DNA from: Halorubrum aethiopicum
GTDB lineage: Archaea; Halobacteriota; Halobacteria; Halobacteriales; Haloferacaceae
Reading direction: 5' to 3'
Assembly (NCBI RefSeq): GCF_001542905.1
Contig: NZ_LOAJ01000001.1
Coordinates: forward strand, 744,001 to 808,000
DNA: 64,000 bases
In this document: in pieces, positions 1-64,000 of the stretch
Layout of the letters: every line of letters starts with the position of its first letter
Numbering within the stretch: position 1 is the first letter of the stretch
Program-made: the position numbers and the translations under genes
Notes under the pieces: model-generated
Databases searched by the model: none
What the model saw: only the letters and a program-made list of their open reading frames with translations
What the model was told of the DNA's origin: nothing

Positions 1-1083
1 TTTGATCTGGGGGATCGTCTGGTGTGACTCGTCGATCACGGTGAGGAAGTCGTCGGGGAAGTAATCGAGCAGGGTGTAGGGGGCGTCGCCGGGGTCGCGG
101 TCGTCCATGTGGACGGAGTAGTTCTCGATTCCCGAGCAGTAGCCCGCCTCCCGGAGCATCTCGACGTCGAAGGTGGTGCGCTCCTCGATGCGCTGGGCCG
201 CGACGAGGTCGCCCTCCCGCTCGAAGTGGGCCACGCGCTTCTCCATCAACTCCTCGATCTCGGCGATCGCCTGCTCCAGCTTGTCGTCGGGGATCGAGTA
301 GTGCTCGGCGGGATGGAGCATGACCGCGGGCTCCTCGCTCACGACCTCGCCTTTCATCGGGTCGACTTTCACCATCCGGTCTATCTCCTCGCCCCACAGC
401 TCGACCCGGACCGCGTACCGGCCGTACATCGGGTAGATCTCGACGGTGTCGCCGCGCACCCGGAAGGTGCCCTGCGTGAAGTCCACGTCGTTGCGCTCGT
501 AGTTCAAATCGACCAGATCCGCGAGCAGCCCCTCGCGACCCACCTCCTCGCCGACCTCCAGCCGGAGGGCCATCTCGCGGTAGTTCTCGGGGTCGCCGAG
601 CCCGTAGATCGCGGAGACCGAGGCGACGACGATGACGTCGTCGCGGGTGAGAAGCGAGCGCGTCGCGGAGTGGCGCAGCCGGTCGATCTCCTCGTTTATC
701 GACATCTCCTTGTCGATGAACGTGTCCGTCTGCTCGACGTACGCCTCCGGCTGGTAGTAGTCGTAGTAGGAGACGAAGTACTCGACGGCGTTGTCGGGAA
801 ACAGCTCGCGGAACTCCTCGTACAGCTGGGCCGCGAGCGTCTTGTTGTGGGCGAGAACGAGGGTGGGCTGATCGAGTTCCTCGGCGACCCACGAGACCGT
901 GTTGGTCTTGCCGGAGCCAGTCACGCCGAGCAGCGTCTGTTTCTCCGCGCCCGCCTCGAACCCCTCGACGAGCTTCTCGATCGCCTCGGGCTGGTCGCCC
1001 GCGGGCTCGAACGGGGCGTCCACCCGGAGCGGTCTGTCGGCGGTCGGGCGGTCCTCGGAGAGGGGGGAGTCGGCGTCGCTCAC
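1..1083 (-). CDS. uvrB: UvrABC excinuclease subunit B, N-terminal part (cut by window edge)
   Basis: UvrB is the damage-verifying helicase-like subunit of bacterial-type nucleotide excision repair; it is loaded by UvrA and recruits UvrC for incision. The visible 361 residues hold the Walker A motif GVTGSGKT near residue 50, the following [14 protein letters not shown] motif, and the beta-hairpin signature [20 protein letters not shown] with its cluster of aromatic residues. The DESH helicase box lies at the window edge. The start is a GTG at 1083 giving VSDADSPL; the first 20 residues are acidic linker before the conserved [12 protein letters not shown]. The C-terminal helicase lobe and UvrC-binding tail lie outside the window. 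UvrABC genes were acquired by haloarchaea from bacteria and act alongside archaeal repair. Confidence 0.97.
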
Positions 1084-1204
1084 GATACGCGTCGTTGGCG
1101 GCGGAACCACTTGAGCGGCGCGGCCAGACGGTCGACGACGAGGTTCCCAGACAGAGAGGTCCATCGGGGGAAGACCGATTATCGGCCGGAGCGAACACCG
1201 ACCA

Positions 1205-1591
1205 GTGTCCCTCCAACTCACGCCCGTCGCCGCGGTCGGCGCCGCCCTCGTCCTGTTCGTCTGGGCCGCGTCCGGCGTCTGGGTCAACTTCGACGCGCAC
1301 GCCCGGGGAAGCGACTATCCGGCCGTCTGGGGGATCTTCGCACCGCTTTCAGGTGTTGTGCTGTTCTATTACCTGCTGTGGTGGCGGCGCGGCCGCCCCC
1401 GCCAGTGGCCGCCGTCCCGGTCGGAGCGAGCGGCCGCCACCGTCGTCGTCGCCGGGATCGGCGGCCTGATCGCCGGGAGCCTCGTGTCGCCGCCCGATCC
1501 CGCCTCGCAGTTGACCGTCTGGCCGGTCACGTTCGCCTGCTGTCTCCCCGTCGCGTACTGGCTGGTGAGGAGGCGGCTCGACGCGGCCTGA
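1205..1591 (+). CDS. Small multi-pass membrane protein, unknown function
   Basis: This 128-residue protein starts at a GTG and has about four hydrophobic segments: roughly residues 7-27, 42-60, 75-95 and 103-120. They are separated by Arg-rich cytoplasmic loops ([17 protein letters not shown]) as the positive-inside rule expects. I see no catalytic motif and do not recognise the family. A weak AT-rich element (accgattatcgg) lies about 28 bases upstream, suggesting its own leaderless promoter. It stands alone between uvrB, transcribed the other way, and the repeat element before hisG. Codon use (GC-rich third positions) supports a real gene. Confidence 0.75.
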
Positions 1592-1673
1592 GACGGATCT
1601 CCCGGTCGGTGGAGAAGATCGAGGTCTCCAAATCCCCAGCCGCTCAGTTATAAGACGTTGACTGCCGATCGAC

Positions 1674-1950
1674 GGTGAACACCGCCAAAGCCCCGGCCGC
1701 GAGGACTCGCGCGCTTTGCTGCGCTCCTCGTCACTCGCTTCGCTCGTTCCTGCGGTGCTTGCTGCAGCGTGCTTCGTCCTCGCGGCCGCCCCTTTGAGTC
1801 CCACCCCGCACCGCTCCGCACAGCAGCCTCACGCCTCCCCAGCCTCGTCGCTCACTTCGGGGCTCCCCGCTGGTCGCCCACTCCCTCGCGACTCCCTCGC
1901 GGGCTGGCTCGCGGCCGCCGGTGGCGGCCGCTCGCAGGCGCGCCACCGCG
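1674..1950 (+). repeat. Long copy 1 of a dispersed intergenic repeat
   Basis: This copy begins with ggtgaacaccgccaaagccc, continues with ccggccgcgaggactcg, and has the internal block cccctttgagtcccacccc and the block cctccccagcctcg. It ends in a GC-rich inverted repeat followed by ggcgcgccaccg. The same blocks in the same order occur at 45684-45996, and reduced forms occur at 34218-34290 and 44438-44510. It fills most of the 424-base gap before hisG. No plausible protein is encoded; open frames across it are not conserved in reading frame. Confidence 0.8.
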
Positions 1951-2015
1951 ACGGGTCTCTCGTTCCGTCGCTCCCCGGACGAAAACGTTTCCCGCACGCC
2001 CCGCGACCCTCCCGT

Positions 2016-2906
2016 ATGCGCATCGCCGTCCCCAACAAGGGCCGCCTGCACGAGCCGACGCTCTCGCTGTTGGAGCGCGCCGGGCTCCACGTCGAGGAGA
2101 CCGCGGACCGACAGCTGTACGCCGAGACGGTCGATCCCGACGTGACCGTCCTCTACGTCCGCGCGGCCGACATCCCCGAGTACGTGCGCGACGGCGCGGC
2201 CGACCTCGGCGTCACGGGGTTGGACCAGGCCGCCGAGTCCGGCGGCGTCGTCTCGGATCCCGCGGACGCGTCCGACGACGACCTCGTCGACGTGCTCGAT
2301 CTGGGATACGGCTCCTGCCGGCTCGTCCTCGCCGCGCCCGAGGACGGCGACGTCGAGACGGTCGAGGACCTGACCGGGAGGACGATCGCCACCGAGTTCC
2401 CGACCGTCACCCGGAGCTACCTCGAGCGCGTGGGCGTCGACGCCGACGTGGTCACCGTCACCGGCGCGACCGAGCTCACCCCCCACGTCGAGATGGCCGA
2501 CGCCATCGTCGACATCACCTCCACGGGGACGACCCTGAAGGTGAACCGCCTCGCCGTGATCGACGACGTGCTCGACTCCTCGGTCCGGCTGTTCGCCCGC
2601 CCCGACGTCGTCTCCGACCCGAAGGTCGAGCAGGTCGTCACCGCCTTCGAGTCCGTACTGGCCGCCGACGGCCGCCGCTACCTGATGATGAACGCCCCGA
2701 CGGATCGCCTCGAGGAGGTGAAGGACGTGATCCCCGGACTCGGCGGCCCGACCGTGATGGACGTCGAGGCCGACGCGGAGGGAAACGGCATGGTCGCGGT
2801 CCACGCCGTCGTCGAGGAGCGCGACGCGTTCGCGACCATCTCGGAGCTGAAGGCGGTCGGCGCGAGCGGCATCCTCGTCACCGAGATCGAACGGCTCGTG
2901 GAGTAG
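2016..2906 (+). CDS. hisG: ATP phosphoribosyltransferase
   Basis: HisG catalyses the first step of histidine synthesis, joining ATP and PRPP to give phosphoribosyl-ATP. The 296-residue protein has the long form: a periplasmic-binding-like catalytic domain beginning [16 protein letters not shown], the PRPP-loop region with [12 protein letters not shown] near residues 168-180, and a C-terminal ACT-like regulatory domain of about 75 residues ending [11 protein letters not shown]. The long form does not need HisZ and is normally feedback-inhibited by histidine through that last domain. The start is fixed by the conserved N-terminus. It stands alone here, 66 bases after repeat copy 1, so the repeat borders its promoter. 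Confidence 0.97.
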
Positions 2907-2936
2907 CGGCCGCCGCGCCGCGCGCCGGCGCTCGCG

Positions 2937-3197
2937 TCAGGCTCCCTCGCCGTCCCCGGCGATCAGTTCCTCCTTCCCGGCGCGCGACAGCGACTTGATC
3001 GCGTGTTCGCGCGCGAGCGCCGCCGACCGCGAGTCGAACGACTCGACGTGTCGCAGCGTCACCGGGGTGCGACCGCGGGTGTACTTGGCTCCCTCGCCCG
3101 CGTCGTGTTCGGCGACCCGCCGCTCCACGTCGGTGGTGTACCCCGTGTAGAGGGTGCCGTCGGCGCACTCGATCACGTACACGTGGTGGTCGGACAC
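2937..3197 (-). CDS. GIY-YIG domain small protein (UPF0213/YhbQ-like)
   Basis: The 86-residue protein consists almost wholly of one GIY-YIG nuclease-type fold: the HVYVIECADGTLYTGYTTDV segment gives the paired YVI...YTGY motifs, followed by the conserved Arg region VERRVAEHDAGEGAKYTRGR and a C-terminal basic helix. Stand-alone proteins of this size are common and may act on damaged or branched DNA; the activity here is inferred from the family. It starts at a GTG four bases after the stop of larB and is probably co-transcribed with it. Confidence 0.88.
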   Translation of the reverse strand: MSDHHVYVIECADGTLYTGYTTDVERRVAEHDAGEGAKYTRGRTPVTLRHVESFDSRSAALAREHAIKSLSRAGKEELIAGDGEGA

Positions 3198-3201
3198 GGG
3201 T

Positions 3202-4002
3202 TCAGTTCCCGCCGTCTATCGCGCGGGCGATGAGCCCCGCCTGCGCGCCGGCGACGAACCCGGCGTCGACGTTCACCGTCGTGAGGGCGGTACACGACTG
3301 GAGCGCCCCGGCGAGCGCGGCCGCGCCCTCGCCGCCCTCGCCGTACCCCGTCGAGACGGGAACCGCGATCACGGGCGCGGCGACCAGCCCGGCGACCACC
3401 GTGGGCAGCGCCCCCTCGCGGCCGGCCGCGACGACGACGACGTCGGCCTCCCGGATCCGCGCTATCTGGTCGAGCAGCCGGTCGAGGTTCGCGACGCCGA
3501 CGTCCTCGACCCGATCGACGCTCGCGCCGATCTCGCGGGCGACGACCTCCGCCTCGCCCGCCACGGGCGCGTCGGCGGTCCCGGCGGTCACGACCGCGAC
3601 GGTCGCGGCGAGTTCCGGCGGCTCGAACCCCGCGGCGTGGACGACGACGGTGCGGGTCACCTCGTCGTGGTCGACGTCGGCCTCCGGCGCGGCGTCCCCG
3701 ACGGCCTCCCTGACCGCCGCCGCGTGGTCGGGGCTCGCGCGAGTCACGAGCGCCCGGCCCGTCGTCTCCAGAGCCGTCGTCGCCAGTGCCGCCGTCTCGG
3801 CGGGGCGTTTCCCCTCGGCGAGGACCGCCTCCGGGATACCGCGGCGATCCTCGCGGGCGGAGTCGAACCGACCCGCGGCCGTCGTCGCGTACCCCGCGAT
3901 CCGTGACTCCGCCTCCGAGACGCCGATCTCCCCGCTCGCGAGCGCCTCCAGCGTTCCGCGAACCGTCGATCCGTCCGTTCCGCGCTGTCTCTCCTCGCGC
4001 AT
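3202..4002 (-). CDS. larB: Nickel-pincer cofactor biosynthesis protein LarB
   Basis: LarB carboxylates and hydrolyses nicotinic acid adenine dinucleotide in the first step of the nickel-pincer nucleotide pathway. The 266-residue protein has a PurE/AIRC-like C-terminal domain with the glycine- and alanine-rich segments VVVVAAGREGALPTVVAGL and PVIAVPVSTGYGEGGEG, and ends with NVDAGFVAGAQAGLIA. The N-terminal 90 residues match the LarB-specific region. I chose the ATG at 4002 (MREERQRG). A longer frame to 4098 runs into a TATA-like box (cttatatatttt, minus strand, 4099-4112) that should lie upstream of the transcript. larC and larE are not in the window. Confidence 0.88.
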   Translation of the reverse strand: MREERQRGTDGSTVRGTLEALASGEIGVSEAESRIAGYATTAAGRFDSAREDRRGIPEAVLAEGKRPAETAALATTALETTGRALVTRASPDHAAAVREAVGDAAPEADVDHDEVTRTVVVHAAGFEPPELAATVAVVTAGTADAPVAGEAEVVAREIGASVDRVEDVGVANLDRLLDQIARIREADVVVVAAGREGALPTVVAGLVAAPVIAVPVSTGYGEGGEGAAALAGALQSCTALTTVNVDAGFVAGAQAGLIARAIDGGN

Positions 4003-4098
4003 GTTCGACCCGTCGGGACGCACGGGTTCGTAGCCGTCGATCCGCGACGGATCCCCTCGGCCCGCCGTTCCGATCCCCGGCGCGGCCCGACGCTCCAC

Positions 4099-4112
4099 AA
4101 AATATATAAGTC
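4099..4112 (-). promoter_or_regulatory. TATA-like box upstream of larB
   Basis: The AT-rich block aaaatatataag (plus strand) is the only such patch in the larB upstream region. It predicts a transcript start near 4078 and a leader of about 75 bases before the ATG at 4002. The block is close to symmetric and could also be read rightward, but the histone-fold gene has its own closer box. Confidence 0.5.
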
Positions 4113-4175
4113 ACCCGCTCGGCACCCCGCCCTGAACCGCCCGCACGGCGTCCCTCGCGGGCGAATTCAGGAACT

Positions 4176-4184
4176 CTTATTAAC
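4176..4184 (+). promoter_or_regulatory. TATA-like box for the DUF1931 gene
   Basis: The sequence cttattaac is centred about 28 bases before the ATG at 4208. This is the spacing expected for a leaderless archaeal transcript. Confidence 0.6.
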
Positions 4185-4207
4185 TATCGACGGATACCCA
4201 CGACCGC

Positions 4208-4375
4208 ATGGCAGACCTCATTGTCAAGGCGGCAGTCAAGGAAGCCCTGGACGACAAGAACGTCGCTTCGGACTTCTACGACGCGCTGGACGAAGAAGTG
4301 GACGAGCTGCTCGAAGACGCCGCACGCCGCGCCGAGGCCAACGACCGGAAGACGGTCCAGCCTCGCGACCTGTAA
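4208..4375 (+). CDS. DUF1931 small histone-fold-like protein
   Basis: This 55-residue acidic protein begins MADLIVKAAVKEALDDKNVA and ends ANDRKTVQPRDL. It is helical with the spacing of a histone-fold half, and the closing RKTVQPRDL resembles the end of the histone fold. Members of DUF1931 are short archaeal and bacterial proteins with a histone-like fold; DNA binding is inferred, not shown. Its codons and promoter are typical and a T-rich patch (cgttttctttcg, about 4390) just after the stop may end the transcript. It is too short to be found by length-based gene calling. Confidence 0.88.
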   Translation: MADLIVKAAVKEALDDKNVASDFYDALDEEVDELLEDAARRAEANDRKTVQPRDL

Positions 4376-4448
4376 GGCGTCCGACCCTGCCGTTTTCTTT
4401 CGACCCGATCCCCGAACAGCGGCCGCCATCGCCCGATCGCGGCTCCCG

Positions 4449-4526
4449 TGTGGTCACGCCTTCCGACGGTCACGCCCTCTGGCAGTCACGCTCTCCGGCA
4501 GTCACGCCCTCCGCAGTCACGCCTCC
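4449..4526. repeat. Five degenerate 14-16-base tandem units at the 3' end of rpiA
   Basis: Read on the minus strand, units of the type ggagggcgtgactgcc follow one another five times. The first unit contains the last codons of rpiA (GCG-TGA), so the array looks like repeated copying of the rpiA stop region into its 3' flank. It occupies most of the gap between rpiA and the DUF1931 gene. Confidence 0.75.
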
Positions 4527-5266
4527 AGTATCCGAACACCCTCGGCGGTCCCGACGTGGACCTCGTCGGCGAGCCCGACGAACAGCCCGTGTTCGAGCAC
4601 GCCGGGCGTCCCCGCGAGGGTCCCCGAGAGCGCCTCCGGCTCCGGGATCTCGCCGAACGCGCAGTCGAGAAGGAGGTTCCCGTTGTCAGTGACGACGGGA
4701 CCGTCCTTCCGTTCGGCTCGTCGGAGCGTCGCCTCCCCGCCGGCCGCCCGCACCGCCTCGGCGACGACGCCGCGGGCGCTCGGGAGGACCTCCACCGGAA
4801 CCGCCCGGTCGAGGACCGCGGCCTCCTTCGAGGGGTCGGCGACGACGACGAACCGCTCCGCGGCCGAATCGACGAGCTTCTCGCGGGCGTGCGCGCCGCC
4901 GCCGCCCTTGATCAGGTCCAGGTCGCCGGCGACGCGGTCGGCTCCGCCGTCGCTCGAGTTCTCCCCGCCGACGGCGACCTGGTCGGCCCCGTCGACGGCG
5001 ACGTCGATCCCCGCCGCGTCCGGACCCGTGACCTCGTCGAGGTCGACGAGGGGGATCCCCGCCTCGAGGGCGCGCTCGCGGCTCGCGAAGGAGGTCGCCA
5101 CGCCGCGGACGTCGAGCCCGGCGTCGACGCGCGCGCCGATCGCGCGGATCGCGTGGGCGGCCGTCGACCCGGTTCCGAGGCCCACCACGTCGCCGTCGTC
5201 GACCGCCTCAGCGGCCGACTCGCCGGCCCGTCGCTTCATCGCGTCGCTGCCGCCGGTCGTCTTCAT
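4517..5266 (-). CDS. rpiA: Ribose-5-phosphate isomerase A
   Basis: RpiA interconverts ribose 5-phosphate and ribulose 5-phosphate. The 249-residue sequence has the phosphate-binding GLGTGSTAAHAI motif, the catalytic DVAVDGADQV region (catalytic Asp), and the GGGGAHAREK lysine motif. Length fits the family. The start is an ATG at 5266 (MKTTGGSDAMKRRAG); the ATG nine codons later is also possible. In haloarchaea, which lack a full oxidative pentose phosphate route, it supplies ribose for nucleotides. It lies just after orc, on the same strand, with a gap of about 120 bases. Confidence 0.96.
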   Translation of the reverse strand: MKTTGGSDAMKRRAGESAAEAVDDGDVVGLGTGSTAAHAIRAIGARVDAGLDVRGVATSFASRERALEAGIPLVDLDEVTGPDAAGIDVAVDGADQVAVGGENSSDGGADRVAGDLDLIKGGGGAHAREKLVDSAAERFVVVADPSKEAAVLDRAVPVEVLPSARGVVAEAVRAAGGEATLRRAERKDGPVVTDNGNLLLDCAFGEIPEPEALSGTLAGTPGVLEHGLFVGLADEVHVGTAEGVRILEA

Positions 5267-5386
5267 GATCCCGCGTGCGGGCGGGGAGGGTGAAAAGGCG
5301 TCGGCCCGGCCGATCGACGCCTTCGGGCCGCGCCGTCTCCCCGGCGTCACGCCTCGACCCGCCCGGTCCACCGCCGCCTTCGTCGC

Positions 5387-6514
5387 TCACTCCAGCCGGT
5401 CCAGCACCGCCTCGGCGTCGTACGCGAGGGTGAGCTCGCGCGAGCGCCCGCGCCCCTCGACGTCGGCGTACTCGGCGTCGATCACGCCGAGCTGGTCGAG
5501 CTTGTTGATGATCTCCGAGTAGCGGGTGTAGCCGAGGTCCGTCTCCTCGTGGAACGCCTCGTACACCGCCCCGGCCTGCTCGCCGTCGTTGGCCGCGAGC
5601 ACGCGGACGAGCGCGCGCTCGGAGTCGGAGAGCCCACGGAGCGACCGCGAGAGGTGGACGTGTTTCGACTTGTCGTAGGCGGACTCGACGTCCTCGGTCG
5701 CGATCGACTTCGAGGCGCGCATCTCGGCGTTGAGCCCCGCGCGACGCAGGAGGTCGATCCCGACGCGGAGGTCGCCGCTCTCGGCGGTCAAGTCGGCGAC
5801 CCGGTCCAGCTCGGCGTCGCCGATCACGCCCTCGTGGAAGCCGCGCTTCGCGCGCTCGCCGAGGATGTCGTAGATCTCCGTCGCGTCGTACACCGGGAAG
5901 TACACCTCCTCGGGGCGGAACACCGACTGGACCCGGCCGTCGAGGTCGTCGATGACGTCGAGCGAGAGGTCCGAGGAGACGACGATCACGCCGATCTTCG
6001 CGCCGGAGTGCGCCTCGTGGGCGCGCAGGAGCGAGTAGAGCGTGTCGGAGGCCTCGTTCTCGTAGAAGAGGTAGTTCACGTCGTCGAGGGCGACCACGAG
6101 CACCTCGTCTTCCTCGACGAGCCGGTCCGTGATCTGGCCGAACAGCTTCTTGAAGGAGATCCCCGAGGAGGGCGGCTCGTACTCGAAGATCCCCTCGAAG
6201 AGCCGGGAGAAGACGGCGTAGCGCGTCGAGTCGACCTGGCAGTTCACGCGGACGGTCCGCACCTCGGTGCGCGCGCGCAGCTCCGAGAAGAGCTTCTGGA
6301 CCGCGGTGGTCTTGCCCGTCCCCGGCGGTCCCCGGACGATCGTGTTGAGCGGGCGGGAGCCGCGGACGGCCGGCCGGAGCGCGTACTTCAGGCTCTCGAG
6401 CTGGCTCTCGCGGTGGCGGAACGTCTCGGGGACGTGGTCGATCTCGAAGACCGACTCGTCGCGGAACACCGACTCGTCCCACGAGAGCATGTCGTCGTCG
6501 GCGTCCCCGGGCAT
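5387..6514 (-). CDS. Orc1/Cdc6-type replication initiator
   Basis: This 375-residue AAA+ protein carries Walker A GPPGTGKTT near residue 64, a Walker B of the form VLVVALDDVNYL near residue 140, sensor 1 (IGVIVVSSDL), the sensor 2 region (GDLRVGIDLLRRAG), and a C-terminal winged helix ending at LTLAYDAEAVLDRL. Haloarchaea encode many such proteins, some tied to an origin and others not. Walker B reads DD where most Orc1 proteins have DE. I see no origin-recognition boxes or unwinding element beside it, so it may be an orphan paralogue. Transcribed alone from an unclear promoter. Confidence 0.93.
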   Translation of the reverse strand: MPGDADDDMLSWDESVFRDESVFEIDHVPETFRHRESQLESLKYALRPAVRGSRPLNTIVRGPPGTGKTTAVQKLFSELRARTEVRTVRVNCQVDSTRYAVFSRLFEGIFEYEPPSSGISFKKLFGQITDRLVEEDEVLVVALDDVNYLFYENEASDTLYSLLRAHEAHSGAKIGVIVVSSDLSLDVIDDLDGRVQSVFRPEEVYFPVYDATEIYDILGERAKRGFHEGVIGDAELDRVADLTAESGDLRVGIDLLRRAGLNAEMRASKSIATEDVESAYDKSKHVHLSRSLRGLSDSERALVRVLAANDGEQAGAVYEAFHEETDLGYTRYSEIINKLDQLGVIDAEYADVEGRGRSRELTLAYDAEAVLDRLE

Positions 6515-6655
6515 GGGGGTACCACTCCCCGCCGGTCACTTAACGGTTGCCCGGCCGCGGCGAAACTGAAAACCCGTCCGCGGGCGGTCGAACCGCGCGG
6601 TCCTCGGGCGTTCGGTTTCACTCTCACGTCGCTTCGACCCCGAGCTCGTCCGCGG

Positions 6656-7789
6656 TCACGTCGCCCGCGACGAGCCCCGTTCGCGCTCCAGGACCAACAC
6701 GTGTCTCGTCAGCGACCGGTGAACCCGGCGCTCGAAGGCGGCGACGACCTCCCATCCCGCCTCGCGGGCGGGTCGACGCCAGTCACGGTCGGCGACCATC
6801 ACGGCGCGCGGCGCGACGCGGGCGGCCTCCGTCAGCGCGCCGGCGACGAGGTCCGCGAGCTCGTGGCGGGCGATCTTGGACTGTCTGCCGTAGGGCGCGT
6901 CGAAGGCGACGCCGTCGACCGCGTCGTCGACGAGCGGGAGGTCCGTGGCGTCGCCGCGGGCGACGTGCCAGCTCGGCCCGTCGCCCGCATCGTTCACGTC
7001 CCCGTCGTCGCCACCGTCCCCACCGCCCTCGTCGCCCCGGTCGTCTCCCACGTACGCACGGAGGTTCTCTCTCGTCCCGCGGACCATCTTCGCCTGGGCG
7101 TCGCAGGCGACCGCGTCGGCCCCGACGAGCCCCGCCTCCAGCGGGAGCCCGCCGGTCCCGCACATCGGGTCGAGCAGGGTTCGGTCGGGGGCCGCGCCGG
7201 CGAGGTTGACGTAGGCGCGGGCGTCCGCGGGTGCCATGCTCCCCGGCTGGAAGAAGGGCCGGTCGGTCGGATCCGGCGCGAAGTCGCGGGCGGCCTCCAG
7301 AGCCGCCCAGCCGAGCGCGCAGACGGAGGCGCTCTCGCCGTCCGCCCCGGCGACCGCGTCGTGGTCGGCGCGCTCGCCCGCCGCGAACAGCGCGCGCAGG
7401 ACGTGGTCGGGGTCGTCGAGGTCGACCGAAAAGCCGCGGTCGACGAGGACGCTCCCGAGCGCGCGCTCGGCGTCGGTCGTGGAGGCGTCGGCCGTGTTCC
7501 GGACGTTGCGGGCGCGAACCGCGACGCTTCCCGTCCGGTCGAGCGGCGCGGCCTCGAGGGCGGCGACCGCCGAGGCGACCGTCGCGTCCGTCCGGGCGAT
7601 CGCCTCGTGGGCGGCGCGGGTGTACGCCAGCCGCTCGACGCCCTCGCCGACGCTCCCGGCGGCCGCCACCCCCGGCGCGAGGAGTTCGACGCCGGTCGCG
7701 GCCGTCGCCGCCTCGCAGGCCGCGAACGCGTCCGTCTCCCCCGCGAGTTCGAGCCAGTACACGCCGGATGCTCCGCGACGGCGTCGCAT
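6656..7789 (-). CDS. trmG10: tRNA (guanine(10)-N2)-dimethyltransferase
   Basis: The enzyme dimethylates N2 of guanine 10 in archaeal tRNA, helping the fold of the D-arm. The 377-residue protein has an N-terminal THUMP-containing region (about residues 1-150) and a C-terminal Rossmann methyltransferase with the SAM motif LLDPMCGTGGLPLEAGL and the catalytic motif FDAPYGRQSK, a variant of the N-methyltransferase (N/D)PPY box. A Gly/Asp-rich insert of about 20 residues (DDRGDEGGGDGGDDGDVND) sits in the methyltransferase domain and is probably a surface loop. The start ATG at 7789 follows a TATA-like box at 7828-7836. Confidence 0.92.
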   Translation of the reverse strand: MRRRRGASGVYWLELAGETDAFAACEAATAATGVELLAPGVAAAGSVGEGVERLAYTRAAHEAIARTDATVASAVAALEAAPLDRTGSVAVRARNVRNTADASTTDAERALGSVLVDRGFSVDLDDPDHVLRALFAAGERADHDAVAGADGESASVCALGWAALEAARDFAPDPTDRPFFQPGSMAPADARAYVNLAGAAPDRTLLDPMCGTGGLPLEAGLVGADAVACDAQAKMVRGTRENLRAYVGDDRGDEGGGDGGDDGDVNDAGDGPSWHVARGDATDLPLVDDAVDGVAFDAPYGRQSKIARHELADLVAGALTEAARVAPRAVMVADRDWRRPAREAGWEVVAAFERRVHRSLTRHVLVLERERGSSRAT

Positions 7790-7814
7790 GAGGGTGGCGG
7801 ATCCGGACGCTCAC

Positions 7815-8082
7815 CGTTCGAGACCAATATATACAAATTGATATAAACTACGAATTACTACTTATCATAGTAATAGATGACTAAATCTACCGTTATATGT
7901 GTTATTTGGTCTATAACCGCTTCTAGAGTATTAATTCTATACAAACACTACAAATATATACTTTCTCTGTTTCTAGTCTATATCTGTATCGGCGTACGTA
8001 TCGCGTTCTCGGCGTAACCGGATCAATTCTTCCAATAACATACTTTTTCAATCATATACGGAAAAATTATATATCGGTCCCG
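7815..8082. other. AT-rich geneless island
   Basis: About 270 bases are strikingly AT-rich in a GC-rich genome. They include aatatatac, attactacttatcatagt and several tatat runs. Only the right-hand end is explained, as the promoter of trmG10. No open frame, ORB-like origin motif or insertion-sequence end is visible. It may be a remnant of transferred DNA or a large regulatory region. Confidence 0.7.
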
Positions 8083-8399
8083 TAGGCGTCGTCTTGCGAC
8101 GGGGCGTCTCCGGTTCATGGCTCCCTCGGAGCGCCGACGGCGTGGGTGGATCTCGCGCGTCGTCGGCTCGAACGCCGCGTTTCGCCCGGATCCGGGTTAT
8201 TTCCACCCGATTCCGGCGGTCGTCCGGCGTGTGCGTGCTCGAGCGGCGGGAATACGTGTGCCTCTGGATGACCGTTCGTGTCGCTCGGTCGTCGGGTCCG
8301 CTCGATCGTCGGGTCGTTCGATCGCCGTTCGCGCCTCTCGTCTCGTGCCTCCCGTCTCGTGCCTCCCGTCTCGCGTCCTCTCGCTCCGTCGGCTCAGCG
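8083..8399. repeat. Geneless stretch with a short 14-base tandem repeat
   Basis: This region between the AT-rich island and the FAH-family gene holds no gene I can support. At 8340-8381 the unit gtctcgtgcctccc occurs twice exactly and a third time in degraded form. Nearby, tcgatcgtcgggtc-like segments also recur (about 8290-8325). Confidence 0.6.
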
Positions 8400-8420
8400 G
8401 CGTCTCGGGGGTCGAGACGC
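8400..8420 (-). terminator. Hairpin just downstream of the FAH-family gene
   Basis: gcgtctcg and cgagacgc form a perfect 8-base-pair stem around a 5-base loop, five bases beyond the stop codon at 8426. Position suggests a transcript end or 3' stabilising structure; there is no T-run next to it. Confidence 0.45.
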
Positions 8421-8425
8421 GGGCG

Positions 8426-9205
8426 TCACTGGTTCGGCATGAACCGGTGGTCGACGTCGCCGGAGAACTCGCCCGCTCCCACGATGTCGTGTTCGAGCGT
8501 GCCGACGCCCTCGACCGTGACCGCGACCGTGTCGCCGTCGCTGAGCGGACTGATGCCCGAGGGCGTCCCCGTCGCGATGACGTCGCCGCGCTCGAGGGTG
8601 ACCAGCTTCGTGATCTCGCTTATGAGTTCCGGGACGGAGAAGATCAGGTCGTCGATCGAGGAGTGCTGTTTCACCTCGCCGTTGACCGTCAGCTTGATCT
8701 CCGCGTCGTCGGGGACGTGTTCCGGGTCGGCGACGACCGGTCCGATCGGCGCGGCGTTGTCGAACGCCTTCCCGCGGATCCAGTTCTGTTCTTTCTCCTG
8801 GTCGTCGCGGTTCGAGAGGTCGTTCACGCAGGTGTAGCCGGCGATGACCTCCTCGGCTCTGTCCTCGGGAACGTTTCGGCACTGCTCGCCGATGACGACG
8901 CCAAACTCGGCCTCGTGGTCGACCCGTTCTTTCCCCTCCGGCAGCGAGATCGTGTCCCCGTGGGCGGCAAGCGTGTTCGGTCCCTTCAAGAACAGAAGCG
9001 GTCGGTCGGGGATCTCCGAGTCGGTCTCCTCGGCGTGCGCCGAGTAGTTGAGCCCGACGCAGACGATCTTGCTCGGTTCTGTCGGCGGGAGCACGTCGAC
9101 CTCGTCCGGATCGAACTTCTCCTCGCCGAATCGAAGCTCGTCGTCGTCGGTCCACTCGCCGGTACGGACGGATCCAGCCGGATCTCGAAATCTAACCTTT
9201 CGCAT
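8426..9205 (-). CDS. Fumarylacetoacetate hydrolase family protein
   Basis: This 259-residue protein has the FAH fold: VCVGLNYSAHAEE near residue 50, the substrate and metal region KGPNTLAAHGDTI, the metal-binding DHEAEFGVVIG (Glu and Glu), and YTCVNDLSNRDDQ. The C-terminal part has GDVIATGTPSGISPL, a hallmark of the family. Members cleave C-C bonds in acylpyruvates, or hydrate or decarboxylate 2-oxo-dienoic acids; the exact substrate cannot be read from sequence. It is the first gene of a block with an RraA-like protein and a CitE-like lyase, which suggests work on oxo acids. A T-run at about 9231-9240 sits at promoter distance. Confidence 0.9.
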   Translation of the reverse strand: MRKVRFRDPAGSVRTGEWTDDDELRFGEEKFDPDEVDVLPPTEPSKIVCVGLNYSAHAEETDSEIPDRPLLFLKGPNTLAAHGDTISLPEGKERVDHEAEFGVVIGEQCRNVPEDRAEEVIAGYTCVNDLSNRDDQEKEQNWIRGKAFDNAAPIGPVVADPEHVPDDAEIKLTVNGEVKQHSSIDDLIFSVPELISEITKLVTLERGDVIATGTPSGISPLSDGDTVAVTVEGVGTLEHDIVGAGEFSGDVDHRFMPNQ

Positions 9206-9312
9206 GGCGAGTTACTGTGTGACGCTCTCCCAAAAAAAGGTTCGGGGTCGCAGCCGCGAATTCCGTCGGAACGCGGGGCGATACGGTCGACTCGAGGCGT
9301 CCTCGCCGCCGC

Positions 9313-9318
9313 AAAAAA
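9313..9318 (-). terminator. T-run after dppA
   Basis: On the minus strand, a run of six T follows the dppA stop by about 30 bases, inside gcttttttgc. Archaeal RNA polymerase commonly stops at such runs. Confidence 0.45.
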
Positions 9319-9348
9319 GCATCCGGGGATCGGTGGTCGCCGACGCGT

Positions 9349-11196
9349 TCAGAAGTTGTCCGGGTTCGGCGTCTCGCCCTCGGGCCACGCCTCGAGGTCC
9401 GCGTCCTCGGGGTAGTAGAGGTTGCCGTCGTCGTCCCAGCCCCAGCCGGCGTCCTCGAGGACCTGCCGGGCGGTCTCGACGTCGCGGGTCTCCGGGCCGG
9501 CCTCGCTGAGGTACTCCTCGTTGTACCACGGGTGCTGTTGGGAGTTGAACGTACAGTACGTCACCTCGTCGGACTCGCCGAAGGCGTACGTCTCGTTCAG
9601 GCCCTGCCGGTCGACCATGTGCGAGAGCGCCTGGCGGAACTCCATGTGCATGCCGGGCGCGTACGACATCTGCGGCATCATGCCGAACGGCAGGAACGCC
9701 GCCCCGTTGACGATCTGTGCGGTGTCGCCCATCGTCTCGCTGATCTGCCGGCCGGCGTCGGGCGTCAGCGTCACCGCGATGGCGAGCTCCTCGTTCTCGA
9801 AGGCGCGGCGGACCGCCGAGACGCTGTCGTAGATCGACATGATGATCGACGACTCGACGTCGAACGCCGGGTTCCCGTCGTGCGGAACGAGTTCGATGTT
9901 CTCCTGGTTGTTGTACGTCGCGATCTCGTAGGGCCCCGCGCCGATCATGGGGTCCTCGAAGTCCGTCGGGTTCTCCTCGATGCCGGCGTCGACGTACGCG
10001 TCACGCGGCAGCACGCCGAACGTCGGGAGCTGTGCCGTCACCAGCGTCGGCGCCGGCTCCGGCGTCTCGAAGCGGGCCGTGGTCTCGTCGACGGCCTCCA
10101 CGGTCAGCTCCTCGGGGAGGTCGGTCCACTGGTAGGGACCGTTGTGGTACTGCTCGCTCAGGAACTCGTAGGTCCACTTGACGTCGGTCGCGGTCACCGG
10201 CTCCCCGTTGTGGAACGTGGCGTCGCGGAGGTTGAACGTCACCGCCGTCCCGTCGTCCGAGACCTCCCAGTCCTCCGCGAGCACGGGCACCCGCTCGTAG
10301 TTGGAGTCGTACAGCATCAGCGGCGAGTGCGTCAGCTGCGTGTACAGCCCCAGCGAGTCGGTGTCGCCGACGGTCGGGTAGAAGCTGCTCGTGAGGAACT
10401 CCCCCGGCAGGTTCGCCAGGATCGTGTCGGTGCCGCTCGTCGTCTGCGCGCCCGACTCGACGAGCGCGGCCCAGTTGACCGCGGAGAGGCCCGCTCCGCC
10501 CGCCTCGACGGGCTCGACCATGTCCGTGTTGATCGCGGCCGTCGTCGGCCGCTCGATGGTCGGGATGAACGGCAGGTCCTCCGAGTAGAGGCTCATCGCC
10601 TCGCCGACGACCTCCCGCCGGTCGGAGGGAACCCCGATCGACGACTGCTCGTCGGCGAGGTTCGAGAACTCCGTGTTGGCGTAGTTCGAGGGGTTGTACT
10701 GACCGTTCGACCCGGCGTTGTCGATGCTGTACGACTGGAGCAGTCCGTTGGGGTCGAGCCGCCCCGGGTCCGGACCGTGGCTGTTCACGGCCAGGTGGAA
10801 GTCGCGCACGTCGTCGCTCACCGCCGTGATCCCCTCCGCGGTCGTCATCGGCTGCGTCTCGATCTGGATGCCGACGTCCGACGCGACGGACTGGATGCTC
10901 GAGATGGTCTCCTCGAACAGGATCGTCGGCGGCCCCTGGTCCGACCAGTACTGGAAGGTCAGCGTCGGAACCCGCTCGCCGAGTCCCTCCGGACTGCCGC
11001 CGCCGCCGCCACCGGAGCCGTCGCCGCCTCCGTCTCCGCTTCCGTCGCCGCCGCCCCCGTCGCCGCCGCCTCCGTCTCCACCGGAGCCGTTCCCGCCACA
11101 GCCGGCGAGCGCGGCGGCGGACGCCACGGAGATGACTTTCAGCGCTTGTCGACGGTCTATGCTCTGCCGCTCCACGCGGTTGCCACTTGATGGCAT
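9349..11196 (-). CDS. Peptide/nickel-type ABC transporter substrate-binding lipoprotein, apparently circularly permuted
   Basis: The 615-residue protein is the extracellular solute receptor for the adjacent importer. It has a twin-arginine signal (DRRQALKVIS, Arg 15-16) and a lipobox LAGC (Cys33), so it is probably Tat-exported and lipid-anchored, then a Gly/Asp/Ser linker to about residue 70. Order is odd. Residues about 72-235 resemble the end of SBP_bac_5 proteins (VGIQIETQP, HGPDPGRLDP, then DRREVVGEAMSLY and DLPFIP). The normal early region (VPVLAEDWEVSDDGTAVTF, FHNGEPVTATDVKW) comes only after that, and the protein ends at ARQVLEDAGWGWDDDGNL, normally the middle. It is separated from the permease genes by 246 bases and has its own promoter. 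Confidence 0.9.
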   Translation of the reverse strand: MPSSGNRVERQSIDRRQALKVISVASAAALAGCGGNGSGGDGGGGDGGGGDGSGDGGGDGSGGGGGGSPEGLGERVPTLTFQYWSDQGPPTILFEETISSIQSVASDVGIQIETQPMTTAEGITAVSDDVRDFHLAVNSHGPDPGRLDPNGLLQSYSIDNAGSNGQYNPSNYANTEFSNLADEQSSIGVPSDRREVVGEAMSLYSEDLPFIPTIERPTTAAINTDMVEPVEAGGAGLSAVNWAALVESGAQTTSGTDTILANLPGEFLTSSFYPTVGDTDSLGLYTQLTHSPLMLYDSNYERVPVLAEDWEVSDDGTAVTFNLRDATFHNGEPVTATDVKWTYEFLSEQYHNGPYQWTDLPEELTVEAVDETTARFETPEPAPTLVTAQLPTFGVLPRDAYVDAGIEENPTDFEDPMIGAGPYEIATYNNQENIELVPHDGNPAFDVESSIIMSIYDSVSAVRRAFENEELAIAVTLTPDAGRQISETMGDTAQIVNGAAFLPFGMMPQMSYAPGMHMEFRQALSHMVDRQGLNETYAFGESDEVTYCTFNSQQHPWYNEEYLSEAGPETRDVETARQVLEDAGWGWDDDGNLYYPEDADLEAWPEGETPNPDNF

Positions 11197-11218
11197 ACCC
11201 TATGCCTTCGGAGGTATT

Positions 11219-11230
11219 GTTAAAAAATTT
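11219..11230 (-). promoter_or_regulatory. TATA-like box of the substrate-binding protein gene
   Basis: gttaaaaaattt (plus strand) lies 23-34 bases upstream of the ATG at 11196. It fits a separate, leaderless transcript for the receptor, which is usually needed in excess over the permease. Confidence 0.55.
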
Positions 11231-11334
11231 GTGATAGTTAGAAATTCTGACGTACGTCACGTTTCGGGCGGAGAAACGGGCCGGAATCGACCGTCTACGC
11301 GGTCCCTGAGGCGATCGTCCGCGCGAACGGGGTA

Positions 11335-11430
11335 TCGAGGTCGAGGGATCGGGGTCGAGGCGTCGAAGGACCGGAGCCGAGAGATCGGGGTCGAAGAATC
11401 GAGATCGAGGAATCGAAAGGGAGCCGGGAG
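11335..11430. repeat. Degenerate purine-rich repeats between dppB and the receptor gene
   Basis: Segments of the type gatcggggtcgag and atcgaggtcgagg recur five or six times without a strict period. No gene is visible in this 246-base gap. Confidence 0.45.
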
Positions 11431-11442
11431 GACGGCGACGCC

Positions 11443-12441
11443 TCAGTCCTCGTCGCCGGCGACGGAGACGCGCGGGTCGAGCACGCCGTACAGGAGGTCG
11501 ACGAGGAAGTTCCCGATGATGACCCAGGTGGCCGCGATGAGGAACACGAACTGGATCACGGGGAAGTCCCGCGCCAGGACCGACGAGACCAACAGCTGGC
11601 CGATCCCCGGCCAGTTGAAGACGACCTCGATCAGGACGAGCCCGCTGATCGACGCCGCCAGCGAGATCGGGTACAGCGTGATGACCGGCAGCGAGGCGTG
11701 ACGGATGATCTTCCGGAGCAGTTTCGACTCAGGCAGCCCCTTCAGCCGGTGGTAGTGGAGGTACTCCTGGTCGCTCACCTCGACGACGCTGTTCCGCATG
11801 ATCAGCGTCGGGTACTGCATGAAGTACAGGAGAACCGTCATGAACGGCAGCGTGTAGTGTCGCCAGAACTCCGGCAGCAGGAACCGCTGCCAGTACGCCT
11901 GGTCCTGGACCTGGATCATCGTCGCCGGCGAGAGCATCCCGGAGGTCGGGAAGATCCCCAGCGTCGAGGAGAACAGCGCGATCAGCATGATGCCGAGGAA
12001 GAAGTCCGGGATCGAGTGGAAGACGGAGACCGAGATGATCCCCGACTTCTCGAGCGGGCTCCCGCGGCGGCGGCCGATGTACGCGCCGAACAGCCCGCCG
12101 ACGATGTACGTCGCGGTGATGGCCGGCGCGACGAGCACGAACGAGTTCAGGATGCGCGGAGCCACGAGCTCCCAGACCGGCTGGCTGAAGCGGAAGGACT
12201 GCCCCGCGTTCCCGGTCAGGAGGTTGGTGATGTACTGGTAGTACTGGACGTATATCGGCTCGTCGAGCCCCCAGTCGGCCCGCAGCTGCGCGATCTGTTC
12301 GGGGTTCATCCCCTGTTGGACCAGGAGCGACGAGTAGTCCCCCGGCATCGCCCGGAAGAAGAAGAACAGCGCCGAGGCCACGAGGAAGATGAGCACCGCC
12401 GTTATCGCCGTCCGGCGGATGAAGTAGCTCAGGCGGCTCAC
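11443..12441 (-). CDS. dppB: Peptide/nickel ABC transporter permease, DppB type
   Basis: One of two membrane subunits of a dipeptide/oligopeptide-type importer. The 332-residue protein has six predicted membrane spans, a first-span signature YFIRRTAITAVLIFLV, and the cytoplasmic EAA-like loop in which the coupling helix meets the ATPases (DQEYLHYHRLKGLPESKLLRK is the matching region). It ends LLYGVLDPRVSVAGDED, typical of DppB. The start is a GTG at 12441 that overlaps the TGA of the 38-codon ORF before it (GTGA), so translation is probably coupled. It is the last gene of the dppC-D-F-B run. Confidence 0.93.
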   Translation of the reverse strand: MSRLSYFIRRTAITAVLIFLVASALFFFFRAMPGDYSSLLVQQGMNPEQIAQLRADWGLDEPIYVQYYQYITNLLTGNAGQSFRFSQPVWELVAPRILNSFVLVAPAITATYIVGGLFGAYIGRRRGSPLEKSGIISVSVFHSIPDFFLGIMLIALFSSTLGIFPTSGMLSPATMIQVQDQAYWQRFLLPEFWRHYTLPFMTVLLYFMQYPTLIMRNSVVEVSDQEYLHYHRLKGLPESKLLRKIIRHASLPVITLYPISLAASISGLVLIEVVFNWPGIGQLLVSSVLARDFPVIQFVFLIAATWVIIGNFLVDLLYGVLDPRVSVAGDED

Positions 12442-12554
12442 GGCCGGTCACCTCCGGTTCCGGAGCCGCCGCCGTCGACGTGGTCGACGGCCGCGGAGCT
12501 GCTCGTCGGTCGCTTCGCGTCGGGTCGTGCCTCCGTGGGCTCGTTTCGGGTCAT
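12438..12554 (-). CDS. 38-residue ORF coupled between dppF and dppB
   Basis: A short frame starts at an ATG (12554) that overlaps the dppF stop as ATGA, and ends at a TGA (12438-12440) that overlaps the dppB start as GTGA. The product begins MTRNEPTEARPDAKRPTSSS and ends GGGSGTGGDRP: hydrophilic, disordered and without a membrane span. Perfect coupling on both sides argues that it is translated, if only to carry ribosomes from the ATPase gene to the permease gene. I do not recognise the peptide. An alternative is that it is the remnant of a longer gene or of a dppF extension. Confidence 0.6.
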   Translation of the reverse strand: MTRNEPTEARPDAKRPTSSSAAVDHVDGGGSGTGGDRP

Positions 12555-13615
12555 GTCGGTGTCTCCGGGGTGTGTTCCTCGACCGGCCCCTCCGCGTCGC
12601 CGGCCGTCGCTTCGTGGTCGTAGTAGAGGTGACAGGCGACCGAGCGCTCCCCCTCGCCGTCGGGGTCGACGTCGAGCGGCGTGTGGTCACACACGTCCAT
12701 CCGATCCGGACAGCGCGTCTTGAACCGACACCCCTCCGGCATGTCGATCGGGTCGCCCGGCTCGCCGCCGATCGTCGCCCGCTCGCGCTCGTGGTGCGGA
12801 TCCGGGATCGGGATCGACTGGATCAGCGCCTTCGTGTACGGATGTTTCGGGTCCGAGAGCAGCTCCCTGGTCTCGGCCTTCTCGACGATCCGTCCCAGGT
12901 ACATCACGTTGATCTCGTCGCAGATGTACGAGACCGTCGAGAGGTCGTGGGAGATGTAGATCATCGAGACGCCGAACTCGCTGGTCAGCCCGTTCAACAG
13001 GTTGAGGATCTCCGCCTGCGTCGAGACGTCGAGCATCGACGACGGTTCGTCGGCGAGGATCACCTCGGGGTCGGTGATGAGCGCCCGCGCGATGGCGACC
13101 CGCTGTTTCTCCCCGCCCGACAGCTGGTTCGGGAACTGCTGGATGTACTGGCTCGCGGGCGTCAGTCCGACCTTCTCGAGCATCTCCTCGATGTCGGACC
13201 GCTCGTAGTCGATGTCGTGTATCTCCAGGGGCTCCGCGATCGTCCGGCGGACGCTGAACTTCGGGTCCAGGGAGTTGAACGGGTCCTGGAACACGATCTG
13301 TACCTTCCGGCGGAACTCCTTCCAGTCGGCCTTGTCGAACTCGCTCGTCGACTGCCCCTGGAACCGGACGTCACCGCCCGTCGGGTCGTACAGCCCCATG
13401 ACGGTCCGCAGGAGCGTCGTCTTGCCGCAGCCGCTCTCGCCGATGACGCCCTGGACCTGGTTCTGCTCGAGCGTCATGTCCAGGTCGTCGACGGCGCGAA
13501 CGAGCTTCGGCCCCTCCCCGAAGACGGTCTCCTTGACCGTCTCGACGAAGCTCGATGTCGTCTTGAAGTGTTTGTCCATCGACTCGAGCTCGAGGACAGG
13601 GTCGTCCGCGCTCAT
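12551..13615 (-). CDS. dppF: Peptide/nickel ABC transporter ATP-binding protein, DppF type
   Basis: The 354-residue ATPase has Walker A GESGCGKTTLL, Q-loop IVFQDPFNSLDP, ABC signature LSGGEKQRVAIARAL, Walker B VILADEPSSMLD and the switch His in YISHDLS. The C-terminal oligopeptide-type extension has the Cys-containing GCRFKTRCPDRMDVC motif, which in some relatives binds an iron-sulfur cluster. It pairs with DppD to power the importer. ATG at 13615 overlaps the stop of dppD (ATGA). A longer frame upstream is rejected because it would read through dppD in another frame. Confidence 0.94.
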   Translation of the reverse strand: MSADDPVLELESMDKHFKTTSSFVETVKETVFGEGPKLVRAVDDLDMTLEQNQVQGVIGESGCGKTTLLRTVMGLYDPTGGDVRFQGQSTSEFDKADWKEFRRKVQIVFQDPFNSLDPKFSVRRTIAEPLEIHDIDYERSDIEEMLEKVGLTPASQYIQQFPNQLSGGEKQRVAIARALITDPEVILADEPSSMLDVSTQAEILNLLNGLTSEFGVSMIYISHDLSTVSYICDEINVMYLGRIVEKAETRELLSDPKHPYTKALIQSIPIPDPHHERERATIGGEPGDPIDMPEGCRFKTRCPDRMDVCDHTPLDVDPDGEGERSVACHLYYDHEATAGDAEGPVEEHTPETPT

Positions 13616-14655
13616 TGTTGTCCCTCCAGGATGCTCTCCTCGGTGGCGTTCCGATCGAGGTGGTCGGCGGCCAGCTCCTCCATCTCGTCCGCGCGGATAC
13701 ACCAGGCCTGGTGGTCGTCGTCGCCGGCGACGGCCTGTGCCTCGGGCGCGCCCTCGCGGCACTCGGGTTTCGCCCAGGGGCACCGGTCGGCGAACGTACA
13801 GAAGTCCACCTCGCCGCGAAGCTGCGGCGGGTGGCCGTCGATGACCGCCAGCTCGCGGTCCGGGAACCGGACGTCCGGGAACGCGTTCTGCAACAGGATC
13901 GCGTACGGGTGGCGGGGCCTGTCGAACACGTCGACCACGCTCCCGGTCTCCGCGACCTGCCCGCCGTGCATCACGGCCATCGAGTCGCAGTTCTCGAAGA
14001 CGACCGAGATGTCGTGGGTGATCATCAGCATGCTGATGTCCCAGTCGTCTTTCAGGCCGTTGATGTAGTCGATGATCTGGTCCTGCATGATCACGTCCAG
14101 CGCCGTCGTCGGCTCGTCGGCGATGATGAGGCTGGGCCGGAGGTACAGCGCGAACGCGATGATCGCCCGCTGTTGCATCCCGCCGGAGAACTGGTGCGGG
14201 TAGTCGTGGATCCGCGACTCGGAGAGCCCGACGACCTCGAACAGCTCGCGGAGCCGGTCGACCGCCTCCGTCTCCGTGAGGTCCGTGTGGTACTTCGCCA
14301 TCTCGATCGCCTGGCTGCTCAGCTTCATCACCGGGTCCAGGCTGTTCATCGAGGACTGCGGGATGACCGAGATCTCCTTCCAGCGAACGTTCTGGTTGAA
14401 CTCCTTCTCGGAGTAGTCCTGGATCTCCTCGCCCTTGTACCGGATCGTCCCGGAGGTGACCTCGCCGTTGGCGTCGAGGCCGCCCACGATGGCGTCCGCG
14501 ATCGTGCTCTTGCCGCAGCCGCTCTCGCCGACCAGCCCGAAGTAGTCGTGCCGGTCTATCGAGAACGACGCGTCGTTGACCGCGTGTACGTCGTTTCCTT
14601 GCTCCGTTCGATAGCGAATGTCGACGTCTTCGAACTCTAGTATTGGGTCCGTCAT
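13612..14655 (-). CDS. dppD: Peptide/nickel ABC transporter ATP-binding protein, DppD type
   Basis: The 347-residue ATPase partner of DppF has Walker [16 protein letters not shown]-loop [12 protein letters not shown], signature [15 protein letters not shown], Walker [13 protein letters not shown] and switch His MITHDIS. The end carries the Cys motif [15 protein letters not shown] seen in oligopeptide ATPases. It begins directly after the dppC stop with no gap, and overlaps dppF by 4 bases, so the run is a single translational unit. Confidence 0.94.
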
Positions 14656-15558
14656 TTACACCACCACCTCGTCGTCACCGCTTCCCTCGTAGCCGCGACC
14701 GAGCAGGTACAGCGACAGCACGGTCAACGCGATCATGATGCCCGGCGGGAACGTCCACCACCAGGCCTCGGCGATACGCCCCGCTTGGTTCGCGTTCCGG
14801 ATCATGATCCCCCACGTCGGCGTGAACGGGTCCGTGACCCCGATGAACGAGAGGCCGGCCTGCTCGAGGATCGCCAGCCCGACGCCCATCGCGAAGAACA
14901 GCGCGGCCATGTTCGCGATGTTCGGGAGGATGTGTTTCCGCATGATCCACGGGGTGCTCGCCCCGGTCGCCCGCGCGGCCATGATGTACGGCCGTTGGTT
15001 TATCTGGAGCACCTGGGATCGTATCACCCTGGCTATGAACCGCCAGAGCACCAGTCCCAGGATGGCGACCGTGGTGTAGAATCCCGCCCCGAAGAACGTG
15101 ATGAGGACGATCGCGAACGGGATGAAGGGGATCCCGTACATGAAGTCGACGAATCGCATGAGGAAGCTCTCCGTCCTCCCGCCGACGTATCCGGCCGTCA
15201 TCCCGACCGTTAACCCGATCGTCATCATCAGGCCGCCGGCGAGCAGCCCGGTGATGAGCGTCGCCCGCGCGCCGTACAGCAGCCGCGAGAGGACGTCCTC
15301 GCCGCGGTCGTTCGTGCCGAGGGGGTGCTCGAGCGACGGCTCGGCGTAGCGCATCAGCTCGCCGTCGTCGGTCATCTGCTGGGTGTTGTACGAGTACGGT
15401 GCGATCGCCGGGCCGATCAGGCCCATGACGAGGATGATCGCCAGGATCACGAAGGCGACCCTCGTGATCCGTTCCTCGAGGAGGTTCTCGAGCGCACGCC
15501 TCGCGATGATCGCGAGGTCGCTGTTGCGATACGCGTGAACCTTGTCAGCGATACTCAT
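14656..15558 (-). CDS. dppC: Peptide/nickel ABC transporter permease, DppC type
   Basis: The second membrane subunit (300 residues) has the N-terminal OppC-type segment with the first span VAFVILAIILVMGLIGPAIA, an extracytoplasmic part with HPLGTNDRGEDVLSRLLYGA (a DppC hallmark), and then five further spans. The EAA-like loop is RPYIMAARATGASTPWIMRK. I chose the ATG at 15558 (MSIADKVHAYRN); an upstream in-frame Met lacks conserved sequence. First gene of the operon. Confidence 0.93.
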   Translation of the reverse strand: MSIADKVHAYRNSDLAIIARRALENLLEERITRVAFVILAIILVMGLIGPAIAPYSYNTQQMTDDGELMRYAEPSLEHPLGTNDRGEDVLSRLLYGARATLITGLLAGGLMMTIGLTVGMTAGYVGGRTESFLMRFVDFMYGIPFIPFAIVLITFFGAGFYTTVAILGLVLWRFIARVIRSQVLQINQRPYIMAARATGASTPWIMRKHILPNIANMAALFFAMGVGLAILEQAGLSFIGVTDPFTPTWGIMIRNANQAGRIAEAWWWTFPPGIMIALTVLSLYLLGRGYEGSGDDEVVV

Positions 15559-15636
15559 TGGTCTGTGCGGACCTCTCGATAGTGCGCACACTCTCCGTTA
15601 CTGGCCATTGTAGGGTGTATGTCGGCTTCTCCCAGT

Positions 15637-15648
15637 ACTTAATAAAAG
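15637..15648 (-). promoter_or_regulatory. TATA-like box of the dpp operon
   Basis: cttttattaagt on the minus strand lies about 80 bases before the dppC start. It would leave a leader of some 55-60 bases, longer than most in this window. Confidence 0.5.
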
Positions 15649-15714
15649 TTCGGGTGGTTGGGGTCGTCGTTCCGGGACGGCGCGGGGATCTGACGGCGGC
15701 GTGCCCGCCGGCGC

Positions 15715-16379
15715 TCACCGCCGATGTCGTTCGAGCTCCGTCTCGATGGTGCCGGGACCGTGGGCCCCGTAGAGCCGCGCCTCGACCTCGCCGTCGCGGG
15801 TGAACAACACGGCCGGGCCGGCGGTGAGGGAGTACTCCCGCTCGAGGAACTCCCTGTAGTCCGGTCCGTACACCGCGAACGGCATCACCTCCTGTGGCTC
15901 CTCGAACACCGCCTCCAGGTCGCGTCTCGCGAGGTCACAGCTCTCGGAGTCGTCCAGCCACGCGTACACGAGCGCCGGCGAGTAGATCCGCAACAGCTCC
16001 GGGAGCTGCGTCGCCGGGACGGGGACGAACGACTGGGGAACCCCGTCGGTTCGGACGTCGTCGTCGCGGAACAGCCGCAGCGACGGGAGCAGCTGAACCG
16101 GGTTCCCCCCGTTCCCTCCCCGTCGCTCCCCAGTCGGTCGGCGAGGGCGCACAGCTCGGCGACCGTCCGCGGGTCCTTCTCGCCGAGCGCCGCGAGCGGC
16201 TCGACCGCGACGTCGTCGCCGACGATCTCCTCGATCGCGTCGGCGAACTCCGCTTCCGTGTGTCCCTCGAACCGCGACAGGTACTCCTCGACCGCCTCCT
16301 CGAACTCCTCGGAGAGCGTCACCGATCCTCCCTCGGCGGCGAGGACCCCGGACGCGAGAAGCGGGTTGTCGGCTGACAT
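15715..16379 (-). pseudogene. Thioredoxin-like protein split by a -1 frameshift
   Basis: Two overlapping frames together make one protein of about 220 residues. The first (ATG at 16379, MSADNPLLASGVLAA) runs to LADRLGSDGEG and then turns to nonsense. The second continues from VQLLPSLRLFRDDDVRTDG to the stop at 15715 and contains a thioredoxin-like fold with YAWLDDSESCDLARRDLEAV, a single Cys rather than CxxC, and the cis-Pro region AGPAVLFTRDGEV. The change of frame falls in or near a G6 run at 16105-16110 (C6 on the plus strand); one extra base there would restore a single frame. It may be a true mutation, a sequencing error or, less likely, recoding. Function unknown; haloarchaeal thioredoxin relatives of this size exist. 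Confidence 0.7.
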
Positions 16380-16425
16380 GGTGTCTCCACCCGGTCGCCG
16401 TACGTACATAAACGCTTCCCGCGGC

Positions 16426-16503
16426 GGACGCCCCCGGAGCGGTCCCGCAGTGGACGGCCCCGGAGCGGTCCCGCAGTGGACGGCCCCGGAGCGGTCGGGA
16501 CCG
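16426..16503. repeat. Three 26-base tandem units
   Basis: The unit ggacggccccggagcggtcc plus cgcagt occurs at 16426-16451 and 16452-16477 with one mismatch, then in part at 16478-16503, where it changes after gcggtc. It lies in the gap between the divergent thioredoxin-like and universal stress genes. Confidence 0.8.
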
Positions 16504-16557
16504 CGGCGTCGACCGTCCGCTCGCGGATTCCCGGGTTCACGCGGCGCGTCGGGGCCA

Positions 16558-16567
16558 ATCTATATTA
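16558..16567 (+). promoter_or_regulatory. TATA-like box of the universal stress gene
   Basis: atctatatta ends 24 bases before the GTG start at 16592, matching a leaderless transcript. Confidence 0.6.
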
Positions 16568-16591
16568 CAGGGGGCGTCGATCACGACGCCT

Positions 16592-17038
16592 GTGACCGTT
16601 CTGATAGCTGTCGGCGAGACCGAGGCCATGAACCGTGTCGTCCCGCTCGGCTACGAACTCGCGGAGAAGTACGACGATACCGTCACGGCGTTCCACGTCG
16701 TTCCGCGGTCCGAGTTCGAAGACCACAAGGAAACCATCGAGAGTTCGAAGCGGTTCCACGACCTCTCGATCACCCAGGAGAAGGAGAGCGCCGCCCGCTT
16801 CGCCCGCCGCGCGGTCCGCGACGCGGTTCCGGAGTTCGAGAACGCCCGCGTCGACGCGCGCGGGGCCGTCGGGGAGCCGGCGGACGAGATCGTCTCGATC
16901 GCGAACGAGATCGACCCGCGGTACCTCGTGCTCGGGGGGCGACGCCGGTCGCCCGTCGGGAAGGCGCTGTTCGGGAGCATCACCCAGGACGTGCTGCTCG
17001 ACGTCGACTGCCCCGTCGTCACCGTGATGACGGACTGA
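16592..17038 (+). CDS. Universal stress protein (UspA family)
   Basis: The 148-residue single-domain Usp has the N-terminal strand MTVLIAVGETEAMNRVV and the C-terminal ATP-binding loop GGRRRSPVGKALFGSITQDV, matching G-2x-G-9x-G-S/T, then the closing strand CPVVTVM. It therefore probably binds ATP. Haloarchaea hold dozens of such proteins and individual roles are rarely known. The start GTG is set by the TATA spacing and by the conserved strand. Confidence 0.93.
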   Translation: MTVLIAVGETEAMNRVVPLGYELAEKYDDTVTAFHVVPRSEFEDHKETIESSKRFHDLSITQEKESAARFARRAVRDAVPEFENARVDARGAVGEPADEIVSIANEIDPRYLVLGGRRRSPVGKALFGSITQDVLLDVDCPVVTVMTD

Positions 17039-17062
17039 GCGGTCGTCCGGCGGTCGACGCTC

Positions 17063-17160
17063 CGCCGAACACTCTTCTCCGAACGCTCCCCTCCGACCGC
17101 GTTTCTCCGAACGCTTCCCGCCGAACGCGTTCCTCCGAGCGTGGCCCTCCGAACACCTCC
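17063..17160. repeat. Seven 14-base tandem units
   Basis: Seven consecutive units of 14 bases fill 98 bases exactly. Most start ctccgaacgc or a close variant: cgccgaacactctt, ctccgaacgctccc, ctccgaccgcgttt, ctccgaacgcttcc, cgccgaacgcgttc, ctccgagcgtggcc, ctccgaacacctcc. They lie between the universal stress gene and the RraA-like gene. There are no spacers, so this is not a CRISPR array. Confidence 0.85.
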
Positions 17161-17232
17161 TCACGGCGGAGCGTCCGGTCTCGCGAGCGAAACCGCCGGT
17201 ACGTTCTTGACCCGTCGACGAAACTCGGTGGT

Positions 17233-17916
17233 ATGGTCGTTGTGAGGGACTTCGAACGGCCGGACCGGGAGACGATCGACGCGCTCGGCGAGTCGGACGC
17301 CGCGAGCGTTCACGAGGCGCTGGGGGAACGGACGGCGATGGACCCGGAGGTCGGGCCGATAAACGAGGAGGTCACGGTCTGTGGCCCCGCCTGTACGGTC
17401 CGGGTCCCGCCAGGCGACAACGCGATGGTCCACCTCGCGTCCGACCTGGCGGAGCCGGGCGACGTCCTCGTCGTCGCCACGGAGTCGCGCCGGGCGGCGG
17501 TCTGGGGTGAACTGCTCACGCGCAACGCGAAACGGCAGGGGCTCGGCGGGCTCGTCACCGACGGCAACGTCCGGGACACGGACCACCTCTCGGAGAGCGA
17601 GTTCCCGGTGTTCTCGGCGGCCGTCTCGCAGGCGGGCGCGGTGAAGGAGACCCCCGGATCGGTGAACGTCCCGGTCTCCGTCGGCGGCGTCGCCGTCCGA
17701 CCGGGCGACGTCGTCGTCGGCGACCGGGACGGCGTCACCGTGGTCCCGCGCGAGGCGGCCGACGACGCGGCGGCGGCCGCGGCGGCGATCGCCGACCACG
17801 AGGCGACCTTACGCGAGCGGATCGACGAGGGGGAGACCCTGGCCGATATCCTCGGGATCCGCGACCTGATCGACGACGCGGACGTCCGCGTCGTCGACTC
17901 GCCCGAAGACGTGTGA
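17233..17916 (+). CDS. RraA family protein (oxo-acid aldolase-like)
   Basis: The 227-residue protein has the RraA/HMG-aldolase fold: GPACTVRVPPGDNAMVHLA, the Gly-rich GELLTRNAKRQGLGGLVTDGNVRDTDHL (substrate Arg and Asp), then FPVFSAAVSQAGAVKE and VRPGDVVVGDRDGVTVVP. In bacteria relatives act as 4-hydroxy-4-methyl-2-oxoglutarate aldolases or oxaloacetate decarboxylases, or inhibit RNase E. With no RNase E partner here, an enzymatic role on oxo acids is more likely. ATG at 17233 gives MVVVRDFERPDRETID. Confidence 0.88.
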   Translation: MVVVRDFERPDRETIDALGESDAASVHEALGERTAMDPEVGPINEEVTVCGPACTVRVPPGDNAMVHLASDLAEPGDVLVVATESRRAAVWGELLTRNAKRQGLGGLVTDGNVRDTDHLSESEFPVFSAAVSQAGAVKETPGSVNVPVSVGGVAVRPGDVVVGDRDGVTVVPREAADDAAAAAAAIADHEATLRERIDEGETLADILGIRDLIDDADVRVVDSPEDV

Positions 17917-17970
17917 GGGTCGGATCGCCCGACGCGTGCGGGTGTGAGGGGCCGACCCGTGCGCGAGCGA

Positions 17971-18010
17971 CGAGGACGGGACGAGACGGGACGAGACGGG
18001 ACGGGATGGG
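17971..18010. repeat. Four 10-base units before the aldo/keto reductase gene
   Basis: cgaggacggg, acgagacggg, acgagacggg and acgggatggg follow one another. The stretch ends about 40 bases before the start codon, just upstream of the AT-rich acttagta promoter patch. Confidence 0.65.
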
Positions 18011-18053
18011 GACAACACTTAGTATCCTCGTTCCGCATGTGTGAATCGCTCGC

Positions 18054-18872
18054 ATGACCGCGGACATTCCCGCGCCGGGACTCGGCACGTACCGGGTCAC
18101 GGACCACGACGACTGCGTCCGGAGCGTCCGGACCGCGCTGGAGGAGGGGTATCGACACGTCGACACCGCGGAGGCGTACGGGAACGAGGTCGCCGTCGGC
18201 GAGGGGATCGCCGCCGCCGACGTCGACCGCGATGACGTCTTCCTCGCCACCAAGGTGTTGCACCCGAAGTTCACGGACGACTACTCGGGAGACAGCGTCA
18301 CGGAGAACGCACGCGCGTGTCTCGACCGGCTCGGCGTCGACCGCGTCGACCTCCTCTACGCCGTCCACTGGCCCGCCGACGGCTACGACCCGGAGACGAC
18401 GTTCGACGCGGTCGCCGACCTCCACGAGGAGGGGCTCTTCGACCGGCTCGGCGTCTGTAACATGACCCCGGCGCAGATCGACGAGGCGCGCGAAGCGTCC
18501 CCGGTCCCGATCGACGCGCTCCAGGTGGAGATGCACCCGCTCCTCCCCCAGCGGCGGCTCCGGACGTACTGTGACTCACACGGTATCGACCTCGTCGCGT
18601 ACGCGCCGCTCGGCAACGGACGCGTCCTCGACGTGCCGGAGATCGCGGAGATCGCCGACGCCCACGGCGTCAGTCCGGCGCGCGTCAGCCTCGCGTGGGC
18701 CATGGAGAAGGGCGTCGTCCCGATCCCGAAGGCGACGAGCCGCGACCACATCGTCGACAACGTCCGCGCTCGGGACCTCGAGCTCTCGGCGGCGGACGTG
18801 GAGCGGATCGACGGGATCGACCGCCGCGACCGCCAGTACGACCCGTCGTACGCCCCGACCTGGTCGGGCTGA
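18054..18872 (+). CDS. Aldo/keto reductase
   Basis: A 272-residue TIM-barrel NADPH-dependent oxidoreductase. The catalytic tetrad is visible: Asp in YRHVDTAEAYGNE, Tyr in the same motif, Lys in FLATKVLHPKF and His in LLYAVHWPADG. The NADP-binding end has PIPKATSRDHIVDN. It resembles the AKR5-type 2,5-didehydrogluconate reductases, but haloarchaeal substrates are unknown. ATG at 18054 gives MTADIPAPGLGTYRV, directly preceding the first conserved strand. Confidence 0.93.
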   Translation: MTADIPAPGLGTYRVTDHDDCVRSVRTALEEGYRHVDTAEAYGNEVAVGEGIAAADVDRDDVFLATKVLHPKFTDDYSGDSVTENARACLDRLGVDRVDLLYAVHWPADGYDPETTFDAVADLHEEGLFDRLGVCNMTPAQIDEAREASPVPIDALQVEMHPLLPQRRLRTYCDSHGIDLVAYAPLGNGRVLDVPEIAEIADAHGVSPARVSLAWAMEKGVVPIPKATSRDHIVDNVRARDLELSAADVERIDGIDRRDRQYDPSYAPTWSG

Positions 18873-19102
18873 CGGCGACCGGGGGCGACAGGCCCGGACT
18901 GAAGTCGACTGGGTCTGACCGGGGCCGACGAGCCCGACCGAGGCCGACCGACGGCGGCGTCGGGTCTCCACTCCCCGATCTCGTTTCGCCGTCTCCGGTT
19001 CCGTTCCACCGCTTCGCTTCGAACCCTCGCCCTCGCTCCCGTCACCGTTTTTCGATCCTTGATCCGTGGTACCGAACCGCTGTCTCCACGCCGTCCCGAA
19101 GA

Positions 19103-19121
19103 CGTTCAGCATATCTGAACG
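19103..19121. promoter_or_regulatory. Perfect inverted repeat, possible IclR-family operator
   Basis: cgttcagcatatctgaacg is a 7-base inverted repeat around a 5-base centre. Thirteen bases of it (agcatatctgaac) recur with one change at 19347-19359 in the promoter of the iclR-type gene. A shared, partly palindromic motif at two sites is what a regulator binding site would look like. Confidence 0.5.
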
Positions 19122-19267
19122 CACTCGGCTCGACGGTGGATCTCGAGCCGCCGATCCGGGCTCTCCAGCGGAGAACGGCCGATTCAACGCCCGTACGTCC
19201 CGTATCTCCGTGTGGGTTGTGAAACCACCACACGATCTCGTTCTACTATAATGAACGTCCATGCGGT

Positions 19268-19289
19268 ATCGCGGTTCCGAAACCGCGAT
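19268..19289. other. Strong hairpin in the region before the iclR-type gene
   Basis: atcgcggtt and aaccgcgat form a perfect 9-base-pair stem with loop ccga. It sits in the 500-base gap between the aldo/keto reductase and the regulator, which otherwise holds no gene I can support. It may end the upstream transcript or serve as another operator. Confidence 0.5.
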
Positions 19290-19340
19290 CCCGCCGTCCT
19301 CGGCTCCGAACGGCTCCGATCGAGACACGACACACCTCAC

Positions 19341-19359
19341 TAATTTAGCATATCCGAAC
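19341..19359 (+). promoter_or_regulatory. TATA-like box overlapped by the candidate operator
   Basis: taatttagca is a TATA-like box about 25 bases upstream of the ATG at 19372. The candidate operator copy agcatatccgaac (19347-19359) overlaps it, suggesting that the regulator controls its own gene. Confidence 0.5.
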
Positions 19360-19389
19360 AGATTAGTATCCATGGATCGATCGTTACGT

Positions 19390-20205
19390 ATGACCGAACC
19401 ATCGCGGAACCGTGTTGGAACCACCGAGAAGTCGCTCACCATCCTAGAGCACCTCCAGCGGGAGGACGGCGCGGGCGTCACCGAGGTCGCCAACACGCTC
19501 GGAATGAGCAAGAGCACGGTCCACAGTCACCTGACGACGCTCGTCGACTGCGGGTACGTGACCCACCACGACAAACAGTACCACGTCTCGACGAAGCTCC
19601 TCCGGCTCGGCGGCAGGCTCCGCGACCAGTCGCCGCTGTATCAGGCGGCGCGGATCGAGATGAAGTCGCTGGCGGCCGAGACCGACGGCGTGGTCCGTCT
19701 CTACCTCAAGGAGGGCGACGACGCGACGATGATCGCCCAGGAGGGGTACTATCCGGGCATCGCCGAACGACACCTCGGGGAACGGACGCCGCTCGCCGAG
19801 TCGATCGCGGGGCCCGTGATGCTCGCCGAACACGGGCGGAGCGACGACGGGAACGCCGCCGACGGGAACGCCGCCGCCGGAGAGCCCGACGACGCCGAGA
19901 CCGTCGCCCACCCCGAGGTCGACGACGAGGTCCGGGACCGGTTCGACCGCATCCACCGCCGCGGGTACGCCGTCGAGACGAGTTCGACGAGCTCCGACCG
20001 AACGTTCGCGGGTGCGCTCTCCCGCCGGGACGGCGCCGTCATGGGCGCGCTGACGGTGACGGTCCCCGGCGACGCCGCCAGCCCGCTCTCGGCGGGCGAT
20101 CGCCTGCTCGAGGCGGTCGAGCGCGTCGAACTCTCGCTCACCTCCTGGTACGACTCCCAAGCGACGTTCTCCCCGAAACACTCCTGGCACGTCCACTCGC
20201 ACTGA
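19390..20205 (+). CDS. IclR family transcriptional regulator
   Basis: The 271-residue protein has an N-terminal winged helix (TTEKSLTILEHLQREDGAGV and the recognition helix MSKSTVHSHLTTLVDCGYV) and a C-terminal GAF-like effector domain. An unusual Asp/Ala-rich insert (about DGNAADGNAAAGEPDDAE) lies in the effector domain, and the protein ends in a His-containing tail KHSWHVHSH. An earlier ATG at 19372 (MDRSLRMTEP) fits the promoter spacing equally well. IclR regulators in haloarchaea often control catabolism of sugars or organic acids; the neighbouring lyase and reductase are likely targets. Confidence 0.93.
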   Translation: MTEPSRNRVGTTEKSLTILEHLQREDGAGVTEVANTLGMSKSTVHSHLTTLVDCGYVTHHDKQYHVSTKLLRLGGRLRDQSPLYQAARIEMKSLAAETDGVVRLYLKEGDDATMIAQEGYYPGIAERHLGERTPLAESIAGPVMLAEHGRSDDGNAADGNAAAGEPDDAETVAHPEVDDEVRDRFDRIHRRGYAVETSSTSSDRTFAGALSRRDGAVMGALTVTVPGDAASPLSAGDRLLEAVERVELSLTSWYDSQATFSPKHSWHVHSH

Positions 20206-20224
20206 ACCCCCTTTTCGAGCCGTC

Positions 20225-21127
20225 TCAGAGGTCGGAGAGCTCGTCCGCCTCCGTCGCCTTCTCGACGATCTCTTTGGCCATCTCGAACGTCTCCTCGTCT
20301 ATCACCTGTCCGTCGACCTCGACGGTCCCCCGCTCGTCGTGGTCGGACGCGGTGTACGCCTCGTAGATCCGGCGCGCGCGCCGGACGTCCTGCGGGCTCG
20401 GCGTGAAGATCTCGTTCGCGATGTGGATCTGGTTCGGGTGGACGACGGTCTTGCCGTCGAACCCGAGGGCGCGACTCGCCTGACACGCCGCGCGGAACCC
20501 CTGCGTGTCGCCGGTGTCGGGGTACATCCCGTCGATCACCTGTATTCCCACCTCCCTCGCCGCGTTCACCACTCGGGAACGGGCGTACTCCCAGTGTCCG
20601 CCCACCTCCGCCCCGTCGGCCGTCTGCCCGACCCCGATGCTCGCCGCGTAGTCGCCGGGGCCGAAGAGGAGGGCGGCGAGCCGGTCCACGGACCGGGCGA
20701 TCCGCGTCGCGTTGTTGATCGCCGTCGCGCTCTCGAGTTGCGGGATCAGACCGACCTCGCCGGGCTCCATTCCGGCGTTCCGTTCCACCTGCCGCAACAG
20801 CAGGTCGACCGCGTGGAGCTGTTCTACCCGCGACACCTTGGGGACGATGAGGCTGTCGACGTGCTCGCCGGCCGCGCCGACCGTCTCGATCAGGTCCTCG
20901 TACCACCACTTCGTGGTGACGGCGTTGATCCGCACGGCGATCGACTTGTCCATCTCCGGGTCGGCGGCGAGGAACTCGACGAGGTCGCTTCGGGTCCGTT
21001 CCTTCCGTTCCGAGAGGATGGCGTCCTCCAGGTCGAGGAACAGCGCGTCGGCGTCGGTCGTGCGTCCCTTCCGGATGAGGTCCTCGTCCGAGGCGGGCGT
21101 GATGAGGAGCGTGCGTCTGAGGTTCAT
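20225..21127 (-). CDS. HpcH/HpaI aldolase/citrate lyase family protein (CitE-like)
   Basis: The 300-residue TIM-barrel lyase begins MNLRRTLLITPASDEDLIRK, has the Mg-binding LFLDLEDAI, the Arg of AVRINAV, the Glu of LIPQLESATAI, and FGPGDYAASIG. The end has GKTVVHPNQIHIANEIFTP, typical of CitE-like and malyl-CoA/citramalyl-CoA lyases. It probably cleaves a CoA thioester or a beta-hydroxy acid; the substrate cannot be told. Convergent with the IclR gene, with only 19 bases between the stops. Confidence 0.92.
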   Translation of the reverse strand: MNLRRTLLITPASDEDLIRKGRTTDADALFLDLEDAILSERKERTRSDLVEFLAADPEMDKSIAVRINAVTTKWWYEDLIETVGAAGEHVDSLIVPKVSRVEQLHAVDLLLRQVERNAGMEPGEVGLIPQLESATAINNATRIARSVDRLAALLFGPGDYAASIGVGQTADGAEVGGHWEYARSRVVNAAREVGIQVIDGMYPDTGDTQGFRAACQASRALGFDGKTVVHPNQIHIANEIFTPSPQDVRRARRIYEAYTASDHDERGTVEVDGQVIDEETFEMAKEIVEKATEADELSDL

Positions 21128-21249
21128 GGATAGCGGATCCACAGCCCGAACCAAAAACCCACGCACGCAACGAATATTCGCTCCGTCCGCGCGACCCGCG
21201 ACGCGTCACGTCGGACCGCGACGCGTTTCCGCGCCGGATCGCGGTCCGG

Positions 21250-23214
21250 TCAGATGTCGGAGACGACGTCGTACCCGTCGTCGAGCGCCGAGGCATCCTC
21301 CGGGAGCAGCGCGACGACGAGGTACTCCGCGTACTCCTCGAAGTACTCGACGACGCGCGCGATCCGGTCGGCGTCGATGACCTCGAGCGAGTCGAGCAGC
21401 ACGAACGGCACGTCCTCGTACACCTCGTGAGCGAGGTACCCCGCCAGCGCGAACACCAGCCCGGTCACCGCGCGCTCGCTCTCCGAGAGGTGTGCGACGG
21501 AGTCCTGATAGCTCGCCCCCTCGTCGTCGGATCGGACGACGTGGAGCTCCGACTCCGTCCGAGCCGTCTCCCGTCTGCCCCCCGCGTCGTCCCGTTCCCG
21601 TCGCTCGATCCAGATCCGCTCGATGTTGTCGTACTCGAGGATGTCGAGGACGGCGGCCATGTGCTCGTTGAACGACTCCACCGCGTCCGCCTCGATGCGG
21701 TCGACGCGCGTCCGGAGGTCGACCAGCTCCTCCGTGAGGGCCTCCCGCTCGTCCTCGAGGCGGTCCCGCTCCGCTATCGTCGCCTCGGCGTCGTCGATCT
21801 CCGCGTCGACCTCCTCGAGGTCGGCCTCGATCCCCTCGATCTCTAGCTCCAGCTCGGTGGCGTCGCGGTGGAGCGCGATGACCTCGTCGTAGTCGGGGCC
21901 GCCGGCGTCCCGCGCCGCCGCCTCCAGCTCCTCGATCTCGGCTCGCTTCTCGTCTATCGCCGTCTCCAACTCCTCGATCCGGTCGCGACACTCCTCGAGT
22001 TCGCTCGCCACCTCGGACAGCCGACCCTCCGCCCGTTCGATCGCGCGGGTCCGCTCCACGACCGCCGACCGCCGCTCCGAGAGCTCGTCGATCCGGCTCT
22101 GAAGCTCGTTCCGGTCGGAGAGTTTCTCCTCGTGGAGGCTCCGGAGCCGCTCGATCGTCTCCTCGATCGCGGTCCGCTCGACCCGCGACCCGCACGACCA
22201 GCAGACGGTTCGGTCCCCGTCGGCGACCAGCGCGTCGGTCACGTCGCGTTCGGATCCGTCGCCGACGCTCCCGTCACCGCCGTCGCCGGCGAGGTCGGCG
22301 TCGAGCTCGTCGCCGGCCAGCATCTCCTCGTTGAAGTTGATGACGCTTCGGAGCTCCCCGAGCGTGTCGTCGAGCTCGCGTTTCCGCTCGCGGAGGTCGT
22401 CGACCCGGTCGTCGATCCGGTCCGGATCCGTCTCCGGGGCGTCGACCGCCTCGAGCTCCTCCTCCAGTTCCGCACGCTCCGATTCGAGCTCCTCGACGGT
22501 CGCCTCCTCGGTGGAGCGTTCGAACCGGAGGTCCTCGAGCTCCGCCCGCGCCCGCCGAACCGTCTCGAACGCGTCGTCGATCTCCTCGCGCCGCTCGCGG
22601 CTCTCCTCGAGGTCGGCGTCCGCCCGCTCGATGGCCTCCTCCACCTCCTCGAGTTCCGTTCGCTTCTCCTCCAGTCGCTCGCGGAGGGTCGTTCGTCTCG
22701 ACTCGAGGCGCGGCAGCTCCGCCTCGATCCCCTCGAGTTCGGAGAGCCGCTCGTCGATCGCGTCCCGCTCGCGCGTCCGCTCCGCTATCTCCGCCTCGAT
22801 CGCGTCCACGTCGATCGGGCGCATGATGACCTCCCGAAGGTCCTCCCCCCGGGCGACGGCCAACCGCGCCTCGTTGTCGCCGAGCAGGAACGCGAACAGG
22901 TCCGCGGCCGTCGGGTCCTCGAGGTACGGCTCCCCCTCGAAGACGACCCGCCCGTCCCGCCGCGTCAGCGTCCGCGAGTACGTCTCGCCGTCGACGTCGA
23001 TCGTTACCTCCCCTTCGTCGGCGTCCCCCTTCAGCGAGGGCCGAGTGCTCCCGAGCCCCGCCATGATCGCCTGTAGGAACGAGGACCGATGCGTGGCGTT
23101 TCGCCCGCGTAACAGCGTCACGCCGGAGGAGAGTTCGACCGCGGTTCGGTCGATCCCGCCGATGTTCCGTGCGCGCACCTGAACGGACTCCAGCGCCACT
23201 TCACTCCGTGCCAT
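21250..23214 (-). CDS. sph3: Archaea-specific SMC-related protein, Sph3-like
   Basis: A 654-residue Rad50/SMC-type ATPase. The N-terminal part holds a divergent Walker A, LLRGRNATHRSSFLQAI, in which the usual Gly-Lys-Ser/Thr is replaced by Thr-His-Arg-Ser. Long coiled coils (about residues 130-310 and 350-520) flank a zinc-hook-like CWSC (about residue 340). The C-terminal part has the ABC signature HLSESERAVTGLVFAL and a Walker-B-like FVLLDSLEVID. In Haloferax the related gene next to rdfA takes part in cell-shape control. ATG at 23214 (MARSEVALES) follows a TATA-like patch inside the end of rdfA. Confidence 0.9.
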   Translation of the reverse strand: MARSEVALESVQVRARNIGGIDRTAVELSSGVTLLRGRNATHRSSFLQAIMAGLGSTRPSLKGDADEGEVTIDVDGETYSRTLTRRDGRVVFEGEPYLEDPTAADLFAFLLGDNEARLAVARGEDLREVIMRPIDVDAIEAEIAERTRERDAIDERLSELEGIEAELPRLESRRTTLRERLEEKRTELEEVEEAIERADADLEESRERREEIDDAFETVRRARAELEDLRFERSTEEATVEELESERAELEEELEAVDAPETDPDRIDDRVDDLRERKRELDDTLGELRSVINFNEEMLAGDELDADLAGDGGDGSVGDGSERDVTDALVADGDRTVCWSCGSRVERTAIEETIERLRSLHEEKLSDRNELQSRIDELSERRSAVVERTRAIERAEGRLSEVASELEECRDRIEELETAIDEKRAEIEELEAAARDAGGPDYDEVIALHRDATELELEIEGIEADLEEVDAEIDDAEATIAERDRLEDEREALTEELVDLRTRVDRIEADAVESFNEHMAAVLDILEYDNIERIWIERRERDDAGGRRETARTESELHVVRSDDEGASYQDSVAHLSESERAVTGLVFALAGYLAHEVYEDVPFVLLDSLEVIDADRIARVVEYFEEYAEYLVVALLPEDASALDDGYDVVSDI

Positions 23215-23260
23215 CGTGTACGCACACATCCCCCCGTCGGTAAATACTTGTGTCTCGTCG

Positions 23261-23872
23261 TCACTCGGCCGCACAAGCGCACCCGCCCCGCCGAAGCAGC
23301 TCTCCCACCCGGTAGTCCGCCCCGCAGGCCCCGCACGTCACCCGGACGTCGACGAACACCTCGTAGGGGCGGTCCGCGAGTTCGCCCGCGTCCGCGAGCG
23401 CCTCCACGGCCGAGTCGGCGACCGCCTCCGTCCGCCCCGCGAGCCGCTCGATCGTCTCCCGCCGGTCGTCGAGCCGGTCCGCGTCCTCCTCCGGCGGCCG
23501 AGCCTCCCGCTCGCCCGTGAGGTACGTGTGGATCGTCTGGTGGCTCACGAAGTCCCCGAGGACCGCGTCCACGTCGACGCCGAGTCGCTCGAGTTCCCGC
23601 CGCGCTCGGAGGGTCTCCGATCGCGGGACGTCGTCGTCCGCGAGCGCCCGATGGGCACTCTCGACGTCGGACCGCGTCACCGAGCCGTCGGCCTCCCGCA
23701 TCGCCGCCCCGAGGACCGTCCGGTTGAACTCCTCGGCGAGCGACCGCAGGCTGGTCCGGTCGCCGTCCTCGCCCGTCCAGGCCGCCTCCAGCTCCGCGCC
23801 GAGGCCCTCGAGCCCGTATTCCCGTATCGTCCGCTCGACCTTGCTCGTCGAACCGGATCCGGCGTCGCCCAT
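23261..23872 (-). CDS. rdfA: Rod-determining factor RdfA
   Basis: The 203-residue protein matches RdfA, required for rod-shaped cells in Haloferax volcanii. It has an acidic helical N-terminal region beginning MGDAGSGSTSKVERTIREYG, a central segment with FVSHQTIHTYLTGE, and a C-terminal zinc-ribbon-like end VTCGACGADYRVGELL followed by GGCACAAE. It precedes sph3 on the same strand with about 46 bases between stop and start, matching the known gene pair. Its promoter lies inside an inverted repeat at 23893-23916. Confidence 0.88.
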   Translation of the reverse strand: MGDAGSGSTSKVERTIREYGLEGLGAELEAAWTGEDGDRTSLRSLAEEFNRTVLGAAMREADGSVTRSDVESAHRALADDDVPRSETLRARRELERLGVDVDAVLGDFVSHQTIHTYLTGEREARPPEEDADRLDDRRETIERLAGRTEAVADSAVEALADAGELADRPYEVFVDVRVTCGACGADYRVGELLRRGGCACAAE

Positions 23873-23892
23873 ACGCCCGATCCGACTCCTGA

Positions 23893-23916
23893 CTTTACAA
23901 AAGTACTGGTGTAAAG
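23893..23916 (-). promoter_or_regulatory. rdfA promoter flanked by a 7-base inverted repeat
   Basis: ctttaca and tgtaaag enclose a 10-base centre (aaagtactgg). The element lies 21-44 bases before the rdfA start, exactly over the expected TATA position, so a repressor or activator could bind there. Confidence 0.5.
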
Positions 23917-24409
23917 CAGATCCGTCGCCGGGAATCGGTCATCCCGACGCCGAACACATATCTAAACAGGTATTTCAATAAAACCCTATTAATTCATATA
24001 CTACTCTGTTTCTGGATCGACGCTGAATCGACGTCCTCGGTCGCAGCCGGATGAGATTTACTGGATCGGTACCGAACTCGATCCGTCGATACCCCATATC
24101 GCCCGGTAAAATCGACATAAGCGGAATTAACGGGTAGATCGCGATGCGTTCACACTCGATCACGAACTCGAACGAACTCGATCGCGAGCCGATTCCTCCA
24201 TCTGACCAATATACGGCTCTAGTACGCCTGAAAACCGATTATCGGTCGATTCACGGAATCAGATCGGCGAGATCGCCGCTCGTTCTCGATCCGACCCTCT
24301 CCGCCGGCCACTATCCGATAATTATACGATATCAATATAGTATATTTTGTTGAGTGTTTTGTTCCGGTCGCGGGTTTTTCCTCGCCGCCGTCGCTCCCAC
24401 CTACCGACC
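23917..24409. other. AT-rich geneless stretch between rdfA and tbp
   Basis: About 490 bases without a supportable gene. It contains several AT-rich patches (cctattaattcatatactac and ccgataattatacgatatc) and scattered gaactcgat-type repeats near 24160-24185. It may hold distal regulatory sites of tbp and rdfA. Confidence 0.5.
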
Positions 24410-24418
24410 TTTTTAAAA
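24410..24418 (+). promoter_or_regulatory. TATA box of tbp
   Basis: tttttaaaa is centred about 30 bases before the ATG at 24444, a strong archaeal promoter with a very short or absent leader. Confidence 0.7.
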
Positions 24419-24443
24419 GCCTGACCGTCCTACGTTCGAGCGA

Positions 24444-25004
24444 ATGGCCGATCCGAAGGACACGATCACGATAGAGAACGTCGTCGCCTCTACCGGGATC
24501 GGGCAGGAGCTCGACCTTCAGAGCGTCGCGATGGACCTCGAGGGAGCCGACTACGACCCGGAGCAGTTCCCCGGGCTCGTCTACCGCACCGCCGACCCGA
24601 AGTCGGCGGCGCTCATCTTCCGTTCCGGCAAGATCGTCTGTACCGGCGCGAACTCGACCGAGGCGGTCCACGAGAGTCTCGCCATCGTCTTCGAGAAGCT
24701 CCGGGAGCTCCAGATCCCGATCGAGGACGACCCCGAGATCACGGTCCAGAACATCGTCACCTCCGCCGACCTCGGCGAGAGCCTCAACCTCAACGCGATC
24801 GCCATCGGGCTCGGGCTGGAGCACATCGAGTACGAGCCCGAGCAGTTCCCCGGGCTCGTCTACCGGATCGAGGAGCCCGATGTCGTCGCCCTGCTCTTCG
24901 GCAGCGGAAAACTCGTCGTCACCGGCGGCACGGATCCGGCCGACGCGGCCGCCGCCGTCGACGTGATCGTCGAGGAGCTGTCCGGGCTCGGCCTCCTCGA
25001 CTGA
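24444..25004 (+). CDS. tbp: TATA-box-binding protein
   Basis: TBP binds the TATA box and recruits TFB and RNA polymerase. The 186-residue protein shows the two direct repeats of the saddle: IENVVASTGIGQELDLQSVA...EQFPGLVYR and IVTSADLGESLNLNAIAIG...EQFPGLVYR, each ending in FRSGKIVCTGA or FGSGKLVVTGG. Length is standard. Haloarchaea often carry several TBPs; this one has full-length repeats and a strong promoter, so it may be a main copy. A tfb gene lies 38 kb away in this window. Confidence 0.98.
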   Translation: MADPKDTITIENVVASTGIGQELDLQSVAMDLEGADYDPEQFPGLVYRTADPKSAALIFRSGKIVCTGANSTEAVHESLAIVFEKLRELQIPIEDDPEITVQNIVTSADLGESLNLNAIAIGLGLEHIEYEPEQFPGLVYRIEEPDVVALLFGSGKLVVTGGTDPADAAAAVDVIVEELSGLGLLD

Positions 25005-25065
25005 GGCGGCGCACGCTCGGCTCCGATCCCGTCGGCCCTTTTAGGCTCCACCGCCTACGCGGCGT

Positions 25066-25425
25066 ATGCCCGCTCAGACGGTGACGCCGCTCTCGGTGCT
25101 CGTGACGACCGTCGTCTTCGCGCTGTTCCTCTCCGTCACCGCCCACGTGGCCGCCCGGAACGTCCTCGGCGACGTCGACCCGCGGCGCGCGCTGTACGTC
25201 GGCCCGCTTCCCGCCGCCGTCAGCGTCGTCGGCGGCGGCTTCGCCGTCCCGGCGGCCGTGACCGTGACGGTCGCGTTCGGGCTCGACGCCCTCATGTTCA
25301 AGTGGAGCTACGACCAGCCGCCGCGGGTCGTCGCGGTCATGACCGTCATCCACGCCGCCGTCACGATCCTCGTCGGGGTCGTGCTCGGCGGGATCGCGCT
25401 GCTGCTCTCGACGCGTCCGACGTGA
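25066..25425 (+). CDS. Small membrane protein, unknown function
   Basis: The 119-residue protein has about three or four hydrophobic segments (near 10-28, 47-70 and 88-114). A conserved-looking ARNVLGDVDPRRALYVGPLPA lies between the first two, and FKWSYDQPPRVV between the later ones. No enzyme motif is visible. A cttttaggct patch about 30 bases upstream would give it its own leaderless transcript. It is convergent with the XPD-type helicase gene. Confidence 0.8.
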   Translation: MPAQTVTPLSVLVTTVVFALFLSVTAHVAARNVLGDVDPRRALYVGPLPAAVSVVGGGFAVPAAVTVTVAFGLDALMFKWSYDQPPRVVAVMTVIHAAVTILVGVVLGGIALLLSTRPT

Positions 25426-25455
25426 CTTCGAGGCTCCGGGAGCGACCGCGATCGC

Positions 25456-27648
25456 TCACGGCTGCGGCGGCGATCCCTCGTAGGCGTCGTGGTCGCCGTA
25501 GAAGTTCAACATCGCGAACTTCAGTTTCTCGGGGTCGATGTCGAGTAGTTCCTCGCGCTCCTCCGGGGGGAACGCGCCGCGCACGGAGTACTTCCCCATG
25601 TCGGCGGTCGTGTACCGCCGGTCGGCGAGGATCCGGACGCCGAAGTCGTCCGGGCCGCGGATCACCCGGCCGATCGCCTGTCGCGTCTTCCGGACCGTCG
25701 GGATCTCCACGGCGTACGCCCAGCCGGGGTCGCGGGCGCGGTCCCGGTCGGCGAACGCCCGGTCGTAGGCGTCCTGGACCGCCTCCATGCGGTCGGAGAG
25801 GTGCGGGTACGGGACGCCCACCACGACGACCGTACGGGCGTCGTCGCCGTCGAAGCTCACTCCCTCCGCGAGCGTCCCCCACAGGGAGGTGAAGAGCGCG
25901 GCGTCGTCGCTCGCGACGAACCGGCGTCGGAGCGCCTCCTCGTCCTCGCCGGAGCCGTCGAGGTACAGCGAGCCGAGGTCAGCGCCCGCGAGCCCGCCGT
26001 CGCCGCCGAGCCGCTCGTGGTAGCGTTCGGCCTCGCCGTACGACGGGAAGAAGACGAGCGTGTTGCCCGGCGTGAACCGGATCGCGTCGCGGAGGAGCCC
26101 GGCCACGGCCTCCTGGGTCTCCGGGTCGTTCCGCTCGGAGGCGAAGAGCGGCGGCGTGTCGACCGCGAACGTCCGCCGGTTCTCCGCCGGGTACCCCATC
26201 CCGTACGCGAGCGTGGCGGCGTCCTCCACGCCGAGCACGTCCTCGGTCACGTCGAAGGGGCGGAGCGTCGCGCTCATCAGCACCGAGGCGGCCACCTCCT
26301 CGAACAGCGCCGAGGTGACCGACCGCGGGATACAGGTGTACAGCTCGGCGCGGCCGTACACCTCGTCGGTGCCGCCGTCGCGGCGCACGGAGACGACCGG
26401 GTACTGGCCGAGCGCGGTCCCCTCCTCCATCCACGTCGAGACGAACCGGGCGGCCTGGAGGGTGCGGCACTCCGCCCGGCTCGTCGCCTCGCCCTCGCGG
26501 TAGGCGCGCTCGTACTCCTCGTCGATCGCCTTCCCGAGCTGGACGGCCAGCTCGAGCTCGGCGTCGATCCCCCGGCCCTCGTACCGCTCGAGGAAGGCGA
26601 GCGTGAGGTCGTCGCGGCGGTCGTCGTTGGCGATCGACACGTCCTCCCAGCCCTCGCCGACGGACTCACGCGCGGCGAACCCGAGCGCGTCGTCGTACGC
26701 GTCGACGAGGGCGTCGCGGAACGCCGAGAGCACGTTCTCCGCGGGCTCCGCGCGGGAGTCGTCGCTGTCGGCGAGCTCCTCGAGGGCGGCGTCGAGGGTG
26801 TTCTCCGTCAGCGACCGGGAGGCGTGCTCGCGGGCGGCGTCCTCGACGTTGTGCGCCTCGTCGAACACGGTGATCACCTCCGAGGGGTCGCGGTCGATCC
26901 ACCGGAAGAACTGCTCGCGGATGTTCGGGTCGAGCAGGTGGTGGTAGTTACAGACCACCAGGTCGACGCCCTCCATCCCCTCCTTCAACAGCTCGTAGCC
27001 GCACAGGTCGCGCTCCTCGGCGTACTCGTAGACGTCGTCCGGGGTCCGCACGTCCTCGAAGAGCCACTCGAAGAAGCCGTCCGTGTCCCGCGTCAGGTTG
27101 TTGCGGTAGCGCTCGCAGACGTTGGCCGCCTCTAGGTCGTCGAGCTCCGCCTCTAGGTCGTCGAGCTCGTCCATGACGGCCTCGCGGGCCTCGGCGGCCC
27201 CCGCGTCGCCCTCGCGGCTCTCGGCGAGCAGCTCGCGCTGGCGCTGCTCGAGCTCGCGCTTCTCCGACTCCGTCTCCACCATCGAGCGGGTCGCGTCCCG
27301 GAGGGTCTGACACTCCTGGTAGTCGACGCCGATGTGACACATCGAGGACTTTCCCCTGAAGACGACCGCCCGGATCGGCTCGGTCCGCGTGATCGCCCGC
27401 GCGTCCTCGACGAACTGGCGCATCTGCTGGTGGACGTTCGTCGTGATGACGACCGTCCGATCGTTCTCTCTCGCGTGCTCGAGCGCGGGCACGAGCGCGG
27501 AGAGGGTCTTCCCCGTCCCCGGCGCGCCCTCGAACAGCACGTCCTGTCCCCGCGAGAGCGCGTTGGCGACCCGGTCCATCGCCTCGCGCTGGTTGGGGTA
27601 CGGCTCCTCGTAGGGGAAGAACCGCAGGTGCGGCGACTCTGACACGGT
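25456..27648 (-). CDS. XPD/Rad3-type ATP-dependent DNA helicase
   Basis: The 730-residue superfamily 2 helicase has motif I FEGAPGTGKTLSALVPAL near residue 38, four Cys (CHIG, QECQ, NVCER, DLCGY) placed to hold the family iron-sulfur cluster, the DEAH box VITVFDEAHNVED, motif III VLMSATLRPFDV, and motif VI IGRVIRGPDDFGVR. XPD relatives unwind DNA in repair. I chose the GTG at 27648 (VSESPHLRFFPYEEPYPNQR) because the conserved region starts there. An ATG at 27720 is in frame and lies nearer the TATA-like box. A perfect 21-base tandem duplication (27127-27168) inside the gene repeats LDDLEAE in the region between the FeS cysteines. Confidence 0.93.
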   Translation of the reverse strand, partial: TVSESPHLRFFPYEEPYPNQREAMDRVANALSRGQDVLFEGAPGTGKTLSALVPALEHARENDRTVVITTNVHQQMRQFVEDARAITRTEPIRAVVFRGKSSMCHIGVDYQECQTLRDATRSMVETESEKRELEQRQRELLAESREGDAGAAEAREAVMDELDDLEAELDDLEAANVCERYRNNLTRDTDGFFEWLFEDVRTPDDVYEYAEERDLCGYELLKEGMEGVDLVVCNYHHLLDPNIREQFFRWIDRDPSEVITVFDEAHNVEDAAREHASRSLTENTLDAALEELADSDDSRAEPAENVLSAFRDALVDAYDDALGFAARESVGEGWEDVSIANDDRRDDLTLAFLERYEGRGIDAELELAVQLGKAIDEEYERAYREGEATSRAECRTLQAARFVSTWMEEGTALGQYPVVSVRRDGGTDEVYGRAELYTCIPRSVTSALFEEVAASVLMSATLRPFDVTEDVLGVEDAATLAYGMGYPAENRRTFAVDTPPLFASERNDPETQEAVAGLLRDAIRFTPGNTLVFFPSYGEAERYHERLGGDGGLAGADLGSLYLDGSGEDEEALRRRFVASDDAALFTSLWGTLAEGVSFDGDDARTVVVVGVPYPHLSDRMEAVQDAYDRAFADRDRARDPGWAYAVEIPTVRKTRQAIGRVIRGPDDFGVRILADRRYTTADMGKYSVRGAFPPEEREELLDIDPEKLKFAMLNFYGDHDAYEGSPPQP

Positions 27649-27736
27649 CGCCGCTTCGGCGGCATCGGGCAAAAGGGGTGGGGTACCTCGGCGGAAGTGG
27701 TCGATCGACGAAACCCCCATGTGATTGGTGTTCTGC

Positions 27737-27774
27737 GTATATATCCGTTGAGGTCCCGTGCGGTTCGAACGCAC
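27737..27774. promoter_or_regulatory. TATA-like box of the helicase gene and adjacent inverted repeat
   Basis: gtatatat at 27737-27744 is a TATA-like box for the leftward helicase gene. Beside it, gtgcg and cgcac (27758-27774) flank gttcgaa. The inverted repeat lies between this box and the rightward gtttatta box (about 27783) of the membrane protein gene, so it could serve both. Confidence 0.45.
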
Positions 27775-27819
27775 ACTACCGGCGTTTATTACCGGTTATC
27801 GCGCGACGACCGGACCGCT

Positions 27820-28296
27820 ATGGCGACCGAAACCGCGACGGCGACGGACGTATCGACTGCAACCGGCGACTGGAAGGCGGGCGTGGCCGGCGGGCTCGTG
27901 GGCAGCGCCGCGTTCGGGCTCGTGATGACGTTCGTCATCCCCGCCCCGCTTCTGGAGGTCGTGATCCCCTCGATGTACGGGCTCGCGCCGCCGGCCGCCC
28001 CCGTTCTCGGCTGGATCATCCACATGTCCCACGGCGCGGTGATCGGCGTCGGGTTCGCCGCGCTCGTCGGCGCGAGGCCCGCCCTCGCCGCCACCGTCGA
28101 GAACGCCGTCGGGCTCGGCGCGGCCTACGGCCTCCTCGTCTGGGCCGCACTCGCCGTGATCGCCATGCCGATCTGGCTCTCGGCCGTCGGCTCCCCCGCG
28201 AACCCCCCGCTGCCCAACGTCAGCGCGCTGAGCGCGGTCGGCCACCTGCTGTACGGGGTCGTCCTCGGGGTCGTCTACGCCGCCATCCCGAACTGA
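27820..28296 (+). CDS. Small multi-pass membrane protein, unknown function
   Basis: The 158-residue protein has a soluble Thr/Ala-rich start (MATETATATDVSTATGDWK) and four predicted spans: about 20-42 (GGLVGSAAFGLVMTFVIPA), 60-80, 92-115 and 130-155. Small-residue packing motifs occur, but no polar catalytic residues. ATG at 27820 matches the upstream box at 27783. Haloarchaea have many such proteins and I do not recognise a function. Confidence 0.82.
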   Translation: MATETATATDVSTATGDWKAGVAGGLVGSAAFGLVMTFVIPAPLLEVVIPSMYGLAPPAAPVLGWIIHMSHGAVIGVGFAALVGARPALAATVENAVGLGAAYGLLVWAALAVIAMPIWLSAVGSPANPPLPNVSALSAVGHLLYGVVLGVVYAAIPN

Positions 28297-28439
28297 TCCG
28301 GGCCGGAACCCGCTCCGGGCCGGAACCCGCTCCGACTCGCTCCCCGTCCGCGTCCGATCCGCTTCCCTTCCGCGTGTCCCTCCGTGACCCGACCCGTCAC
28401 CCGCGTTTTTAAGCGTCCGGCGAGCACCCGTACGGACGA

Positions 28440-28940
28440 ATGTTCGACGAGATCCTCGAGAAGTTCGAGGGATCCCCGAGCCAGCAGGCCGTCATCCGGC
28501 TGTTCTTGGAGCGCGGCTTCTCGGTCAACGAGGAGGGACGGGTCGTCTCCGGCGGGATCGAGATCCCGTACACGGGGATCGCCCGCGAGCTCGACGTCGA
28601 CCGGCGCGTCGTCGACTCCACGACCGACGCGATCCTCGCGGACCCCGAGCTGAAGCGCATCTTCACCAACATCTCGTCGATCCCGAGCCTGATGGATCTG
28701 GCCCCCGTCCTCGATCTGACCGTCCTCACGATCGAGGTCGCCGCGGCCGACGAGGCGGGGATCGTCGCCGAGGTCACCGGGATCCTCGCGGACCACGGCG
28801 TCCCCATCCGCCAGGTGCTGAGCGACGACCCGGAGTTCACCGACGACCCCAAGCTGTACGTGATCACGGACGCCGAGCTCCCCGGCGAACTGCTCGTCGA
28901 GATCCGCGAGTTGGGCTACGTCCGCCGCGTCGGGTTCTAG
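28440..28940 (+). CDS. ACT-domain regulator of amino-acid metabolism
   Basis: The 166-residue protein has an N-terminal helix-turn-helix-like half ([20 protein letters not shown] and [20 protein letters not shown]) and a C-terminal ACT domain ([20 protein letters not shown], then [15 protein letters not shown]). This pairing occurs in archaeal proteins thought to sense amino acids and bind DNA. Which amino acid is sensed cannot be read. The gene has its own promoter (gtttttaagcg, about 28 bases upstream). Confidence 0.9.
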
Positions 28941-29009
28941 CGCGCGTTCGGACCGCCACGGCTCGCCCGCTCGCTCCCCGTTTCACTTTCACTCGGCTGT
29001 TAACCAGGG

Positions 29010-29018
29010 TTTATATCC
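29010..29018 (+). promoter_or_regulatory. TATA box of radA
   Basis: tttatatcc is centred 28 bases upstream of the ATG at 29042, supporting that start over the in-frame GTG at 29036. Confidence 0.65.
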
Positions 29019-29041
29019 GAAGCCGCACAAGCCGGGTGTAC

Positions 29042-30073
29042 ATGCCTGAAGACGAACTCGAGGACCTCCCAGGAGTCGGCCCGGCGACCGCGGACAAACT
29101 CGTCGAGAACGGATTCGAGAGCTACCAGTCGATCGCGGTCGCGAGCCCCGGCGAGATGTCGAACACCGCCGACATCGGCGAATCGTCCGCCTCCGACATC
29201 ATCAACGCCGCCCGCGACGCGGCCGACGTCGGCGGCTTCGAGACGGGCGCGACCGTCCTCGAACGCCGCCAGGAGATCGGCAAGCTCTCCTGGCAGATCG
29301 AGGAAGTCGACGACCTCCTCGGCGGCGGTATCGAGACCCAGTCGATCACCGAGGTGTACGGCGAGTTCGGATCGGGGAAGTCGCAGGTCACCCACCAGAT
29401 GGCCGTCAACGTCCAGCTCTCACAGGAGAACGGCGGCCTCGACGGCGGCTGTATCTTCGTCGACTCCGAGGACACGTTCCGGCCCGAGCGGATCGACGAC
29501 ATGGTTCGCGGGCTCGACGACGAGATCCTCGCCGACGAGATGGAGCGACGCGAGATCGAGGGCACCCCCGACGACGAGGAGGCCATGGAGGCGTTGGTCG
29601 ACGCCTTCCTCGATCAGATCCACGTCGCGAAGGCGTTCAACTCCAACCACCAGATCCTGCTGGCCGAGAAGGCCAAGGAGCTCGCGGGCGAACACGAGGA
29701 GAGCGAGTGGCCCATCCGGATCGTCTGTGTGGACTCGCTCACCGCCCACTTCCGCGCCGAGTACGTCGGCCGCGGCGAGCTCGCCGAGCGCCAACAGAAG
29801 CTCAACAAGCACCTCCACGACCTGATGCGGATCGGCGACCTGTTCAACACCGCCATCCTCGTCACCAACCAGGTCGCGTCGAATCCCGACTCCTACTTCG
29901 GGGACCCCACGCAGGCGATCGGCGGCAACATCCTCGGACACGCCTCCACGTTCCGGATCTACCTCCGCAAGTCGAAGGGGAACAAGCGGATCGTCCGGCT
30001 CGTCGACGCGCCGAACCTCGCCGACGGCGAGGCCGTGATGCGCGTCCAGGGCGAGGGACTGAAACCGGAGTGA
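29042..30073 (+). CDS. radA: DNA repair and recombination protein RadA
   Basis: RadA is the archaeal RecA/Rad51 recombinase, forming filaments on single-stranded DNA for strand exchange. The 343-residue protein has the N-terminal helix-hairpin-helix domain ([20 protein letters not shown]), the linker, Walker [14 protein letters not shown] near residue 105, Walker [15 protein letters not shown], and the DNA-binding loops around [20 protein letters not shown]. No intein is present. Flanked on the right by a 418-base gap. Confidence 0.98.
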
Positions 30074-30448
30074 CCGCGACGGTCGGCTCCGCGTAGCTCA
30101 CGCTCGCCGGCCTCGTTCCGGCCGATCGCGACGCCCGGTGGACGAACGTCAACTTCTCCGCACGGCGGGCGTATCGCCCGAGATCCGCCGGTACGTCGGA
30201 TCTCCGGCGTCGACGCCGACTCCCCGGCCGGCAATATTCGCAAAGGGGGGTCGCGCCCGGCGCGATCGCCGACGATCGCCGCCGTTTCCGCCGAAATAGT
30301 TAGGTATCTTATACTATGTGCGGTCAGTTTTTTCGCAACGATTGCCAACCGACCAGCCGGAATACGTCCTTAAACATACTAGTATTCTCCTTATATTTGA
30401 CACTGAGTGTATTATTAGGAAAATTTCTTTCGAAACTCAACTCAAACG
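30074..30448. other. Gap between radA and the amt leader ORF
   Basis: The first 200 bases are GC-rich without a gene. From about 30295 the sequence turns AT-rich (ttaggtatcttatactatgt; cctaaacatactagtattct on reading past 30370), with the palindrome tttcgaaa near 30428. Nitrogen-responsive promoter elements could lie here. Confidence 0.5.
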
Positions 30449-30458
30449 TTTATATATT
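30449..30458 (+). promoter_or_regulatory. TATA box of the amt transcript
   Basis: tttatatatt is centred about 39 bases before the ATG of the 20-codon leader ORF at 30492, giving a leader of roughly 12 bases. No equivalent box lies between the leader ORF and the amt start. Confidence 0.65.
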
Positions 30459-30491
30459 CCTGATACCCGACCGGGGAACGTGATTCAACAC

Positions 30492-30554
30492 ATGAACGCG
30501 GACGAAACGAACCGTATGATAGACGTACGTTCAATGGAGGTGCGTTCGGCGTGA
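30492..30554 (+). CDS. 20-residue leader ORF coupled to amt
   Basis: The frame encodes [20 protein letters not shown]. Its TGA (30552-30554) overlaps the GTG start of the amt-PII gene (30551-30553) as GTGA, so ribosomes ending here are placed to start amt. It starts just after the predicted transcript start. It may be a translation-coupling or attenuating leader, not a functional protein. No similar peptide is known to me. Confidence 0.5.
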
Positions 30555-32239
30555 CGGCCGGCGTCCTCGCCAGCATCGATCCGAGCGTGCTCGCGGAGGG
30601 GGTGAACCTGATGTGGGTCGCGGTGGTGTGTTTCCTCATCTTCTTCATGCACGCCGGCTTCGCGATGCTCGAGGCGGGCCAGGTCCGCGCGAAGAACGTC
30701 GCGAACCAGCTCACGAAGAACCTGCTCACCTGGAGCGTCGGCGTGCTCGTCTACTTCCTCGTCGGCTTCGGGATCGAGGGCGTCGCCGGCGGCGGCGGCT
30801 TCTCGTCGGCCGCGGCGCTCGGTGACGGCGCCTGGGTCAACAGCTGGCTGTTCGGTGCCGTCTTCGCGATGACGGCGGCCACCATCGTCTCCGGCGCGGT
30901 CGCCGGTCGCGCGAAGCTCCGCGCGTACGTGGCATACACGATCGCCATCTCGGCGGTCATCTACCCGGTCGTCGCGGGGATCACCTGGGGCGGCGGCTTC
31001 CTCGGCGGCGCCGGACTCGGATTCACCGACTTCGCCGGCGGGATGATCGTCCACGGGGTCGGCGGCATCGCCGGCCTCACCGCGGCGTACGTGCTCGGCC
31101 CGCGCATGGACCGCTACGCCGAGGACGGCTCCACGAACGTCATCCCCGGTCACTCGATGACGTTCGCGGTGCTCGGTACCCTCGTCTTGGCCTTCGGCTG
31201 GTACGGCTTCAACGTCGGCACGACCGCAACCGTGTTCTCGGTCACCGACGCGGGCGAGCTCGCGCTCGGCGGCTACGCGTCCGTCGGTCGCGTCTCGCTG
31301 GCGACGACGCTCGGGATGGCCGCGGGCGGCGTCGGGGCGGCGCTCGCCTCGGTGTACGCCACGAAGAAGGTCGACACGCTGTACGTCGCGAACGGCCTGC
31401 TCGCCGGTCTCGTCGGCGTCACCGGCATCGCGAACCTCGTCACGTGGTGGGGGGCGATCCTGGTCGCGCTCGTCTGCGGCCTTCAGCTCCCGCTCGTCTT
31501 CGAGTTCGCCTCCGACCGGATGAAGATCGACGACGTCTGTGCGGTGTTCCCCGTCCACGGCTCCGCGGGCGTCATCGGCGTCCTCGCGCTGCCGTTCGTC
31601 CACATCAACGGCTTCTCCACCAGCCTGCTCGTCTCGCAGGTGATCGGCGTCGCCGTCATCACGGTGTGGACGGTCGCCGCGACCGCCGCGGTCTTCGGCG
31701 CGTTCAAGGCGGTCGGACAGGCGCGCGTCACCCCCGAACACGAGCGCGACGGGCTCGACGTCAGCGAACACGGCGTCGAGACGTACCCCGAGTTCGGCAA
31801 GCCGACCGTCAGCACCGACGGCGGGACGGTCGCCGCCGGCGACGCGTCCTCGCCCGACGGCTCCCCGCGCGCCGACGGCGGCGAGGAGGACGGCACGGAG
31901 ATCAAGATGGTCACCGCCATCGTCCGCCCGGACAAGCTCGGGGCGATAAAACAGGCGCTCGCGGAGGTCAAGGCCCCCTCGCTCACCGTGACGAACGTCT
32001 CCGGCCGCGGCAGCCAGCCCGCGAAGACGGGCCAGTGGCGCGGCGAGGAGTTCACCGTCGACCTCCACCAGAAGGTGAAAGTCGACGTCGTCGTCGCCGA
32101 CATCCCGGCCGACGAGGTCGCGGAGGCGATCCGCGGGGCCGCGGAGACCGGCGAGCCGGGCGACGGCAAGGTGTTCATCCTGCCGGTCGAGGACGCGCTC
32201 CAGGTCCGGACCGGCGCGACGGGTCCCGAGGCAGTGTAG
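30551..32239 (+). CDS. amt: Ammonium transporter fused to a C-terminal PII domain
   Basis: The 562-residue protein joins two partners normally made separately. Residues about 1-400 are an Amt channel of some 11 spans, with both pore His in [12 protein letters not shown] and [17 protein letters not shown]. An Asp/Gly linker (about 415-448) leads to a PII signal protein at 451-562 ([19 protein letters not shown] to the RTG end). The T-loop [20 protein letters not shown] has Trp496 where enteric GlnK has the uridylylated Tyr51. Tethering PII to the channel would give built-in block by ATP/ADP/2-oxoglutarate state; this is inference. A GTG start is used. Confidence 0.93.
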
Positions 32240-32331
32240 TCGGCGGCGAGTATCCGCTCGCGGGATGACCGCCTCGCGGAGCCGGCACACGACCGACCAA
32301 CCCTTTTGTTTCCGCCGTCGCCACGTACCGC

Positions 32332-32787
32332 ATGGTCTCGAACACGCGGCTGTACGGCGCGGCGATCGCGTTCGCCTCCGGCGGTTACTCCCTCGCCAGC
32401 GCCGCCGGCGCGACGCGCATGACGGCGACCGCGTGGCTCATGCTCGCGCTCGGGGCGGTGGTCGTCGTCCACGGTGCCCTCCTGCTCGCGCCGACCCTCC
32501 CCCTTGACGACGCGACGAGCGGCGGGCTGATGTTCGCGTACGCCGTCGTCATGCTCGCCACCCAGGCGGCGCTGGCGACCGGGATGGCGGGCGGCACGGG
32601 CGGAAGCGGGATGGGCGGTGACGGGGCGATGGGTGGGAGCGGCATGGGCGATGGCGGCGGCATGGGCGGCGCGATGGGCGACGCGACGGTGACCGCGGCG
32701 ATGCCGTGGGACCTGGGGATGGCCGTCCTCGCGCTGCTCATGCTCGTCAGCGGCGCGATCATGGTGCGGAGCGACGGCGGAATGTAG
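32332..32787 (+). CDS. Small membrane protein with a Gly/Met-rich loop
   Basis: The 151-residue protein has about four hydrophobic segments (near 6-26, 32-53, 63-85 and 124-144). Between the third and fourth lies a loop of about 30 residues built of [13 protein letters not shown]-type repeats. The Met/Gly loop could be disordered or bind soft metal ions; neither is shown. A cttttgtttc patch upstream may be its promoter. Confidence 0.8.
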
Positions 32788-32866
32788 GCCGGCCGTTCCG
32801 GCGTCGGCGGGGGCGACCGCGGCCGACTCGGTAACACCTTTCCACGGGGCGGTCGAACCGGTGAAT

Positions 32867-34204
32867 ATGAACCACGAACGCTCCCGTGAACTGTACGACC
32901 GCGCGCTGTCGGTTTCGCCGGGCGGCGTCAACTCCTCGGTCCGGGCGACGATGCCGCACCCGTTCTTCGTCGAGCGCGGCGACGGCGGGCACGTGATCGA
33001 CGCCGACGGAAACCGGTACGTCGACTGGGTGATGGGGTACGGCCCACTGCTGTACGGCCACGACCTGCCCGAGCCGGTCGAGGCGGCGATCCAGTCGCAC
33101 GTCGCCGCCGGGCCGATGTACGGCGCGCCGACGGAGATCGAAGTCGAGCACGCGGAGTTCGTGGCGCGACACGTCCCGAGCGTCGAGTCGATCCGGTTCG
33201 TCAACTCGGGGACGGAGGCGACGGTGTCGGCGGTGCGGCTGGCGCGCGGCCACACCGGCCGCGACAAGGTCGTCGTGATGCAGGGCGGCTACCACGGCGC
33301 ACAGGAGTCGACGCTCGTCGAGGGCGGTCCCGAGAACCCGCGTCCCTCGACGGCGGGGATCCCCGAGTCGTTCGCCGAACACACCCTCCCGATCCCCTTT
33401 AACGATCCCGAGGCCGCGACGGAGGTGTTCGCCGAACACGGCGACGACATCGCCGCGGTCCTCGTCGAGCCGATCCTCGCCAACATGGGGATCGTGATGC
33501 CCGTCGACGGCTACCACGAGACGCTGCGGGACCTCTGTGACGACCACGGGTCGCTTCTGATCTTCGACGAGGTGATCACGGGGTTCCGGGTGGGCGGGCT
33601 CGGCTGCGCGCAGTCGAAGTTCGGCGTCACCCCGGACGTGACGACGTTCGGAAAGATAATCGGCGGCGGGTTCCCGGTCGGCGCGATCGGCGGGCGAGCG
33701 GAGGTGATCGAGGAGTTCACCCCGTCCGGCGACGTCTTCCAGTCCGGCACGTTCTCGGGGCACCCGGTCACGATGGCCGCGGGGAAGGCCACGCTGGAGT
33801 ACGCCGCCGAGAACGACGTGTACGAGCACGTGAACCGGCTCGGCCGGAAGCTCCGGGAGGGGATCGCGGAGATCTGCGCCGAGCGCGCCCCCGAGTACAC
33901 CGTCGTCGGCACCGACTCGATGTTCAAGACGGTCTTCACCCGCGAGGCTCCCGACGACCCCGACGCCTGCTGTGCGGGCGGCTGCCTCCAGGACCTCGAC
34001 TGCGACCGCTACGACGCCTGTCCGAAGACCGGCGCGGACGTGGCGGACGCCGCCACCGACCGCTGGGAGCGGGTGTTCTGGCAGGAGATGAAGGACCGCG
34101 GCGTCTTCCTCACCGCCAACCAGTTCGAGTGCCAGTTCACCTCCTACGCGCACACCGAGGAGGACGTCGAGACGACGCTCGAGGCGTACCGCGAGGCTAT
34201 CTGA
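32867..34204 (+). CDS. hemL: Glutamate-1-semialdehyde 2,1-aminomutase
   Basis: HemL makes 5-aminolevulinate for heme, cobalamin and siroheme. The 445-residue PLP enzyme has the [11 protein letters not shown] start, [17 protein letters not shown], the cofactor Asp in [12 protein letters not shown] and the PLP Lys in [14 protein letters not shown]. Near the C-terminus a Cys-rich insert, [20 protein letters not shown], interrupts the usual fold; five Cys could bind metal. ATG at 32867 is preferred to the in-frame GTG two codons earlier. Confidence 0.96.
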
Positions 34205-34217
34205 GAACGCCGCCGTG

Positions 34218-34290
34218 CGGTGGCGCGCGCCGTGAGCGGCCCCTCGGGCCGCGAACGCACCGCGCGAGTCCTCGCGACTGGGGCTTTGAC
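34218..34290 (-). repeat. Reduced copy 3 of the dispersed repeat
   Basis: On the minus strand it starts caaagccccagtcgcgagga followed by ctcgcgcg, matching the start of copies 1 and 2. It then jumps to a hairpin (gcggccc, loop gag, gggccgc) and the end block gcgcgcgccaccgc. The roughly 200-base middle is missing, as if both ends were kept by internal deletion. It lies after hemL. Confidence 0.75.
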
Positions 34291-34624
34291 GCTGCTCGTC
34301 GTCGAGCCGTAGCCGCTCGCGTGCGGACCTTCGTCGGGATTCGCGCTCGTCGGAAGTGCGGAACCTTTTTATGCGGAAGCGGAATTACGTCCTAGTGATG
34401 ACCGCGGAGGCTCGTCGCGACCCCGCCCTCTTCCGACAGCGACGAGCCCCGCGACCGCGACGAGCAGTCCGACCGCCGCGACCGGTTTCCGGCGCGGCGC
34501 GACGACCGGCCCCCTGAGGCCGCAGGGTTCACTCGTCGCGTTCGCGCCGTTCCGTCCCGGAGAGTCGTCACTATACCGTCCGTCAGCGTCGGCTCCGGGG
34601 TTTTGTTACGACATCTAAATCGAT
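34291..34624. other. Rest of the hemL-argG gap
   Basis: No gene is well supported. A TATA-like patch (cctttttatgcgg, about 34364-34376) precedes a 39-codon frame at 34398-34517, whose product is Arg/Pro-rich and unconvincing. On the minus strand, 34370-34600 reads as a start-less fragment with one hydrophobic span (see findings). Confidence 0.45.
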
Positions 34625-34634
34625 GAATTTAAGG
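34625..34634 (+). promoter_or_regulatory. TATA-like box of argG-argH
   Basis: gaatttaagg is centred 29 bases before the argG ATG at 34659, as for a leaderless transcript. Confidence 0.6.
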
Positions 34635-34658
34635 GTCTAAGACGGTTCTGCTCCGATA

Positions 34659-35882
34659 ATGACAAGCGTTGCACTCGCGTTCAGTGGCGGACTCGACACC
34701 ACGGTTTGCGTTCCGATCCTGAAAGAGGAGTACGGCTACGACGAGGTCATCGGCGTCAACGTCGACGTCGGCCAGCCGACCGACGAGTTCGACGAGGCGG
34801 AGGAGACCGCCGAGGCGCTGGGGCTCGACCTCCACGTCGTCGACGCGAAGGCGGAGTTCGCGGACCTCTGTTTCGACGCGGTGAAGGCGAACGCCACCTA
34901 CCAGGGCTACCCGCTCGGGACCGCGCTGGCGCGTCCCGTCATCGCCGAGTCGATCCTCGAGGTCGCCGAGGAGCAGGGCTGTGACGCCATCGCCCACGGC
35001 TGTACGGGCAAGGGCAACGACCAGCTCCGCTTCGAGGCCGTCTGGCGCGGCTCCGACCTCGAGGTGATCGCGCCGGTCCGCGAGCTCGGGCTCACCCGCG
35101 AGTGGGAGATCGAGTACGCCGCGGAGAAGGACCTGCCCGTCGAGGCGGGCGACGGCGGCGTCTGGTCCATCGACGAGAACATCTGGTCGCGCGCGGTCGA
35201 GGGCGGGAAACTCGAGAACCCGAACTACGAGCCGCCGGAGGACATCTACGAGTGGACCGCCGAGCCCGAGGGCGAGACGACCATCGAGGTGACCTTCGAG
35301 GAGGGCGTCCCCGTCGCCGTCGACGGCGAGGAGATGGACCCCGTCTCGCTGATCCAGTACCTCAACGAGTACGCGGGCGAGTTCGGCATCGGCCGCACCG
35401 ACGTGATGGAGGACCGCATGCTCGGGCTGAAGGTGCGCGAGAACTACGAGCACCCGGCCGCGACCGTCCTGCTCACGGCTCACCAGGCCCTCGAGGACCT
35501 CGTCTTGACCAAGAACGAGCGCTCGTTCAAGAAGGGGATCGAACACGAGTGGTCCGAGAAGGCCTACCAGGGCCTCGTCTTCGCGCCCGTCGTCGACGCG
35601 CTGAACGCCTTCATCGACGAGACCCAGGACGTGGTGACCGGCACGGCGACCGTGAAGGTCTCCGGCGGCAACTGCCGCGTCGTCGCCCGCGACTCCGAGT
35701 ACGCGGTGTACTCCGAGGAGATGGCCTCGTTCAACACCGAGGACGTCGCCGGCATCGCCCAGGAGGACGCCACGGGCGTCGCGAAGTACCACGGGCTCCA
35801 GGAGCGCCTCGCCAACGACGTGAGCGCGGGCGTGAAAAAGCCCGAACTCGCCACGGACGGCTCCGGCGAGACGGACGAGTAG
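34659..35882 (+). CDS. argG: Argininosuccinate synthase
   Basis: ArgG joins citrulline and aspartate with ATP to make argininosuccinate. The 407-residue protein has the PP-loop LAFSGGLDTTVCVPIL at the start, the aspartate and citrulline site IAHGCTGKGNDQLRFE, and GIGRTDVMEDRMLGLK and REWEIEYA regions. Length is normal. Its stop TAG is followed at once by the ATG of argH, so the two are one transcript. An antisense open frame of about 950 codons lies over argG-argH and is a composition artefact. Confidence 0.98.
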   Translation: MTSVALAFSGGLDTTVCVPILKEEYGYDEVIGVNVDVGQPTDEFDEAEETAEALGLDLHVVDAKAEFADLCFDAVKANATYQGYPLGTALARPVIAESILEVAEEQGCDAIAHGCTGKGNDQLRFEAVWRGSDLEVIAPVRELGLTREWEIEYAAEKDLPVEAGDGGVWSIDENIWSRAVEGGKLENPNYEPPEDIYEWTAEPEGETTIEVTFEEGVPVAVDGEEMDPVSLIQYLNEYAGEFGIGRTDVMEDRMLGLKVRENYEHPAATVLLTAHQALEDLVLTKNERSFKKGIEHEWSEKAYQGLVFAPVVDALNAFIDETQDVVTGTATVKVSGGNCRVVARDSEYAVYSEEMASFNTEDVAGIAQEDATGVAKYHGLQERLANDVSAGVKKPELATDGSGETDE

Positions 35883-37403
35883 ATGACCGACGACGATCCC
35901 GGCACGACGGCGGACGACGCCGAGACCGCGGGCGATTCGGCCGAAAGCGGCACCGCCGTCCGCGGCGACCGATTCAGCGGCGGCCCCGCCCGCGCGTTCC
36001 TCTCGAGTCTCGCGGCCGACGACGCCATCTTCGCGGCCGACCTCGCGGTCGACCGCGCGCACGTGGTCATGCTCGCGGAGCAGGGGATCGTCGACGACGC
36101 GGTCGCGGGCGAGATCCTCGCGGCGCTCGACGACGTGGAGACCGCCGGCCACGGCGCGCTCCCCGACGGCGAGGACGTCCACGAGGCGATCGAGACGGCC
36201 GTCATCGACCGGATCGGCCCCGACGGCGGCCGGATGCACACGGCGCGCTCGCGCAACGACGAGGTGGCGACGTGTATCCGCTACCGCCTGCGCGAGGACC
36301 TGCTCGCCGCCGCCGAGGCGACGCTGACGCTGCGGGAGGCGCTCCTCGAGGTCGCAGAGGCGCACGCCGAGACCGTGATGCCGGGCTACACCCACCTCCA
36401 GCCCGCCCAGCCCACGACGGTCGGCCACTACCTGCTGTCGTACGAGGGCGGGATCGCCCGCGACACGGAGCGCCTGCTCGGCGCGTACGACCGGACCAAC
36501 CGCTCGCCGCTCGGCGGGGCGGCCTTCGCGGGCACGCCGTTCGACGTCGACCGCGAGCGCACTGCCGCCCTCCTCGGGTTCGACGGGCTCGTCCGCAACT
36601 CGATGGACGCCGCCTCCGCCCGCGACTTCCTCGCGGAGGCCGCGACCGCCTGTGCGACGCTGTCGACCACCCTGTCGGGGCTCGCGGAGGACCTGATCCT
36701 CTTCTCGAACAAGGGCTTTCTGGAGCTGTCGGACGACTACTCCTCCACGTCGTCGATCATGCCCCAGAAGAAGAACCCCGACACGCTGGAACTGACCCGC
36801 GGGGTCGCCGGCGACGCGATCGGCGAGGCGACGGGGACCCTCTCGCTTTTGAAGGGGCTGCCGCGCGCGTACAACCGCGACCTCCAGCGCGCGCACGCGA
36901 GCGTCTTCGCGGTCGCCGACGACGTGCGCGAGGCGGCGGAGGTGGCGGCGGGGGCCGTCGCGACCGCCGACTGGGCCGAAGAGACGCTCGCGTCCGCCGC
37001 CGGCGACGGCTTCTCGACGGCGACCGGCGTCGCCGACCTGCTCGCGATGGGCGGCATGCCCTTCCGGACGGCCCACGAGATCGTCGCGGCCGCCGCCGAG
37101 GGGATCGACGACGCCGACGACCCGGCGACCGCGGCCGCAAAAGTTGACGAGGCCGCACGGGGGATCACGGGCGAGCCCCTCTCGGCGTACGTGAGCCGCG
37201 AGGACGTGGAGGCCGCGCTCGACCCGACCGAGAGCGTCGCGAGCCGCGACTCCGCCGGCGGGCCCGCGCCCGACGCGGTCGCCGACGCGCTCGCGGCGAG
37301 CGGGATCGAACTCGACGACGACGCCGAGGAGTTGGCGACGCGCCGCGACGCGCTCGCCGACGCGGCGGACCGCTTGGAGACCGAGGTGGCGACGTATGTG
37401 TGA
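35883..37403 (+). CDS. argH: Argininosuccinate lyase
   Basis: ArgH splits argininosuccinate into arginine and fumarate. The 506-residue member of the fumarase/aspartase superfamily has the N-terminal HTARSRNDEVATCIR, the THLQPAQPTTVGHYL motif with its catalytic His, and the flexible signature loop SSIMPQKKNPDTLELTRG with the catalytic Ser. The first 35 residues are an acidic extension (DDDPGTTADDAETAGDSAES) typical of haloarchaea. No gap after argG. Confidence 0.98.
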   Translation: MTDDDPGTTADDAETAGDSAESGTAVRGDRFSGGPARAFLSSLAADDAIFAADLAVDRAHVVMLAEQGIVDDAVAGEILAALDDVETAGHGALPDGEDVHEAIETAVIDRIGPDGGRMHTARSRNDEVATCIRYRLREDLLAAAEATLTLREALLEVAEAHAETVMPGYTHLQPAQPTTVGHYLLSYEGGIARDTERLLGAYDRTNRSPLGGAAFAGTPFDVDRERTAALLGFDGLVRNSMDAASARDFLAEAATACATLSTTLSGLAEDLILFSNKGFLELSDDYSSTSSIMPQKKNPDTLELTRGVAGDAIGEATGTLSLLKGLPRAYNRDLQRAHASVFAVADDVREAAEVAAGAVATADWAEETLASAAGDGFSTATGVADLLAMGGMPFRTAHEIVAAAAEGIDDADDPATAAAKVDEAARGITGEPLSAYVSREDVEAALDPTESVASRDSAGGPAPDAVADALAASGIELDDDAEELATRRDALADAADRLETEVATYV

Positions 37404-37570
37404 GATCGTTCTCGTGGCGGACTCGACGCTCGAGCGGCCGCCGCGACCGCCGCGATCGCCGCCGTCCCCGCGAGGGGACATCTAATTACTGAGATCTGTC
37501 ACCGGATTTCACACGACGGCTGAAATCGCCTTTCCGACCGTTAGCGGGGGCTCCATGTATTGTAAACAAA

Positions 37571-37594
37571 ATTATATTTTCGATGGGTTTATGT
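37571..37594 (+). promoter_or_regulatory. Promoter of the lysW-arg operon
   Basis: Two AT-rich boxes, attatatttt (37571-37580) and gggtttatg (37586-37594), precede lysW. The second is centred about 30 bases from its ATG at 37621, fitting a leaderless transcript; the first may be an upstream activator or alternative TATA. Confidence 0.55.
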
Positions 37595-37620
37595 GTACAC
37601 GTCGGCGAGTGTCTCCCACG

Positions 37621-37809
37621 ATGACGACCGATACCGATCCGGTGCTGGCAGAGGACCCGATCACGGGCGAGGAGATCGAGCTTCCGGCCGACGTCGAGGT
37701 CGGCGAGATCATCGACAGCCCGGTCACCGGGACCGAGCTGGAGGTCATCTCGCTCGACCCCGTCACGCTGGAGGAGGCTCCCGAGCTCGAGGAGGACTGG
37801 GGGGAGTGA
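37621..37809 (+). CDS. lysW: Amino-group carrier protein LysW (cysteine-free form)
   Basis: LysW carries glutamate on its C-terminal Glu while the arginine enzymes act on it, protecting the amino group. The 62-residue acidic protein ends in the required EDWGE. Its two zinc knuckles, normally CxxC, read DPIT and DSPVT, so all four Cys are replaced and the protein should not bind zinc. High salt and many acidic residues may stabilise the fold instead. First gene of the lysW-argXCBDE operon. Confidence 0.92.
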   Translation: MTTDTDPVLAEDPITGEEIELPADVEVGEIIDSPVTGTELEVISLDPVTLEEAPELEEDWGE

Positions 37810-37849
37810 TGGTCACGACAGTCACGACGGCGACACGCGAGTGGTCGAC

Positions 37850-38800
37850 ATGCGCGTAGGGATCCTCTACTCGCGGATCCGCCGCGACGAGAAGTTGCTC
37901 CTCGAGGAGCTCCGCGACCGCGGCCACGACGTCGAGAAGATCGACGTGCGCAAACAGCGGTTCGGCCTGGAGTCGACGACGGCGGACGTCGCCGACCTCG
38001 ACATCGTGGTCGACCGCTGTCTCTCCACCAGCCGCTCTCTGTACGCGACGAAGTTCCTCGACAGCTACGGCGTGCCCGTGGTGAACTCCCCGGAGACCGG
38101 TGACGTCTGTGCGGACAAGGCGAAGAACTCGCTGGCGCTCGCGGAGGCGGACGTTCCCACGCCCGCGACGGAGGTCGCGTTCACGAAGGAGGCCGCGATG
38201 GAGGCCATCGAGGAGTTCGGCTACCCCTGCGTGCTCAAACCCATCGTCGGCTCGTGGGGACGGCTGATGGCGAAGATCGACACCCGCAGCGCCGCCGAGG
38301 CCATCCTCGAGCACAAGGAGACGCTCGGCCACTACGAGCACAAGGTGTTCTACGTCCAGGAGTTCGTCGACAAGCCCGGTCGCGACATCCGGGTGGTGGC
38401 GGTCGACGGCGAGCCGGTCGCCGCGATGACGCGCTCGTCGGAACACTGGCTCACGAACGCCGCGAAGGGCGGGACGACGGAGTCGTTCGACCTCGACGAC
38501 CGGGCGCTCGAACTCGTCGAGCGCGCCTCGGAGGCGGTCGGCGGCGGGATGCTCGGCGTCGACCTGATGGAGGTCGGCGGCGAGGGCTCCGGCGAGTACA
38601 CCGTCCACGAGGTGAACCACACGGTCGAGTTCAAGGCGCTCACCGAGGCGAGCGACGTCGACGTCCCCGCGCGGGTCGTCGACTGGCTGGAGACGAAAGC
38701 CGAGGCGTTCGCGGCCGACGGCGGCGATGCGGGCGGCGACTCGGACGGCGACACGAACGCCGCCGACGACTCGACCGACGCGGACGAGGTCGTCGCATGA
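37850..38800 (+). CDS. argX: Glutamate--LysW ligase ArgX
   Basis: ATP-grasp ligase that couples the amino group of glutamate to the C-terminal Glu of LysW, the first committed step. The 316-residue protein begins MRVGILYSRIRRDEKLLLEE and has YPCVLKPIVGSWGRLMAKI, the metal and ATP site GRDIRVVAVDGEP, and HEVNHTVEFKAL. Relatives (LysX) use alpha-aminoadipate for lysine; placement among argGH and argF, with no lysine-specific genes, supports ArgX. The last 35 residues are a Gly/Asp tail. The TGA overlaps the argC ATG. Confidence 0.93.
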   Translation: MRVGILYSRIRRDEKLLLEELRDRGHDVEKIDVRKQRFGLESTTADVADLDIVVDRCLSTSRSLYATKFLDSYGVPVVNSPETGDVCADKAKNSLALAEADVPTPATEVAFTKEAAMEAIEEFGYPCVLKPIVGSWGRLMAKIDTRSAAEAILEHKETLGHYEHKVFYVQEFVDKPGRDIRVVAVDGEPVAAMTRSSEHWLTNAAKGGTTESFDLDDRALELVERASEAVGGGMLGVDLMEVGGEGSGEYTVHEVNHTVEFKALTEASDVDVPARVVDWLETKAEAFAADGGDAGGDSDGDTNAADDSTDADEVVA

Positions 38801-39915
38801 GCGGCACGGGATCGGGGACGGACGCCGCCGCCGAGGCGGACGCGGAAGCGACGGCCGAGACGGAGACCGCGGCCGAGACCTACACCGCGAGCGTCGTCGG
38901 CGGCACCGGCTTCACCGGCGGCGAGCTGTTGCGCCTGCTCGCCGGCCACCCGAACTTCGACGTCGTCCAGGCCACCTCGCGGTCGGCCGACAACATGACC
39001 GTCGGTCGCTCGCACCCGAACCTCCGTGACCTCGACCTCCGGTTTTCTTCCCCCGACGACCTCGAGTCCGTCGACGTGCTGTTCTCGGCGACGCCGCACG
39101 GCGTCTCGATGGGCCGGGTCGACGAGTACTTCGAGGTCGCGGACACGGTCGTCGACCTCTCCGCGGACTTCCGGCTGCCGGAAGCGGCCATGTACGACGA
39201 GTGGTACGACGGCCACGAGTCGCCGGAGTACTTAGAGCGCGCGGAGTACGCGCTCCCCGAACTCAACCGCGAGAACCTCCCCGGCGCGGACCTCATCGCC
39301 GGCGGCGGCTGTAACGCGACGGCGACGATCCTCGGGTTGAAGCCGCTCGTCGACGCGGGCGTGCTCGGGCCCGACGACGGCGAGGTCGTCGTCGACGTGA
39401 AGGTCGGCTCCTCGGAGGGTGGCGCGGGCGGCGGCGCGGCCTCCTCACACCCCGAGCGCTCGGGCGTCGTGCGGCCGTACGCGCCCACCGGCCACCGCCA
39501 CGAGGCGGAGATCGAGGCGTACCTCGGCCTCTCCGTCTCCTTCACCGTCCACGCGGTCGACATGGTCCGCGGCGCGTCCGCGACCTGTCACGTCTTCCCC
39601 GACGAGCCCGTCTCGAAGGGGGACCTCTGGAAGGGGTACCGCGGCGCGTACGCCGACGAGCCGTTCATGCGGGTCGTCTCCGGCGGGGGCGGCGTCTACC
39701 GCTACCCCGAGCCGAAGTCGGTGGCCGGAACGAACCACGGCGAGGTCGGCTTCGAGCTCGACCCCGGCAACCGGCGCGTCGTCGTCTTCTCGGCGATCGA
39801 CAACATGACCAAGGGCTCCGCCGGCCAGGCGGTCCACGCGGCGAACGTCGCGCTCGGCCTGCCCGAGACCGCCGGCCTGGAGTTCGGGGGACTTCACCCC
39901 GTGGGGTCGCCATGA
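38797..39915 (+). CDS. argC: [LysW]-glutamyl-phosphate reductase
   Basis: ArgC reduces LysW-bound glutamyl phosphate to the semialdehyde with NADPH. The 372-residue protein has an N-terminal acidic stretch of about 28 residues (ADAEATAETETAAETYT), then the Rossmann SVVGGTGFTGGELLRLLAGH, FSATPHGVSM, the catalytic Cys in IAGGGCNATATILGL, and the His of VRPYAPTGHRHEAEIEAY. ATG overlaps the argX stop (ATGA) and the end overlaps argB. Confidence 0.96.
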   Translation: MSGTGSGTDAAAEADAEATAETETAAETYTASVVGGTGFTGGELLRLLAGHPNFDVVQATSRSADNMTVGRSHPNLRDLDLRFSSPDDLESVDVLFSATPHGVSMGRVDEYFEVADTVVDLSADFRLPEAAMYDEWYDGHESPEYLERAEYALPELNRENLPGADLIAGGGCNATATILGLKPLVDAGVLGPDDGEVVVDVKVGSSEGGAGGGAASSHPERSGVVRPYAPTGHRHEAEIEAYLGLSVSFTVHAVDMVRGASATCHVFPDEPVSKGDLWKGYRGAYADEPFMRVVSGGGGVYRYPEPKSVAGTNHGEVGFELDPGNRRVVVFSAIDNMTKGSAGQAVHAANVALGLPETAGLEFGGLHPVGSP

Positions 39916-40901
39916 GCGGCTCCGACGCGGTCGCCGACGGCGGAGGCGACGCCGCCGGCGATCCCCCCGTCGTCGTCAAGATCGGCGGCGCGAAGGCGGT
40001 CGACCCCGCCGGCGCGGTCGGCGACGTCGCCGACCTCACCGCGGAGGGCCGCGAGGTCGTCGTCGTCCACGGCGGTTCGACCGTCGTCGACGAGACCATC
40101 GAGCGGCTGGGGATGGAGCCCGAGTACGTCGAGTCCGCCTCCGGCGTCACCGGCCGGTTCACCGACGCCGACGCGATGGAGGCGTTCACGATGGCGATGG
40201 CGGGCAAGCTCAACACCGAGCTGACCGCGCTGTTCCGCGAGGCGGGGGTCGACGCGGTCGGCCTCTCCGGCGTCGACGGCGGGCTCCTCTCGGGGCCGCG
40301 CAAGTCGGCGGTCCGCGTCCTCGAGGACGGCAAGAAGAAGATCAAGCGCGGCGAGCACTCGGGACGGATCGAGTCGGTGAACGCCGACCTGCTCGCCGGC
40401 CTGCTCGCCGACGGCTACACCCCCGTCGTCTCGCCCCCGATGGAGGGAAGAGAGAGCGACGGCGGCGTCACGCCCGTCAACGCCGACGCGGACCGCGCCG
40501 CGGCCGCGGTGGCCGGCGCGCTCGGCGCGGATCTCGTCCTGCTCACGGACGTGGCCGGCGTCTACGCCGATCCCGAGGACCCCGACACGCTCATCGACTC
40601 GGCCGCGACGCCCGACGACCTCGCGGCGCTCGAGTCGGCGGCCGAGGGGTTCATGGGCAAGAAGGTGATGGCGGCGACGGAGGCGCTCTCCGGCGGATCC
40701 GCCCGCGTCGTCATCGCGGACGCCAACGCCGACGACCCGGTCCTCGCGGCCCTCGGCGGGTTGGGGACCACGATCGAGCGGTCGGCGCTCGACGAGACGG
40801 ACGGCGGCGGTGGCGACGCGGATGAGACCACTGATGACTCCGACGCCACTAACGACGCCGAAGACGGCGACGCCGAGGAGACGGAGGCGGTCGACGCATG
40901 A
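39912..40901 (+). CDS. argB: [LysW]-glutamate kinase
   Basis: ArgB phosphorylates the side chain of LysW-bound glutamate. The 329-residue amino-acid kinase has PVVVKIGGAKAVDP, VVVVHGGSTVVDE, SGVDGGLLSGPRKS, DRAAAAVAGALGADLVLLTD, and VYADPEDPDTLID. About 18 acidic or glycine residues precede the first strand and some 45 disordered acidic residues end the protein (DETDGGGGDADETTDDSDAT onward). It overlaps argC and argD by 4 bases at each end. Confidence 0.96.
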   Translation: MSGSDAVADGGGDAAGDPPVVVKIGGAKAVDPAGAVGDVADLTAEGREVVVVHGGSTVVDETIERLGMEPEYVESASGVTGRFTDADAMEAFTMAMAGKLNTELTALFREAGVDAVGLSGVDGGLLSGPRKSAVRVLEDGKKKIKRGEHSGRIESVNADLLAGLLADGYTPVVSPPMEGRESDGGVTPVNADADRAAAAVAGALGADLVLLTDVAGVYADPEDPDTLIDSAATPDDLAALESAAEGFMGKKVMAATEALSGGSARVVIADANADDPVLAALGGLGTTIERSALDETDGGGGDADETTDDSDATNDAEDGDAEETEAVDA

Positions 40902-42025
40902 GCGGCTTCGTCTTCTCGGAGAAGCCGATCGAGATCGCCTCCGGCGACGGGGTGTACCTCACCGACGCGAACGGCAACGAGTACCTCGACTTCGGCGCGA
41001 GCTACGCGTGTACCCCGGTGGGCCACTGTCACCCCGAGGTCGTCGACGCCGCGACGAGCCAGCTGGAGGAGCTGTTGTACGTCCAGGCGTCGTACCCGCA
41101 CGCGACGCGGACGGCGCTGTACGAGCAGTTGGCCGAGGTCGCGCCCGGCGATATGGACGCGGTCTGGCTCTGTAACTCCGGCACCGAGGCCAACGAGGCC
41201 GCCCTGAAGTTCGCGCGGCACGCGACGGGCCGCGAGAAGATCGTGGCGACCACCCAGGGCTTTCACGGCCGGACGATGGGCGCGCTCGCGACCACCTGGA
41301 AGGAGAAGTACAAGCAGGGATTCGAGCCGCTCGCCGGCGGCGTCGAGTTCGTCGAGTACGGGGACGAGGCGGCGATGCGCGAGGCCGTCGACGAGGAGAC
41401 GGCGGCCGTGATCCTGGAGCCGCTCCAGGGCGAGGGCGGGATCAACCCCGTCCCGACGGCGTACCTCGAGGCGGTTCGCGAGGCGACCGAGGAGGCCGGG
41501 GCCGCGATGGTCCTCGACGAGATCCAGACCGGACTCGGCCGCACGGGCTCGATGTGGGCCGCGGAGCGGCACGGCGTCGTTCCGGACGTGCTCACGACGG
41601 CGAAGGGGCTCGCGAGCGGGCTCCCGGTCGGCGCGACGCTGTGTCGCGACTGGGTCGCCGCGGACGCGGGCGATCACGGCTCGACGTTCTCGGGCGGCCC
41701 CGTCGTCTCGGCGGCCGCGGGCGCGACCCTCGACGTCATCGAGCGCGAGGGGCTCGCCGACCACGCCGCCGACGTGGGGTCGTACCTCCGCGAGGAGGTC
41801 GAGGACCGCCTCGGCGACGACGTGCGCGAGGTCCGCGGCGAGGGACTGATGGTCGGAATCGAGGTGAAGCGCGGCTCGAACCGGCTGCTCCGCGACCTCG
41901 CTATCGACCACGGGATCCTCGCGCTGCCGGCGGGCCGCACCGTGTTGCGGCTGCTCCCGCCGCTGACGGTCGAGCGCGAGCACGCGGACCGCGTGGTCGA
42001 CGCCCTCGAGGAGGTGATCGCGTGA
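40898..42025 (+). CDS. argD: [LysW]-glutamate-semialdehyde aminotransferase
   Basis: ArgD is a class III PLP aminotransferase that makes LysW-bound ornithine from the semialdehyde with glutamate as donor. The 375-residue protein has CNSGTEANEAALKFAR, FHGRTMGALATT, the cofactor Asp in MVLDEIQTGLGRTG and the PLP Lys in VLTTAKGLASGLPVGA. No terminal extensions, unlike its neighbours. It starts ATGA over argB and ends in GTGA with argE. Confidence 0.96.
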   Translation: MSGFVFSEKPIEIASGDGVYLTDANGNEYLDFGASYACTPVGHCHPEVVDAATSQLEELLYVQASYPHATRTALYEQLAEVAPGDMDAVWLCNSGTEANEAALKFARHATGREKIVATTQGFHGRTMGALATTWKEKYKQGFEPLAGGVEFVEYGDEAAMREAVDEETAAVILEPLQGEGGINPVPTAYLEAVREATEEAGAAMVLDEIQTGLGRTGSMWAAERHGVVPDVLTTAKGLASGLPVGATLCRDWVAADAGDHGSTFSGGPVVSAAAGATLDVIEREGLADHAADVGSYLREEVEDRLGDDVREVRGEGLMVGIEVKRGSNRLLRDLAIDHGILALPAGRTVLRLLPPLTVEREHADRVVDALEEVIA

Positions 42026-43239
42026 CCGCCGCGCCCGACGCGGCCGGGAACGCCGAGGAGGCTCCCGCCGGCGGCGACGCCGCCGGCGACGATCACGGCA
42101 CCGCCGACAGCGACGACGCCGGCACCGACGTGGTCGCCGGCGGCGGCTACCCCGAGGCCTGCGACACGCCGGCCCGGAAGCTGCTGTACGACCTCGTCTC
42201 CATTCCCTCGCCGTCCGGCGAGGAGGCGGCGGCGGCCGAGCGGCTCGTCGACTTCTTCGAGGCCAACGGCCGCGAGGCGTGGATCGACGAGGTCGGGAAC
42301 GTCCGCGCGCCGGCGGACGACGCGGTCCTCCTGACCTCGCACGTCGACACCGTCCCCGGCGACATCCCCGTCGAGGTGCGGCCGGCCCCGGAGGACGTGG
42401 ACGACCTCGGCGCGAGCGACGTCCGGGTGGGCGAGCCCGGCGAGCCCGTGTTGTGGGGTCGCGGGTCGGTCGACGCGACCGGCCCGCTCGTCTCGATGGC
42501 GGTCGCCGCCGTCGAGACCGGCGTCTCCTTCGCGGGCGTCGTCGGCGAGGAGACGGGCTCGCGGGGCGCGCGCCACCTCGTCGACGACCGCGACGCGCCC
42601 GACGCGGTGGTGAACGGCGAGCCGTCCGGCTGGGACGGAATTACGCTCGGCTACCGCGGCTTCCTCGCGGGCACGTACGTGAACACGAGCGAGTCGGGCC
42701 ACTCCTCGCGGCCGGAGCCCAACGCGATCCAGCACGCGATCGACTGGTGGCACGGCGTCGAGGAGGCGTTCACGCCGGCGGACCCGGAGACGCCCGTCTT
42801 CGAGCAGGTGACGACGAAGCCCGTCTCGATGGACGGCGGGCTGACCGACGACGGCCTCGCCGTCGAGGCCGCGATGGACGTCCAGGTCCGGGTGCCGCCC
42901 GCGCGGACCGTCGACGAGGTCCACGAGCTGGCGGAAGCGGAGCTTTCGACCGGGTCGGTCCACTGGAAGGAGCCGATCCCGCCGGTGATGGAGAGCCCGC
43001 GGACCGACCTCGCGCGGGCGTTCCGCGTCGCGATCCGCGGGGCCGGCGGCGACGTGCGCCTGCTCAGGAAGACCGGGACGAGCGACATGAACCTCTTCGC
43101 GGCCGAGTGGGACTGCCCGATGGTCACCTACGGTCCCGGCAACTCCGAGCTGGACCACGCGCCCGACGAGCGGCTTCCCCTCTCCGAACTGGACCGGGCG
43201 ACGACCGTCCTCGCCGACGTCTGTCGCGACCGACGATAG
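42022..43239 (+). CDS. argE: [LysW]-ornithine hydrolase
   Basis: Metallopeptidase of the M20 family that frees ornithine from LysW, regenerating the carrier (LysK/ArgE). The 405-residue protein has an acidic, disordered N-terminus of about 40 residues, then metal ligands in LLTSHVDTVPGD, LWGRGSVDATGPLVSM, and the catalytic and bridging Glu pair in VVGEETGSRGARHL. The late regions TSDMNLF and TYGPGNSELDHAPDERL carry the last metal ligand. GTG start at 42022 overlaps the argD stop. Confidence 0.95.
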   Translation: MTAAPDAAGNAEEAPAGGDAAGDDHGTADSDDAGTDVVAGGGYPEACDTPARKLLYDLVSIPSPSGEEAAAAERLVDFFEANGREAWIDEVGNVRAPADDAVLLTSHVDTVPGDIPVEVRPAPEDVDDLGASDVRVGEPGEPVLWGRGSVDATGPLVSMAVAAVETGVSFAGVVGEETGSRGARHLVDDRDAPDAVVNGEPSGWDGITLGYRGFLAGTYVNTSESGHSSRPEPNAIQHAIDWWHGVEEAFTPADPETPVFEQVTTKPVSMDGGLTDDGLAVEAAMDVQVRVPPARTVDEVHELAEAELSTGSVHWKEPIPPVMESPRTDLARAFRVAIRGAGGDVRLLRKTGTSDMNLFAAEWDCPMVTYGPGNSELDHAPDERLPLSELDRATTVLADVCRDRR

Positions 43240-43316
43240 GCGTCGCGGCCGCGCGCCGCGGCGCTCCCTTCTCGACGACGTCGTTCCGGTCCGTCATCAC
43301 ACGCGATCGAACGTTC

Positions 43317-43406
43317 GATCCACCCGATCCACCCGAACCACTCGACCCACCTGAACCGCCCACACCACCCGAACCACCTGAACCGCCCGCACCACCCGAA
43401 CATCCG
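43317..43406. repeat. Ten 9-base tandem units before argF
   Basis: Units gatccaccc, gatccaccc, gaaccactc, gacccacct, gaaccgccc, acaccaccc, gaaccacct, gaaccgccc, gcaccaccc and gaacatccg follow without gaps. The array, poor in G and T on the plus strand, continues as loose cacacc-type sequence to the argF start at 43433. It lies where a leader or promoter of argF would be expected. Confidence 0.8.
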
Positions 43407-43432
43407 AACTCACACCATCCGAATCCACACCA

Positions 43433-44347
43433 ATGCCACTCGCAACCGACGACTTCCTCGACATCGACGACGTGACGCCGGCCGAACTGGACGCCCTGCT
43501 CGACCGCGCGGCCGCGATGAAGGCCGGCGAGACCGATCCGCGACTCCCGGACGCGACGCTCGGGATGATCTTCGAGAAGCCCTCGACGCGGACGCGGATC
43601 TCCTTCGAGACGGGGATGACGCGGCTCGGCGGCCACGCCATGTTCCTCGGGCCGGACGACCTCCAGCTCGGCCACGGCGAGCCGCTGCGCGACACCGCGC
43701 GGGTGCTCGGGCGGTACGTCGACGCCGTGATGGCGCGGCTGTTCGACCACGGCGACGTCGAGACGCTCGCCGCACACGCCGACTGCCCCGTGATCAACGG
43801 GCTCACCGACGAGGCACACCCCTGTCAGACGCTCGCGGATCTCCTCACGATCCGGGAGTCGGTCGGCGAGGACGCCACCGTCGCGTGGATCGGGGACGGC
43901 AACAACGTCGGGCAGTCGTTCGTCGTCGGCGCGGCGATGGCGGGCATCGACGTGCGGGTGGCGACGCCCGCCGAGTACGGGATGGACCCCGCCGTCTTCG
44001 AGCGGGCGGCCGCCTTCGGCGCGGACGTGGAGCCGACCACCGATCCCGAGAGCGTTCTCGAGGGTGCCGACGCGGTCTACACCGACGTCTGGGTGTCGAT
44101 GGGGCAGGAGGACGAGCGCGACGAGAAGGTCGCCGCCTTCGACGGGTTCCAGGTGAACGCCGACCTCCTCGCCGGGACGGACGCGAAGGTGATGCACTGT
44201 CTCCCCGCCCACCGCGGCGAGGAGATCACGGACGACGTGCTCGAGTCCGCCCGCGCGCTCGTGTGGGAGCAGGCGGAGAACCGGATGCACGCGCAGAACG
44301 CGCTGCTCGTCGAACTGCTCGAGGACGAGGTCGAACCCGGATCGTAA
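43433..44347 (+). CDS. argF: Ornithine carbamoyltransferase
   Basis: ArgF makes citrulline from ornithine and carbamoyl phosphate. The 304-residue protein has the carbamoyl-phosphate motif KPSTRTRISFE, LFDHGDVETLA, DEAHPCQTLADLLT, and the ornithine Cys in MHCLPAHRGEEI. It is separated from argE by 193 bases including the 9-base repeat array and may be read through from the operon. Anabolic and catabolic forms look alike; context favours the anabolic one. Confidence 0.97.
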   Translation: MPLATDDFLDIDDVTPAELDALLDRAAAMKAGETDPRLPDATLGMIFEKPSTRTRISFETGMTRLGGHAMFLGPDDLQLGHGEPLRDTARVLGRYVDAVMARLFDHGDVETLAAHADCPVINGLTDEAHPCQTLADLLTIRESVGEDATVAWIGDGNNVGQSFVVGAAMAGIDVRVATPAEYGMDPAVFERAAAFGADVEPTTDPESVLEGADAVYTDVWVSMGQEDERDEKVAAFDGFQVNADLLAGTDAKVMHCLPAHRGEEITDDVLESARALVWEQAENRMHAQNALLVELLEDEVEPGS

Positions 44348-44437
44348 CCGACCCGGTCGACCTCACCGGCTCCGACTACGCTGACCGCCCGCTTCGGCGT
44401 GCGCGATCCGTGAGGACGACCGACGGGAGTCAGAGCG

Positions 44438-44510
44438 GCACGCGCGCGAGGGAGCACCCGGCCGCGCCGCCGGAGCCGCGGCGGCGCGGCCGGTGCGAGG
44501 CTGGGGAGGC
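44438..44510 (-). repeat. Partial copy 4 of the dispersed repeat
   Basis: On the minus strand it starts with cctccccagcctcg (44496-44509), a block found inside copies 1 and 2. A long hairpin follows, with a perfect 14-base-pair stem (44458-44471 with 44480-44493), and then gctccctcgcgcgcg. Only the 3' part of the repeat is present. Also in this gap, the unit cgaccgctggcctaccg occurs twice at about 44587-44623. Confidence 0.55.
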
Positions 44511-44617
44511 GAGAGGCGACCTCCGCCGGCCGTCGCTCGCTGGAGACGACCGGAGGCACTCGGGGCGATCGGGGCCGCTCGGGGGCGACCGCTGGCCTAC
44601 CGAGAACGACCGCTGGC

Positions 44618-45046
44618 CTACCGGATCCGCCACCACAGCGACCGGAGTTTGTACCCGAGCGATCCGGCCCGATAGCCGTTCCAGCCGCTCATCCCGCCCG
44701 CGAGCGTCCTCGCGTCGTACCCTTCCTCCTCGAGGACGCTCGTCGCCCGCTTCGCGACGATCCCCATCTTACAGACGGTGACGACCTCCCGGTCCCGCGG
44801 GATCTCCTCCAGCCGCGACCGCAACGCCGACTCGTCGCCCGCACGCAGGTCCCCGTACACGGGCAGGTTGTGGCTCCCGTCGATCGCGTCCGACTCGTAC
44901 GCCTCCGCCGGGCGGACGTCGAGGACGAAGGGGGCGTCTCCGTCCGCGTCTGTGTCACCGTTTCCGTCCCCATCTCCGTTCCCGTTTCCGTCCTCACGCT
45001 CGCCGCCGAGACGCTCGTCCAACTCGTCCGGGCGGATCCCGTTCAT
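44618..45046 (-). CDS. Rhodanese-like domain protein
   Basis: The 142-residue single rhodanese domain has FVLDVRPAEAYESDAIDGSH, and the active-site loop VVTVCKMGIVAKRA with the catalytic Cys, followed by LAGGMSGWNGY. An Asp/Gly/Asn linker (DGNGNGDGDGNGDTDADGD) interrupts the N-terminal part. Such proteins transfer sulfane sulfur. The ATG overlaps the stop of the flavin-reductase gene (ATGA), so the two are made together. Confidence 0.9.
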   Translation of the reverse strand: MNGIRPDELDERLGGEREDGNGNGDGDGNGDTDADGDAPFVLDVRPAEAYESDAIDGSHNLPVYGDLRAGDESALRSRLEEIPRDREVVTVCKMGIVAKRATSVLEEEGYDARTLAGGMSGWNGYRAGSLGYKLRSLWWRIR

Positions 45047-45576
45047 CCTCGCAGCCGCTCCGCGTGCTCGGTCACGACCCGGCCGAGCCGCTCCGTCCGC
45101 CCGCGGAGGTCGTCGTCGGGGATCCGGCCGTCGTCGTCGATCTCGGAGGACGCGCCGCGGATCCCGACCTCGTGGGGGACCACCCACGCGTGGACGTTCC
45201 GGAACGTCGACCGGAGGTGCTCGAGGGTGCCGCCGTAGGATCCGCCGCCGGCGGTCGCGAGCAGCCCCACCGCGGTGTCCTCGTACTCGTGGGAGCCGCA
45301 GAAGTCGTGGAAGTTCTTGAACGTCGAGGAGTAGGAGCCGCGGTAGACGGGGGTGCCGGCGAGCACGCCGTCGGCCTCGCGAACGCGCCGTTTCAGTCGC
45401 TCGCTGTCGCCCTGGTCGTCCTCGTCGGGGTGATACAGCGGGAGGTCGACCGTGCCGAGATCGATCAGGTCGGTCTCCGCGCCGGCGTCGGCCGCGGCGG
45501 CGAGCGCGACCCGGAGGGCGGTCTTCGTGGTGCTCGCCTCCCGACGGCTGCCGGAGATCGCGACGATCCGTGTCAT
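45043..45576 (-). CDS. NADPH-dependent FMN reductase family protein
   Basis: The 177-residue flavodoxin-like protein begins TRIVAISGSRREASTTKTAL, a phosphate-binding loop for FMN, followed by LPLYHPDEDDQGD and GTPVYRGSYSSTFKNFHDF. It resembles azoreductase/chromate-reductase-like enzymes reducing flavins or quinones with NAD(P)H. Coupled to the rhodanese-like gene. Its start is 542 bases from the phosphohexomutase start, across repeat copy 2. Confidence 0.92.
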   Translation of the reverse strand: MTRIVAISGSRREASTTKTALRVALAAAADAGAETDLIDLGTVDLPLYHPDEDDQGDSERLKRRVREADGVLAGTPVYRGSYSSTFKNFHDFCGSHEYEDTAVGLLATAGGGSYGGTLEHLRSTFRNVHAWVVPHEVGIRGASSEIDDDGRIPDDDLRGRTERLGRVVTEHAERLRG

Positions 45577-45683
45577 ACGCCGGATTCGAGCCGGGGAACC
45601 AAAAACGCGGGCGGTTCGTCATGCTAGTTGTACGGGTGTTTCGATCGAGATCGAGGAGAGTAGAACGGGATCGTTGCTGGCGC

Positions 45684-45996
45684 GGTGAACACTGCCAAAG
45701 CCCCAGTCGCGAGAACTCGGGGGCACCGGAAGTCGCAGCGTCTCGTTTCACTCGACGCTGCGACTTCCGAGGTCTCGTTCGCTTCGCTCACGAGACCCTC
45801 GGTGCGCTCCTCGCTCGCGTTGCTTGCTGCGGTGCTTACGTCGGCCGCCGTCGTCCTCGCGACTGCCCCTTTGAGTCCCACCCCGCCCCGCACAGCCCCG
45901 CACCTCACACCTCCCCAGCCTCGCTGCTCACTTCGTTCGCAGCGTCCCTCGCGGGCTCCTCGTGCCCCTTCGGGGCACTCGGAGGCGCGCCACCGG
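45684..45996 (+). repeat. Long copy 2 of the dispersed repeat
   Basis: Begins ggtgaacactgccaaagccc then cagtcgcgagaactcg. It carries an inverted segment (gtcgcagcgtc paired with gacgctgcgac around 45731-45763) absent from copy 1, the core cccctttgagtcccacccc, the block cctccccagcctcg, a hairpin tgccccttcggggca, and the end ggcgcgccaccg. It fills most of the gap before the phosphohexomutase gene; no protein is supported. Confidence 0.8.
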
Positions 45997-46118
45997 AATT
46001 GATCGCTCACTCTTTCGCCTACCTTGACCGCCCGTCGTCCTCTCGTGCCCCCGATTCGCCCGCGCAAGGTTCGCGAGCGACACCGGACGTTATGGTCCCG
46101 GCCGCCGAGGGAGCGGAC

Positions 46119-47498
46119 ATGGACCAGATCTCATTCGGCACGGACGGCTGGCGAGCGACGCTCGACGTCTTCACCGACGAGCGCGTGCGGATCGTGGGGC
46201 AGGCGGTCGCCGACCACCTCGAGGCGGCGGGCCACGACGAGCCGGTCGCCGTGGGGTACGACGCCCGCGAGACCTCCGAGGGGTTCGCAGAGAGCCTCGC
46301 CGAGGTGCTCTCGGGGAACGGCTTCGACGTGTTGTTGCCCGAACGCGACGTCCCCACGCCCCTGATCGCCTACGGCATCGTCGAGGAGGGGCTGGCGGGC
46401 GCGTGTATGGTGACCGCCTCGCACAACCCGCCGGAGTACAACGGCGTGAAGTTCATCCCGAGCGACGGCGCGCCCGCGCTGCCCGAGGTGACCGAGGACG
46501 TCGTCTCCCGGCTCGCGGAGCCGGACCTCCTCCCCGAGGGCGAGCGCGGCGAGGTCAGCCGCCACGACTTCGTGACCCCGCACGCCGAGGCCGCCCGCGA
46601 CCTCGTCGACGCCGACCTCGACGGGACCACGATCGCGTACGACGCGATGCACGGCAGCGGCCGCGGGGTGACGGACGCGCTCCTCGAGTCCGCCGGCGCG
46701 GAGGTGCGCCGCCTGCGCTGTGACCGCGATCCGACCTTCGGCGGCGAGTCCCCCGAGCCGAGCGCGGAGCATCTCGAGGAACTCGCCGACGTGGTGACGG
46801 ATCCGGAAAGCGACGTGGACCTCGGCGTCGCCAACGACGGCGACTCCGACCGGGTCGCGGTGGTGACGCCCGAGCGCGGCGTGCTCGACGCCAACCTGTT
46901 TTACGCCGCCTGCTACGACCGCCTCTTGGAGAGCGACTCCGGCCCGGCGGTCCGGACCGTCTCGACCACGTTCCTCGTCGACCGGATCGCGGAGGCGCAC
47001 GGCGAGGAGGTGTACGAGACCCCCGTCGGTTTTAAGTGGGTCGCCGAGGCGATGGGCGAACACGACGCGCTGTTCGGCGGCGAGGAGTCCGGCGGCTTCT
47101 CCGTGCGCGGGCACGTCCGCGAGAAGGACGGCGTGTTGATGGCGCTGCTCGCGGCCGACGCCGCCGACGCGGAGCCGTTCGACGCCCGCGTCGACCGCCT
47201 GCTCGACGAGCACGGCCACATCGCCGCCGGGAAGGTGTCCATCGACTGCCCCGACGACCGCAAGGAGGCGGTCCTAGAGGAGCTGGACGACCACATTCCC
47301 GAGTCGGTCGACGGCCACGCGGTCGCGGAGGTCGTCACGCTCGACGGGTTCAAGCTCCTCCTGGAGAACGGCTCCTGGCTGCTCGTCCGCCCCTCGGGAA
47401 CCGAGCCGAAGCTGCGGGTGTACGCCGAAGCCGACTCGGACGCCCGCGTCGACTCGCTGCTCGCCGAGGGCCGCGAACTGGTCGAACCGCTCGTGTGA
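46119..47498 (+). CDS. Phosphoglucomutase/phosphomannomutase family protein
   Basis: The 459-residue alpha-D-phosphohexomutase has the phosphoserine loop TASHNPPEYNGVKF, the Mg-binding NDGDSDRVAVV, the sugar-binding GGEESGGFS and the phosphate-binding RPSGTEPKLRVY. It moves phosphate between C1 and C6 of glucose, mannose or glucosamine; which one is used cannot be told. I chose the ATG at 46119 (MDQISFGTDGWRA) as it precedes the first conserved motif; an ATG at 46092 is possible. Confidence 0.94.
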   Translation: MDQISFGTDGWRATLDVFTDERVRIVGQAVADHLEAAGHDEPVAVGYDARETSEGFAESLAEVLSGNGFDVLLPERDVPTPLIAYGIVEEGLAGACMVTASHNPPEYNGVKFIPSDGAPALPEVTEDVVSRLAEPDLLPEGERGEVSRHDFVTPHAEAARDLVDADLDGTTIAYDAMHGSGRGVTDALLESAGAEVRRLRCDRDPTFGGESPEPSAEHLEELADVVTDPESDVDLGVANDGDSDRVAVVTPERGVLDANLFYAACYDRLLESDSGPAVRTVSTTFLVDRIAEAHGEEVYETPVGFKWVAEAMGEHDALFGGEESGGFSVRGHVREKDGVLMALLAADAADAEPFDARVDRLLDEHGHIAAGKVSIDCPDDRKEAVLEELDDHIPESVDGHAVAEVVTLDGFKLLLENGSWLLVRPSGTEPKLRVYAEADSDARVDSLLAEGRELVEPLV

Positions 47499-47625
47499 GC
47501 CGGTCGTCGTCGCCGTCGCCGCCGGCCTCGACGACTTTCACTTCCGCCTTCCGTTCGGCTCGGTTATTTCCGAATTACGCGTGTAGCCGTCGGCGCGGCG
47601 CACCCGGTGATCACGCCGTGTTCTC

Positions 47626-47970
47626 ATGATCGACGCCCCCGACCACCCCCCGAGGCGACCGGACTCGCCGGATCCGTCCGCTCCACCCGCTCCGTCAGAT
47701 CCGTCCGATCCGCCCGCCCGATCCGACGATCTCGGGTCCGATCACACCGACAGCGACGCCGCCGGCGACGGTGACGCAGCCGCCGACGATGACGCCGATG
47801 TCGTCTGCGATGCCGACCGCGACGATGACGGTGACGCCGACCGCGACGGCGACGTCGATCGCTTCGGCGACTCCTCCGACCGCCCGGAGCGCCGGATCGA
47901 ACGCCTGCGTCTCGTCCGCGCCGTGTTGCTCGTCGTCGCCGCGATCGCCCGACTGATCCGAGGGCTCTGA
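47626..47970 (+). CDS. Small acidic protein with a basic amphipathic C-terminus, unknown
   Basis: The 114-residue frame has a Pro/Ser-rich start, a long Asp-rich low-complexity middle ([17 protein letters not shown] type) and a C-terminal helix [20 protein letters not shown]. Third codon positions are nearly all G or C, which fits a halophile gene. The antisense frame is hydrophobic but looks like a mirror of the Asp repeats. The C-terminal helix might insert in the membrane. I do not recognise the family. Confidence 0.45.
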
Positions 47971-48023
47971 CCGTCCCTCGCGGCCGGTTCGCGGCCGTCG
48001 TCGACGAGTTCCGATCGGGTGTC

Positions 48024-48030
48024 TTTTTAG
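48024..48030 (+). promoter_or_regulatory. TATA-like box of pcna
   Basis: tttttag is centred 29 bases before the ATG at 48056. Confidence 0.6.
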
Positions 48031-48055
48031 GGGATACCGCCCTAGCCGAACGTAT

Positions 48056-48799
48056 ATGTTCAAGGCCATCGTGAGCGCGTCGACGCTGCAGGACGCGCTC
48101 GATTCGGTGAGCGTGCTGGTCGACGAGTGTAAGATCCGCCTGAACGAGGAGGCGCTCTCGATCCGCGCGGTCGACCCGGCGAACGTCGGCATGGTCGATC
48201 TCACCCTCGAGGCCGCCGCGTTCGAGTCCTACGAGGCCGACGGCGGCGTCATCGGCGTCAACCTCGCCCGCCTCGAGGACATCGCCGGCATGGCCAACTC
48301 CGGCGACCTGATCCACCTCGAACTCGACGAGGAGACCCGCAAGCTCCACATCGAGACCGACGGCCTCTCCTACACCCTCGCGCTCATCGACCCGGACTCC
48401 ATCCGACAGGAGCCGGACATCCCCGACCTGGACCTCCCCGCCGAGATTGTCGTCGAGGGCGCACAGCTCGACCGCGGCGTGAAGGCCGCCGACATGGTCT
48501 CGGACCACATCCGCCTGCGCGTCGACGAGACCGCGGAGACGTTCCTCATCGAGGCCGAGGGCGACACCGACGACGTCGACCTCGAGCTCGCCCGCGAGGA
48601 CCTCATCGCGCTCACCGCCGGGGCCGCGGACTCCCTTTTCAGCCTCGACTACCTCAAGGACATGAACAAGGCGATCCCCGGCGACGCCGAGGTCACCGTC
48701 GAGCTCGGCGAGGAGTTCCCCGTCAAGCTCCACTACGCCTTCGGCGAGGGGTTGGGGCAGGTGACCTACATGCTAGCGCCCCGCATCCAGAGCGACTGA
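48056..48799 (+). CDS. pcn: DNA polymerase sliding clamp (PCNA)
   Basis: PCNA forms a trimeric ring that tethers DNA polymerases and repair enzymes. The 247-residue protein begins [20 protein letters not shown] and has the two PCNA domains, with [16 protein letters not shown] in the first, the connector [14 protein letters not shown], and the C-terminal [18 protein letters not shown]. Highly acidic, as in other haloarchaea. Single gene with its own promoter. Confidence 0.98.
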
Positions 48800-48853
48800 G
48801 CCGCGGATAACCGCCGTCTCAGGCCTTCCTTCTCGATCTCCGGATCGCTCCCG

Positions 48854-50668
48854 TCACTCCACGCTCACGGCCGGAATCTCCACGGTCACCCGCGTCCCGC
48901 GCGGGTCGCGGTCGGCGTACGCCACCTCCGCTCCCAGCGCGCCGGCGGCCCACTCGACGACCCACAGCCCGAGCCCGGAGCCGTGTTCGAGCGCGGTCTC
49001 TCGACCGGACTCGACCGCGTTCACCTCGTGGTCGGGGATCCCCGGCCCGTCGTCCTCGACGACGAGGACGAACCGGTCGTCGCCGCCCGCTCTTTCGTCG
49101 CTCTCCGACCCCTCCCCGCCGTCCGCGTCCTCGCGTCGGAGCCTCACCCGGACCCACGGCCCCCCGTCCTCGCGCTCCGTGCCCGCGCCGTCGTGGTGGT
49201 CGATCGCGTTCTCGACGACGTTCTCGACGATCGTCCGGAGGGCGTCCGCCCTGAGCCGGGCGGTCGATCCGTCCGCTCCCGCCCCGCCGTCTCCGATCTC
49301 GACCGCGAGGTCGACGGTCGCGTCCGGGTCGCGCTCGCGTGCCTCCGCGACGACCCTCTCGACCGCCTCGACGACGTCGACCGCGGTCGGCTCGGCGTCG
49401 TCGAGCAGCGACTCGACGGTGCCGGCCTTCTCGCCGAGCGCGGCCAGCGCGCCGGCGCGTCGCTCGATCGCGTCGGCCATTCGGACGAGTTCGGGGTCCT
49501 CGAGCCGCTCCGCGAGCAGCCCGCCGTAGCCGTGGACGACGCCGGCGTCGTTGCGGAGGTTGTGTCTGAGCACCCGGTTGAGCACCTCGAGCTGCTGGCG
49601 GCGGCGTTCGCGTTCGGTGACGTCGGAGAGGACGACGGTGTACCCGACGTGGGTCCCGTTCGGGTCGGTCAGCCGCGAGGTCGACACCGCGTACGTGCGG
49701 CGGCGGTCGGCCGCCGCGACCGTGACCTCCTCGTCGGCGTCGTCGATCTCACCCTCCTCGTCGCCGACCGGAACGTCGAGGAACGCCTCGAGCGGGCGGT
49801 CTCGCGCGCTCTCCGCGTCGACGCCGATGAGCGTCTCCGCGGCGGGGTTCAGCCGGACGATCCGGCGGTCGAGCGCGAGCGCGATGACGGGATCCGGGAG
49901 GTCGTCTATCGCCGTCCGCTCGGCGGCACGGCTGGTCGTCGGGTGGCGGTCGAACATCTCCGCGCGGTTGAACGCGTACGCGTCGAGCAGGACGTGCGGG
50001 ACGAACATGAGCGGCGCGAGCCGGAGCTGCGGGACGGGGCCGATCCCGAGCGTCCACGCGACCAAGGCGAACCCCGGCGGGAGCGAGCTCAACGCCACCG
50101 CCGCCGTCTCCCGGCGGTACAGCGGCCCGTAGCTGAGCAGGGTGTCGACGAGCAGGAAGACCGCGCTCGCGACGAGCACCGACTCGACGGCGACGACGAG
50201 GTACGCCCACGGGCCGAGGACGTACGAGACCGTCGCGACGCCGAGGACTGGATCGGGTTCGAACCCCGTCCAGAACGCGCCGTGGACCGGGTTGGTGGCG
50301 AGGACGAGCGTCGAGAGCAGGCCGAACCCGGCGATCGTGACGAACAGCCGGCTCCGGATCACGTCGCTCCGTCCCGTGTACGCGAGCGCGAAGCCGAGGA
50401 AGGCGATCCCCGTCCAGACGATGCCGAGCCACGTCGTCGCCTCCAGGACGGCCCGGAGGGTCGCCCCCTCGACGAGCAGGCCGAATCCGTAGGAGAGACA
50501 CCACGTCGCCTGCGCGGCGAACACGACGAGGAACCAGTCGACGCCGGGTCGGCCGCGGTGGCGGCGGATCGCCCACGCGAGTCCGAGCGCGCCGACGCCG
50601 CCCGCGAGCGAGCCGAGCGCGGGCCACGGCGGGAGAAACGGGAGCGCGGGGACGCCGGCGGGACCCAT
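48854..50668 (-). CDS. 7TM-sensor PAS histidine kinase
   Basis: The 604-residue sensor has an N-terminal block of seven predicted spans (about residues 8-225, His-kinase 7TM type), a PAS domain (about 250-350, DDLPDPVIALALDRRIVRLN), a dimerisation helix with the phospho-acceptor His in VLNRVLRHNLRNDAGV, and the ATPase domain with N box VVENVVENAIDHHDG, G1 VVEDDGPGIPDHE and G2 GSGLGLWVVEWA. Haloarchaea have many such kinases; no response regulator is adjacent. Confidence 0.94.
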   Translation of the reverse strand: MGPAGVPALPFLPPWPALGSLAGGVGALGLAWAIRRHRGRPGVDWFLVVFAAQATWCLSYGFGLLVEGATLRAVLEATTWLGIVWTGIAFLGFALAYTGRSDVIRSRLFVTIAGFGLLSTLVLATNPVHGAFWTGFEPDPVLGVATVSYVLGPWAYLVVAVESVLVASAVFLLVDTLLSYGPLYRRETAAVALSSLPPGFALVAWTLGIGPVPQLRLAPLMFVPHVLLDAYAFNRAEMFDRHPTTSRAAERTAIDDLPDPVIALALDRRIVRLNPAAETLIGVDAESARDRPLEAFLDVPVGDEEGEIDDADEEVTVAAADRRRTYAVSTSRLTDPNGTHVGYTVVLSDVTERERRRQQLEVLNRVLRHNLRNDAGVVHGYGGLLAERLEDPELVRMADAIERRAGALAALGEKAGTVESLLDDAEPTAVDVVEAVERVVAEARERDPDATVDLAVEIGDGGAGADGSTARLRADALRTIVENVVENAIDHHDGAGTEREDGGPWVRVRLRREDADGGEGSESDERAGGDDRFVLVVEDDGPGIPDHEVNAVESGRETALEHGSGLGLWVVEWAAGALGAEVAYADRDPRGTRVTVEIPAVSVE

Positions 50669-50737
50669 GTCGGCTCCGACGGCGACCGGCGGCGTAAACC
50701 TGTCGCGGGCCGATCGCCCCGTCGTCCGCCGTCCGAT

Positions 50738-52090
50738 CTAGCCGGGGCGGTCCGCGTCGCCGTCTCCCGATCGCCGGCCGAAGGCGACGGCGACGGGGAG
50801 GAGAAGCACCGCGCCGACGAGGAACGGCGACGCGACCGCGACGGTGTACAACACCGCCATCAGCGGCGGGCCGACGGTCCGGCCGAGGCTCGACGCGCCC
50901 TGCGTCACCCCGAAGGCCGCCCCCTGTTCGTCGTCGGCGGCGGACGCCGAGACGAGCGTCGCCAGCGAGACGTTCACGAGCGCGTTCCCGAGCGACAGCG
51001 CCGCGAGCGCGACGAGCAGCGCGACGAGCGGGAGGGTCAGCCACCCCGGACCGCCGAGCGCGATGTCCCCGGCGAACCGGTCGACGACGCCCGTTCCCGG
51101 GAGCGCGACGAGCGCGCCGGCGAGGAGGACGGACCCGGCCGCGACGAGCGTCCGCGAGGGGACGACCCGCGAGAGCCGCCCGACGAGCACGCCCTGGTTC
51201 ACCGCGCCGAGGACGCCGACGTAGGTGAGAAGCAGCGCGGCGGCGGTCGCGTCGTAGCCGAAGGCGTCGGCGACGTAGGGGATGAACATCACCTGGACGC
51301 CCGCGAACGCGACCGCGACGACGAAGTACGCGACCGTGAGCGGTCGGAGCGCGACGGACGCGAGCGCGTCCCGGAACTGGCCGACGACGGTCGTCCGCCG
51401 CGACGCGGTCCCGCGGGCGCGGTCCGGCTCCTCCAGGAGGACGAAGCCCACCCCGACTGCGAGGAAGCTCATCGCCGCGGCGGCGAAGCTCGGCAGCGAG
51501 TACGGGGTGGCGGGGACGAACGCCGGGAGGAGCGCGTCGGCGCGGGCGACGACCGCGTCGGCGGCGAGCAGCCCGCCGATCGCCGGCCCGAAGACGAACC
51601 CGAGCGCGAAGGCGGCCCCGACCAGCCCGAGCGCCCCCGCACGGCGGTCCCGCGGGGTGACGTCCGCGACGTACGCCTGCGCGGCCGCGATGTTGCCGCC
51701 CATCGCCCCTGCGAGGGTTCGGGAGCCGAAAAGCGTCGCGAGCGCGGCGACCGTCCCGAAGCGCGCCCCCGTCGCGCCGGCGTAGCCGAACACGACCCAC
51801 GCGACCCCGGCCGCCGCGAGCGACGCGAGCAGGACGGGCCGGCGGCCGACCCGGTCCGAGAGCCGGCCGAGCGTGGGCGCGGCGAGGAACTGCGCGAGCG
51901 AGTAGGAGGCCGCTATCAGCCCGATGAAGGCGTCGCTGACCCCGAACGAGCGCACGTAGAAGGGCAGGATCGGGATCACGATCCCGAACCCGACGAGGTC
52001 GATGAACACGACGCCGATCACGACCGCGAGCGCGCGCCGCGGGTTCGACACGCCGCCGACCGACGCGGTCGCCGCCTCCGGATGCGTCAC
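50738..52090 (-). CDS. MFS transporter, drug exporter-like
   Basis: The 450-residue protein has 12 predicted spans and the MFS motif GRLSDRVGRRPVLL after span 2 (motif A), resembling TetA/quinolone exporters. A second Arg-rich loop (RARGTASRRTTVVGQFRDAL) marks the centre. It probably exports small molecules with protons or sodium; substrates are not predictable. The start is a GTG or ATG near 52090 (MTHPEAATASVGGVSNPRRA). Confidence 0.92.
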   Translation of the reverse strand: MTHPEAATASVGGVSNPRRALAVVIGVVFIDLVGFGIVIPILPFYVRSFGVSDAFIGLIAASYSLAQFLAAPTLGRLSDRVGRRPVLLASLAAAGVAWVVFGYAGATGARFGTVAALATLFGSRTLAGAMGGNIAAAQAYVADVTPRDRRAGALGLVGAAFALGFVFGPAIGGLLAADAVVARADALLPAFVPATPYSLPSFAAAAMSFLAVGVGFVLLEEPDRARGTASRRTTVVGQFRDALASVALRPLTVAYFVVAVAFAGVQVMFIPYVADAFGYDATAAALLLTYVGVLGAVNQGVLVGRLSRVVPSRTLVAAGSVLLAGALVALPGTGVVDRFAGDIALGGPGWLTLPLVALLVALAALSLGNALVNVSLATLVSASAADDEQGAAFGVTQGASSLGRTVGPPLMAVLYTVAVASPFLVGAVLLLPVAVAFGRRSGDGDADRPG

Positions 52091-52151
52091 GGCGGGGGTC
52101 CGCCCGGGTCGGCCGGGTCTGCCGGGGCGACCGGGAGGACCGGGACGGCGG

Positions 52152-52745
52152 TCATCGGTGGCGCTCGATGACGCGTTTCGCCGCCTGTCCCTTCTCCTTC
52201 CAGCCGTATCCCGCGTCGTACACGTGGCGTTTCGACTCGACCAGCTCCTCGGGCGAGGACTCCTCGAAGCCGCCGCGGTCCCACGCGCCGGAGGTGCGGA
52301 GCCACTCGACGACGTTCTCCTTGGTCTCCGGCCAGGAGAGCCCCACCATCTCGTACCACGCGACCATCGCGAAGACGGCGTTGTCGTGACAGCCGGGGAC
52401 GGAGCCGCGCTCGTAGACGGTGCGCATCGGCTCCCGGGTCGGCTCCGAGACGAGCTCCTTGAACTCCGCGGCGGTGAGCAGCCTGAGGTCGTCGTCCTCG
52501 CGGACGACGCGCTGCTCGCGTTCGAGCGCGCCGAGCGCGGCCTTGTGGAGTCCGCCCCATTCGCCGGGGACGGCCTCGCGCAGCGCCGGCTCGGGAAGTC
52601 CGTCGGGCTCGGCGGTGAGGACGGCCAGAAGGTCCGTGTACGCCTTCTCGACGGTGGGCCAGCTCACGCCCTCGAACTCGCAGTCGGCGTCGTGGAGGCT
52701 GTTGGTCGTCCGACAGCCGGGACACGGGTAGCGGAACGTCGGCAC
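52152..52745 (-). CDS. Zinc-ribbon haloarchaeal protein, unknown function
   Basis: The 197-residue protein begins [20 protein letters not shown] followed by DCEFEGVSW; the CPGC pair with the later His and Cys could bind zinc. A winged-helix-like middle ([20 protein letters not shown]) and a C-terminal helical part with aromatic residues ([19 protein letters not shown]) follow. I do not recognise a function; a nucleic-acid-related role would be a guess. Located after the MFS gene on the same strand, upstream of mdh on the other. Confidence 0.85.
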
Positions 52746-52927
52746 TACGCCCCCCTGCGTCGCGCCCGGAGTTAGGGTTTTCGCGACGGCACGGCGGGAG
52801 AGCGAGGCGATCGGGGAGACGACGGGAGCCGGGAAGACGACGGAAAATTCGAGGGGCCGCGACGCGGGCCGATCGGGTCGGTCCTTCCGAAACGTTTACT
52901 CGCCGCCCGGCCGCGGTATCAGGTGGC

Positions 52928-53842
52928 ATGACCAAAGTCAGCGTGATCGGCGCGGCGGGAACGGTGGGAGCCGCGGCCGGCTACAACCTCGCACTGCGCG
53001 ACGTGGTCGACGAGCTCGTCTTCGTCGACATCCCGGACCAGCGCGAGACGACGATCGGACAGGCAGCGGACGCGAACCACGGCGTCGCCTACGACTCGAA
53101 CACGACGGTCAGACAGGGCGAGTACGCGGACACCGCCGGCTCCGACGTCGTCGTCATCACGGCCGGGATCCCCCGCAAGGAGGGCCAGACCCGGATCGAC
53201 CTGGCGGGCGACAACGCGCCGATCATGGAGGACATCGGCTCCTCCATCGCCGAGCACAACGACGACTTCGTCACGGTCACCACCTCGAACCCGGTCGACC
53301 TCCTCAACCGTCACCTCTACGAGGCGGGCGACCGCGACCGCGGCCAGGTGGTCGGCTTCGGCGGCCGCCTCGACTCCGCGCGCTTCCGGTACGTCCTCTC
53401 CGAGCGGTTCGACGCGCCCGTGAAGAACGTCGAGGCGACGATCCTCGGCGAGCACGGCGACGCGCAGGCCCCGGTGTTCTCGAAGGTGCGCGTGAACGGC
53501 CGGGACCCCGAGTTCGACGCCGACGAGCGCGAGGAGATCCTCGCGGACCTCCAGGAGTCCGCGATGGACGTGATCAGCCGGAAGGGCGCGACCCAGTGGG
53601 GGCCCGCCACCGGCGTCGCCCACACCGTCGAGGCGATCCTGAACGACACCGGCGAGGTGCTCCCCTGCTCGGTCGTGCTCGACGGCGAGTACGGCTACGA
53701 CGACACCGCGCTCGGCGTCCCCGCGAAGCTCGGGTCGAACGGTGTCGAGGAGGTGATCGAGTGGGACCTCGACGAGTACGAAACCGAGCTCCTCGACGAG
53801 GCCGCGGAGAAGCTCTCCGAGCAGTACGAGGAGATCGCGTAG
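52928..53842 (+). CDS. mdh: Malate dehydrogenase
   Basis: The 304-residue enzyme of the lactate/malate dehydrogenase family interconverts malate and oxaloacetate with NAD(H). It has the NAD loop [15 protein letters not shown], the substrate-Arg loop [13 protein letters not shown] (Arg at the position that marks malate rather than lactate use), [14 protein letters not shown], and the catalytic His in [14 protein letters not shown]. It is of the LDH-like tetrameric type known from Haloarcula. Confidence 0.96.
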
Positions 53843-53954
53843 GCGACGCGACCTCCCCGGGAGTCCGGATCCCTCCGTACGGCTCCCGAGCCCTCCGATC
53901 CCGGACGTTTCCCTCATAGTCGACTTCACGTGGATCGGCTCCCGACTCCCGGCC

Positions 53955-54116
53955 ATGAGCGCGTCGGACCCGGATCCCCGGACGCACCGTCCCCTCATCG
54001 CGGCGACCCCGGACGCCGAGACCGTGCTCCCGTGGCTACGGACGTTGGCGGTCCTCGTCGGGTTCCTGACGCTCGCGATCCTCCTCGTGACCCTCGAGCT
54101 CCTCGGTCGGGTCTGA
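53955..54116 (+). CDS. 53-residue single-span membrane protein
   Basis: The frame encodes MSASDPDPRTHRPLIAATPD, then AETVLPWLRTLAVLVGFLTL and AILLVTLELLGRV. A soluble acidic start is followed by one clear membrane span (residues about 28-50). The codons have GC-rich third positions throughout. It lies in the 445-base gap after mdh. Small single-span proteins of this type are frequent in haloarchaea; function unknown. Confidence 0.65.
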   Translation: MSASDPDPRTHRPLIAATPDAETVLPWLRTLAVLVGFLTLAILLVTLELLGRV

Positions 54117-54287
54117 GCGACTCCGATCGATCCGAAGCGGTCCGCCCTCGCCTCGGTGTTCACTCGCCTCGATCTCCACTCGGCTTGATCTCCACTCGCC
54201 TCGATCCCGCGCAAGGGCTCGCTATCGACCGATTTCACTTTCGCTTTCGGGCTCGAATATAAACCGCGTCGGCACATCGGTCCCCGC

Positions 54288-54689
54288 ATGAGCCAGTCCA
54301 CGTTCGACGACGACGACCTGTTCGGGGAGGCGGCCGAGGAGACCCGCGAGGAGGTCGAAGCGCACCTCGAGGCGGCCCGCGAGGAGCTCCCCGACCCCGA
54401 CGACGTGTGGGTGACGGACGCCGAGAACGTGCTCGGCGCGCTCAACGGGCTCAAATCGGCGCTGGACGCCGGCGACGCGGTCGACCACGTGCGCTCGGCG
54501 AAGAAGGCGTACGTCCTCGGCGAGCGCGCCGACGCCTTCGAGGACGCCGAGGACCTCGAGGCGCGGATCGCCGACCTGGAGTCGCTCGTCGGCGACATCG
54601 AGTCGGCCGCCGAGGAGGTGGCGTCGCTCACCGGAACGATCCCGGCGATCCGCGGCGCGCTCCAGGACGCCGCGGACGACGGCGAGTAA
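54288..54689 (+). CDS. DUF5790 family haloarchaeal protein
   Basis: The 133-residue acidic, fully helical protein begins MSQSTFDDDDLFGEAAEETR and has the conserved WVTDAENVLGALNGLKSAL and DHVRSAKKAYVLGERADAFE segments, matching DUF5790. The end is coiled-coil-like. Function unknown; such proteins are conserved only in haloarchaea. Promoter cgaatataaac lies about 30 bases upstream. Confidence 0.88.
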   Translation: MSQSTFDDDDLFGEAAEETREEVEAHLEAAREELPDPDDVWVTDAENVLGALNGLKSALDAGDAVDHVRSAKKAYVLGERADAFEDAEDLEARIADLESLVGDIESAAEEVASLTGTIPAIRGALQDAADDGE

Positions 54690-54786
54690 TTCCCTCGTCC
54701 CTCCGCGATCTCGGTCCATCTTGGCTCCTCCCCGCGAACGGGAACGCCCTCCTCGGTTTATGGTCCGCGCGGTCGAACCCGCGGGT

Positions 54787-55071
54787 ATGGCGGAGCCCAC
54801 CGCGGAGGCCGTTCGCGTCTGGCTGGTCGAGCGGACCTACTCCGACGACGAGCAGAACATGGTGATCCTCACGTACGCCACGCCCGACGGCGAGCGGTAC
54901 TTCCGGAAGGAGCGCGCGCTCACGTCCTTCTCGGACGTGCGGGACACCACCGCGGCCGTCCAGGCCGGCCCGGGCGAGCTCGGGTCCGTCGACGACCCCG
55001 AGCTACGGGAGCGCTACGCCGCGGAGGCGCGGCGGATGCGCGACGCCCACGACCCTGACGACCTCATCTGA
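54787..55071 (+). CDS. Small haloarchaeal protein, unknown function
   Basis: The 94-residue protein has a compact beta-rich start (VRVWLVERTYSDDEQNMVIL, then TYATPDGERYFRKERALTSF) and an acidic helical end (PELRERYAAEARRMRDAHDP). The ATG at 54787 follows a ggtttatgg patch by 30 bases. No motif points to a function. Confidence 0.82.
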   Translation: MAEPTAEAVRVWLVERTYSDDEQNMVILTYATPDGERYFRKERALTSFSDVRDTTAAVQAGPGELGSVDDPELRERYAAEARRMRDAHDPDDLI

Positions 55072-55076
55072 GCGGG

Positions 55077-55853
55077 CTACCCGTCGTTTTCGAGGTCCCG
55101 ATCGGCGACCGCGCGCGCGAGCTCGGCGAGCGCGTCGCTCGCGCGGTCGAGCAGCTCCCGGCCGCGCGAGGCGTCGCCCGCGGTCGGGTCGCCGACGACG
55201 CCGTTGTCGGTGAACTCCTCGGAGTCGTGCGCGAGGTTCACGCCCGAGACCCACTCCCCCCAGCGGTCGGCCCCGCCGTCGCGCGCGTCGTCGACGCGGT
55301 CCTCGCGGACGAGGTCGGGGGTCGTCGCGCGCAGAAGCGCCGTCTCGAGCGGCCCCGCGTGACCCATGTCGCCCGCGTGCTCGCCGACCGCCTCGAACCA
55401 GGTGAACGCCACCCCGTAGCCGTCGTGTGCGGGGTCACGGGAGAAGCGGCGGGCGACCTCCGCGAGCGCCTCGACGTTCCCGCCGTGGCCGTTCACGAAC
55501 ACGACGCGGTCGACGCCGTGTGCCGGGAGCGAGGCCGCCGCCTCCCGGACGTACGCGCGGAACGTGTCCGGGCTCACCCACATCGTCCCGTCGAACGCGC
55601 GGTGCTCCTCGGCGACGCCGACGGGGATCGGGGGCCCGACGAGCGCCTCGCCGCGGGGGACGCCCTCGGCGACGCCCGCGCGCGGCTCCGCGTCGTACGC
55701 CGCCGCGGCCGCCTCCGCGACCGCGACCGCGTTCAGCGTGTCGGTGCCGAGCGGCGCGTGGGGGCCGTGCTGTTCGGTGCTGCCGACCGGGAGGAACGCG
55801 ACGTCGACGTCGGCGTCCCGCACGTCGGTCCAGGTTGCGTCCGCGAGTCGCAT
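55077..55853 (-). CDS. Creatininase family protein
   Basis: The 258-residue metal-dependent amidohydrolase has LPVGSTEQHGPHAPLGTDTL with the metal-binding Glu, His and Asp, VVFVNGHGGNVEAL and the late Glu/Asp of GDMGHAGPLETALL. Relatives include creatininase, the archaeal formamide hydrolase ArfB of riboflavin/F420 synthesis, and MftE peptidases. Which applies is unclear. Stands alone; convergent with the small protein gene to the left, leaving five bases between stops. Confidence 0.91.
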   Translation of the reverse strand: MRLADATWTDVRDADVDVAFLPVGSTEQHGPHAPLGTDTLNAVAVAEAAAAAYDAEPRAGVAEGVPRGEALVGPPIPVGVAEEHRAFDGTMWVSPDTFRAYVREAAASLPAHGVDRVVFVNGHGGNVEALAEVARRFSRDPAHDGYGVAFTWFEAVGEHAGDMGHAGPLETALLRATTPDLVREDRVDDARDGGADRWGEWVSGVNLAHDSEEFTDNGVVGDPTAGDASRGRELLDRASDALAELARAVADRDLENDG

Positions 55854-55971
55854 ACCTCCCCTGCGTCGAGCGGCACCGTATAGCCGACGGTCGGCCGCCC
55901 GGTGCGTCGCGGTCCCGCCTCCCGCGCGGTTCGCCCCCGGAACTTAATCCGTCGGGCGTGGATCGGCGAGT

Positions 55972-56289
55972 ATGTCCGACGACGAGACCACCCCGGATGC
56001 CGTCTACGGCGTCCGGTTCGGCCCGCTGAAGCCGGCGATCCGCGAGCACGCCTACCCGGTGACGAAGGAGGAACTGATAGAGCAGTACGGCGGCTTCGAG
56101 CTCGAACACGCCGACGGAACCGACCGGTTGGAGGAGGTGTTGCGCCGAACCGACCTGGCGACGTTCCGCGAACCCCAGCAGGTCCGCGACGCGATCCTCG
56201 CGGTCGTCGGCGTCGACGGGACCGGGAACCCCGTCGATCCGGAGACGATCGGGCGGGAGACGGGCGACTGGAGCCGGCGCTCGCCGTAA
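55972..56289 (+). CDS. DUF5789-like small haloarchaeal protein
   Basis: The 105-residue protein contains a helical domain of the DUF2795/DUF5789 type: AIREHAYPVTKEELIEQYGG, then ELEHADGTDRLEEVL and FREPQQVRDAILAVVG. The YPVTKEEL segment with the following Gly turn is typical. Function unknown. It is convergent with the ABC exporter gene. Confidence 0.82.
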   Translation: MSDDETTPDAVYGVRFGPLKPAIREHAYPVTKEELIEQYGGFELEHADGTDRLEEVLRRTDLATFREPQQVRDAILAVVGVDGTGNPVDPETIGRETGDWSRRSP

Positions 56290-56313
56290 CGCCGCTCGTC
56301 GTCGTCGCCCTCG

Positions 56314-58260
56314 CTAGTCGTCGTCGCCCTCGGCGTCCTCGAGCACGCGCGCGGTCCGCTCCTGGGCGCGGTCGATGAACTCCTGGGGTAGCTCGTCGAT
56401 CTCGCCGGCCTGGACGCCCCAGAGGTGCGCGTACAGCCGCCCGTTCTCCAGCAGTTCGTCGTGGCTCCCCCGTTCGACGATCTCGCCGTCCTCCAACACC
56501 AGGATGGTGTCGGCGTCCCTGATCGTCGAGAGCCGGTGGGCGATCGCGAACGTCGTGCGGTCGGCCGTGAGCCGGTCTATCGACCGCTGGATCAGCATCT
56601 CGGTCTCCGTGTCCACGTCCGAGGTGGCCTCGTCGAGGACGAGCACGTCCGGGTCCTTCAACACCGCGCGGGCGATGGTGACCCGCTGGCGCTGGCCGCC
56701 CGAGAGCTTCACGCCGCGTTCGCCCACCATCGTGTCGTAGCCGTCGGGCAGGTTCTCGATGAACGCGTGCGCCTCCGCCGCCTTCGCGGCCTCGCGGACC
56801 TCCTCGTCGGTCGCCTCGAAGGCCCCGTAGGTGATGTTCTCGCGGACGGTGCCGTAGAACAGGTACGACGACTGCCCGACGTAGCCGATCGACCGGCGCA
56901 GCGACCGCAGCGTGACCTCGCTCACGTCCTGGCCGTCGATCCGGATCTCGCCCTCGTCGACGTCGTACATCCGGAGGAGCAGCTTGAGCACGGTCGACTT
57001 CCCGGCCCCGGTCGGCCCGACGAGCGCGAGCGTCTCGCCGCCCTCGACGGCGAAGTCGACGTTTCGGATCGTCGGCTCGTCGTCGTAGCCGAAGGTGACG
57101 TCGTCGTAGACGACCTCGCCCTCCTCGACGACTAGGTCCGGGGCGTCGGCGTCCTGTTCGAGCTTCGAGGGCTCGTCCATCAGCCCGAAGATGCGCTCGG
57201 AGGAGGCGCGGGCCCGCTGGTACATGTTGATGATCTGGCCGAACTGCGCCATCGGCCAGATGAACCGCTGGGTGTAGAGGATGAAGACGACGAACATCCC
57301 GACGGAGAGGTCGCCGGAGAAGGGGCCGGGCGCGCTCCCTTCGAACACCCAGAGGCCGCCGACCACGAAGGTGAACACGAAGCCGATCCCCGCGAGCACG
57401 CGCAGCGCCGGGAAGAACTTGATCCGGGTGCCGATCGCGTCCCAGTTGGCGTCGAAGTAGTCCATCGAGACGTCGTCGACGCGGTCGGACTCGTACGGCT
57501 CGGTGTTCGACGACTTGATCACCTGGATGCCGCCGAGGTTGTTCTCCAGCCGGGAGTTCATCTTCCCGACGGAGGAGCGCACCGCGGCGTACTTCGGCTG
57601 GATCGTCTTGATGAAGAGGTAGGTAAATCCGGCGATGACCGGAACGGGTAGAAGCGCCACGAGGGCGAGCTGCCAGTTGATCCACACGAGGAGTCCGCCG
57701 ATGCCGACGACCATCACGGCGAGCCGGAACAGCGAGTTCATCCCGTCGTTCAGGAACCGCTCGAGGCGATTCACGTCGTTCGAGAGGATGGACATCATCT
57801 CGCCCGTCTGCTTGTCGGAGAAGAACTCCATGTTCAGCCGCTGCATCCGGTCGTAGGTGTCGGTCCGCACGTCGTGTTGGATGTGCTGGGCGAAGGCGTT
57901 GAACCCCCAGTTGCGGACCCAGTGGAACGCCGCGCCGAGCGCGAACGCCCCGGCGATGACGGCGACCGTGAACCAGAACTGCTCGCCCCGGCCCGCCGGG
58001 AGCCACGCGTCCGGGAGCACGACGAGCGGGATCTGCTCGCTGAAGAGCGCGTCCTCGTAGAACACCGCGTCGATGGCGATCCCCAGCATGAGCGGCGGGA
58101 GGAGGTCGAGCAGCCGCGCGAAGACGCTGGCGAGGACTCCGACGGACACCTGCGGGAGGTACGGGCGACCGTACTCGGCGAACAGCCGCTTCATCGGGTT
58201 CTCGACCTCCGCGCGCTGCTCCTCGAACGGGTCGTCGTCCTCCCACTCGGCGCTACTCAT
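56314..58260 (-). CDS. ABC transporter, fused permease/ATPase (exporter type)
   Basis: The 648-residue half-transporter has an N-terminal six-span domain (about 35-340, with FNAFAQHIQHDVRTDTYDRM as the first coupling region) and a C-terminal ATPase: Walker A LVGPTGAGKSTVLKLLL, Q-loop VGQSSYLFYGTV, signature VKLSGGQRQRVTIARAVL, Walker B VLVLDEATSDVDTET and the switch His AIAHRLSTI. It should work as a homodimer, exporting lipid or drug-like compounds. An acidic tail RVLEDAEGDDD ends it. ATG at 58260 (MSSAEWEDDDPFEEQ). Confidence 0.95.
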   Translation of the reverse strand: MSSAEWEDDDPFEEQRAEVENPMKRLFAEYGRPYLPQVSVGVLASVFARLLDLLPPLMLGIAIDAVFYEDALFSEQIPLVVLPDAWLPAGRGEQFWFTVAVIAGAFALGAAFHWVRNWGFNAFAQHIQHDVRTDTYDRMQRLNMEFFSDKQTGEMMSILSNDVNRLERFLNDGMNSLFRLAVMVVGIGGLLVWINWQLALVALLPVPVIAGFTYLFIKTIQPKYAAVRSSVGKMNSRLENNLGGIQVIKSSNTEPYESDRVDDVSMDYFDANWDAIGTRIKFFPALRVLAGIGFVFTFVVGGLWVFEGSAPGPFSGDLSVGMFVVFILYTQRFIWPMAQFGQIINMYQRARASSERIFGLMDEPSKLEQDADAPDLVVEEGEVVYDDVTFGYDDEPTIRNVDFAVEGGETLALVGPTGAGKSTVLKLLLRMYDVDEGEIRIDGQDVSEVTLRSLRRSIGYVGQSSYLFYGTVRENITYGAFEATDEEVREAAKAAEAHAFIENLPDGYDTMVGERGVKLSGGQRQRVTIARAVLKDPDVLVLDEATSDVDTETEMLIQRSIDRLTADRTTFAIAHRLSTIRDADTILVLEDGEIVERGSHDELLENGRLYAHLWGVQAGEIDELPQEFIDRAQERTARVLEDAEGDDD

Positions 58261-58460
58261 CACACGCCCTATCGGACCGCGAGGCAAGTGCGTTTCCTTC
58301 GGATCGATCCCGGCCGACAGAATCCGGAGAGAACGGCCGCTATCGGCGCTTCCTCTCTGAGCGACCTCACCGGTCTCGCCCTCGGCTGCGATCGAACCGA
58401 TCGAGACCGATCCGTCGTTCGGTGGCGTCAACGGCCCCTGCCGCGCCGGCGACGACGTGG

Positions 58461-58470
58461 GTTTATTATC
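58461..58470 (+). promoter_or_regulatory. TATA-like box of the MOSC gene
   Basis: gtttattatc is centred about 27 bases before the ATG at 58493. This rules out the in-frame GTG at 58457, which would lie upstream of the box. Confidence 0.65.
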
Positions 58471-58492
58471 GTCCGATCGAACGGATACGGCA

Positions 58493-58993
58493 ATGGGACA
58501 CGCGAAGGAAGCGTCGGCGCGCGACGCCCGCACCGGCACGGTCGAGCGCATCCACGTCGCCCCGGACACGGGCGGCGACCCCGAGCCGCGGGAGTCCGTC
58601 GAGGCGGTCGCCGGTCGGGGGCTGAGGGGGGACCGCTACTTCAGGGGCGAGGGGATCTACAACGAGCGCGACGACCTCGATCCGAGCGACGTCACGCTCA
58701 TCGAGGCCGAGGCGGTGGAGGCCGCCGCCGAGGCGTACGACGTCGACCTCGCCGCCGGCGAACACCGGCGAAACGTCACGACGCGCGGGGTGGCGCTGAA
58801 CCACCTCGTCGGGGAGCGGTTCCGCGTCGGCGAGGTCGTCCTCGAGGGGACCGGGCTCTGTGAGCCCTGCGGGTACATGGCGTCACACGCCGATCAGCCC
58901 GACGCGAAGGCGGCGCTCGAACACCGCGGCGGGCTCGACGCCCGGATCGTCGAGTCGGGGACGATCGCCGTCGCCGACGAGGTCGTGTGGTGA
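58493..58993 (+). CDS. MOSC domain protein
   Basis: The 166-residue protein is a stand-alone MOSC domain as found at the end of molybdenum-cofactor sulfurases: VEAVAGRGLRGDRYFRGEGI, LIEAEAVEAAAEAYDVDLA, RRNVTTRGVALNHLVGERF, and the conserved Cys in LCEPCGYMASHADQ. It probably takes part in metal-sulfur or Mo-cofactor chemistry. No other Mo-cofactor gene is nearby. Confidence 0.92.
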   Translation: MGHAKEASARDARTGTVERIHVAPDTGGDPEPRESVEAVAGRGLRGDRYFRGEGIYNERDDLDPSDVTLIEAEAVEAAAEAYDVDLAAGEHRRNVTTRGVALNHLVGERFRVGEVVLEGTGLCEPCGYMASHADQPDAKAALEHRGGLDARIVESGTIAVADEVVW

Positions 58994-59095
58994 CCGCGTC
59001 GTCGGTCCCGCCGTAGACGGCGGTCGCCGGGTTCGTCACCGAACACGTCGCCGGCGTTTCGCGACGCCTCGACGACGCTCGACGCGGGGATCGAC

Positions 59096-59470
59096 TCAGA
59101 CGCCGCGTCGCTCGGCGTCGGGGTCGATCCCCGCGGCGTCGAGGTCCTCGCGGATCCGCCGCCGCAGCGGGTCCGGGACGGTCTCTCGCGGGATCGGCGC
59201 GGCGGTGCCGGCGGTATCTGTTCCGGCGGTGCCGGCAGTATTGGTCTCGACGGTGCCGGCGTCGGCGGTCGCGCCCCGGTTCTCGCTCTCGCGCCCGCTC
59301 CCCGTCCCGGTCCCCGCTCCCTCCGGAACGGTCCAGTAGAGGACGCGCTCGGCGGCGGCGTAGAACTCGATCGCGACCCGGTCGCCGCCGCCGTCGTAGT
59401 GGACGCGGGCGGCGGCCCCCTCCGCGCGCCATCCCTCCTGGCGGACGAGCGCGGCGATCTCGTCGTGCAT
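59096..59470 (-). CDS. Small haloarchaeal protein with an Ala/Gly/Thr linker, unknown
   Basis: The 124-residue protein has a compact N-terminal domain (MHDEIAALVRQEGWRAEGAA, RVHYDGGGDRVAIEFYAAAE), a repetitive linker built from TAGT units (bases about 59203-59265, repeats of ggtgccggc type), and a helical acidic end (DPLRRRIREDLDAAGIDPDA). The ATG at 59470 precedes the conserved-looking part. Function not recognised. Divergent from rnz. Confidence 0.78.
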   Translation of the reverse strand: MHDEIAALVRQEGWRAEGAAARVHYDGGGDRVAIEFYAAAERVLYWTVPEGAGTGTGSGRESENRGATADAGTVETNTAGTAGTDTAGTAAPIPRETVPDPLRRRIREDLDAAGIDPDAERRGV

Positions 59471-59558
59471 GCCCGGTCTCGGGGCGGGAGCCTCATGTCG
59501 TCTTCGACCGGCGGCCGCGGCTCGAAAGGAGTTTACCCCCGCCGGCCGCAGGGCGCGT

Positions 59559-60491
59559 ATGTCCCTTCGCGTCACCTTCCTCGGGACGGGCGGTGCCGTC
59601 CCCACCACCGAGCGCGCGCCGAGCGCCCTGTTTGTCAACCGCGAGGGCGACCGCCTGCTGTTCGACTGCGGCGAGGGCACCCAACGCCAGATGATGCGGG
59701 CCGGCACCGGCTTCGGGATCGATCACGTGTTCGTCTCGCACCTCCACGGCGATCACGTCCTCGGGATCCCCGGGCTCGTTCAGACGCTCGGGTTCAACGA
59801 CCGGACCGAGCCGCTCTCGATCCACTGCCCGCCGGGAACCGGCGAGGACCTCCACGACCTCGTCCACGTCGCGAACCACCAGCCGGGGTTCCCGATCCGG
59901 ATCGAGGAGGTCGCCCCCGGCGACGTCGCGCTCGACGCCGACGGCTACGAGGTCCGCCCCTTCGAGACGACACACCGCACCGTCTCACAGGGGTACGTCC
60001 TCGAGGAGGCGGACCGTCCCGGCCGGTTCGACCGCCCGAAGGCGGAGGAGCTCGGCGTCCCGGTCGGTCCGGCGTTCGGGCGGCTCCACGCCGGCGAGTC
60101 GGTCGAACTGGCGGACGGAACCGTCGTGGAGCCCGAGCAGGTCGTCGGGCCGCCGCGCCCCGGCCGGACGCTCGTCTACACGGCCGACACCCGACCCCGC
60201 GAGCGCACCGTCGAGGTCGCGGCGGACGCCGACCTCCTCGTCCACGACGCCACCTTCGCGGAGGGGATGGCCGACCGCGCCCGCGACACGGCCCACTCGA
60301 CGGGCCGCGAGGCCGGGTCGATCGCGGACCGCGCGAACGCCGAGCGGCTGGCGCTCGTTCACGTCTCCTCGCGGTACGCGGCGGACGCGTCGCCCATCCT
60401 GCGGGAGGCTCGCGAGGCGTTCGACGGCGAGTGTCTCCTCCCCGACGACGGTACGCTGATCGAGGTCCCGTTCCCCGACGCCGAGGAGTGA
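59559..60491 (+). CDS. rnz: Ribonuclease Z
   Basis: tRNase Z cuts the 3' trailer from tRNA precursors. The 310-residue metallo-beta-lactamase-fold enzyme begins MSLRVTFLGTGGAVPTTERA and has VFVSHLHGDHVLGIPGL (zinc ligands), the substrate clamp region with PGTGEDLHDLVHVANHQPGF, the Asp ligand of LVYTADTRP, LLVHDATFAEGMADRA and the late His HVSSRY. Length matches the short form. ATG at 59559. Confidence 0.96.
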   Translation: MSLRVTFLGTGGAVPTTERAPSALFVNREGDRLLFDCGEGTQRQMMRAGTGFGIDHVFVSHLHGDHVLGIPGLVQTLGFNDRTEPLSIHCPPGTGEDLHDLVHVANHQPGFPIRIEEVAPGDVALDADGYEVRPFETTHRTVSQGYVLEEADRPGRFDRPKAEELGVPVGPAFGRLHAGESVELADGTVVEPEQVVGPPRPGRTLVYTADTRPRERTVEVAADADLLVHDATFAEGMADRARDTAHSTGREAGSIADRANAERLALVHVSSRYAADASPILREAREAFDGECLLPDDGTLIEVPFPDAEE

Positions 60492-60555
60492 CTCGGAGGG
60501 GTTCCGGATCCCGGTTCGGGAAACCTTGATACGTCGCGGCGTCGACCCCCCGCGT

Positions 60556-60975
60556 ATGTCCGACGACTGTATCTTCTGTTCGATCGTCGACGGCGAGATC
60601 CCCGCGCGAACGGTGTACGAAACCGACGACGTCCTGGCGTTCCTCGACGCTAACCCGCTCGCGCGCGGCCACACGCTCGTGATCCCGAAGGCGCACGCCG
60701 AGCGCGTCGGCGACCTCGACGCCGACCTCGCGCGCGCCGTGTTCGACGCCGTGAGCGAACTCACGCCCCGCGTCCAGGACGCGGTCGACGCCGACGCGGC
60801 GAACGTCGGGATCAACGACGGCGAGGCGGCCGGCCAGGAGGTCCCCCACGTCCACGCCCACGTCGTCCCGCGGTTCGAGGGAGACGGCGGCGCGCCGATC
60901 CACGCGGTCGCCGGGAAGCGCCCCGACCTCTCGGACGAGGACCTCGACGCGATCGCCGCGCGGATCTCCGAGTAG
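60556..60975 (+). CDS. HIT family protein
   Basis: The 139-residue histidine-triad hydrolase begins MSDDCIFCSIVDGEIPARTV with zinc-like CxxC, has AFLDANPLARGHTLVIPKAH, and the triad EVPHVHAHVVPRF. It hydrolyses nucleotide phosphoramidates or AMP-type conjugates. ATG at 60556; 64 bases after rnz, perhaps in one transcript. Confidence 0.95.
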   Translation: MSDDCIFCSIVDGEIPARTVYETDDVLAFLDANPLARGHTLVIPKAHAERVGDLDADLARAVFDAVSELTPRVQDAVDADAANVGINDGEAAGQEVPHVHAHVVPRFEGDGGAPIHAVAGKRPDLSDEDLDAIAARISE

Positions 60976-61069
60976 GCGGACGACGGGCCGCGGGGATCCG
61001 ACGCGGCCGCCACGCTCCTCTCCCGCCGCCGTTCGAAGGAGTTATTCGCGGAACCGGCGAGGAGCGGTC

Positions 61070-61855
61070 ATGTACGCGACGACGCTCGCGCTCGTCGGGG
61101 CGACCGGCGGCGCGGGGACGACACGGACGGCCGTCGAGCTGGCGGCGGTCGGCGCGCGCGGCGGTCGGGATGTGGCGGTCATCGACGCCGCGTTCGCGAC
61201 GCAGGGGCTCTCCGAGTACGTCCACGGCCGGATCGGGACCGACCTCACGGCGCTCGTCGCCGACGAGGCCGGCGCGTCGCTGTCGGCGGCGGCGTACCCG
61301 ATCGCGGGCGGCGGAGGATCCGGCGGCAGGGACGATCGCGGGACCCTGTCGGGCCGCGCCGACGTCGTCCCCGCTCGGGCCCCGTTCGAGCGGGTCGCCC
61401 GCGCGAAGACCGCCGAGGCGGCGCGCAGGCTCGAACGGCGGATCGACGAGGCGGCGACCGCCTACGACGCGGTGATCGTCGACGCGTCGCCGGTGGCGTC
61501 GAACGAGGCGGTCGCGGCGGTCACGGCCGCGGAGAGCGTCGCCGCGGTCCGTCCCGCCACCCCGCACGGCAGCGACGCCCTCCAGCGGCTCCACGGCCGG
61601 GTCGCCGACGTGGGCGCGAGCGTCGACGCGACGGTCGCGGTGTCTCGCGGGATCGACGGCGAGCCCGAGGGATCGGCCGCCGACGCCGACGTGACCCTCC
61701 CGGCGACGGACCCGCGCGTGGCGGCCGCGCCCGCGGCCGCGACCGGCGACGGAGCGTATCCGCGGGCGGTCGCCGACGCGTACGCCCGGCTCTTCGATAC
61801 GACGCTCGAGGTCGACTTCTCGGAGGCGGGGCTGCTCGAACGGATCCGGTCATAG
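61070..61855 (+). CDS. MinD/ParA-like protein lacking P-loop lysines
   Basis: The 261-residue protein has the fold of a deviant-Walker ATPase: N-terminal LVGATGGAGTTRTAVELAAV, then DVAVIDAAFATQGLSEYVHG where MinD has its switch I Asp, and YDAVIVDASPVASNEAVAAV for the switch II region. But both signature lysines of KGGxGKT are gone (it reads TGGAGTT). ATP binding may be weak or lost. The C-terminal third has no recognised motif. It is followed by an uncharacterised gene in convergent orientation. Confidence 0.85.
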   Translation: MYATTLALVGATGGAGTTRTAVELAAVGARGGRDVAVIDAAFATQGLSEYVHGRIGTDLTALVADEAGASLSAAAYPIAGGGGSGGRDDRGTLSGRADVVPARAPFERVARAKTAEAARRLERRIDEAATAYDAVIVDASPVASNEAVAAVTAAESVAAVRPATPHGSDALQRLHGRVADVGASVDATVAVSRGIDGEPEGSAADADVTLPATDPRVAAAPAAATGDGAYPRAVADAYARLFDTTLEVDFSEAGLLERIRS

Positions 61856-61935
61856 CGGAGGAGGGTTCTGCGGGAGAACGGTTCCGCGGGAGGACGGTTC
61901 GTCCGGCCGGTTCGTCGTGATCCCGGCGTCCCCGG

Positions 61936-62457
61936 TCAGCGGAGGTCGCCGGGCGATCCGAGCGCGTCGTCGAGGGGATCGTCCGCGCCGAGACCGGAGC
62001 CGAGCGGCGACGACCCCGCGAGCTTCGCGTCCACCACGTCCGCGACCGCCGGGAGCGGGTCGTGGGTCTCGACGTAGGTCGCGAGCGCGAAGTCCGCATC
62101 GTCGCCGCCGACGAGCGCGGCCGCCTCGCTGCGGGCGATCCGGCCGTCGAGCCAGTCGCGGACGACCCCGCGACGGGTCGGCGCGAGCGGGCAGACGCCC
62201 GCGACGCCACAGCGGTGAAGCGCCTTCGCGGCGGTCATGGGCGCGACCCCGGCGTCCGCGGCGGCGTCGCCGACGCTCCGGCCGGCCGTGTACGCGTCCA
62301 CGAGCGTCGCGGTCGCCTCCGGCGTACACGGCAGGTCCTCGGCGTGCTCGCGCAGGCGATCGGCCAGCGGCGTCTCCGTGTCGTCGGCGACGGCGACCCC
62401 CCGGTCGTGCTGGCTGGCGGTCACCTCGAGACCCGCCGCGATGTCCGACAGCGTCAT
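61936..62457 (-). CDS. Haloarchaeal protein, unknown function
   Basis: The 173-residue protein begins MTLSDIAAGLEVTASQHDRG. It has a helical segment typical of DNA-binding folds (TPEATATLVDAYTAGRSVGD, then AAADAGVAPMTAAKALHRCG), which resembles a helix-turn-helix, followed by WLDGRIARSEAAALVGGDD. A regulatory role is plausible but only inferred. The ATG at 62457 lies 24-33 bases after the box gggtttatct (62481-62490, minus strand). Confidence 0.8.
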   Translation of the reverse strand: MTLSDIAAGLEVTASQHDRGVAVADDTETPLADRLREHAEDLPCTPEATATLVDAYTAGRSVGDAAADAGVAPMTAAKALHRCGVAGVCPLAPTRRGVVRDWLDGRIARSEAAALVGGDDADFALATYVETHDPLPAVADVVDAKLAGSSPLGSGLGADDPLDDALGSPGDLR

Positions 62458-62480
62458 GGCAACCGGTCTCGCGTTCGGGT

Positions 62481-62490
62481 AGATAAACCC
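62481..62490 (-). promoter_or_regulatory. TATA-like box of the 61.9-62.5 kb gene
   Basis: gggtttatct on the minus strand, at leaderless spacing from the ATG at 62457. The tfb gene to the right has its own box (gtttaag, about 62581-62587). Confidence 0.55.
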
Positions 62491-62617
62491 ACCTACTCCG
62501 GCGGGGTCGACGCCGATCACCGACCGGTTACCGGTCGGTACGAGCGCGCCGATCCGGCCGTTCACCCCCCGATCCACCGGGGTTTAAGTAAGGGATCGGG
62601 ACCGAGGTTCAGGTGTG

Positions 62618-63640
62618 ATGAGCAAGGCACCCTCGACTCGCGTCCGTTCGCGCCGTTCCCGGAACCCCCGCGCCGCCTCGACGTCCGCCCGCGTCGATCG
62701 CGCCGACCGCACCGACCGCACCGACCGCACCGACCGCGTCGGCACCGCCGACGCCGCCGAGACGACCTCGACCGCGCCCGCCGTCCGCGACGAGGAGTGC
62801 CCCGAGTGCGGGGGTCGCACCGAACTCGACAGCGCGGAGCGCGCCTGCGTCGACTGCGGGCTCGTCCTCGAGGCCGACCGGATCGACCACGGCCCCGAGT
62901 GGCGCTCGTTCGCGGACGACGACACGGACCCCAAGCGCACGGGCGCGCCGCTGACGCGCTCGCGGCACGACCGCGGGCTCTCGACGGAGATCGGCCGCTC
63001 GACCCGGCTCAAGGGGCGCAAGCGCCGGCGGATGGCCCGGATGCGCACCCAGCACAACCGCGCGCGGATCTCCACGAAGCGCGACCGCAACAAGGTGTAC
63101 GCCTACACCGAGATCCGGCGGCTCACCGGCGCGCTGGAGCTGCCGACGAGCCTCCGGGACACCGCCTGCGCGCTCTTCGACTCCGCGCAGTCGGAGAGCC
63201 TGCTCCGGGGGCGCTCGCTCGAGGGGTTCGCGGCCGCCTGCGTCTACGTCGCCTGCCGCACCGCCGACGTCGCCCGGACCGTCGGCGAGGTGTGCGCGGA
63301 GGCGAAGGCGACCGAGGCGGAACACCGCGCGGCCTTCGACGCGATGAACCGCGAGCTCGGCCTCCCGATCGGTCCGGCCGCGCCCGCCGAGTACCTCCCG
63401 CGGTTCGCGAGCGAGCTCGAGGTCGACTCCGCCGTCGAGGCGCGCGCCCGCCACCTCGCCGACCGCGCCGTCGAGGAGGGGATCGCGAACGGCCGCAACC
63501 CCGTCGGCGTCGCCGCCGCCTGCCTGTACACCGCGGCGCGCCAGTGTGACGCCGACTACACCCAGCAGGAGGCCGCCGACGTCGCGGGCGTCACGCCCGT
63601 GACGGTCCGCCGGACGTACGTCGAACTGCGGGAGGAGTGA
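62618..63640 (+). CDS. tfb: Transcription initiation factor IIB (TFB)
   Basis: TFB bridges TBP-bound promoters and RNA polymerase. The 340-residue protein has a long Arg-rich start with a repeated RTD motif (9-base repeats at about 62704-62740), the zinc ribbon DEECPECGGRTELDS and CVDCGLVLE, the B-finger region GPEWRSFADDDTDPKRTGAP, and two cyclin folds ending in a helix-turn-helix YTQQEAADVAGVTPVTVRRT. Haloarchaea hold several TFBs; the modified start suggests an accessory paralogue. ATG at 62618. Confidence 0.97.
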   Translation: MSKAPSTRVRSRRSRNPRAASTSARVDRADRTDRTDRTDRVGTADAAETTSTAPAVRDEECPECGGRTELDSAERACVDCGLVLEADRIDHGPEWRSFADDDTDPKRTGAPLTRSRHDRGLSTEIGRSTRLKGRKRRRMARMRTQHNRARISTKRDRNKVYAYTEIRRLTGALELPTSLRDTACALFDSAQSESLLRGRSLEGFAAACVYVACRTADVARTVGEVCAEAKATEAEHRAAFDAMNRELGLPIGPAAPAEYLPRFASELEVDSAVEARARHLADRAVEEGIANGRNPVGVAAACLYTAARQCDADYTQQEAADVAGVTPVTVRRTYVELREE

Positions 63641-64000
63641 TCCCGCCGCGCCCGTCGAGGCCGAGGAGGCGCGAGAGCGCTCCGTACCAGAAAAAACGAC
63701 GGGCGAACCGTCGTCCGTGACGCCCGCCGGGCGACCGCGACCGCGTCAGCGGGGACCGCGTCGGCGAGCGGGGAGGGCGGAGGGTGGGGGCGGGTGGAGG
63801 GCAGGGAGGGCGGGCGGATGCCGCGCCCGCCCGACGGGGCGTCACGCATCTACACCGACGCCCGGTCGACCGTTCTACGTTAGCCATCGACAGTCCGGAC
63901 GAACCGTACAGTCCGCACGACACGCGGGATCGCGACAGCGGGATCGTGACGGTTCGTCGATCCGTCTCCGAGAGATCCGCGACGGTTCGTGGCCCCGCCT
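63641..64000. other. Geneless end of the window with a G-rich tract
   Basis: No supportable gene. At 63769-63818 the plus strand holds many short G-runs (gggg, ggg, ggg, ggggg, ggg and more), a G-quadruplex-prone tract. An A-rich patch (agaaaaaacg, about 63689-63698) lies 50 bases past the tfb stop. Confidence 0.6.

Follow-up and report, generated by a model that had tools for sequence, protein, structure and literature searches.

A 72-base intergenic repeat between hemL and argG of Halorubrum aethiopicum, very probably derived in place by deletion from a longer, hairpin-rich repeat

The gap between hemL and argG in the window (the whole 64,000-nucleotide stretch of H. aethiopicum DNA analysed here; hemL, argG and argF are named from NCBIfam models) carries on its minus strand, at 34217-34288, a 72-base reduced copy of a repeat, composed of a box, a direct-repeat remnant, a hairpin and a terminal motif. 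From 34288 to 34217 it reads CAAAGCCCCAGTCGCGAGGA, then CTCGCGCGG, a 7-bp hairpin and GCGCGCCACCGC. Box 2 (CAAAGCCCCAGTCGCGAGG, 34270-34288), identified from the sequence and from genome-wide box matches, is followed by an A, by the nonanucleotide CTCGCGCGG (34260-34268; CCGCGCGAG on the plus strand) and, after a short linker, by hairpin 2 (34231-34257), which was delimited from the sequence and the grammar of the family and comprises an outer CGT/ACG, a TC/TC internal loop and an inner 7-bp stem closed by the triloop GAG (GCGGCCC-GAG-GGGCCGC, 34252-34236). The terminal motif GCGCGCCACCGC (34217-34228) comes last, 12 bases 3' of the hemL stop codon. The element had been predicted at 34218-34290 with a length of 73 bases; the element stands, with its edges moved by one base and by two bases. 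A search of the window against Rfam at gathering scores found nothing, nor did one of 34150-34700 at E≤1.

Besides the reduced copy, the window holds two full copies and one divergent member of the family. Copy A (plus strand, 1686-1949) has its box at 1686-1704, its core at 1828-1847 and its end at 1937-1949. Copy C (plus strand, 45696-45995), which contains an extra nested hairpin, has its box at 45696-45714, box 3 at 45855-45873, the core at 45904-45923 and the end at 45984-45995. The divergent member (minus strand, 44439-44515; core, hairpin 1 and CTCCCTCGCGC) lies in the convergent gap after argF and is kept in place in G012, G006, G022 and G011; in G022 the letters of its stem differ and yet, by eye, appear paired. 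The first 20 bases of the reduced copy have further occurrences in the window, at 1686 (2 mismatches), at 45696 (1 mismatch) and, inverted, at 45873 (3 mismatches), while none would be expected by chance from 100 dinucleotide shuffles. Copies A and C, which we take to be copies 1 and 2 of the original prediction, extend over 264 and 300 bases from box to end, so that 192 or 228 bases are missing from the reduced copy. The minus-strand sequence and these two copies thus confirm that the short form has kept both ends and a hairpin (box, hairpin and terminal motif) and lacks a middle of 190-230 bases.

Genome-wide, the 19-base box has 126 matches with up to 3 mismatches (1 for the reversed control), the core 20-mer CTCACRCCTCCCCAGCCTCG has 128 with up to 1 mismatch (reversed control, 0) and the end motif GGCGCGCCACCG has 85 (reversed control, 9). 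The motif matches listed form 130 clusters, a few of which come from a single weak motif, and the density is about one family copy per 24 kb of chromosome. The stretches that were read cover 122 of the 126 box matches (59 of 59 on the plus strand, 63 of 67 on the minus strand), 60 of 60 plus-strand and 61 of 68 minus-strand core matches at ≤1 mismatch, and all 85 end motifs. The stretches fetched contain 122 core copies at ≤2 mismatches, and the inverted box 3 makes up 37 of the 122 box matches read.

A full element starts with an upstream stretch ending in GATCGTTGCTGGCGCGGTGAACACC, sometimes followed by box 1 and a spacer, and then by box 2. Its middle begins with a variable stretch rich in hairpins and goes on with box 3 (CCTCGCGACTGCCCCTTTG), AGTCCCACCC and a run rich in C; its 3' part consists of the core CTCACRCCTCCCCAGCCTC, hairpin 1, TCCCTCGCG, hairpin 2 and GGCGCGCCACCGC, often with CGATCGCTC..CTTCGCCTGTACTGACCG. 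Copies span about 260-480 bases and have two or more distinct hairpins with fixed motifs between them. The commonest architecture, box-box 3-core-end, was found in 49 of 236 chained motif groups, many of the 236 being single weak motifs or an inverted box 3, and it is preceded by box 1 in 15 cases. By eye, several copies (L014, L015, L023 and others) contain nested pairs of perfect hairpins whose letters vary while the linkers, for example TGATGACGA or TGGCAG, stay fixed. Several family copies are succeeded, at a CTGTACTGACCG box, by a second repeat (GTGAGCATCCGCGAGCGAAGCGAGCGGTTCACCGACGG...TTTTTCC); examples are those that end at C1:431012, 561655, 1012625 and 1965575 of this genome.

The core is present in all 52 Halorubrum genomes, with 8 to 193 matches in each, and in 61 of 392 genomes (32 of these 392 being Halorubrum) and 10 of 95 genera sampled in the order. 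In the genomes checked, the family is confined to one contig. In the present genome, contig C1 holds all 62 plus-strand core matches and 38 minus-strand ones among the matches listed (100 of 132), 7 core matches at ≤1 mismatch having no assigned location; all 85 end motifs are on C1, and the probability of finding 0 of 85 elsewhere by chance is 0.0006. Likewise, 65 of 65 core matches of G016 are on one contig (C2; probability 3e-9, calculated with a rounded genome size) and 59 of 59 of G024 are on its C1. A literature search for the family or its kind, at the level of titles and abstract beginnings, found no description of the family.

The history of the reduced copy was followed through the hemL-argG gap of its relatives. 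A hemL match exists in 52 of 52 Halorubrum genomes, that of G019 being only remote. The gap survey comprised 50 of the 52 genomes (G019, with no close hemL match, and G034 are absent) and a Halorubrum aquaticum record (L031), which equals G004 in this gap. Where no argG start was located, the first 900 bases were read, and G040 was read to its contig end. A core-bearing copy in the same orientation as the reduced copy occupies 14 of the 50 gaps, a box plus an end without core is found in two (this genome and G012), a core-bearing copy in the opposite orientation in one, and scattered motifs in the opposite orientation, some of which may be due to chance, in four. The gap part read contains no family motif in the other 29 genomes; the sequence is therefore not a constant component of this gap resembling the family at its ends at chance level, as the original prediction had allowed might turn out.

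G012 bears a short form of the identical type at the same position as in the window, and G006 and G004 have full copies at the same hemL-argG site, in the same orientation and with an alignable right flank. The end of the element is 11-12 bases 3' of the hemL stop codon in all four genomes; the terminal motif of G004, with two bases different, was missed by the pattern used for the gap survey. In a hemL tree built from 30 surveyed genomes and H. aquaticum, this genome (G000), G022, G012, G006, G011 and G004 belong to one clade (support 100/99), in which G022 is nearest to this genome (97/77) and G012 comes next (85/86). The gap of G022 has an unrelated insert and no family copy, and that of G011 has no copy, so that losses must be assumed. 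The G022 gap (L145) includes two small ORFs that by eye resemble a VapBC-type pair, where relatives carry the repeat. In the G048 gap (L177) and similar ones, tandem box units of ~57-63 bases with TTTATAA motifs adjoin the element, about three to four of them in G048 as judged by eye.

The point at which the long and short forms part is defined by the nonanucleotide. Read along the plus strand, G012 and G006 share 51 of 54 bases across the terminal motif, hairpin 2 and CCGCGCGAG; beyond CCGCGCGAG, the sequence of G012 is box 2 and that of G006 is the tail. Agreement that breaks off at this sequence is the hallmark of a deletion between a pair of 9-base repeats. The box-side context of the repeat is found in eight other copies of this genome, the reduced copy excluded, and the tail-side context in four. 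Both contexts were found together in none of the copies read in this genome, and the exact parent copy has for this reason not been seen. Among the stretches read (122 of 126 boxes, 85 of 85 ends), no other box-to-end form without core has this length, and the reduced copy is the only one in which box and end lie within 54 bases; one further copy without a recognised core is long and has a duplicated end. A copy near C1:578383 shows a duplicated end region with a spacing of 154 bases.

The site shared with G012, the full copies in relatives, the 9-base breakpoint and the lack of a second instance in the stretches read make it most likely that the 72-base form arose by deletion in place. We consider it very probable that it is the remnant of a complete family copy inherited at this site, and the case for the deletion having occurred in place is strong. 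In an ancestor common to this genome and G012, two direct repeats of 9 bases (CCGCGCGAG), one beside box 2 and the other at the foot of hairpin 2 of the parent copy, would have paired, and the central hairpin, box 3, the core motif and hairpin 1 would have been removed, leaving CTCGCGCGG at 34260-34268 as the sole remaining copy of the repeat and the presumed deletion point. That the change was a deletion rather than a gain, and that it proceeded by slippage or a micro-homology step, are what we infer from this arrangement. The flank that follows box 2 here is the one that follows box 1 in G004, which suggests a second deletion, between box 1 and box 2; recombination between these boxes may also have removed the upstream unit.

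A precedent exists in Haloquadratum walsbyi. Deletions have been described there that are bracketed by direct repeats, 10-19 bases long in 16 cases and 7-9 bases long in 11, as has a 390-base element reduced to 52 bases of fused ends (PMC3119063). Two features of such core deletions were looked for, and both are found at the present locus: a direct repeat of about 7-19 bases with one copy left, here CCGCGCGAG at the junction, and an undeleted form at the same site, in G006, G004 and H. aquaticum (L031). The terminal-only PATEs of H. walsbyi are alike in that short direct repeats flank the lost core and one of them stays, and in that both ends are kept while a relative has a full copy at the same site; the repeats are mostly 7-19 bases long there and 9 here (PMC3119063). 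They differ in being tied to IS605-type transposons, while no IS605 link was found in this genome (PMC3119063); the comparison made here is, moreover, one between species, not strains. The short form can be assigned to repeat-mediated core deletion, a process that has been published for haloarchaea (PMC3119063). The short copy is a clear between-species case of short-repeat deletion in archaea.

The retention of both ends and of a hairpin had been called typical of miniature elements, which would make the 72-base unit a small mobile derivative, MITE- or PATE-like, inserted as such. Two further points could be cited in its favor: the family appears to have been mobile on at least one occasion (copy C1:955230, see below), and the 52-base terminal-only element of Haloquadratum may be mobile (PMC3119063). 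Yet this short form occurs once in the stretches read, full copies are found at the identical joints in relatives and its breakpoint falls in a 9-base repeat. On account of the shared joints and the lack of a second instance in the stretches read, this reading was dropped as very improbable. Even less credible is the converse polarity, in which the short form came first and was lengthened at the site by added modules, as the nested extra hairpins in family copies and the species-dependent number of box units beside the element in this gap might suggest: the full copies of the gap share their core, box 3 and hairpin 1 with most other copies, these modules are unlikely to have regrown independently at a single site, core-bearing copies occur in 14 of 50 genomes against two with box and end alone, and no deeper-branching species among the 50 gaps has only the short form.

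In-place deletion very probably accounts for the reduced copy; the parent family matters more, with its rewritten stems, its maintained pairing and strand-specific loops, and its bias for gene 3' ends. Hairpins 1 and 2 follow one plan: stem, TC/TC internal loop, stem and small loop. In the 113 hairpins 1 and 103 hairpins 2 that could be parsed among the 122 core copies, the 2x2 internal loop, where called, is TC/TC in 80 of 83 and 76 of 84 cases, respectively (it was not called in 30 more hairpins 1 and 19 more hairpins 2), and the triloop is TNC in 86 of 98 and 46 of 85. On the G-rich strand these correspond to tandem GA/GA and GNA. GNA triloops and tandem GA mismatches are stable in DNA.

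Pairing in the inner stem of hairpin 2 is 0.905, compared with 0.612 when arms are swapped between copies (best of 5000 swaps, 0.738), and that of the outer stem is 0.792, compared with 0.483 (best swap, 0.729). The signal of hairpin 1 is weaker (0.585 versus 0.490; best swap, 0.577) because several register classes are mixed. In 20 ungapped hairpins, taken from 25 distinct 27-base ones (the other five have a longer inner stem, in another register), substitutions affect both partners in 7 of 10 pairs. These hairpins score 0.538 for covariation, versus 0.167, with 0 of 500 shuffles as high and slid structures at ≤0.146, counts that are inflated by shared descent, since the copies are paralogs. 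Of the two strands, the G-strand is the better-folding one in 84 of 84 modules when RNA parameters are used and in 79 of 84 when DNA parameters are used (84 of the 122 modules were included), in part because G-rich strands allow G-U or G-T pairs. Folding of the reduced copy is no better than that of its dinucleotide shuffles (z -0.29, -0.53 and -0.36), and fold energy was therefore discarded as proof of its hairpin; the hairpin is credible by virtue of the family-wide covariation. In other genera, the framework core-hairpin 1-TCCCTCGCGC-hairpin 2-GCGCGCC persists although the stems are unrelated; of 40 sampled copies, 38 allowed hairpin 1 to be delimited and 32 hairpin 2, with stems that are not all good, and the loops are unlike those of Halorubrum, often ACGAG, CTGAAC or ATGAA on the C-strand. 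The evidence that structure is held on one strand of these paralogous copies is good. What is most conserved in this intergenic repeat of mosaic build is the fold of one strand.

Conservation of a one-strand fold points to a protein or RNA process that recognises a folded single strand as what most likely keeps or spreads the family. We tentatively propose that the family is an undescribed chromosomal element of haloarchaea, defined by a G-strand fold (in Halorubrum, small GNA-type loop caps and stems broken by tandem GA/GA) and not by its sequence, and dependent for spread or maintenance on some factor other than a resident Y1 transposase or an IS605 derivative. The density of copies, the rewritten stems, the restriction to one contig and the 3' bias together make selection on a folded single strand testable, the candidate strands being an RNA 3' end or single-stranded DNA in replication; the question of what enzyme mobilises elements of this kind when they have no known transposase becomes testable as well.

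The bias for 3' ends is seen in gene calls made with our own composition-based script. By these calls, 121 of 122 family copies are intergenic, and 52 of 122 lie in convergent gaps, while among the remaining gaps of those stretches 54 of 312 are convergent (odds ratio 3.5, p 1e-7; 3.4-7.9 depending on the smallest gap counted); 22 copies lie in divergent gaps. On the end side, the core is at least 146 bases away from the start of the next gene and at least 103 bases from its stop. Judged from sequence features, the copies might be structured 3' ends, terminators or protectors of mRNA ends, and be kept on the chromosome for that reason, a role with which the convergent-gap enrichment, the minimum spacings and the persistence of the argF-side member in four relatives would agree. 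Such a role is nevertheless somewhat doubtful: 22 copies are in divergent gaps, tolerance to insertion alone also enriches 3' ends, and the genes were called by composition only. The family may either serve at 3' ends or be a tolerated selfish element.

As for its movement, the copy at C1:955230 occupies ~480 bases between convergent genes that are 17, 39 and 38 bases apart in G012, G022 and G006, respectively, so that a lineage-specific gain is likely there. In this one insertion examined, the flanks are too diverged for a target duplication to be read. Boxes 2 and 3 are inverted with respect to each other but internal, and the outer ends of the element are not fixed.

Strand-specific hairpins and intergenic mosaic copies resemble the REP/BIME and PATE systems and could indicate spreading by a Y1/RAYT-type transposase (IS200/IS605, REP-like) acting on folded single strands. 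Bacterial REP/BIME/REPIN elements with RAYT are alike in having many intergenic, palindromic, mosaic copies and in maintaining pairing while stem letters vary (PMC2817692, PMC3116915, PMC3733652, PMC6006769). Unlike REP/BIME, the present family is archaeal, its copies are ~260-480 bases long with two or more hairpins and fixed motifs between, and there is no Y1 gene in this genome. PF01797 (Y1), present in 41 of 52 Halorubrum genomes, has no match in this genome and is absent from 10 others, seven of which have 71-117 core matches; copy number and Y1 count are uncorrelated over the 52 genomes (rho -0.04, p 0.78). A Y1/RAYT mobiliser was accordingly rejected as improbable, although a Y1 gene since lost may have acted in the past.

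The family shares with MITEs a short, non-coding, multi-copy nature, and is unlike them in the strand asymmetry of its fold. Haloarchaeal small mobile repeats and PATEs, with which it was compared by description, are likewise transposase-free and dispersed on the chromosome; the family differs from them in its covarying stems and in its presence in every Halorubrum genome searched. Derivation from IS605 or PATE elements was set aside, as the four PF07282 (TnpB) loci of this genome show no resemblance to the family: they lack its core, box and end motifs and give no significant alignment. An origin from viruses or plasmids was likewise discarded, with 0 exact core matches in IMG/VR, no match in a phage search and six partial plasmid matches (14-57% of the query), in collections that may leave out near relatives.

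Lastly, an ORF of 39 codons, 31% of them Arg, precedes argG on the plus strand at 34398-34517 and starts ~33 bases downstream of the first base of a TATA-like box. From its composition and position, it could encode an archaeal leader peptide that mediates arginine-dependent control; a literature search at the level of titles and abstract beginnings found no arginine leader of this kind. A comparable ORF of 38-42 codons with 26-36% Arg is present in 36 of 51 gap sequences, among which the H. aquaticum record duplicates G004.
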